Shown in pieces: positions 1-27,445 of a DNA stretch of 27,445 bases. Within the stretch, counting starts at the first letter, position 1. Each line of letters begins with the position of its first letter. The stretch comes from a virus, in the IMG/VR virus record IMGVR_UViG_3300042010_000252, positions 1 to 27,445 of that record. The stretch is one strand, 5' to 3'. Below the pieces are notes generated by a model. That model saw only the letters and a list, made by a program, of their open reading frames with translations. It made no database searches and was not told the DNA's origin. Both the position numbers and the translations under genes were made by a program.

Positions 1-720
1 CGCGCCTGGTATGCCGCCAAGGAGAAGACCCTCGGCGACGACATGAAGCGGGAATACCCGTCGATCCCGGCCGAAGCCTTCCAGCAGTCGATCGAGGGCG
101 CCTACTACGCCCAGCAGTTCACCAAGCTGTATGCCGCTCAACGTATCGGCACGTTGCCAGACAACAGCCACCTGCCGGTGATGACCTTCTGGGACATCGG
201 CGTCGGCGACTCCACGGCCATCTGGTTCGTTCGTCAGGTCGGCACCGAGTACCACGTCATTGATTTCTACCAGAACAGCGGGGAAGGCCTGCGGCACTAC
301 ATGAAGGTGCTGAAGGACAAGGGCTACACGTTTTCCGAGCACTGGGGCCCGCACGACATCGACAACCGCGAGTTCGGCAGCGATGCCAAGACCCGCCGGG
401 AAATGGCGCGCGAGGGTTACGAGATCGACGGCCAGCACTACCGCATGACGTTCCAGGTCGTGCCGAAGATCGGCGTCGACGACGGTATCGACCAGGCGCG
501 GGAGATCCTCGCCCACTGCGCCTTTGACGAGGCGAAGTGCGAAGAGGGCATCACCGCGCTCGAGAACTACCGAAAAGAGTGGGACGACAAGAAGGGCTGC
601 TGGAAAGATCGGCCGCTTCACGACTGGGCGTCTCACCCGGCCGATGCCTTCCGCTACTTCGCGGTCGCCAAGACCAAGCGCGCCACCATGACCCACATTC
701 CTGTCACATTCAGCTTCTGA
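1..720 (+). CDS. Phage terminase large subunit, C-terminal part (5' truncated by window edge)
   Basis: This is the ATP-driven DNA packaging motor subunit; the visible part is its nuclease domain, which cuts concatemeric phage DNA at the portal. The reading frame is open from base 1, so the gene begins upstream; 239 residues are visible. The segment EYPSIPAEAFQQS (near base 50) is the typical linker between ATPase and nuclease domains. The RNase H-like nuclease signature follows: FWDIGVGDSTA with its first acidic residue (D at about base 193), GPHDID (about base 346), and the final acidic residue in SHPADAFRYFA close to the C-terminus. It lies immediately before the portal gene, whose ribosome binding site (GAGG, 719-722) overlaps this stop codon. 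The family assignment is from motifs and gene order and is firm; the ATPase half cannot be judged. Confidence 0.93.
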   Translation, partial: RAWYAAKEKTLGDDMKREYPSIPAEAFQQSIEGAYYAQQFTKLYAAQRIGTLPDNSHLPVMTFWDIGVGDSTAIWFVRQVGTEYHVIDFYQNSGEGLRHYMKVLKDKGYTFSEHWGPHDIDNREFGSDAKTRREMAREGYEIDGQHYRMTFQVVPKIGVDDGIDQAREILAHCAFDEAKCEEGITALENYRKEWDDKKGCWKDRPLHDWASHPADAFRYFAVAKTKRATMTHIPVTFSF

Positions 721-728
721 GGCCATCC

Positions 729-2144
729 ATGGCGAATTTCAGCACTCCACGGGCAGAGTACGCAAAAGCCCTGCCTGGCTGGCAGTTGGTGAAACGCTGC
801 GTAGCTGGTGCGCGAGAGGTGCGCAAGCACGACGAATATCTGCCGATGCCAGACCCGGAAAACAAAACACCGGAGAACCTGGCTCGGTACAAGCAGTACA
901 AGAAGCGGGCGATGTTCCTCAACATCACCGGTCGCACTCGAACCGGTCTGATGGGGGCGGTGTTCCGCAAGACTGCCGAGCTGTCGCTGCCGACCGCTGT
1001 GGAATATCTGAAAGAGAATGCCAGCGGCGACGGCACCAGCCTTGAGCAGTTGTCGAAAGAATCGGTAGGCGAGTGCCTGGACAGCGGGCGAGGCGGCTTT
1101 CTGGTCGACTTTCCAACCGTTGCCACTGAAAGCGGCGTCAGCTCGATGGCTGATCTGGCCACCAAGCGAGCTCTGATTCACCACTACGACGCCCTGTCGA
1201 TCATCGACTGGGACGAGCAGGTGATCGATGGCGTGAAGCGTCTGGTATACGTGAACCTGCGGGAATGCGTGTCTGAGTTCAACGCTACCGACCTGTCCCG
1301 CGTGACGTACACGCAGAATCGCGCCCTGCTGATGGTCGATGGGAAATACGTACAGCGGGTCTACAAGGAAGGCGAAGCAAGCGTCGAAGAGACGCAGCCT
1401 ACCGACAAGGCTGGCCAGCCCTTCGATCACATCCCGTTCAGCTTCTACGGCGCCCAGAACAACGACGCCAGCGTCGATAAGTCTCCGCTGGAAGACCTGG
1501 CCGATGTAAACATCCTCCATTACGGCAATAGCGCCACGGTGGAGGAAAGTGGCTTCATCAGCAGCCAGCCCACGCTGTTTATCACCACCAGCATCGATGC
1601 CGACGAGTTCGCGAAACTGAACCCGAACGGTATGCACATCGGCTCGCGCCGGGGCCACAACCTTGGGAAGTCCGGATCCGCAGTCATGCTGCAGGCCACC
1701 GAAACCCAGCTCGCCCGAACCCTGATGAAGGACAAGGAAGAGCAGATGCTGATGATCGGCGCCCGTGTCGTCCAGAAGGGCAGCGGCGCCGAGACGGCAG
1801 AGGCTGTTCGAATCCGGTACAGCTCGGACAACAGCGTGTTGGGCACCATTGCCGGCAACGTATCCGAGGCCCTGAAGCGAGCCATCCTCGATGCCGAGCG
1901 CTTCATGATGGATGCGCCGGACGAAAAGGGCACCGTGTTCTGGCTCAACCAGTCGTTCTTCGACGAGACGATGACCGCGCAAGACATACTCGCCCAGGTG
2001 CAGCTGTGGCAGCAGGGCTTCATTGCGAAGTCGGATGTCAGGGTGAACCTGCGCCAGGGTGGTGTTCTTGAAGCTGATCGAACTGACGATAAGATCGACG
2101 AAGAGCTGGCCAGCGCGCCACCGGTAGGCGGAAACGATGAGTAA
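729..2144 (+). CDS. Portal protein, DUF4055 family
   Basis: A 471-residue protein that is expected to form the dodecameric portal ring at the capsid vertex through which DNA is packaged. The frame is open further upstream, but ATG 729 follows GAGG at 719-722 with six bases of spacing and gives MANFSTPRAEYAKALPGW, the usual start of DUF4055 proteins. Typical stretches are YKQYKKRAMFLNITGRTRTGLMGAVFRK near residues 55-80 and SGRGGFLVDFP near residue 120. Length and position between terminase and the MuF-type head protein fit the family. The stop overlaps the next gene by 8 bases (ATGAGTAATGA), so the two are translationally coupled. Assignment rests on family resemblance and gene order. Confidence 0.87.
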   Translation: MANFSTPRAEYAKALPGWQLVKRCVAGAREVRKHDEYLPMPDPENKTPENLARYKQYKKRAMFLNITGRTRTGLMGAVFRKTAELSLPTAVEYLKENASGDGTSLEQLSKESVGECLDSGRGGFLVDFPTVATESGVSSMADLATKRALIHHYDALSIIDWDEQVIDGVKRLVYVNLRECVSEFNATDLSRVTYTQNRALLMVDGKYVQRVYKEGEASVEETQPTDKAGQPFDHIPFSFYGAQNNDASVDKSPLEDLADVNILHYGNSATVEESGFISSQPTLFITTSIDADEFAKLNPNGMHIGSRRGHNLGKSGSAVMLQATETQLARTLMKDKEEQMLMIGARVVQKGSGAETAEAVRIRYSSDNSVLGTIAGNVSEALKRAILDAERFMMDAPDEKGTVFWLNQSFFDETMTAQDILAQVQLWQQGFIAKSDVRVNLRQGGVLEADRTDDKIDEELASAPPVGGNDE

Positions 2145-3180
2145 TGAGGGCTTTCTTGAGGACGCCGCCACGCGGCACCAGATTTACGTCCAGCGGTACG
2201 CCGGCGGAAACCTAAAGCGTGTTGCGTCGTTCATCAGCAAAGCCATCAAGACGGCCAAACAGCGCGTTTCGGACGGCTTGAGCGCTTACGGCACTCGTCG
2301 TTACAACTCACAGATCGAAACGCTTCAGGGAGACTTGCGGGGCATCTACGACGACCTTAAAGGACGCGCCCAGTTGGATTTGGGTGAGTTCGCCACGTAT
2401 GAGGCGCAGTTCAACGCGACGATGCTGGGCAAGGTGGTGCGGGCGGTGGTTCAGCTCAATGTGCCATCGGCCGAGATGATCGTCGCCGCGGTCCTAGCCG
2501 ATCCGCTGCAGCTCGAAGCACGCAAGGGCATCCAGCGCATCAGCATCAGCGGTGCGCTCGACCAGTATGGAACCAAGAAGGCCGCTGAGATCATCGGCGA
2601 GATTCAGATCGGTTCGAGCCTAGGCGAGACGAGCCAGCAGATCAGCCGGCGCCTGACCAGCATTCAACAATTGCAGCAGGATCAGGCCGGTGCACTGGTC
2701 CGGACCATGACCAACCACATCGCCAGCACGGCGCGAGTGGAAACGCTGAAGGCGAACGACGACATTCTCGCCGGAATGCGCAGGGTGGCGACCCTGGACT
2801 CGAAAACGACGCTGTTCTGCATGAGCGTCGACCAGACGGTGATCCCGCTGGACGGGCCAAAGCCGCCGTATCACTGGGGTTGTCGCACGACGCTCATTCC
2901 TGTTTTGAAAGACGAGTTTGCCCGCGAGATCAAAGGCTCGACGCGGCCCTCAATCGGCCCTGATGGGGTGACGCTGGTATCGAGCAAGACCAGTTATCAG
3001 GAATGGCTGGCTCGTCAGCCGGTGGCGTTTCAGCGCGACATTCTCGGCCCGAACCGGTATGCGCTATTCAGCAAGGGTGATCTGACCCTGGACAAGTTCA
3101 TCGACGACAACGGCAAGACGCTGACGCTTAAAGAGCTGCGTGAACGTGAGCCTATTGCGTTTGAGAAAACCAGAGGTTGA
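2137..3180 (+). CDS. Phage minor head / head morphogenesis protein (SPP1 gp7, MuF-like)
   Basis: A 347-residue capsid-interior protein of the SPP1 gp7/Mu gpF type, which associates with the portal and helps DNA exit or head assembly. The MuF signature is near residues 205-255: TxRVETLKAND, then LFCMSVDQTVIPLDG (Cys 228), then PPYHWGCRTT with His 246 and Cys 249, the metal-site-like spacing common to this family. The N-terminal half is predominantly helical. The start overlaps the portal stop by 8 bases. There is no fused toxin or protease domain at the C-terminus, which ends shortly after the MuF motif with a helical tail. The function is from the family; exact role in this phage is inferred. 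Confidence 0.87.
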   Translation: MSNEGFLEDAATRHQIYVQRYAGGNLKRVASFISKAIKTAKQRVSDGLSAYGTRRYNSQIETLQGDLRGIYDDLKGRAQLDLGEFATYEAQFNATMLGKVVRAVVQLNVPSAEMIVAAVLADPLQLEARKGIQRISISGALDQYGTKKAAEIIGEIQIGSSLGETSQQISRRLTSIQQLQQDQAGALVRTMTNHIASTARVETLKANDDILAGMRRVATLDSKTTLFCMSVDQTVIPLDGPKPPYHWGCRTTLIPVLKDEFAREIKGSTRPSIGPDGVTLVSSKTSYQEWLARQPVAFQRDILGPNRYALFSKGDLTLDKFIDDNGKTLTLKELREREPIAFEKTRG

Positions 3181-3216
3181 GGTAGTGTCTTGCCAATAAT
3201 CAGCGAGGATCATTGG

Positions 3217-3606
3217 ATGGCAAATCAGACGTACTCACCAAAGCATCTGAATAAGTTAAAAGACTGGGATCTCAAATGGGCTCTGGCGTTTTACGTTGGC
3301 GATAAGGAGATCCGTCGCATGGTTCCTGGTCATTTCGGAATCGTTACTCCATTGACCTATGTCATCAAAGGCGAGAACGGTAAACCTGATGAAATCGTGA
3401 ATACCGATAGGATTCGGCCTTATAGCGAACAAGATCATTACGATCTCTTGGCTTCTTTCAATTTGGATTGCGTCGATGACGACGATGGTTATACGTACAA
3501 AGTCGAGAACGTCGGATCGTTTAGAAGCATCCATCAGAACGAAGCCAAGGCAAGAGCCATCATCGCGATGAAAACAGGGAAATCGGAAGTCGATTTTCCC
3601 GACTGA
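3217..3606 (+). CDS. Hypothetical protein, probable moron
   Basis: A 129-residue protein that I do not recognise. A TTG at 3190 would lengthen it by nine residues, but GAGGA at 3205-3209 sits seven bases before ATG 3217, so the latter is preferred. The product is soluble, with no signal peptide or membrane segment; it has an acidic central patch CVDDDDGYTY and a C-terminal helix EAKARAIIAMKTG. Base composition is visibly more AT-rich than the adjoining portal, MuF and scaffold genes, and the gene is followed at once by an intrinsic terminator (3623-3647). Both features fit a moron inserted between the MuF and scaffold genes. It might alternatively be a head decoration or anti-host factor; nothing in the sequence decides. 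Confidence 0.75.
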   Translation: MANQTYSPKHLNKLKDWDLKWALAFYVGDKEIRRMVPGHFGIVTPLTYVIKGENGKPDEIVNTDRIRPYSEQDHYDLLASFNLDCVDDDDGYTYKVENVGSFRSIHQNEAKARAIIAMKTGKSEVDFPD

Positions 3607-3622
3607 AATGCAACAACACTCA

Positions 3623-3647
3623 AAACCGCCCTAGAGGCGGTTTTTTT
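3623..3647 (+). terminator. Rho-independent terminator after the 3217 gene
   Basis: Stem CCGCC (3626-3630) and GGCGG (3636-3640) with loop CTAGA, preceded by AAA and followed by seven T. It lies 16 bases after the stop of the 129-aa moron and before the scaffold gene. Late transcription must read through it, presumably by an antitermination mechanism. Confidence 0.85.
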
Positions 3648-3690
3648 ATGCCCGCAGGCAGGGCCTGCACTACGTCTCTGGGAGACAGCA

Positions 3691-4401
3691 ATGACCTTGA
3701 AATTCCAACTGGACAGCCTCGAAGGCGTCGACGAATCCATCCAGACCCTGTACGTCGAGAAGGACGGCAAGTTCGTCCTTGGCATTGAAGGGCTGCCACA
3801 GCCGGAAGATGTTTCCGGACTGAAATCCAAAGTCCAGGAGCTCCTGGACGAGAAGAAGGCAGAAGCCGAGAAGCGTAAAGCTGCTGAGGATCAGGCGCGA
3901 CTGGATCGCGAAGAGGCGCTGCGCAAGTCCGGCAACGTCGAAGAGCTCGAAAAGTCCTGGTCTGAGAAGTATGCACGCCGCGAAGCTGAGCTGACCGGCC
4001 AACTCGAAAGCACGAATAGCACCCTGCAAGGCCAGATCCGGGATCTGACCGTGGGCCGTACTGCTACCGAGATCGCGACCACTCTGGCCATTCCGGGCAG
4101 CTCCAAGGCATTGCTTCCCCACATCGAACGCCGGCTCAGCGTTGAGCAGCGCGACGGCAAACCAACCGTCGTCGTGCTGGACGCGGCCGGCAAGCTCTCG
4201 GCGGCAACGCTGGACGAGCTGAAAGCAGAATTTACCAACGATCCGGCCTTTGGTCCGCTGATCGCTGGCAGCAAGGCATCGGGCGGCGGGGCCGGCGGTG
4301 CTGGGAAAGGCGGCGGGGCCGCAAAAGGAAACATCGGCGGCACCAAAGAGGAACGACAGGCCGCAATCGCGAGCCGGTTCCCAGACCTCCCTCAGAAATA
4401 A
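3691..4401 (+). CDS. Capsid scaffolding protein
   Basis: A 236-residue protein expected to guide procapsid assembly and then leave the head. Residues about 50-115 form a long charged coiled coil (LLDEKKAEAEKRKAAEDQAR and following). A conserved segment TATEIATTLAIPGSSKALLPHIERRL follows near residue 122, typical of scaffold proteins preceding the coat gene in Pseudomonas and Burkholderia siphophages. There is then a glycine/alanine-rich linker (GSKASGGGAGGAGKGGGAA, residues 193-212) and a short charged tail that would contact the coat protein. It lies directly before the major capsid gene with 12 bases between. Start ATG 3691 has GGAGA upstream. No protease motif is seen. Confidence 0.85.
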   Translation: MTLKFQLDSLEGVDESIQTLYVEKDGKFVLGIEGLPQPEDVSGLKSKVQELLDEKKAEAEKRKAAEDQARLDREEALRKSGNVEELEKSWSEKYARREAELTGQLESTNSTLQGQIRDLTVGRTATEIATTLAIPGSSKALLPHIERRLSVEQRDGKPTVVVLDAAGKLSAATLDELKAEFTNDPAFGPLIAGSKASGGGAGGAGKGGGAAKGNIGGTKEERQAAIASRFPDLPQK

Positions 4402-4413
4402 GGAAAATCACTC

Positions 4414-5382
4414 ATGTCCCTGTCGCAAATGCAGGTCTTCAACGAATACGTAATGCCGGCGACCATTGAGACGCTGGATCAGATGCTGGTGGCGTTCAAC
4501 GCGGCCAGCCGTGGCGCCATCTTGCTTTCGCCTGACGGCTTCACCGGCGACTTTCTTCAGGAGTCGTTCTTCCAGACCTTGGCTGCCGCCCAGCGCCGCG
4601 TCGATCGCTACGCCGCCAACGGTGCCGCACCGATCACCGACCTGACCGAGCTGAAAAACTCCTCGGTGAAGGTCGCCGGCGGCTTCGGCCCGATCCGCTA
4701 CGAGCCATCGCAGATGACCTGGCTGGAGCGCCCAACCGCGCAGGGCATCGAAGTCGCATCGCGCGCGTTCGCCGAGATCTTGCTGAAGGATCAACTGAAC
4801 ACCGCGATCGCTGCGCTGGTGGCTGCCATCACCGCTCAGGCAGCCGCCGTGAACGACGTCTCCGCAACCGCCGGCATCAGCCAGGCCGCACTGAACAACG
4901 CTCACGCGAAGTTCGGCGATGCGAGCCAGTCGCTGGTCACTCAGATCATGCAGGGCACCACCTACCACAAGCTGGTCGGTCAGGCGCTCACCAACAGCGA
5001 GCAGCTGTTCCAAGCGGGCAACGTCCGCGTGGTGGACATCCTCGGCAAGATCTCGGTGGTCACCGACGCGCCGGCACTGATGCAGACCGGTACGCCGAAC
5101 AAAGAAATCGTCCTGTCGCTGGTGCAAGGCGCGGCGATGGTGCACGACGGCCGCGACATCATCAGCAACGTTCAGACCACCAACGGCAAAGAGCGCATCG
5201 AAACCACTCTCCAGACTGACTACACCTTCGGCCTAGGCCTCAAGGGTTACACCTGGGACACCACCGCCGGCGGCAAGTCTCCGACCGACGCCGAACTGGC
5301 GACCGGCACCAACTGGGACAAGACCGCCACCAGCATCAAGCACACCGCCGGCGTTGCTCTGATCGGTGACGCCTCCAAGTAA
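4414..5382 (+). CDS. Major capsid protein
   Basis: A 322-residue coat protein. The start MSLSQMQVFNEYVMPATIET and the segment LLSPDGFTGDFLQESFFQTL are characteristic of coat proteins in this family of siphophages. Position directly after the scaffold gene, length, and strongly biased codon use typical of highly expressed genes agree. The C-terminal part (GRDIISNVQTTNGKERIETT to LGLKGYTWDTTAGGKSPTD) is rich in beta-forming residues. An HK97 fold is expected from the class of phage, but this is inference. A 9-bp GC hairpin without a T-run follows the stop (5395-5417), which may stabilise the abundant coat mRNA. Start ATG 4414 follows AAGGAAAA. Confidence 0.88.
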   Translation: MSLSQMQVFNEYVMPATIETLDQMLVAFNAASRGAILLSPDGFTGDFLQESFFQTLAAAQRRVDRYAANGAAPITDLTELKNSSVKVAGGFGPIRYEPSQMTWLERPTAQGIEVASRAFAEILLKDQLNTAIAALVAAITAQAAAVNDVSATAGISQAALNNAHAKFGDASQSLVTQIMQGTTYHKLVGQALTNSEQLFQAGNVRVVDILGKISVVTDAPALMQTGTPNKEIVLSLVQGAAMVHDGRDIISNVQTTNGKERIETTLQTDYTFGLGLKGYTWDTTAGGKSPTDAELATGTNWDKTATSIKHTAGVALIGDASK

Positions 5383-5394
5383 CCCCTGACTGTT

Positions 5395-5417
5395 GAGCCG
5401 GGCTTTGTGCCCGGCTC
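5395..5417 (+). other. Perfect hairpin after the capsid gene, no T-run
   Basis: Stem GAGCCGGGC (5395-5403) pairs perfectly with GCCCGGCTC (5409-5417); the loop is TTTGT. There is no following T-run, and the ribosome binding site of the next gene (GAGGA, 5421-5425) begins three bases later. It may protect the 3' end of capsid mRNA or modulate translation of the next gene; the function is inferred. Confidence 0.6.
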
Positions 5418-5432
5418 CGCGAGGACATGATC

Positions 5433-6017
5433 ATGAGCAACAAAATCTGGTATCTGCCCGGTCCGTTCCACCAGTACCGGGAAAACGTAAAGGCGCTGGC
5501 CAAGGAGCGCGGCTTGCGCATCGTCGACGCGAACGTCACCGAAGACCGCGAGGGTGAAGCCTTCGATGTGCCTGAAGTGACACTGCGACAGGCTGCTCCC
5601 GCGACGGTTCTGGTGATCGATGGCCAAAGCGGTGTTGAAGGAGCAGCGCTGCAGGAGCTGATCGGCAAATTGAATGCAGAGCGCGACGGCATCGTGCTGT
5701 TGATCGAAGCAGCCGAAGGTCTCGCTCCGCTGGAGCATCCAGGCGCCGGCGAACTGCCGATTCGCCTGTTCGATGCATTGACCTCTATTCACGAAGGCAT
5801 CGCCTCACTGAAGAGCAAGCGCGATGAACTGCTGGGTGAAGTTGAATCGCTCCGCGCAGAAGTCGCACGGCTGACTCCTGGACCGCAGAACAACGGCTCA
5901 GCTCTCGATGATCTTAGCGTCGTGCAGATCAAGGAACAGCTCGACGCCAAGGGCGTGGCCTACAAGGTCAACGACTCGAAGCCTGATCTGCTCGCGCTGT
6001 TGAAGGCCAACCAGTAA
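5433..6017 (+). CDS. HeH/LEM-domain protein following the capsid gene
   Basis: A 194-residue protein. Of two in-frame ATGs (5427, 5433), the second lies seven bases from GAGGA (5421-5425) and gives MSNKIWYLPGPFHQYRENVK. The N-terminal half looks like a small alpha/beta domain. Residues about 110-145 form a helix/coiled coil (SLKSKRDELLGEVESLRAEV). The last 36 residues, from LDDLSVVQIKEQL to LLALLKANQ, match the HeH/LEM-like helix-extension-helix fold known from phage head proteins and from T4-type and Rho N-terminal modules. Such proteins often sit after the coat gene, and a head decoration or head-to-tail role is plausible but unproven. The gene is bracketed by two GC hairpins. Confidence 0.75.
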   Translation: MSNKIWYLPGPFHQYRENVKALAKERGLRIVDANVTEDREGEAFDVPEVTLRQAAPATVLVIDGQSGVEGAALQELIGKLNAERDGIVLLIEAAEGLAPLEHPGAGELPIRLFDALTSIHEGIASLKSKRDELLGEVESLRAEVARLTPGPQNNGSALDDLSVVQIKEQLDAKGVAYKVNDSKPDLLALLKANQ

Positions 6018-6022
6018 CACCC

Positions 6023-6036
6023 GGGGCTACGGCCCC
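6023..6036 (+). other. Short hairpin with UACG tetraloop
   Basis: GGGGC (6023-6027) and GCCCC (6032-6036) enclose TACG, making a C(UACG)G loop of the very stable UNCG class. No T-run follows; the ribosome binding site GGAGG of the next gene is 12 bases downstream. It is comparable to the hairpin at 5395. Confidence 0.5.
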
Positions 6037-6057
6037 ACTCATTCAAGCGGAGGCCTG

Positions 6058-6447
6058 ATGGCTACCTACATCACCGTGGCGGACGTTGACGCCGAGCTCG
6101 GGCATTCATGGGCGCCAGACGACAATAAAGCCCGCGCCGTGCTGCAGGCGAACGCATATCTGACCTCGCTCAATCTCGTTGGCGTCGATATGGGCGCCAT
6201 CCCTGAAGAGGTGAAACAGGCCGGCGCCGAACTGGCGGTGGTCGCCTCTGAGGGCAAGTTGTACCAGCAGCAAACGGAAGGATCGCTGGAGGCCAAGACA
6301 GTGAAGGCTGGATCGGTGACCACCAGCAAGACGTTCGCCTCGATCGACACCAGTAAATCCACCGCGCTTCCTGATGGCGTCCAATTCGCGCTGGGGCTGC
6401 TCGCGCCATGGCGTGCCAGCGGCTTCAGCTTCAACGTGTACAGGTGA
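6058..6447 (+). CDS. Head-tail connector-like protein (annotated elsewhere as DnaT-like)
   Basis: A 129-residue protein with the start MATYITVADVDAELGHSW and a following helical pattern (ARAVLQANAYLTSLNLVG). This resembles phage proteins that are often labelled 'DnaT-like ssDNA-binding' but stand in the head-tail adaptor position, like HK97 gp6. It lies between the capsid region and the neck genes and has a strong GGAGG ribosome binding site. The C-terminus (LPDGVQFALGLLAPWRASGF) is typical of these connectors. I favour a structural adaptor role because of gene order; a DNA-binding function is only a database-style label. Confidence 0.65.
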   Translation: MATYITVADVDAELGHSWAPDDNKARAVLQANAYLTSLNLVGVDMGAIPEEVKQAGAELAVVASEGKLYQQQTEGSLEAKTVKAGSVTTSKTFASIDTSKSTALPDGVQFALGLLAPWRASGFSFNVYR

Positions 6448-6450
6448 CCC

Positions 6451-6810
6451 ATGGGCCTACGTGAAGAGATCCAGGCGGATCTGGCTGAGGCCTTCGACAC
6501 TGATCTGGCCGACGCCGTGAAGCCATTCAGTGGCGGCGTGACGCTGCCGGGAACGTGGGATCCGGTCAACGAGGTGGCGGGCGACCCTGTTGTCATCGCC
6601 TACACCGGCCGGGGCGTTTTCGACGCCTTCAAGATTGCACAGGTCGACGGTGTGAACATCCGCGCTACAGACCAACTGCTGATCGCGTTGACCAACGAAA
6701 CGATCGGCGGGGTGCCGGACATCGGCCACAAGATCAACGATTTCGACGTGGTCAACGTCCAGACCGACCCGGCCGGCGCCCATTACGAAATCCAGCTGAG
6801 GAAAGTCTGA
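6451..6810 (+). CDS. Neck / head-closure-type protein
   Basis: A 119-residue protein starting three bases after the connector gene. After a helical start (MGLREEIQADLAEAFDTDLADAV) it is mostly beta: GRGVFDAFKIAQVDGVNIRATDQLLIALTNE and INDFDVVNVQTDPAGAHYEIQLRKV. That plan matches head-closure/stopper proteins (HK97 gp7, SPP1 gp16 class), which seal the portal after packaging. The stop overlaps the next start (TGATG at 6808-6812), indicating coupled translation. Identification rests on order and fold pattern rather than a sharp motif. Confidence 0.62.
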   Translation: MGLREEIQADLAEAFDTDLADAVKPFSGGVTLPGTWDPVNEVAGDPVVIAYTGRGVFDAFKIAQVDGVNIRATDQLLIALTNETIGGVPDIGHKINDFDVVNVQTDPAGAHYEIQLRKV

Positions 6811-7385
6811 TGACGAACAAGGCGGGCTGGAGTCATAGCCTAACGGAGTTCGCTGACCAGGCGGGCGAGGACATCACCCAGATGGCCCGCGTGATCGCCA
6901 CGGCAATGCTCACCGAAGTCGTGAACCGTTCCCCGGTGGGAAACCCTGAGCTCTGGCAATCGAACGTAGCTCTGCGCGCAAAGAACGTTGGTTTGGCCGA
7001 CGCATACGACGCCAATGTCGACACGCGCAACGCGGCACGCACAGGTGGCCGAGCGTTCAAGAAACTGACCAAGCGCGAGCGCGAAGAAAACTACTTCGTG
7101 AAGGCGCAGGCGGCAGGGAAGGGATACATCGGCGGCACGTTCCGAGGCAGTCACTTGGTATCGATCGGCGCGCCCGACATGACCGTGACCGACAACGTCG
7201 ACCCGTCCGGCCGCGAAACGATCAGCAAGGGCAGCATGCTCATCAAGGCATCGGGCCAGTTTCCCGTCATCTACATCCAAACGAACAGCCCCTACGGCGA
7301 GGCGCTGGAACTGGGGCATTCCACGCAGGCGCCCGGCGGGGTTTATGACCTCGCGTTCATCGGCGTATCCGAGGCCTACAAATGA
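6810..7385 (+). CDS. Neck / tail completion protein (HK97 gp10-like)
   Basis: A 191-residue protein. The frame is open far upstream, but ATG 6810 overlaps the previous stop (TGATG) and gives MTNKAGWSHSLTEFADQAG. The pattern of an N-terminal helix, the segment NRSPVGNPELWQSN and a C-terminal YIQTNSPYGEALELGHSTQAPGGVY is that of HK97 gp10-like proteins, which join the head completion complex to the tail. The family usually reads TPVDTGxLRxS; here it is SPVGNPELWQS, a common variant. The stop overlaps the next start by four bases (ATGA). Confidence 0.78.
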   Translation: MTNKAGWSHSLTEFADQAGEDITQMARVIATAMLTEVVNRSPVGNPELWQSNVALRAKNVGLADAYDANVDTRNAARTGGRAFKKLTKREREENYFVKAQAAGKGYIGGTFRGSHLVSIGAPDMTVTDNVDPSGRETISKGSMLIKASGQFPVIYIQTNSPYGEALELGHSTQAPGGVYDLAFIGVSEAYK

Positions 7386-7777
7386 CCTTCGAGCAGATCA
7401 GAGCGCTCGTCACCGCGCGCATAGTGGCCTTCACCGGCATTGACCAGGCGCGGATCGATTACCCGAACCAACCGGAAGTGTTCACGCCGCCGCCGACCGG
7501 CCTCTGGTGTCGTCTGAATATCCAGTACGCCTCGGCCTTCATGGCTGGCATGGCCGACCGGCCCCACACCCGCAAGCCCGGGCAGATCAGCATTCAATGC
7601 TTCGCCCGCGAGCGAACCGGAACCAAAGCCATCAACGAACTGGCCGACGCGCTCGAAGCGCACTTCGCCTACTGGATGTCCGGCGACCTTGAATGCATGG
7701 AAGCCAGCCAAGTGGTCGCCGGCGAGTTCGAGGGCTTCTACCAAATCAACGTCAACATCCGGTTTCGCGCCGGCTGA
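7382..7777 (+). CDS. Tail terminator protein (lambda gpU-like, DUF4128)
   Basis: A 131-residue protein that is expected to cap the tail tube when it reaches full length and to bind the head connector. The first helix MTFEQIRALVTARIVAF, the segment WCRLNIQYASAFMAGMAD, and the closing strand EGFYQINVNIRFRAG match the DUF4128/tail-terminator type. Position directly after the HK97 gp10-like gene and before the tail tube supports it. It overlaps the upstream gene by four bases. The tail tube does not follow directly, because the 208-aa moron at 7786 intervenes. Confidence 0.75.
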   Translation: MTFEQIRALVTARIVAFTGIDQARIDYPNQPEVFTPPPTGLWCRLNIQYASAFMAGMADRPHTRKPGQISIQCFARERTGTKAINELADALEAHFAYWMSGDLECMEASQVVAGEFEGFYQINVNIRFRAG

Positions 7778-7785
7778 GAGGAAAT

Positions 7786-8412
7786 ATGCAAAGTCACAAC
7801 TTTAAGCCGGGCGTATCAGGCTGGAAGCTCCACAAGAATGGGAGCTTTGAGTTCAACTCATCTGGCGACCCGTGCTTGCTCAGCCTCGACAAAGAGAAGC
7901 TGGTGGCGCCTCTGGACGAGATTACCCGGGCGAACGCTACCCATGAATCTAGCGCCCGATGCCAGGCAGACGAGGTGACAGCTACTCACATCGGCGCCAT
8001 GCAATGCAACCTTCCCAAGCCTTTCGTTGTTGTCGATGGGGTGACTTACATCCGGCAGGATCACGTCGATAAATCCAGCGTTCAGGCGGCAAAGCTGGCC
8101 CCTGAGTGGACGGTCAAACTCAGATTGGTGGATGGCCAGTATGTGGCTGCCGGTATTGGACTGGGTATTGCCTCGCAGTTTCTGGTCAGCGCTAATCAGC
8201 TCGCCATCAAAGAGCCGAACGGGTTTGAGGCGGCTCGCGAAAAAGGCGCCGATGCAGTCACAAATTTTCTGGCGGACAAGATTCTCAACACGAAGCTCGG
8301 CGAAGATCTGAAGGCCAGGATCTCGGCAGTGGACCTCATCAAAGAAGCTGTGATGCAAGGCGTGACTCTCGGGTATCAGGCAATCCTCAAGGATCTCGGA
8401 AAGACCAGCTGA
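7786..8412 (+). CDS. Stand-alone tail-tip (DUF1983/J C-terminus)-like protein
   Basis: A 208-residue protein. ATG 7786 follows GAGGAAAT closely and is chosen over upstream in-frame starts, which would run into the terminator gene. Two stretches resemble the C-terminus of the tail-tip protein encoded at 15972. GWKLHKNGSFEF (residues 12-23) matches GWILNKDGTLEI there. WTVKLRLVDGQYVAAGIGLG with the following QFLVSANQLAI (residues 108-141) matches WSVKMSVTANGQYVTAGVGLG and QFLVAADRFAI. The two blocks are in reversed order compared with the tip protein. Residues 145-208 form a helical tail without similarity that I recognise. Its own terminator follows. It may be a tip accessory protein or a moron built from tip modules; the role is inferred. 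Confidence 0.72.
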   Translation: MQSHNFKPGVSGWKLHKNGSFEFNSSGDPCLLSLDKEKLVAPLDEITRANATHESSARCQADEVTATHIGAMQCNLPKPFVVVDGVTYIRQDHVDKSSVQAAKLAPEWTVKLRLVDGQYVAAGIGLGIASQFLVSANQLAIKEPNGFEAAREKGADAVTNFLADKILNTKLGEDLKARISAVDLIKEAVMQGVTLGYQAILKDLGKTS

Positions 8413-8437
8413 GCGCAAACCGCTCGCACATCGCAGG

Positions 8438-8458
8438 CCGCCAAATGGCGGTTTTTTT
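8438..8458 (+). terminator. Rho-independent terminator after the 7786 gene
   Basis: CCGCC (8438-8442) and GGCGG (8447-8451) around AAAT, followed by seven T. It separates the tip-like moron from the tail tube gene. Confidence 0.85.
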
Positions 8459-8482
8459 ACGACCGCAATCTGGAGACTTACC

Positions 8483-9403
8483 ATGTCGAGCGGCGCAAAA
8501 GTTGTAAGCCACATCATTGCGGAGGTGACGCCCGGCGTTACTCCCACCGGTACCTGGGACACGCTGCGCCTCACCGGCAACGCGCTGACCCCTACCGTCA
8601 ACACCGAAGTCAGCGACGAAATCACCGACACCCGCCTGAGCCAAGGCTCGGTGGCCACCAGCATCGATATCGGCGGTGATCTGACGGCCGAGTTCTCGTT
8701 CGGCTCGTTCGACCAGTTGCTCGAAGCTGCCTTCTACGGCGTGTGGACGGCTGACGTGCTGCGCGTAGGCGATACCCGCCACACCTTCAGTATCGCCAAG
8801 GGCTACAACGACGTCGGCGTCTATGGTGTGTTCAAGGGCGCGCACGTCTCGACCTTCGCGCTGGACATCCCGTCCGAAGGCAAGGTGACCGCCACGTTCA
8901 ACATGGCGTGCCTGGACTACACCGATGGCGACACCCCGATTGTCGTTTCGCCGAATGCGCCGACCACCACCCCGTTCCTGTCGAACAACAACGTCGGCAC
9001 GATCCTGGTGAACGGCCAGTCGCTGGAAGGCGTGGCCTGTGTCTCGGCCATGACCGTTAATCTGGACAACAGCCTGCAGACTCAGCGCTGCCTTGGCTCC
9101 GATCGTCTGGGGCCGGGCGCGCACATCGCCACCGAGGCGGCGGTCACCGGCAGCATCACGCTGGCCTGGTCGAAGCGCGCCTGGGAGATCTGGAAGAACA
9201 CCTTCACCCGGACGCCGATCGCAGTTGTCTTCCCGATCACCGACTCGCTGGGCAACAAGTACACGTTCAACTTCCCTGCCGTGGAAGTGGACGGCGAGCT
9301 GCCGAACGGTGGTAAGCGCGACCTGATCGAGGTCACGCTGAACTACACCGTCGCCAAACTCAGCCCGACCATCACCCGCGAAGCGGCTGATCCGACCCCG
9401 TAA
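8483..9403 (+). CDS. Major tail tube protein
   Basis: A 306-residue protein predicted to polymerise into the tail tube around the tape measure. It is beta-rich; the N-terminal stretch VSHIIAEVTPGVTPTGTWDT followed by LRLTGNALTPTVNTEVSDEI is typical of tail tube proteins of Pseudomonas and Burkholderia siphophages, which begin with this 'EvTpGvTP' pattern. Codon use is strongly biased, as in the capsid gene, indicating high expression. It stands before the frameshifted chaperone pair, the universal order in long-tailed phages. A hairpin with a weak T-run follows (9411-9448). Confidence 0.88.
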   Translation: MSSGAKVVSHIIAEVTPGVTPTGTWDTLRLTGNALTPTVNTEVSDEITDTRLSQGSVATSIDIGGDLTAEFSFGSFDQLLEAAFYGVWTADVLRVGDTRHTFSIAKGYNDVGVYGVFKGAHVSTFALDIPSEGKVTATFNMACLDYTDGDTPIVVSPNAPTTTPFLSNNNVGTILVNGQSLEGVACVSAMTVNLDNSLQTQRCLGSDRLGPGAHIATEAAVTGSITLAWSKRAWEIWKNTFTRTPIAVVFPITDSLGNKYTFNFPAVEVDGELPNGGKRDLIEVTLNYTVAKLSPTITREAADPTP

Positions 9404-9410
9404 ACCCTTT

Positions 9411-9448
9411 GGCTCCCTCGGTTCAAACGCCGGTCGGGGGAGCCCTTT
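9411..9448 (+). terminator. Possible weak terminator after the tail tube gene
   Basis: GGCTCCC (9411-9417) pairs with GGGAGCC (9438-9444); the long loop is partly self-complementary. Only C and four T follow. It may act as a partial terminator that lowers expression of downstream tail genes relative to the abundant tube protein. Confidence 0.5.
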
Positions 9449-9474
9449 TATTGGCGTGGCGTTGAGGAATTGAA

Positions 9475-9960
9475 ATGGCTCTGCAACTGGGCAAGAAGAA
9501 GCCGGCGGTCGCCGGTGAGCGCTGGGCGAAGTTCGACGAAGACACGAAGATCCTACTCGCCAGCATCGACAACCCTGAATATCAAGTCGCCCTTGAGCGC
9601 ATGCGCCGCCGGATCCAGCGCAACGACGCGCGGTTTGAAGAAGGCCAGGTGGGTGTGGTCGCCGGCGAAATGACCGAGCACCAGAACCACGCAATGCTGC
9701 TCAGCCACTTCATCGTGAAGGACTGGGAGGGCGTGCTGGGTGTCGACGGCAACCCGATCAAATACAGCCCGGCAGTGGCTGCTGAGTTGCTCGAAAACAA
9801 CATCGAGTTCTTCATCTTCGTGCTGCGCGAAGGCGCGCTGGCCGCCAATGATGCAGCCGAAGAGCGAGCAGAGTCGGTGGGAAAGCAGTCGCCCGCTTCG
9901 AGTGGGAGCAAGAGTGGGGCGGGCAAAGCGAGAAGCGCCGGGCGGTCTACTCGCGCCTGA
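9475..9960 (+). CDS. Tail assembly chaperone, unshifted product (lambda gpG-like)
   Basis: A 161-residue protein that is expected to bind the tape measure and bring tail tube subunits to it during tail assembly. It is highly charged and mostly helical (YQVALERMRRRIQRNDARFE, then AVAAELLENNIEFFIFVLREGALA), ending in a low-complexity Ser/Gly/Ala/Arg tail. The ribosome binding site GAGGA lies seven bases before ATG 9475. At codons 135-137 the in-frame sequence G GGA AAG (9879-9885) is a -1 slippery heptamer, identical to that of lambda G-T. The overlapping -1 frame continues without a stop into the T-like extension ending at 10202. Confidence 0.85.
   Translation: MALQLGKKKPAVAGERWAKFDEDTKILLASIDNPEYQVALERMRRRIQRNDARFEEGQVGVVAGEMTEHQNHAMLLSHFIVKDWEGVLGVDGNPIKYSPAVAAELLENNIEFFIFVLREGALAANDAAEERAESVGKQSPASSGSKSGAGKARSAGRSTRA
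9879..9885 (+). promoter_or_regulatory. Programmed -1 ribosomal frameshift site GGGAAAG
   Basis: The heptamer GGGAAAG is in the right phase (G GGA AAG in the 9475 frame, form X XXY YYZ). Lambda uses the same heptamer between G and T. Slippage moves the ribosome to the -1 frame, which is open from here to 10202. Confidence 0.85.
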
Positions 9961-10202
9961 AGATGGCCATCCCGGGCGAGCCAGAGAATGACCCACTCAC
10001 AGCCTACCTGCTGAACTTGTACCGGAACGTGTCTCGCGGTCGCCGGTACAGCGCCGGGATGGCCGGAGCCTTCCCGCTACCGCTCTCGGCGCGGGAAATC
10101 TCCGACTGGCTGGATTCGCACCCATCGCCGCTGCCTCGCGACGAGATTGATGATGTGATGTTTGCGCTGGATGCGGTGTGTTTGGCTGGGGATGATGGTT
10201 AG
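9885..10202 (+). CDS. T-like extension of the tail chaperone, made by -1 frameshift (G-T fusion)
   Basis: This is the downstream segment of a fusion of about 242 residues: 137 residues of the 9475 product followed by 105 residues in the -1 frame. The frame carries coding-like sequence from the slip site on (VARFEWEQEWGGQSEK, then RRAVYSRLKMAIPGEPEND), well before its first ATG at 9963. That ATG has no ribosome binding site, so an independent 79-residue gene is unlikely. The T-like domain contains AYLLNLYRNVSRGRRYSAG and LSAREISDWLDSH. In lambda the G-T fusion recruits the tail tube protein to the tape measure, at a low ratio to G. The assignment follows that model. Confidence 0.82.
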   Translation, partial: AVARFEWEQEWGGQSEKRRAVYSRLKMAIPGEPENDPLTAYLLNLYRNVSRGRRYSAGMAGAFPLPLSAREISDWLDSHPSPLPRDEIDDVMFALDAVCLAGDDG

Positions 10203-10233
10203 AATGAAAATTCATAGCCACGGAGCTGAAGAC

Positions 10234-10590
10234 ATGCAGCGTAATTGGGATTTGATCCGGATGATCCTCTTGGATCTCGAAGAGGCAAACGGTGAGCACA
10301 GGAAGGCTGAGGAAATGCCGCCATTCCCAGCTGACTGGGTAGCTCTACACATGAAAATGATGGAAGAGGGTGGTTTGATCGAAGGTAACGACCCCGGATT
10401 TCTGAGTGGCCCTCCCCAGTTTTTCGCGCTGGGGCTAACGTGGAAAGGTCGCGAACTGCTCGACAGCATCAGAGCGCCGTCCGTCTGGGATAAGACAAAA
10501 GGGCTGCTGAAAGAAAAAGGGATCGGCCTGACGCTCGACACAATCAAGGCTGCGGTTGTCACTGTGGTTACTCAGCTTTTGAAATCGTGA
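10234..10590 (+). CDS. DUF2513-like protein, probable moron
   Basis: A 118-residue soluble protein. ATG 10234 has GGAG (10222-10225) eight bases upstream and gives MQRNWDLIRMILLDLEEANG, the usual DUF2513 opening (M-R-D-x-D-L-I-R-x-I-L-L). An earlier ATG at 10204 adds ten residues but lacks a good ribosome binding site. The segment FFALGLTWKGRELLDSIR resembles the helix-turn-helix-like core of this family, with LTWxGxELLD. The C-terminal third is a helix with hydrophobic faces (LTLDTIKAAVVTVVTQLLKS). DUF2513 genes are common in phages and islands with no established function. It opens the three-gene insertion between the tail chaperone and the tape measure. Confidence 0.75.
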   Translation: MQRNWDLIRMILLDLEEANGEHRKAEEMPPFPADWVALHMKMMEEGGLIEGNDPGFLSGPPQFFALGLTWKGRELLDSIRAPSVWDKTKGLLKEKGIGLTLDTIKAAVVTVVTQLLKS

Positions 10591-10592
10591 TT

Positions 10593-10622
10593 TTGTCGAG
10601 GGCCTCGACTTGGTGCTAGATT
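10593..10622 (+). promoter_or_regulatory. Candidate moron promoter with extended -10
   Basis: TTGTCG (10593-10598) and TAGATT (10617-10622) are 18 bases apart, each matching four of six sigma-70 consensus bases, and TGC directly precedes the -10 box (extended -10). The imperfect palindrome GTCGAGGGCCTCGAC (10595-10609) overlaps the -35 and spacer and could be an operator or a small hairpin. The lipoprotein start is 28 bases downstream. This is a sequence-based suggestion only. Confidence 0.4.
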
Positions 10623-10649
10623 CCTCTTTCAAACTAGGGAGGGGTGTCT

Positions 10650-11090
10650 TTGAAAAGACAAATGGCATTTGGGTTGGCGTTATTGCTGCTGGCGGGTTGT
10701 GAAACTACTCGTGTTTCTCCTGAGAAGGCCGCACAGGTTCCGGCAGACGATGTTTTCGCCTTTGGAAAGCCAACTTCGGCCAGCGATGCACGCATTGTTT
10801 TCACTCAAGACGCAGGGGGGCTGAGCTGCCTCGGTGCAGGTATGCAGGTTTTTCTCAATGAAAGGCTGGCAGCTGAAACGAGCAGCGGCAAATCGGTGAA
10901 GCTTTACCACAAGTCCGGTCCGGTTCAGCTGAGCATCAAGAACAACGCAGGATGCGCCGGCGGGGATCTTCGAGGCCTGTTGTTAGATCTGAAGCCGGGC
11001 TACTCGTATTCGGTGCGTGGTTATCGCGGGATGTGGGACAAGGCGGAACCATTGTTGACCGCACCTGAGCCCTTTCAGTACAGGAAGTAA
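10650..11090 (+). CDS. Prophage-encoded lipoprotein of unknown function
   Basis: A 146-residue protein. TTG 10650 is chosen because AGGGAGGGG (10636-10644) is correctly spaced from it; GTG 10644 overlaps that site, and ATG 10662 is too far. The product begins MKRQMAFGLALLLLAGC, a lipoprotein signal peptide with lipobox LAGC, so Cys 17 would be acylated. Glu at +2 predicts the outer membrane rather than retention in the inner membrane. Two further cysteines (60 and 102) may form a disulfide. The mature part looks beta-rich (KLYHKSGPVQLSIKNNAG, YSYSVRGYRG). It sits with the secreted protein at 11097 between a candidate promoter and a terminator. Superinfection exclusion or surface modification in the lysogen is plausible but inferred. 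Confidence 0.8.
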   Translation: MKRQMAFGLALLLLAGCETTRVSPEKAAQVPADDVFAFGKPTSASDARIVFTQDAGGLSCLGAGMQVFLNERLAAETSSGKSVKLYHKSGPVQLSIKNNAGCAGGDLRGLLLDLKPGYSYSVRGYRGMWDKAEPLLTAPEPFQYRK

Positions 11091-11096
11091 TCTCTG

Positions 11097-11396
11097 ATGA
11101 AACTCAAAATAGCTCTGTGTCTTGCCGCATCAGTAATGGCCGTGACGACTACTCATGCAGCGGGAGATTCATGCAAAAAAATATCGGCGCTTGCCGGTCA
11201 GGCCATGACCGCAAGGCAGAATGGCGAGCTTCTCGAAGACTCTCTTGAGAAAATTGGTGATGGCAGCAAGTTCGCTCAAGGCGTTGTTCTGAAAGCATAC
11301 GAGAGACCTGTCCAGCCGCTGAAAGGCATGAAAGAAGATGCTGTCAAAGAGTTTCAAAACGAAGCGTTTCGCGCCTGCTTTGACGCCAACAGTTAG
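11097..11396 (+). CDS. Small secreted (periplasmic) protein of unknown function
   Basis: A 99-residue protein beginning [21 protein letters not shown], a clear Sec signal peptide with cleavage expected after residue 21 or 22. The mature peptide of about 78 residues is helical and contains two cysteines (26 and 94), near its two ends, that could form a disulfide. It starts six bases after the lipoprotein stop; AGGAAG (11082-11087) lies nine bases before ATG. Co-transcription with the lipoprotein and the terminator behind it suggest that the two act together in the cell envelope. I recognise no family. Confidence 0.78.
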
Positions 11397-11412
11397 GATT
11401 ACCTGACCCAAT

Positions 11413-11435
11413 AACCCGCTCCGGCGGGTTTTTTT
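11413..11435 (+). terminator. Rho-independent terminator after the lipoprotein/secreted-protein pair
   Basis: CCCGC (11415-11419) and GCGGG (11424-11428) with loop TCCG and seven T. It closes the 10234-11396 insertion just before the tape measure gene. Confidence 0.85.
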
Positions 11436-11452
11436 ACACCTGGAGAAATGCA

Positions 11453-14368
11453 ATGGCTCAAACTTCCCGACTGGTTCTGGAGATCGACAGCCGGGACGCT
11501 GAGCAAAAGGCTGCCGACACGCGCAAGGCACTTGAGGCGCTCGAGGGTGCCGGTCTTCGGGCGAAGCCAGTTATGGACAAGCTCGCCGATGGAATCGACA
11601 GCGTTGGCCAGTCCTCGGAGGCTACGGGCAAAAAGGTCAAAACGCAGAAAGAGCAACTGGAAGAGCTGCTGGGCAGCATTGACCCTGTCACCCGAAAGCT
11701 GGGCGAACTGGACAAGCAAGAGAAGGAACTGGCCAAAAGCCGGAAGCTTGGCTTGATCGACGCGGATACCTTTTCCGAGTATCAAACGAAGATCAATACC
11801 ACGCGAGCAGATCTGGGGCGCTTCAACGCAGACCTTGGCAAAGCCGGCATGACGGCAAAGGCAACAGCCGCCGCACTGCGTGGCGTTCCTGCGCAGTTCA
11901 CCGATATCGCCGTTTCGCTGCAGGGCGGACAGGCGCCTCTCACCGTTTTTCTACAGCAGGGTGGTCAGCTTAAAGATATGTTCGGGGGTGTTGGGCCGGC
12001 AGCAAAAGCGCTGGGCGGCTATATCCTCGGCCTGGTCAACCCTTTCACTGTAGCTGCCGCAGCGGTAGGCGTGCTCGGTCTGGCCTACTACCAAGGTTCG
12101 AAAGAGCAAGATGCTTACCGCCTTTCTCTCGTAACCACTGGCAACGCTGCCGGCACCACCACGCTGGCGCTGGCTGAGATGGCGAAGCGTGTAAGCGGAA
12201 CCGTCGGCACCACGGCAGACGCTGCTGCGGCCCTGGCCCAGCTTGCCGGTACCGGGAAGATCGCGAGCTCAAGCTTTGAGCAAATCGCAGCATCCGCAAT
12301 TGCATACGAAAAGGCCACGGGCAAAGCGGTTTCTGAGACCGTCGCAGAGTTTGCCCGGCTTGCCGACGACCCTGTGAAAGCGGTTGCGGAGCTAAACGAC
12401 AAGTACAATTTTCTGACCGCGTCGGTGTACGAGCAAATCCGTGCCGCTCAGCAAATGGGTGAGAAGGAGGCGGCCGCAGCTATAGCACAGAAAGCATATG
12501 CCAGGGCGCTGGGCGAGCGCGCTGCAACGATGAAGGCAAACCTCGGCACGCTTGAAAAAGCGTGGAATGACCTAGCAGGCTCAGCCAAGAGCGGATGGGA
12601 TGCCATTCTGAATATCGGGCGGGAGTCGAACGACGGTCCTGATGTTCAAGCCATCCAGCAAAAAATCAATTACCTGAAGTCCACCCTCGACACTGGTTAT
12701 GAGGACGGTAACGCAAGGGAGCGAATCGCCTCTCTTCAGGCTGAACTGGACGCCTACAACAAAAAGTCGAAGGCCGAGCAGGACGCGGCTGATGCTGCCG
12801 CACGAAACGCCCAAATTCAGCGCGACGGCCAGGTCGCATATGAGGCTTTCGAAAAAAACAAAGAGCAGTACTTCACAAAGGAGCAAAAGAGGAACAAGGC
12901 TCTTGAGGATGAGCTGAAGCGCATCAACGCGGCCAGGGCTGCGGGCTATACGATCACAGCCGAACAGGAGGCCGCAGCTCTGAAGGCTATCCGGGAAAGC
13001 GATCGCTTCAAGGAGACGGCAGAGAAGAAGCCCAAGGCATACCGCGAAGACGCGGGCATGAAGGCGCTCGACCAAGCCCGCCAGCAATATGCCGTGCTGC
13101 AACAGCAGAACTCGCTGATTGGCGTACAGAAAGGTGAGGTCGACAAGCTTGGCTCCGCCGGGCAGGCGCTGGTTAAGTGGGAGCAGGAGCTCGCAGATAT
13201 CAAGAGCAAGCAGACCTTGACGGCCGACCAGAAGGCTCTGGTCGCGAACCAGGAACTGATCACCGCCCAGCTGAAAAAGAACGCCGCGCTTGAGAAGGAA
13301 AATCAGCTCAAGAAGATATCCACGGAAGAGACGCAGAAGCTCGCCGCGTACCAGGCCAACCTCGCCAGCCAATTGGCAAAGGCGCAAACCGGCCTGGACA
13401 ACAACCTCGCCGGCATGGGGATGGGTGACCAGCAGCGTCAGCGGTTGCAGGAACAGCTCAGCATCGAGCAGCAGTACCAGTCGCAGATGGATGCACTGCA
13501 GCAGCAGCGTAACGAGGGGCGCATCAGCGAAAAGCTGTACAGCGAAGAGACTGATGCACTCCGCTCAGCTCTGCAAACCCGTCTCGCCATGCAGCAGCAG
13601 TACTACAACGACGTGGACAAAGCCCAGTCGGACTGGGCGCTAGGTGCATCCTCGGCATTTCAGACCTACTCGGAGCAGGCGCGCGATGTCGCCGGACAGA
13701 CCCGCAACCTGTTCACGAATGCCTTCAGCAACATGGAAGACGGCATCATCCAGTTCGTGAAGACCGGGAAGCTGTCGTTCAAGGATCTGGCGGACGGAAT
13801 CATTGCCGACCTGATCCGCATCCAGGTGCGCCAGGCGGCGGTGGGCATTTTCGGTACGATTTTCAGCGGGTTGACCGCTGGCGCCTCAGCCGGCAATGGC
13901 CTCGCGGCCGGTTCGGCAGGCGCAACGTCTTCCGCTCTCGGCGCATCCGCAGCCGGATACAGCTCGAAGTTCGGGTTCTCCGACGGCGGCTATACCGGTG
14001 ACGGCGGCAAGTTTGAGCCTAAAGGAGTGGTGCACGGCGGAGAATTCGTTGTCCGCAAGGAGGCGGTGAGTCAGCCAGGCGTGCGTGAGTTTCTGGAACG
14101 CATGAACGCGAACACCAAGGGGTACGCGGATGGCGGTTACGTGGGCGCGACCGCTGCGGGATCACCTTCCAACGTCGTACCGATCTCGTCGGCATCACCC
14201 TCCGCTCCAGTCATACAGCAGAGCTTCAGCTTTCAAGGAACTCCGGACGACGCCACTGTAAACATGGTCAGGGATGCAGCAATGCAAGGAGCGAAGGGCG
14301 GCTACGAGCTGGTCGTACGCGACTTGAAAATGAACGGAACCATCCGCCAGCTTATCGCGCGGCGCTAA
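11453..14368 (+). CDS. Tail tape measure protein
   Basis: A 971-residue protein that sets tail length and is ejected into the cell at infection. The N-terminal region ([20 protein letters not shown]) begins with a typical beta strand and a helical coil. Residues about 140-210 include [20 protein letters not shown] and a hydrophobic segment ([26 protein letters not shown] is the core, 180-205) as expected for membrane insertion. Long coiled coils follow, with a Gln-rich stretch at 650-720. The C-terminal part ([20 protein letters not shown], 750-790) is the lambda-type tape-measure C-terminal domain, which ends in a Gly/Ala-rich tail. At about 0.15 nm per residue the tail would be near 145 nm. 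GGAG at 11442 sets the start at ATG 11453, not ATG 11448. Confidence 0.93.
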
Positions 14369-14387
14369 GCAATTTAAGGAGTACTGC

Positions 14388-14972
14388 ATGGCTCTCACGT
14401 GGCCGGCTTCGCTGCGCCCGTCAGAAATGACGTGGGGCATCGTTAACAACAGTAGGGCGTTCACGTCAACGCTCTCGAACGCCCAGCAGATCGTCGGCTA
14501 CCCGGGCGCATATTGGCAGTGCACCTTGACCTTCGGATTGCTGACCAGAACCCAGGAGCGCGACCTGTCAGCGTTCCTTGGGCGACTGGACGGCATGTTC
14601 GGCACGTTCAACTTGCCGGCGTTCATCCGTCGACGTACCGACAGCGTTGGCGCACTTTCCGTTGTCACCGGCAACGCGCAGGCGCGCTCGATGGTCATCG
14701 GCGGCGCACCGGCGAACGCCCCTGTATTCACTGCTGGCGACTACATAACCATCGCGGGAGAGATGTTCGAGGTCACTGATCCAGCATCAGCAAACGCTCA
14801 GGGGAGAGCGACTGTGCTGCTCAACAAGCGAATCCGCAAGACACTCACGGCGGGTACCGCCGTCGAGTACCTCAACCCGTACTCCGAAATGCGCATGACC
14901 ACCGACACTTGGGCTATGTCCGTAAAACCGGTGATTTCAAACGGCAGCTACCAATTCAGGGAGGCCTTTTGA
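14388..14972 (+). CDS. Minor tail protein (lambda gpM/distal-tail-like)
   Basis: A 194-residue protein directly after the tape measure. The pattern of an N-terminal beta strand (TWGIVNNSRAFTSTLSNAQQ), a central YWQCTLTFGLLTRTQERDLS motif, a small beta domain with FTAGDYITIAGEMFEV, and a C-terminal strand pair (MSVKPVISNGSYQFREAF) is that of minor tail proteins that join tube and tip in lambda-like phages. A strong AAGGAG precedes ATG. The stop overlaps the next start (TGATG at 14970). The exact equivalence to M or to a distal tail protein is not settled. Confidence 0.72.
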   Translation: MALTWPASLRPSEMTWGIVNNSRAFTSTLSNAQQIVGYPGAYWQCTLTFGLLTRTQERDLSAFLGRLDGMFGTFNLPAFIRRRTDSVGALSVVTGNAQARSMVIGGAPANAPVFTAGDYITIAGEMFEVTDPASANAQGRATVLLNKRIRKTLTAGTAVEYLNPYSEMRMTTDTWAMSVKPVISNGSYQFREAF

Positions 14973-15574
14973 TGCCATCAGCATTCCCGTTCAGCCAGAA
15001 CGTGGTGAACATCATTGCGACCGGCCGTTTCATGCCGGTCTACGCGGTGCAGCTCGATTTCGTCGACGGCATGGTCTTCGCTCACACCGGTACCGGCGAT
15101 TTGGTGATCGACGGCATTACCTACCTCGGCGTTGGCAACTTCGGCCAAGTCAGTCAATCGCAGGAAAGTGACAACTCCGGCTCTCCGATGTCGGTCGAGC
15201 TGACGCTCAGTGGTCTGGATGCCTACATCCTTTCCGAAACCAACGTCCGAGGCTGTCGTGGGCGGATGGCCAAAGTCATGTTCGTGGTGTTCGACGAGGC
15301 CGGCAACTACGCGACAGACATTCTTTTTTCCGGCCGGATGGACGCGGCGAAGTTCTCTTTCGCCGGCAATGGCGAGGACGGCAACAGAATCACTGTCCCG
15401 GTCATCGACCGTATGGCCGAGTGGAGCCGCACCGGTACTGAGCGATTCACCGATGAAAACCATCGCGCGCGCCACCAGGGCGATAGGTTCTTCTACGCAA
15501 TCGCCCAAATGTCCGAGTGGCCCATTTACTGGGGCTCGAAGAAGGACGCACCGACATTCACCTATGGAAGTTAG
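14972..15574 (+). CDS. Minor tail protein (lambda gpL-like position)
   Basis: A 200-residue protein. The start ATG 14972 overlaps the previous stop. The N-terminal half is beta-rich: YAVQLDFVDGMVFAHTGTGD, then YLGVGNFGQVSQSQESDNSG, then SVELTLSGLDAYILSE. This is the common pattern of a tail baseplate hub-like domain in the L-type minor tail proteins. The C-terminal segment (RTGTERFTDENHRARHQGDR, then FFYAIAQMSEWPIYWG) matches the conserved end of such proteins in related siphophages. No iron-sulfur cysteine set as in lambda L is seen. It likely belongs to the tail tip complex with the proteins at 15577 and 15972. Confidence 0.72.
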   Translation: MPSAFPFSQNVVNIIATGRFMPVYAVQLDFVDGMVFAHTGTGDLVIDGITYLGVGNFGQVSQSQESDNSGSPMSVELTLSGLDAYILSETNVRGCRGRMAKVMFVVFDEAGNYATDILFSGRMDAAKFSFAGNGEDGNRITVPVIDRMAEWSRTGTERFTDENHRARHQGDRFFYAIAQMSEWPIYWGSKKDAPTFTYGS

Positions 15575-15576
15575 CC

Positions 15577-15975
15577 ATGCGCTACCGAGACTGGACAACC
15601 CGTCTGAACGAAACGATCAAGGCCGCCCAAGAGCGGCCTTTTTCATGGGGTGAATTTGACTGCTGCCTGTTCGCCGCCGACTGCACCGCCTCAGTGTGTG
15701 GTGTGGACCCGGCGGAGAACTACCGAGGCAAGTACACGACGGAAACCGGCGCCAAGCGGCAACTGAAGAAGCAGCACGGCAGCCTTGAGGCGGCATGGGA
15801 TACCCACTTTTCCCGGGTGCCGCTGCAATTCATCCAGCGCGGTGACGTCGTGCTGTACGACGCGCCGGGCGGCCGAAGCATGGCCGTGTTCTGGGCAGGA
15901 GATTACTGGGCGGCGACCGATGACGGCGCGGCCCGGGTTGAGTGCGAGCCATTGGCCGCTTGGAGAATTGAATGA
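15577..15975 (+). CDS. DUF6950 / NlpC-P60-like tail tip protein (gpK position)
   Basis: A 132-residue protein. ATG 15577, directly after the preceding stop, gives MRYRDWTTRLNETIKAAQER; the frame is open upstream, but that would overlap the minor tail gene. The motif PFSWGEFDCCLFAADC (residues 21-36) matches the Cys-nucleophile region of NlpC/P60-like proteins, with C29 or C30 as candidate catalytic residue. QRGDVVLYD (88-95) matches the second block. The usual His of NlpC/P60 is not evident, since the expected GHVGIY-like segment reads GRSMAVFW. It occupies the place of lambda K and may aid local peptidoglycan opening at infection. A strong terminator-like hairpin lies inside the first 70 bases. 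Confidence 0.78.
   Translation: MRYRDWTTRLNETIKAAQERPFSWGEFDCCLFAADCTASVCGVDPAENYRGKYTTETGAKRQLKKQHGSLEAAWDTHFSRVPLQFIQRGDVVLYDAPGGRSMAVFWAGDYWAATDDGAARVECEPLAAWRIE
15619..15643 (+). terminator. Terminator-like hairpin inside the 15577 coding region
   Basis: AAGGCCGC (15619-15626) and GCGGCCTT (15633-15640) form a perfect 8-bp stem with six-base loop, and a run of five T (15639-15643) follows. By form this is a rho-independent terminator, but it encodes residues 14-22 of the DUF6950 protein, including conserved RPFSWG residues, and may be coincidental. Confidence 0.45.
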
Positions 15976-18900
15976 GCGGCGGCGTTAAAAAACTCGCTTC
16001 GGTCGTCATTGGCGCGGTGGTTGGTTTCGCCCAGGGCGGCCCATGGGGAGCGGTCGCGGGCGCAGCGCTCGCCTTTTACGCCGCTGAGCAGCAGGAAAAG
16101 CTCAACACCAAATCCCCTCTGCGCGACAACGAGCCGTCTGCCCAGACCGTACGCTCCTCGAAGGCACCGGTGCGCTTCATCCTCGGCCGCGTCTCCACCG
16201 GCGGCGTGCTGGTGTGGGCGCAAGAGCAGTCCGGCGATCAGGGCGAGGGCGAATGGCTGCACCTGGTGTACGTACTGTGTGAGGGCGCGATCGATGCGCT
16301 CGAAAATATCTACCTCGGCGAGGAAGAAATTGGCGCGTTCGGCCCGCTGGCCAGCTACGAGCTGGTCGTCAATCCGACCCAAGTAAACGAATTTCTTAAG
16401 GCCAACTGCCCCGACTGGAAAGACTCGCAGATCGGTCGCGGCCTGTCCTATGTGCGGGTATCCCTCCGCTATAGCGCAGAGAAGTTTCCATCGGGCATCC
16501 CTGACACGCGCTTCGTTATTCGCGGCCGGAATGATATCTACGATCCGCGCACCGGGGCGGCGGGTTACAGCGCAAACACTGCGCTGCATCTGCTCTGGTT
16601 TCTACGCAACCGCTGCAACGTGCCGGACGATGAAATCGTCTTCGAGACCTTCGCCAGCGCTGCCAACGTCTGCGATGAAGGCGTAACCAACGCCGACGGC
16701 TCGACGAGCCAGCGGTATCGCACCGGCTGCGTAATTGGTGCGGACGAGCAGCGCACCGGCGTTCTGCAGAAGCTCGAAGCGGCGTCTGGCGGGCATTTGA
16801 TTCGTGTTGGTGGCCGCTGGATGTTCCAGGCCGGCGCCTATTACGGTCCGTACGACTTCGAGATCACCGAGGACATGGTGATCGGCACCGTCACCGGCAG
16901 CACCGAGCCAACCAATGACACCGCGATCAACACTGTGCGCGGCACGTTTATCGACCCATCGCAATCATGGACCGAAACCGACTATCCAGAGGTCAGCGTT
17001 GGCGAATGGATCGTCGAGGACGGCGGAGAGGCAGCAGAAACTCTGACGTACTCCTATGTTACCGACCCCTATCAAGCCCAGCGCCTAGCAAACATGGAAC
17101 TTCGTCGTCGGCGCGCCGGCGGGGCAATCAGCATCCCGATGAACTTTGCAGGCTACAACTGCCGGCCTGGACGAGTGGTGCGCGTCAACCTGCCGTCGCT
17201 AAATATTCTCGGCGAATTCATCGTCTCTGACTGGTCGATGGGCGACCGCGAAGGCTGCACCGTTCAGGTCAAGCAATATGAGGCGGCGATCTTCGATGAT
17301 GCGGTAGGTCAGCCGTATAACCCTATTGGATTTATCAATCTGCCTTCTGGGGGGCTTGGCACTCCGACCAACCTGACGTGGACACAGGACACCACTGCGG
17401 AAGTCACTCAGGGCGTCCTGTCTTGGCTGCCGCCAAGCGGCATCGTGAAGGAATACATCGTAATCGTTCGCCAGGGTACGGCTGCGGTTCAGTCGCATAA
17501 CGTACCGTCGACTTCGACAGAGTGCGCCATCAACGGCTTACCCTCTGGAAACTACACGATAAGTGTGGCGGCGGCAGGACCGATGGCGCGCTCCGGCGAG
17601 GCGACGATTTCCGTCAGCATCAACGGGCCTCCGATCCCTGAGTCTTGTGTGGTGCAATCCTCAATCGACAACATCGTGCTAATCCCGCAGAACCCAAACT
17701 ACGGTCTAAATGGTGGTACGTACGAGTATTTCTTTAGTACATCACCAGAGGCGACCGCTTCAGAGGCGGATTATCTGGGGCAAGGACTTTCATTCACTCA
17801 CACAGGATTGGCGTTCTACACGAATTATTATTATTTCGTGCGCTCAGCGAATGCATACGGGAAAAGCTCGTTCCTGTATGTGCCGACTTCTACATCAAAT
17901 GATGTAAGCGCTTATTTGGCAGCCCTGGCCGGCAAGATCACGCGCACCGAGCTCGGCGAAGCACTTCAGGAAGAGATCGACAAAATCCCCGGCCTGCAGG
18001 ATCAGATCGACGCCTTGGATGACATCCTGCTGTACGACCCGGAGAAGACCTATGTCGATGAAGACATGGTTCGCATGGGGCAGCGTCTATACCAAGCCAC
18101 TGGCGATGTGCCTGTAAACACGCCGCCGCCGAACCCGGCCTACTGGCTGGACATCGGCAAGTCGATCGAGACGGCGAACGGATTGGCGCAGCAGGTTGCC
18201 TTCAACACGGCCGACATCATCGAGCTCGACGGCGAGATCACGGCGCAGGCCACGGCCTTTCAGGCTTTGAGTGCTGCATACCGGGACGACAACGGGGAGG
18301 GCGACCTCGCCGATGCGCTGAAGGGATGGAGCAGTACGGCCGCGATCGCAACCGAAGAGAAAGTGCGGGCCTCGGAAAACCTCGCCACCGCGCAGAAGGT
18401 AACCACGCTGACTGCTGCGGTTGGTGAAAACGAAGCGAATGTCACGGAACTGCGGCAGGTTGTGGCCACCGATAAGGAAGCTACCGCCACGGCGATCACA
18501 CAGTTAACCGCTACGGTGGGCGAAAACACATCAGCCATTCAGGAGACCTCAGAAGCATTTGCTGACCTGGACGGCAACCTAAGCACGATGTGGTCGGTGA
18601 AAATGTCAGTCACCGCCAATGGCCAGTATGTTACTGCTGGTGTTGGGCTTGGTATTGAGAACGTGGGCGGAGTTTTCCAAAGCCAGTTTTTGGTGGCTGC
18701 GGATCGGTTCGCAATCGTCAACACCATCGCCGGCGGCGCTATCTCAGTGCCGTTTGCAGTGCAGGGTGGCCAGGTCTTCATGAACTCCGCCTTCATCCAA
18801 GACGGCACCATCACCAATGCCAAGATCGGCAGCTACATCAGCTCCACCAACTACATCGCCGGCCAGCAGGGCTGGATTCTCAACAAAGACGGAACGCTTG

Positions 18901-19010
18901 AAATCAACGGCATCGTCCCGGGACAGGGGCGGCTGGTGATCAACTCGCTGAACGTGTCGGTATACGACGCCAACAACGTGCTGCGTGTCCGTCTCGGATA
19001 TCTGGGGTAA
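15972..19010 (+). CDS. Tail tip / central fibre protein (lambda J-like, DUF1983 C-terminus)
   Basis: A 1012-residue protein that is expected to form the tail tip and contact the host receptor. The N-terminal segment is hydrophobic and Gly/Ala-rich (VVIGAVVGFAQGGPWGAVAG). The conserved hub-type body follows: APVRFILGRVSTGGVLVW at 60-80, DTRFVIRGRNDIYDPRTGAA near 180, RNRCNVPDDEIVFE near 215. Residues about 462-550 look like a fibronectin type III module (TAEVTQGVLSWLPPSGIVKE). Residues 665-720 and 760-870 are coiled-coil-rich. The DUF1983-type end begins at W874 and includes GWILNKDGTLEI at 967. Bases 17640-17920, coding a Tyr/Asn-rich patch, are more AT-rich. ATGA overlaps the preceding stop. 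Confidence 0.88.
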   Translation: MSGGVKKLASVVIGAVVGFAQGGPWGAVAGAALAFYAAEQQEKLNTKSPLRDNEPSAQTVRSSKAPVRFILGRVSTGGVLVWAQEQSGDQGEGEWLHLVYVLCEGAIDALENIYLGEEEIGAFGPLASYELVVNPTQVNEFLKANCPDWKDSQIGRGLSYVRVSLRYSAEKFPSGIPDTRFVIRGRNDIYDPRTGAAGYSANTALHLLWFLRNRCNVPDDEIVFETFASAANVCDEGVTNADGSTSQRYRTGCVIGADEQRTGVLQKLEAASGGHLIRVGGRWMFQAGAYYGPYDFEITEDMVIGTVTGSTEPTNDTAINTVRGTFIDPSQSWTETDYPEVSVGEWIVEDGGEAAETLTYSYVTDPYQAQRLANMELRRRRAGGAISIPMNFAGYNCRPGRVVRVNLPSLNILGEFIVSDWSMGDREGCTVQVKQYEAAIFDDAVGQPYNPIGFINLPSGGLGTPTNLTWTQDTTAEVTQGVLSWLPPSGIVKEYIVIVRQGTAAVQSHNVPSTSTECAINGLPSGNYTISVAAAGPMARSGEATISVSINGPPIPESCVVQSSIDNIVLIPQNPNYGLNGGTYEYFFSTSPEATASEADYLGQGLSFTHTGLAFYTNYYYFVRSANAYGKSSFLYVPTSTSNDVSAYLAALAGKITRTELGEALQEEIDKIPGLQDQIDALDDILLYDPEKTYVDEDMVRMGQRLYQATGDVPVNTPPPNPAYWLDIGKSIETANGLAQQVAFNTADIIELDGEITAQATAFQALSAAYRDDNGEGDLADALKGWSSTAAIATEEKVRASENLATAQKVTTLTAAVGENEANVTELRQVVATDKEATATAITQLTATVGENTSAIQETSEAFADLDGNLSTMWSVKMSVTANGQYVTAGVGLGIENVGGVFQSQFLVAADRFAIVNTIAGGAISVPFAVQGGQVFMNSAFIQDGTITNAKIGSYISSTNYIAGQQGWILNKDGTLEINGIVPGQGRLVINSLNVSVYDANNVLRVRLGYLG

Positions 19011-19013
19011 TCA

Positions 19014-19370
19014 ATGGCTCTATTTGGCCTGCGTGTCTTTAACGAGAGTGGTCAGCTCGCGATGGACACCAACAGTTTCACCTACCAGGTGCTATGGCAG
19101 GGCGTGATCGATTTCAGCGGAGCCGTGCCCAGCTACACAATCAGCATCCCTGGCTTCAACCCGGCCAACTGCGTGTTCATGATCATTCCGACGAGAGCAC
19201 AGGACGTGCAAACGGCGGAAAACGACAGCCTGGGCAATACCAAGTCATACCCCTATGTCACCACCGGTGCTGGGGTTGTGACAGTCCTGCCGAAAAACCC
19301 TTCAGCCGGTGCATCCGTTGGCCAGACACGGATCGTCGCCAAGGGCTACGCGATAAGGTTCGCCACATGA
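19014..19370 (+). CDS. Small tail tip-associated protein
   Basis: A 118-residue beta-rich protein starting three bases after the tip protein stop. It reads MALFGLRVFNESGQLAMDTN, then YTISIPGFNPANCVFMIIPT, and ends with RIVAKGYAIRFAT. This compact sandwich-like pattern occurs in small proteins between the J-like gene and fibres in Pseudomonas prophages. It resembles the next gene's opening theme in that both could bind the tip. It overlaps the next gene by four bases (ATGA). The function is not known; a fibre-attachment role is inferred from position. Confidence 0.7.
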   Translation: MALFGLRVFNESGQLAMDTNSFTYQVLWQGVIDFSGAVPSYTISIPGFNPANCVFMIIPTRAQDVQTAENDSLGNTKSYPYVTTGAGVVTVLPKNPSAGASVGQTRIVAKGYAIRFAT

Positions 19371-20026
19371 GCTATGGATTTCAGAGCATCAATGACAATG
19401 CCTTTGTTCAGATCGACTCGGAGTTGCCCCGGCTGTGCATGCTGACAAGAGGGAGTTATGCCGGCACCACGGATGCCTCCGGGGTTTTCGCCCGACCCAT
19501 TACAAGCCTGGATCCGCCGATTGTGTTTATCCGGCCGGATGCCGGAGTGATGCAGGTTCCGATCTCCGTCTGGTTCACCGGTGGTCCTGGGAACTGGACC
19601 GGTTTCACGATGAAAGCCTCGAACGTTACCGCCACCCTCAGTGGACAGTATTTCGTCGCGGCCTGGGCGTCGATGGGCACCGCAGCATACGGCATGCGTT
19701 TGTGGGGTCCGGCCGGAGCCCTGGTCTACGACAGCGGCGCGCCGGCTGTTGTGGTGACCTACGCCGCAGGCAACTGGGTTTATATCGGTGACGAGGTGCT
19801 GACTGTAGGTCGGCGCTACATCTGGGCGATCAACAAAATGCTCGGCACGGGGGAATACATCTCGCTCAATCCGTTCGCCATGAATTGCCACAACGCTTCC
19901 TCGGGCGGTGGCTGCGCCCTGGGCGTGGATTACACCAATGGCCAAATCAGGATGTACAGCCTCGCGACAAACGCCTGGACCGACCAAGGTCACCGGCCAT
20001 TTCTCTGCGCCAAGTTACTGGCCTGA
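19367..20026 (+). CDS. Tail tip-associated structural protein
   Basis: A 219-residue protein. ATG 19367 overlaps the preceding stop by four bases and is preferred over far-upstream in-frame starts. It begins MSYGFQSINDNAFVQIDSEL and is beta-rich throughout, with segments such as MQVPISVWFTGGPGNWTGFT, YGMRLWGPAGALVYDSGAPA, and YIGDEVLTVGRRYIWAINKM. No signal peptide or membrane segment is visible. Codon use is that of the neighbouring tail genes. It lies between the tip protein and the tail fibre, and probably forms part of the distal tail. I know no defined function. Confidence 0.72.
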   Translation: MSYGFQSINDNAFVQIDSELPRLCMLTRGSYAGTTDASGVFARPITSLDPPIVFIRPDAGVMQVPISVWFTGGPGNWTGFTMKASNVTATLSGQYFVAAWASMGTAAYGMRLWGPAGALVYDSGAPAVVVTYAAGNWVYIGDEVLTVGRRYIWAINKMLGTGEYISLNPFAMNCHNASSGGGCALGVDYTNGQIRMYSLATNAWTDQGHRPFLCAKLLA

Positions 20027-20049
20027 CCTTTCTTATCTGGAGTTAACCC

Positions 20050-21105
20050 ATGCCCTGGTACAAATCAGGAACGGTTTCTGTCGCCTTGAATTCGAACGCC
20101 GTAATCGGCACAGGCACCGCCTTTCTGTCCAACGGTCGCGTCGGCGATGCGTTTCGCGGACCGGACGGCGGTTGGTATGAGATCACCAATATTGCCAGCG
20201 ACACGGCGTTATCGATCTCGCCGAACTACCAAAGTGCGCCGAATGCGGCCGGTGTCTATGCCATCGCTCCGATGCAGGGCTACGTCAAGGATTCCGCCGA
20301 TGCGTTGCGCGCGCTGGTCAATCAATTCGGTGGAGTGCTTGCTGTGCTTGGCACAACTCCTACTACGGCCGGTGTACGCATCGCGCTCAATTTGAGCGAT
20401 ACCGGCGGGCTGCCTGAAGGTACAAACAAGTATTACACCGATGCGCGGGTCAGGGCCGCGGTGTTGACCGGGTTGATTACGACCGACTCGTCGGCTGTCA
20501 TGGCGACCGATGCAATTATCGCGGCGTTCGGAAAGCTGCAGGCGCAGGCCAGCGCCGCTGCAACCGCAATTGGTAACAAAGCTGGTAAGGGTGCTAATAG
20601 TGACATCACAAGCCTGACGGGATTGACCACAGCGTTAAGCGTTGCCCAGGGCGGAACCGGTGTTACTTCGGTCGCAGCGCTTTTAACTGCGCTACAAACA
20701 GCCGGCGCGTATGGCAAAACCAACGCGGTTGGAACCGTAGGACAAGCGTCAGGTGTACCAACCGGCGCGATTGTAGAGAGGGGTTCTAACGGCAACGGTG
20801 ATTTCACCAAATTTGCAGACGGGACCATGATCTGCACACGAACAATAAACCTTTCCAGTTTAATAATTACAGCAACTGCGGGAGGTGTGGCATACGTAGG
20901 TTTAAATGGCCTAGCGTTCCCGGCAACTTTCGTCGGCATACCCGTGGTGAATATGTCAATGATAGGGAGCGGCGGTCTTTCCTGGGTAGCTATGGGGTCT
21001 GCTCTGCCCACTGCCACCGCGACGCAGGCTTATTTCGTGGTGGTTCCCGTAGCAGGTACTTATGCTTTTACTGGCCAGATTATGGCCATTGGGAGATGGT
21101 TCTAA
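20050..21105 (+). CDS. Tail fibre protein
   Basis: A 351-residue protein. The N-terminal 80 residues (MPWYKSGTVSVALNSNAVIG, YEITNIASDTALSISPNYQS) are a conserved attachment domain of short fibres in Pseudomonas phages. A shaft follows with LPEGTNKYYTDARVRAAVLT and the repeat-like NSDITSLTGLTTALSVAQGG (about 196-216), typical of trimeric phage fibres. The C-terminal 100 residues (NGNGDFTKFADGTMICTRTI to YAFTGQIMAIGRWF) resemble receptor-binding knobs of the gp53-like type. The C-terminal 250 bases are clearly more AT-rich than the rest, in keeping with exchange of receptor-binding tips. Stop and next start overlap (TAATG). Confidence 0.87.
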   Translation: MPWYKSGTVSVALNSNAVIGTGTAFLSNGRVGDAFRGPDGGWYEITNIASDTALSISPNYQSAPNAAGVYAIAPMQGYVKDSADALRALVNQFGGVLAVLGTTPTTAGVRIALNLSDTGGLPEGTNKYYTDARVRAAVLTGLITTDSSAVMATDAIIAAFGKLQAQASAAATAIGNKAGKGANSDITSLTGLTTALSVAQGGTGVTSVAALLTALQTAGAYGKTNAVGTVGQASGVPTGAIVERGSNGNGDFTKFADGTMICTRTINLSSLIITATAGGVAYVGLNGLAFPATFVGIPVVNMSMIGSGGLSWVAMGSALPTATATQAYFVVVPVAGTYAFTGQIMAIGRWF

Positions 21106-21440
21106 TGATTATTCATCTTTCACCAACACGAAGAGATGACTCACTGGAAGTTATAAAGTCAGGCGATACCCTGAGTCTGAACGGAGAACTTTTTGATTTT
21201 TCCAGAATGGGTGTCGGCGACACATTGCCGGCATTTGCGATTGCTTCACAGTGGTTCTACGGAGATGTCGAGCGAACGAATGAAGGCCTTGTGTTGACTC
21301 TGTTTCTTCCTCTGCCTTGGAACTACAGTCCTGAGCAAGCATTCCCAGAGGATTTGGTAAGCGTGCCGGATGGCCCGGTCCTATTGCCGCAACCGCTGCC
21401 GGCAGTGCCGAACGACTTTCAGGCTGAGGATCAGACATGA
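21105..21440 (+). CDS. Fibre-associated protein, probable assembly factor
   Basis: A 111-residue protein. ATG 21105 overlaps the fibre stop and has GGGAGATGG upstream; an earlier start at 21096 would have no spacing. The sequence MIIHLSPTRRDDSLEVIKSG, LNGELFDFSRMGVGDTLPAF and RTNEGLVLTLFLPLPWNYSP shows a small beta domain that ends in a proline-rich tail. Such proteins often stand between the fibre and its assembly chaperone in pseudomonad prophages. The start of the gene is AT-rich, like the fibre tip, which suggests that both were exchanged together. A role in fibre folding is inferred from this linkage. Confidence 0.68.
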   Translation: MIIHLSPTRRDDSLEVIKSGDTLSLNGELFDFSRMGVGDTLPAFAIASQWFYGDVERTNEGLVLTLFLPLPWNYSPEQAFPEDLVSVPDGPVLLPQPLPAVPNDFQAEDQT

Positions 21441-21802
21441 ATATTGATTGGTCTCAACTAATCACCAAGGCAATGAAGGACGCCGCAACTCAAGCCGCTC
21501 AGCTCGCCACGGCAAAAGCTGAGCTTTCTACCAGGAACACTAGCGCACTGGCACAGATCGCCCGCATCCAGGAACGTATCGACACCATCGGGTTTGGCAT
21601 TGAGGTTGGCGAGGCTACGGAAGAAGACGAGGCTGAACAGGCTGCCTTGCTCCTCAGCGTGAAGGCCTGGAAGACCTACAAGTTCGCGCTGGGCAAGGTT
21701 ACGAGTCAACCGACCTGGTACGCCGCACCTGTGTGGCCAGTCGAACCGCCGGTACCTGTAATCGTCGCTGACCCCGAAGCGCAGGCGACTGACTCGATCT
21801 GA
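21437..21802 (+). CDS. Tail fibre assembly chaperone (Tfa/caudo_TAP-like)
   Basis: A 121-residue protein with four-base overlap with the preceding gene. The N-terminal two thirds are helical (MKDAATQAAQLATAKAELST, AQIARIQERIDTIGFGIEVG). The C-terminal segment LSVKAWKTYKFALGKVTSQP followed by WYAAPVWPVEPPVP matches the well-known end of tail fibre assembly proteins (L-x-A-W-K-x-Y-R...V...P...WP). These chaperones fold or trimerise the fibre. Placement at the end of the fibre operon, before a terminator, agrees. Confidence 0.8.
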   Translation: MNIDWSQLITKAMKDAATQAAQLATAKAELSTRNTSALAQIARIQERIDTIGFGIEVGEATEEDEAEQAALLLSVKAWKTYKFALGKVTSQPTWYAAPVWPVEPPVPVIVADPEAQATDSI

Positions 21803-21821
21803 CGCCGCAACAACACAACGA

Positions 21822-21847
21822 ACCCGCCAACGAGCGGGTATTTTTTT
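21822..21847 (+). terminator. Rho-independent terminator at the end of the fibre genes
   Basis: ACCCGC (21822-21827) and GCGGGT (21834-21839) with loop CAACGA, then A and seven T. It separates the tail fibre genes from the lysis cassette. Confidence 0.85.
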
Positions 21848-21862
21848 GCCTGGAGAAAAGTG

Positions 21863-22288
21863 ATGTCAGTTGCCGAAAAAGACCGAGACATTCTCGCCCG
21901 AACGCTCTGGGGCGAGGCGCGCGGCGAAAGCCTCGCCGGCCAGATCGCTGTCGCCTGGACCATCCGAAATCGTGTGTTCGATGGGAAAGAAAAGTCATGG
22001 TGGGGCGAGGGCTATGCCGGTGTGTGCCAGAGGCCGTACCAGTTCAGTTGCTGGAACAAGTCCGACCCGAACTATCAGTTCCTCATTGGTGTGAAGCAGA
22101 TCCCGTTCCGCGAACTGGCCCAGGCGCGTATCGCTGCTGACCAGGTTATCGACGGCAAGGTGCCAGATCCCACCGGCTGTGCCACGCACTATTACGCGAT
22201 CACCATGAAGACGCCGCCGGCCTGGGCCACGAAGGCAAAGCAGACGCTGAAGTTGGGCGGGCACATGTTCTTCAAGGATGTGCCATGA
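21863..22288 (+). CDS. Endolysin, SleB-type cell wall hydrolase
   Basis: A 141-residue hydrolase that is expected to cut peptidoglycan glycan strands at lysis. The pattern ILARTLWGEARGESLAGQIA (10-29) with Glu 18 as candidate catalytic residue, AWTIRNRV, YAGVCQRPYQFSCWN, and DPTGCATHYYA followed by PPAWA is the hydrolase_2/SleB domain, nearly covering the whole protein. It lacks a signal peptide or SAR segment, so a holin or other export route is needed. ATG 21863 is six bases from GGAGA (21852-21856); GTG 21860 is a weaker option. The stop overlaps the Rz start by four bases (ATGA). Confidence 0.88.
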   Translation: MSVAEKDRDILARTLWGEARGESLAGQIAVAWTIRNRVFDGKEKSWWGEGYAGVCQRPYQFSCWNKSDPNYQFLIGVKQIPFRELAQARIAADQVIDGKVPDPTGCATHYYAITMKTPPAWATKAKQTLKLGGHMFFKDVP

Positions 22289-22791
22289 GCTCGGCGGTGT
22301 GGAAGGTGGCCGTCGCGCTGGCGCTGGTCCTGCTGGGTGCCATCGGTGCCTGGCAGGTCCAGGGCTGGCGGTACGGCGCGCAACTGGCCGAGCAATCGCG
22401 ACTGCACACAGAAACCCTCAATCAACTGGCCATGGTAGGTGCCGCCGCGCTGAAGGCCGAGCAGGACAAGCGACTGGCGCTCGAGCAGCGCCTGGCGGCC
22501 AGCGACCAAACCCACCACGAGACTTTGACCAATGCCCAAAAAGACCAGGCTCGCCTGCGCGATCGCCTTGCTACTTCTGATCTGCGGCTGTCAGTCGTCC
22601 TCGCCCAGGGTTCAGCCGGTGGCTGTTCAGTGCCTGCCACCGCCGAAGCCGGCGGCGTGGTTCATGGAGTCGTCCGAGCCGAACTTGACTCAGCGCATGC
22701 TCAACGAATTATCGCGATCACCGATGAAGGCGACCGGGGACTGATCGCGCTGGCAGCTTGTCAGGCCTACGTACGTGAACTTACACAATGA
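22285..22791 (+). CDS. Rz: Rz-like inner membrane spanin
   Basis: A 168-residue i-spanin. An N-terminal membrane anchor (WKVAVALALVLLGAIGAW, about 6-23) is followed by a periplasmic coiled coil (ALKAEQDKRLALEQRLAASD and RLRDRLATSDLRLSV). The protein resembles the DUF2514/phage lysis regulatory group. With the o-spanin encoded inside it, it would bridge the envelope and fuse inner and outer membranes in the last step of lysis. Its start overlaps the endolysin stop. The C-terminal third (HAQRIIAITDEGDRGLIALA) is conserved in Rz proteins of pseudomonad phages. Confidence 0.85.
   Translation: MSSAVWKVAVALALVLLGAIGAWQVQGWRYGAQLAEQSRLHTETLNQLAMVGAAALKAEQDKRLALEQRLAASDQTHHETLTNAQKDQARLRDRLATSDLRLSVVLAQGSAGGCSVPATAEAGGVVHGVVRAELDSAHAQRIIAITDEGDRGLIALAACQAYVRELTQ
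22532..22744 (+). CDS. Rz1: Rz1-like outer membrane lipoprotein spanin, embedded in Rz
   Basis: A 70-residue lipoprotein fully inside Rz in the +1 frame, as in lambda. MPKKTRLACAIALLLLICGC is a lipoprotein signal with Cys 20 as acylation site (ICGC). The short mature part has a proline cluster (QCLPPPKPAAW), the mark of Rz1 proteins. Product and position agree with the Rz1 o-spanin that pairs with Rz across the periplasm. Confidence 0.85.
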   Translation: MPKKTRLACAIALLLLICGCQSSSPRVQPVAVQCLPPPKPAAWFMESSEPNLTQRMLNELSRSPMKATGD

Positions 22792-22864
22792 TGGCATGCC
22801 GCTATTCTTGTCACCGGTGTCAGGTTGCCCCATGATTCTTCGACAGGGGGACGAGGCATCGGCC

Positions 22865-22951
22865 ATGGATAAGCAACTTGCCGGACTCTCATTCCTGCTC
22901 ACCCTGGTGTGGGTAGCAGTGGTCGTCCTGGTGATGTATTGGATGTCGTAG
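22865..22951 (+). CDS. 28-residue single-span membrane microprotein
   Basis: ATG 22865 has GAGG (22853-22856) eight bases upstream; an in-frame ATG at 22832 would add 11 residues. The product starts MDKQLAGLSFLLTLVWVAVV and ends VVLVMYWMS, so nearly the whole chain is one membrane span. It lies just after the spanins in a place where no holin has been found, but 28 residues is short for a holin. It could also be a small membrane protein of the accessory region. It is followed 24 bases later by the 22976 gene. Confidence 0.5.
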   Translation: MDKQLAGLSFLLTLVWVAVVVLVMYWMS

Positions 22952-22975
22952 TGCAGATAAAAGGGGAGGCGGTGC

Positions 22976-23206
22976 GTGGAAGATGTCGTACTCGGCCCCA
23001 GGCCGCGGCGTGAAGCTGATCGCCTCCTTGCACAAATCCAACGCGCTGAGTCGATGATCGTGGCCGTAAAGGCCGGCGCCCGTGCCGAAGGATTTGTCTT
23101 GGGCATGGAGATGGTGGGCGCCTTGCGCGCAGGTGACGCGGAGCGGCTTTACATCATTTTTGAAACGGCGCTGGAAGCTCGGCTCAAGTCGCTGGTCCCT
23201 ACCTAA
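22976..23206 (+). CDS. Hypothetical protein
   Basis: A 76-residue protein from GTG 22976, which has AGGGGAGG (22962-22969) six bases upstream. The sequence MEDVVLGPRPRREADRLLAQ, then IQRAESMIVAVKAGARAEGF, ending ARLKSLVPT, is helical and without membrane span. I do not recognise the family. The stop overlaps the convergent SRAP gene by four bases (TAA on this strand, TAG on the other, sharing 23203-23206). Position after the spanins and microprotein suggests prophage cargo. Confidence 0.65.
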   Translation: MEDVVLGPRPRREADRLLAQIQRAESMIVAVKAGARAEGFVLGMEMVGALRAGDAERLYIIFETALEARLKSLVPT

Positions 23207-23910
23207 AACAAACTGTTCTCCTCTGGCGCGTCCCCTATCGGACTGATCAATCCGCTCTGATTATTACGTACATTGCCAATCGCCCGATCCACCTTGAACC
23301 ACTCGAACGCCTCGGTGGGTTCACCCTGCAGCAGTACCATTTGCTCGGCGCGCTCCTTGGGTGTGGAAGGATCCAACCATTCTCTGGCCAGTTCCGGCGA
23401 TAACGTCACGGGACGACGGTCATGGATATCCACCAGGCCGCCAGCGCTGTCAGCGGTGATGATGACGAAGCCGTCGTGTTCGCTCGGCTTATGCTCCGGA
23501 TTTGGGTATTGGCCGATGGCAGCACACAGGATCGGCGCTCGATCCCGCCGGCGAATGAGGTAGGGCTGCTTTTTCGGTCCGCCTTCATCCACCCACTCAA
23601 ACCAGTTGTTGATCGCGATGATCGCCCGGTGTGGCCAGATCGCCCGGAAGAACGGACCGTGGGCGACCTTTTCGACCCTGGCATTAATCGGCGCAGCACG
23701 ATCCTTGGCCCAATGCGGTCGCCATCCCCAGCGCACCATGTCAGCGTGCAGGTAGTCGCCTTCCTGGTGAAAGAGAGCGAGCTGCGTACTCGGCGCAGCG
23801 TTATAGCGAAGAAAGGGTAGATCGCCGGTTTGGTTCACCAACGGGTTGGGCATGCTCAACGCTGCAACGAAATCGTGGATGCCGTCGTATTGAGAAAGTC
23901 GTCCACACAT
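23203..23910 (-). CDS. yedK: SRAP (YedK/HMCES-type) abasic-site DNA-protein crosslink protein
   Basis: A 235-residue SOS-response-associated protein that captures abasic sites in single-stranded DNA through its N-terminal cysteine. The start is fixed at 23910, because the cysteine must follow the initiator Met (MCGRLSQYDG); the frame is open nine residues further. The family residues are present: Cys 2, Arg 4, Asn 37 (RYNAAPS), NARVE at 76-80, Glu 105 (WFEW), and His 163 (DIHDRRPV). Length is normal. It is the second gene of a leftward pair after the coiled-coil gene, 23 bases apart, and the LexA box at 24321 would put it under SOS control. It converges with the 22976 gene. It is found in bacteria and phages alike, so it may be prophage cargo. 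Confidence 0.9.
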   Translation of the reverse strand: MCGRLSQYDGIHDFVAALSMPNPLVNQTGDLPFLRYNAAPSTQLALFHQEGDYLHADMVRWGWRPHWAKDRAAPINARVEKVAHGPFFRAIWPHRAIIAINNWFEWVDEGGPKKQPYLIRRRDRAPILCAAIGQYPNPEHKPSEHDGFVIITADSAGGLVDIHDRRPVTLSPELAREWLDPSTPKERAEQMVLLQGEPTEAFEWFKVDRAIGNVRNNQSGLISPIGDAPEENSLF

Positions 23911-23933
23911 GGCCTGAATCCTTGAATAGGCAA

Positions 23934-24302
23934 TCAACTTTTCGCAATTTGGGTGAACGGATCCACGCCGGTCAGCTCACGCAGCTTTGCGTGGAGCTCG
24001 CTGATTACCTTGGCGTTGGCCATCAGCTCCCAGTTGGTCTTCGTCTCGATATCCGTGACCCTTCTATTGGCATCTGACGCAGAGGTGAGCGCCCGGTTCA
24101 GTTCGCTCCGCAGTCGATCGCGCTCCTCGGATACCTCAGCGTGCATCTGCACCAGGTTAAAGATGTCACTGCGCGACTTACGGAGCTGGAGGGTCAGTTC
24201 CTGGACTTCGTTCTCATATATGCGCAAAAAATGACGGCACGTCTCAAGCTCAGTTGGGCAGCCAAGCCAGTCGCTGGTGTCTTCGATTTCGTAGGGGTCC
24301 AC
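23934..24302 (-). CDS. Coiled-coil protein, first gene of the SOS-type pair
   Basis: A 122-residue protein read from GTG 24302, with TAAGG (on the minus strand) about seven bases upstream. It opens MDPYEIEDTSDWLGCPTELE and is largely a coiled coil: LRIYENEVQELTLQLRKSRS, VSEERDRLRSELNRALTSAS and ELHAKLRELTGVDP. No signal peptide, membrane span or known domain is seen. The stop lies 23 bases before the SRAP start, so the two genes probably share a transcript. A LexA box ends 18 bases upstream of the start codon. A partner role with SRAP in DNA damage handling is possible, but rests only on linkage. Confidence 0.72.
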   Translation of the reverse strand: MDPYEIEDTSDWLGCPTELETCRHFLRIYENEVQELTLQLRKSRSDIFNLVQMHAEVSEERDRLRSELNRALTSASDANRRVTDIETKTNWELMANAKVISELHAKLRELTGVDPFTQIAKS

Positions 24303-24320
24303 AAAAAAACCTTACCGATA

Positions 24321-24336
24321 CTGTTTGTATATACAG
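24321..24336 (-). promoter_or_regulatory. LexA box (SOS operator) for the coiled-coil/SRAP pair
   Basis: The plus strand reads CTGTTTGTATATACAG, and the minus strand CTGTATATACAAACAG. This is CTG-N10-CAG with CTGT and ACAG at both ends and an AT-rich centre, a near-ideal match to the gammaproteobacterial LexA consensus. It lies 18 bases upstream of the GTG start on the minus strand, a suitable place for repression. Confidence 0.85.
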
Positions 24337-24568
24337 TAATCGAGGGGCGATATTTCCGCGAGGGGTAGGCGACGAGACGACTAGGTTGGGGGGAGCCCCC
24401 CGGTTCTGGGTATTTTTTTCCTCGCGCCTTAGAAAATTAGCGACCTGAAAAATGGCCATTCGTTGCGATGAAACAAGCCCCTAGAATTGGTTTATTTATG
24501 TGGCCTGAAAAATGCTCTGAACCACCTACGGAGTTTATTGATGATGATGGTGTTAGGAGATAGACCCC

Positions 24569-24670
24569 TTGTGGAAACATCCTCTGCTTCTTGGTATCAC
24601 GATGATTGTTGGAGTTCTTGGCTTCGGGTGGGCATTGAGCGCTATTGGTTTGTATTTGGCGGTGCGGTGA
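24569..24670 (+). CDS. 33-residue membrane microprotein (TTG start)
   Basis: The frame from TTG 24569 to TGA 24668-24670 gives a 33-residue chain: initiator Met then WKHPLLLGITMIVGVLGFGW and ALSAIGLYLAVR. AGGAGA (24555-24560) lies about nine bases upstream, and a stop at 24554 excludes a longer frame. The central 22 residues are hydrophobic with Gly/Ala spacing, a single membrane span. No family recognised. It is the only coding candidate in the AT-rich stretch 24303-25057. Confidence 0.42.
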   Translation: MWKHPLLLGITMIVGVLGFGWALSAIGLYLAVR

Positions 24671-25057
24671 ACCGCTCGTTCGTTGATTACCTCTTCCACC
24701 ATTGGAATTCGGCAGGGCACGATAGGACCTCGTAATGAGAAAGTCGGCCGCAGATGAGTTGCTTCTCCTACAGTGCATTTCAACTCAACGGAACCAGTAT
24801 TTGCCCCGCACGAGGTAAAGAAACCTCGATCATGTATGTCGTATGCGCTTTTATTGTGTTCGATTGTATCTAATGCGTCGATATCTACACGACCATACAA
24901 ACATTGGCGTGTTTGACATATCGCAGACATAGATTGGGGTTGAGATACCGCTTCCAAAAAAACAATTTTGGAATGACCTGCTGTGCGATTAGCCGCACGT
25001 AGTTACTAAATAGCTGTATCACAGGGCAGCTGAACCGCGCTGCCGGGAGAAAATGCA
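24671..25057. other. AT-rich non-coding stretch before the EGKCG gene
   Basis: No credible gene is seen in these 387 bases; open frames on both strands lack ribosome binding sites and look non-coding. It holds a perfect 8-bp inverted repeat (24952-24973) and a small GTGCG/CGCAC hairpin (24983-24998). A TTGACA at 24913-24918 has no suitably spaced -10 partner. Confidence 0.55.
24952..24973. repeat. Perfect inverted repeat upstream of the EGKCG gene
   Basis: TTCCAAAA (24952-24959) and TTTTGGAA (24966-24973) separated by AAACAA. It lies 84 bases before the start of the EGKCG/EF-hand gene and is a possible operator; no known regulator motif is recognised. Confidence 0.55.
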
Positions 25058-25504
25058 ATGACTGTAACAACGACTCGTAAAAAGAACATTTGCGTAGCGG
25101 GTGTCTCCCTGGCTGGAATCGTTCTGGCCGGAGCGGTGTTTGCCGCAGAACCCATGCCGCAGGGTTACACGCTTGCCGCGGCTCAGGTCAGTGCAGAGGG
25201 CAAGTGCGGGGAAGGAAAATGTGGAGAGTCCCAAGTCAAGAAACAAGCCAAGGCAAGTGAAGGTAAGTGCGGTGAAGGTCAATGCGGAGATGCAATCTTC
25301 AACTCTATTGACACTGACAAAGATGCACGAATTTCACTGGCTGAGTTCCTCGTTGCTGCGCCTGGGAAGCAAGCGGTGTTTGCAAAAAAGGACACGAATA
25401 AGGATGGCTATATTGATGAAATGGAGTCATACCTCAGTGTGAAGGCGGCCTACAACGAAAACGGCCGAGAATTGCCAACAGGCCTCTTTTCAGTAAAAGA
25501 GTAA
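25058..25504 (+). CDS. Secreted EGKCG-repeat protein with EF-hand pair (HvfA-like motif)
   Basis: A 148-residue protein with GGGAGA upstream of ATG. A Sec signal peptide (MTVTTTRKKNICVAGVSLAG, then IVLAGAVFA) is predicted to be cut near residue 29. Then come three EGKCG motifs at 47-51, 52-56 and 68-72, and EGQCG at 73-77, with cysteines 50, 55, 71 and 76. Two canonical EF-hand loops follow: Asp 85/87/89, Ser 93, Glu 96, and Asp 112, Asn 114, Asp 116, Asp 120, Glu 123. EGKCG is the modified motif in HvfA-type RiPP metallophores, where HvfB (DUF692) and HvfC act; no such gene is in this window. The EF-hand fusion suggests metal binding twice over. The function is inferred; it may alternatively be an unmodified metal-binding protein. 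Confidence 0.85.
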   Translation: MTVTTTRKKNICVAGVSLAGIVLAGAVFAAEPMPQGYTLAAAQVSAEGKCGEGKCGESQVKKQAKASEGKCGEGQCGDAIFNSIDTDKDARISLAEFLVAAPGKQAVFAKKDTNKDGYIDEMESYLSVKAAYNENGRELPTGLFSVKE

Positions 25505-25519
25505 CAACTCTCGGACCAT

Positions 25520-25543
25520 ATGCCCTTGCCATCGCAGGGGCAT
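25520..25543 (+). terminator. Hairpin after the EGKCG gene, likely transcript end
   Basis: ATGCCCTTGC (25520-25529) and GCAGGGGCAT (25534-25543) form a 10-bp stem with one G-U pair and loop CATC. No strong T-run follows (TTAATGAG), so it may be an RNA-stabilising hairpin rather than a true intrinsic terminator. Confidence 0.5.
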
Positions 25544-25638
25544 TAATGAGCATTTCGGATTGATGTGCGCGATTGCTTTCCAGGTAAATCGTCAGCTTCG
25601 GCACTGCTTGGTGCAGACGCGGCATTGTCTGACCACGG

Positions 25639-25848
25639 TCACTCTGGTGCCATCATTACTGCGAGCGTCATCTTGATGAATTCCTCGTTGCGGTCTATGG
25701 CGACGAGTGCACCACGGATATTCTCGGCCACGTCAGCTGACCCGCGCAGCTCGACCCAGTTGGAAAGCTCCATGATGGCGGCTTCAAGGGCGAGTTGGTT
25801 TTCGTTGAGCTTGAACAACAGTGAAGGGAGTAAGTCAGAATTTGGCAT
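25639..25848 (-). CDS. Small hypothetical protein
   Basis: A 69-residue protein from ATG 25848 (minus strand), with GAGGAT six bases upstream. The product MPNSDLLPSLLFKLNENQLA followed by LEAAIMELSNWVELRGSADV and AENIRGALVAIDRNEEFIKM is a helical, soluble chain. Comparable small proteins are common near pseudomonad prophage ends, but no function is known to me. It is the last gene before the tRNA fragment, read toward the prophage interior. The overlapping plus-strand frame (25565-26113) is judged a shadow. Confidence 0.72.
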   Translation of the reverse strand: MPNSDLLPSLLFKLNENQLALEAAIMELSNWVELRGSADVAENIRGALVAIDRNEEFIKMTLAVMMAPE

Positions 25849-26053
25849 CGCGAATCCTCAATGGAGTCTTCAGCGTAGCAGCCTGGATCAAGAGCGGTGG
25901 AGGATAGAAAGTCGGCAGAACGTCGTGGATGGACCCAAAAAGGGTGTGGGGACTTTTTCGGGGATTCGCTCTTTCCTGTTCATCTCTGTAAGGCACCGTT
26001 TGCAGCGAGCGCCAGAAGAAGAGCCAGTAAATGCTGGGCCTCGTGCCCATTTT

Positions 26054-26103
26054 CAAGCATGGGGTGCTAGGGGTCGAGTGTTCGAATCACTCCGTCCCGA
26101 CCA
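26054..26103 (+). other. 3' fragment of tRNA-Pro(GGG); probable prophage attachment site
   Basis: Bases 26054-26103 fold as the 3' part of a tRNA. Anticodon stem CAAGC/GCTAG (one A-A mismatch at 26055/26069) carries loop ATGGGGT with anticodon GGG. A five-base variable loop GGGTC follows, then the T arm GAGTG-TTCGAAT-CACTC, the acceptor strand CGTCCCG, discriminator A, and CCA at 26101-26103. No D arm or 5' acceptor strand CGGGACG precedes it. This is what integration into the 3' end of a tRNA gene leaves at the far end of a prophage. The intact copy should be left of this window. Confidence 0.82.
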
Positions 26104-26129
26104 TATTTACTGAGTAAAATCAGACATTT

Positions 26130-26156
26130 AAGCCGATCTTCCAGATCGGCTTTTTT
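26130..26156 (+). terminator. Rho-independent terminator of the (displaced) tRNA-Pro gene
   Basis: AAGCCGATCT (26130-26139) pairs with AGATCGGCTT (26143-26152) around TCC, followed by T to 26156. It lies 27 bases after the tRNA CCA, and is probably the native chromosomal terminator of the tRNA gene. Confidence 0.85.
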
Positions 26157-26274
26157 GTGCCTGCGAAAAACCCGCGCAAACCTACCCGGTGGTGTCGCTG
26201 ATATTCATTTTCTCGCCAGCCGTTCAATGTCAGGCGTGTGGTTTAATGAGATTAGTTCTTAGGGAGATGTGGCT

Positions 26275-26418
26275 ATGGAAAGGGCGTTGCGGAACCCGCT
26301 GTTTTTGACAGGAATACCGTTGGCGGTTTTTGGTGCCGCTATTGCGGCGCCTGGCCTGTGGATTCCAGGTCTGGTCTTAATGGTTTGTGGATGGGCAAAG
26401 GGGAATAAAAGTACCTGA
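26275..26418 (+). CDS. 47-residue membrane protein, hypothetical
   Basis: ATG 26275 has AGGGAGA (26261-26267) seven bases upstream and opens MERALRNPLFLTGIPLAVFG, then AAIAAPGLWIPGLVLMVCGW, ending AKGNKST. The central 30 residues would cross the membrane once or as a hairpin. No family is recognised. It is the first gene right of the tRNA fragment, so it is probably chromosomal. Confidence 0.65.
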   Translation: MERALRNPLFLTGIPLAVFGAAIAAPGLWIPGLVLMVCGWAKGNKST

Positions 26419-26469
26419 TGTTTTCGCCGCGGGCCTTGTAGCAGTTCTTTCAATTTTTTTCGGTAAGTC

Positions 26470-26628
26470 ATGAGCGAAGAACGAGATATCCCAGAACCCG
26501 AGCACGATCACCTGCTCGATCATGAATTCCATGATGATGAGTCATGGGTCGAAGAAGACGCTCAGGCCATTGTTGATGAAGAAGATGATGACGTTGATTT
26601 TCTTGATCAGATAGATCAGGACGACTAA
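26470..26628 (+). CDS. Very acidic 52-residue protein, hypothetical
   Basis: ATG 26470 to TAA 26626-26628. The product starts MSEERDIPEPEHDHLLDHEF and continues HDDESWVEEDAQAIVDEEDD, ending in DDVDFLDQIDQDD, with more than a third Asp and Glu and several His. The ribosome binding site is weak (GGTAAG). No family or fold is recognised; such acidic small proteins can be disordered or bind metals or basic proteins, but nothing decides this. Confidence 0.5.
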   Translation: MSEERDIPEPEHDHLLDHEFHDDESWVEEDAQAIVDEEDDDVDFLDQIDQDD

Positions 26629-26766
26629 CAGGCGTTCAACATCCAAATGACCTGTCCACGTGAAGGCAGAAGCTGGATAAAAATAGAGACGACCGTTCGT
26701 CGGAACCTACGCACGATCAACCATTTGGCAAGTCGATGAAGTAGCCCAAAAAAAAGACAGGTTTCT

Positions 26767-26985
26767 ATGCGCCCACTAATTCTCGATTTGCCGAATGGGC
26801 GTGAGCTCGCTAATGAGCTTGATCTCGCGATTTCGCAGATGATGTCCATCCCGGTCGAGCACATCGGTGGCGCTTTGTGGCTGGAAGCTTCCAGCAGGCA
26901 GCAGCAGGCCTTCCAGAAATGGCGCGAGTATCTACAGCTCATGGCGGATGGACGAGTGCGTGTCGAGGCGCTGAAGGTCGCTTGA
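26767..26985 (+). CDS. Hypothetical 72-residue protein
   Basis: ATG 26767 follows AGACAGG with suitable spacing. The chain MRPLILDLPNGRELANELDL, AISQMMSIPVEHIGGALWLE, ASSRQQQAFQKWREYLQLMA appears as a compact alpha-rich protein without membrane span. Codon use is normal for the genome, which supports a real gene. I know no function. The minus-strand frame over it is taken as a shadow. Confidence 0.65.
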   Translation: MRPLILDLPNGRELANELDLAISQMMSIPVEHIGGALWLEASSRQQQAFQKWREYLQLMADGRVRVEALKVA

Positions 26986-27136
26986 ATTCACTCTGAATCG
27001 ATGCGCCTGGTCATGAAGGCGCGGGTAGCGTCCGGTTTTTTGTTTCCGCCATTCGTCCAATGCTGGGCACTCGATTGCGGTGTGACTTTCTTACGTTTAA
27101 GCACGGATTAACCGAGCATGAGAACGGAGAGTCACC

Positions 27137-27445
27137 ATGGAAATTGATGAGAATGCACCTGGCAATAAATCGCAGCAGCGCGAGACGCGTACAACCGATA
27201 ACGAAACGGGCCATGATCCGAGCTGGAACCAATACGAAGTTCCATTACCGCCCGACGATGAAGCGCCTGTCGATGAAGATATGGCGGATGTAGATGCAAC
27301 TAACTCGGTATCGAGTGAGCATCCGCAATCTGGCACCAACAGCCGCGCCGATGATCCTGATGCCGACCCACAGATGAACGAATTGGGCGAAGGCGAAAAA
27401 GAGCAGCGCGGCGTGCCGGCAAGTGATCCTGAATCGGGTGCCTGA
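27137..27445 (+). CDS. Acidic, disordered hypothetical protein
   Basis: A 102-residue protein from ATG 27137, with GGAGAG about six bases upstream; its TGA is the last codon of the window. The sequence MEIDENAPGNKSQQRETRTT, PLPPDDEAPVDEDMADVDAT and LGEGEKEQRGVPASDPESGA is rich in Asp, Glu, Pro, Asn and Gln, and is likely disordered. It has no signal peptide or membrane span. No family is recognised. It may be a stress-type small protein, but this is not supported by any motif. Confidence 0.6.
   Translation: MEIDENAPGNKSQQRETRTTDNETGHDPSWNQYEVPLPPDDEAPVDEDMADVDATNSVSSEHPQSGTNSRADDPDADPQMNELGEGEKEQRGVPASDPESGA

Follow-up and report, generated by a model that had tools for sequence, protein, structure and literature searches.

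The 27,445 bases of the virus record examined here (the window, in what follows) contain a phage cargo gene, or moron, by its placement in the sequence. The precursor protein that it encodes belongs, from its sequence features, to a known class, the Buf_EGKCG|EF-hand_5 chimaera of copper- and calcium-binding type; it is the prophage-borne member of this class that appears to be new, the protein class itself being known. On balance it is probable that the moron encodes an EGKCG|EF-hand RiPP metallophore precursor which is modified in trans by the HvfBC of the host, and that the exported product binds metal. If true, this would constitute a lysogenic conversion in which the phage brings nothing but a RiPP precursor and relies on host enzymes. 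In this regard, no paper joining 'prophage' and 'MNIO' was returned by the literature search, and within the literature searched there is neither a report of a prophage-borne member of the class nor an earlier one of such a conversion.

The precursor and its protein class

The gene (25058..25504, + strand) has an ATG start with an RBS-like GGGAG 8 nt on its 5′ side, and encodes 148 amino acids. The N-terminus, read by eye, comprises an RKK, a hydrophobic run and VFA|AEP, which make up a putative Sec signal peptide (residues ~1–29), and it is followed by the leader motif PQGYTLA at residues 34–40. EGKCG motifs then start at residues 47, 52 and 68 and an EGQCG at residue 73, such that the four repeat cysteines are arranged as two double repeats, Cys 50/55 and Cys 71/76; a further cysteine, Cys12, lies inside the signal peptide. 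These repeats, which a first-pass annotation had read from the letters of the sequence, are real, as is evident from the open reading frame, the motif positions and the NCBIfam model of the HvfA repeat (NF050137, KCGExKCG_twice), which is matched at 38.7 bits (cut-off 19.5; E 5.8e-10). Against NF050188, the model of the full-length HvfA equivalog, the score of 38.6 bits falls short of the 95 required, the match covering the repeats only. Two EF-hand loops are also present, with Pfam EF-hand_1 (PF00036) scoring 31.2 against a cut-off of 25.4, and with PF00036 and PF13202 both above cut-off over two stretches each. Both loops had been described as canonical, which is correct for loop 2 (DTNKDGYIDEME, residues 112–123), the sole fully canonical loop of the precursor, but not for loop 1 (DTDKDARISLAE, residues 85–96), in which loop position 6 is Ala in place of Gly. 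An AlphaFold model based on 15 aligned sequences (mean pLDDT 56, and ~72–88 across most of the EF region) predicts residues 1–76 to be disordered and residues 78–134 to form a helix–loop–helix EF-hand pair. A Foldseek fold search gave generic EF-hand proteins only, at non-significant E-values.

A scan of genomes gave 301 relatives, from which the best 80 were kept. Among these best 80 of 301 are proteins from Pseudomonas, Lysobacter, Pseudoxanthomonas, Rheinheimera and others, nearly all of which share a single build of export signal, GY.LA leader, EGKCG repeats and EF-hands. Some 50 of the same 80 directly adjoin DUF692 and DUF2063 genes, often with a DoxX and an OsmC-like gene nearby, the remainder (mostly from Pseudomonas) being without adjoining DUF692 or DUF2063. 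In an alignment of 15 members the GY.LA leader, the EGKCGEG[KQ]CGD segment and the EF positions are invariant or near-invariant, with E68, G69, C71, G72, E73, G74, C76 and G77 strictly so; in other words, the repeat segment is conserved as strongly as the EF-hands. Full-length homologues in other genomes show 66–74% identity to the precursor. For the closest homologues, pairwise dN/dS against the window gene is, where computable, 0.13–0.29. The precursor gene may accordingly be viewed as one under purifying selection, most of the divergence perhaps predating its capture by the phage. From the NF050137 and EF-hand_1 scores, the identity of these homologues and the low dN/dS, it follows that the motif content of the reading frame exceeds what would be expected by chance.

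Within the tree, the window protein is placed alongside the two Pseudomonas sp. Irchel 3A7 copies (SH-aLRT 98); a homologue at 68–69% identity to the window protein (L001) fell outside the filter of the tree and was left out of it. The closest relative, at 74% identity, is one of the Irchel 3A7 proteins (G002:C10), which, like the window protein, has 148 amino acids, an EGQCG as its last repeat and no DUF692 nearby. Unlike the window gene, it is chromosomal and lies directly behind doxX.

Kinship with HvfA-type RiPP precursors, as first put forward, is thus upheld, both by NF050137 being over its cut-off and by the shared alignment of leader, repeats and EF-hands. The fusion to EF-hands, on the other hand, had been thought unusual, and it is neither that nor new, since PMC12452194 already describes a widespread class of this kind, to which the best 80 of the 301 relatives also attest. 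The window precursor resembles the chimaera described there (for example WP_187711723.1) in its signal sequence and two C-terminal EF-hands, and in its short unstructured EGKCG segment without 17-residue repeats. It differs from those chimaeras, which are described from bacterial genomes and mostly from MNIO clusters, in being encoded on a prophage whose record includes neither an enzyme gene nor one for DUF2063 or DoxX. Stand-alone precursor genes as such are, from this source, already known for bufferins in general.

Precursor and modifying enzyme in Pseudomonas

No DUF692, DUF2063 or DoxX gene is found within the 27-kb record, and the precursor had been supposed to depend on an enzyme encoded elsewhere in the host. 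Of 400 Pseudomonas genomes, taken as a fixed sample, 176 have a precursor match and 331 a DUF692 gene, the latter being present in every one of the 176 with a precursor; carriers devoid of DUF692, which the first-pass annotation had named as evidence to the contrary, were therefore not encountered among the relatives. HvfB-type enzymes were grouped using as query the DUF692 protein of one genome (G165), which splits the genomes clearly, with best E-values of ~1e-96 or lower versus 1e-65 or higher. An HvfB-type enzyme so defined occurs in 173 of the 400 genomes, 172 of them with a precursor and one without. A further 223 genomes have neither, and five are discordant, namely that one enzyme-only genome and four precursor-only ones (in one of these four the precursor match is weak), such that precursor and HvfB-type enzyme agree in 395 of the 400 genomes as raw counts, phylogeny being ignored.

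Distances were scored in the 130 genomes for which both positions are listed. Precursor and enzyme are ≤5 kb apart in 52 of these and >5 kb apart in 78, and in the split genomes they are often separated by 0.2–6 Mb where both share one contig. Necessarily, given the 78 split cases, adjacency to DUF692/DUF2063 does not define the EGKCG|EF-hand class. Near-perfect co-occurrence, together with a split arrangement in most of the scorable Pseudomonas, strongly suggests that the precursor depends on a host enzyme, much as first supposed, the HvfB of the prophage's own host being inferred from relatives.

The HvfB-type loci of G165, G009, G162, G305, G185, G002 and G001 are each made up of a DUF692 and a DUF2063 gene, a composition which is Pfam-confirmed for two of the seven, and no EGKCG motif occurs in the available flanks of these pairs. 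Among them, G165, G009, G162, G305 and G185 also contain the attachment-site or host-flank sequence of the window. The Irchel 3A7 genome (G002) has a single DUF692 gene and four precursor matches and, therefore, if its precursors are modified, some at least must be modified in trans.

Stand-alone DUF692–DUF2063 pairs without an EGKCG gene were seen in seven Pseudomonas genomes (L244, L245, L246, L247, L250, L252 and L253), where they have a partly common neighbourhood of methyltransferase-like, acetamidase-like or chemoreceptor-like genes, as named by eye. Judging from this arrangement, these pairs are likely to be trans-acting HvfBC loci. At L149:667-1389, doxX stands directly upstream of G002:C10 with no DUF692 nearby, which suggests that it is DoxX, rather than the enzyme, that stays linked to the precursor.

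PMC12452194 reports thousands of MNIO enzymes without a recognised precursor alongside, and notes stand-alone precursors and precursor-less enzymes separately; a split of enzyme and precursor with near one-to-one co-occurrence in Pseudomonas is not spelled out in the parts consulted. The many lone DUF692–DUF2063 pairs of Pseudomonas, which likely have EGKCG|EF-hand substrates elsewhere in the genome, would offer a part-answer to this open point. Moreover, since the enzyme pairs are lone and the substrates scattered, yet the two agree in nearly all genomes, modification in trans lends itself to direct testing, in which a single enzyme pair is combined with several such dispersed precursors.

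Proposed maturation and metal binding

Under maturation in trans, the phage would supply the precursor alone, and a host HvfB/HvfC-like pair (DUF692 plus DUF2063) would modify it in the cytoplasm. The pair would act on the unstructured repeat segment, such that up to four cysteines would become 5-thiooxazoles with the loss of ~4 Da per Cys. The analogy is with the EGKCG repeats of FonA, HvfA and MmrA, which are converted into 5-thiooxazoles by an MNIO–DUF2063 pair with the loss of four H per Cys, giving products which bind copper (PMC13097082, PMC12538549). In the reported FonBC assay a two-repeat substrate was modified and a one-repeat substrate was not, and many changes around the Cys were tolerated; the double repeats of the window precursor number two. 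Sec would then export the modified protein to the periplasm, where Cu(I) would bind to the modified repeats and Ca2+ is predicted to bind to the EF-hand pair, the lysogen thereby gaining extra periplasmic metal-buffering capacity for the cost of one small gene. In Microbulbifer the copper protection afforded by EGKCG peptides is weak and not robust (PMC12538549); a copper benefit is therefore uncertain even for known members, and by analogy the benefit may lie elsewhere than in copper. Somewhat more tentatively, and at a little under even chances, a precursor-free, trans-acting HvfB/HvfC locus kept by Pseudomonas might serve several scattered EGKCG|EF-hand precursors, with the precursor of a temperate phage plugging into this system or competing within it, and so spreading a metal-handling trait.

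Compared with the known systems, the window precursor shares with HvfA (the oxazolin of Haemophilus) and with the captophorins FonA and MmrA its EGKCG repeats and its predicted modification to 5-thiooxazoles by an MNIO with PME1/DUF2063. No EF-hands are described for those precursors, and their genes adjoin those of the enzymes; the window precursor differs in both respects, and also in having EGQCG as its last repeat.

It is unlikely, in comparison, that the product is simply a calcium-binding periplasmic protein, with a functional EF-hand pair and with cysteines that are unmodified or that serve as mere thiols in redox chemistry or metal binding. Such a role would accord with the retention throughout the family of two EF-hands, one of them fully canonical, and with the EfhP-like Ca2+ role that is proposed in PMC12452194. 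It would leave unaccounted for, however, a repeat segment whose eight invariant residues make it as conserved as the EF-hands, as well as the match between precursor and HvfB-type enzyme across the Pseudomonas sample.

Prophage boundary and cargo slot

Portal, head, tape-measure, tail-fibre and spanin genes of Pseudomonas-phage type are present in the window. To their right lies attR (26056..26108, + strand), which comprises the 3′ portion of tRNA-Pro(GGG) and a further 5 bp and matches, at 100% identity, the copy of this tRNA gene that is intact in L115; L112, L113 and L114 also have this 3′ end. Beyond it is host chromosomal flank (26109..27445), of which 26448–27445 is 89–90% identical to the Pseudomonas genome G165. 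The left attachment site falls outside the window. With phage genes on both sides of it, attR to its right and no modifying enzyme in the record, the precursor gene is indeed an orphan within the prophage boundary, as had been annotated. The homologues L001 and L002 were considered as further prophage copies and rejected, no phage structural genes being seen around either.

The gene is contained in ~1.26 kb (24377..25637) which L150, a related prophage, lacks; there the same phage flanks are joined by just 7 bp, and this stretch is therefore an insert. Its GC content upstream of the precursor gene is 47%, versus 59% in the phage body. On the left, a SRAP/YedK-like gene (23239..23910, − strand; phrog_1599) provides the phage anchor and a 122-aa conserved prophage ORF (23934..24302, − strand) the edge of the slot; on the right, the edge is a 69-aa phage gene (25639..25848, − strand; phrog_12397, E 1.1e-35), relatives of which were found in 441 IMG/VR stretches. 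Across 80 IMG/VR contigs that carry phrog_12397, the interval between it and the following anchor ranges from 82 bp, as in several contigs, to >2.7 kb or several kb, and is filled by many unrelated genes, the EGKCG double repeat occurring in none of the 80. By these comparisons the interval is a variable cargo slot. Like prophage morons and lysogenic conversion genes, the precursor gene is a lone additional gene whose GC differs and which occupies a variable slot close to att, lying inside the att side and absent from related prophages. It differs from the usual morons in that it would encode just a substrate, to be matured by a host pathway of several enzymes.

Other occupants of the slot, as read from their sequences, include a fasciclin-like secreted protein (L213), response regulators (L186, L220), a KaiC-like ATPase (L220) and a GGDEF-type protein (L158), and the slot beside phrog_12397 (L153–L232) may be worth searching for novel cargo or defence genes. 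In the insert upstream of the gene (24377–25057) no confident second gene was found, the sole Rfam match is far under threshold, and a consensus scan gave no sigma-70 promoter match. Immediately 3′ of the gene, a hairpin-like sequence, ATGCCCTTGCCATCGCAGGGGCAT (25505..25544, + strand), was not called by terminator prediction; it shares DNA homology with L001 and so seems to travel with the precursor gene. A terminator-like hairpin with a T run was also observed at 24392–24407, within the insert and close to its left edge, and could insulate the cargo gene from late transcription of the phage, terminator-like sites being no more numerous than in shuffled sequence.

Searches of 50,697 phage records, 72,556 plasmid records and IMG/VR gave no relative of the precursor, the IMG/VR matches L146 and L147 extending over one EF loop only, which rules out a common phage gene. 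A neutral or silent passenger, captured by the phage, barely or not expressed and of no benefit, might well look like this: the only phage copy known in the collections searched, with no promoter consensus match upstream, in a slot whose cargo differs greatly between phages. Its intact reading frame with a ribosome-binding site points the other way, as does the low dN/dS, although most of the divergence may predate phage capture, and we regard a passenger as improbable, to much the same degree as the purely calcium-binding protein. That an ordinary host gene just outside the prophage was wrongly included in the virus record is very improbable indeed, for although the homologues elsewhere are chromosomal, this is contradicted by the attR and host flank to the right of the gene, by the PHROG gene between it and attR, and by related prophages, such as L150 with its empty slot, that carry both flanks without the insert, and it could be revived only by a chimaeric assembly of the record.

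Prophages that end in the same tRNA-Pro attachment sequence carry different cargo, namely a multi-pass membrane protein and a nearby LRAT-like protein in one (L112:4000-7600) and a 474-aa secreted protein in another (L113:6000-8600). In L112 an integrase-like gene lies beyond the tRNA fragment, opposite this cargo, which suggests tandem prophages there.
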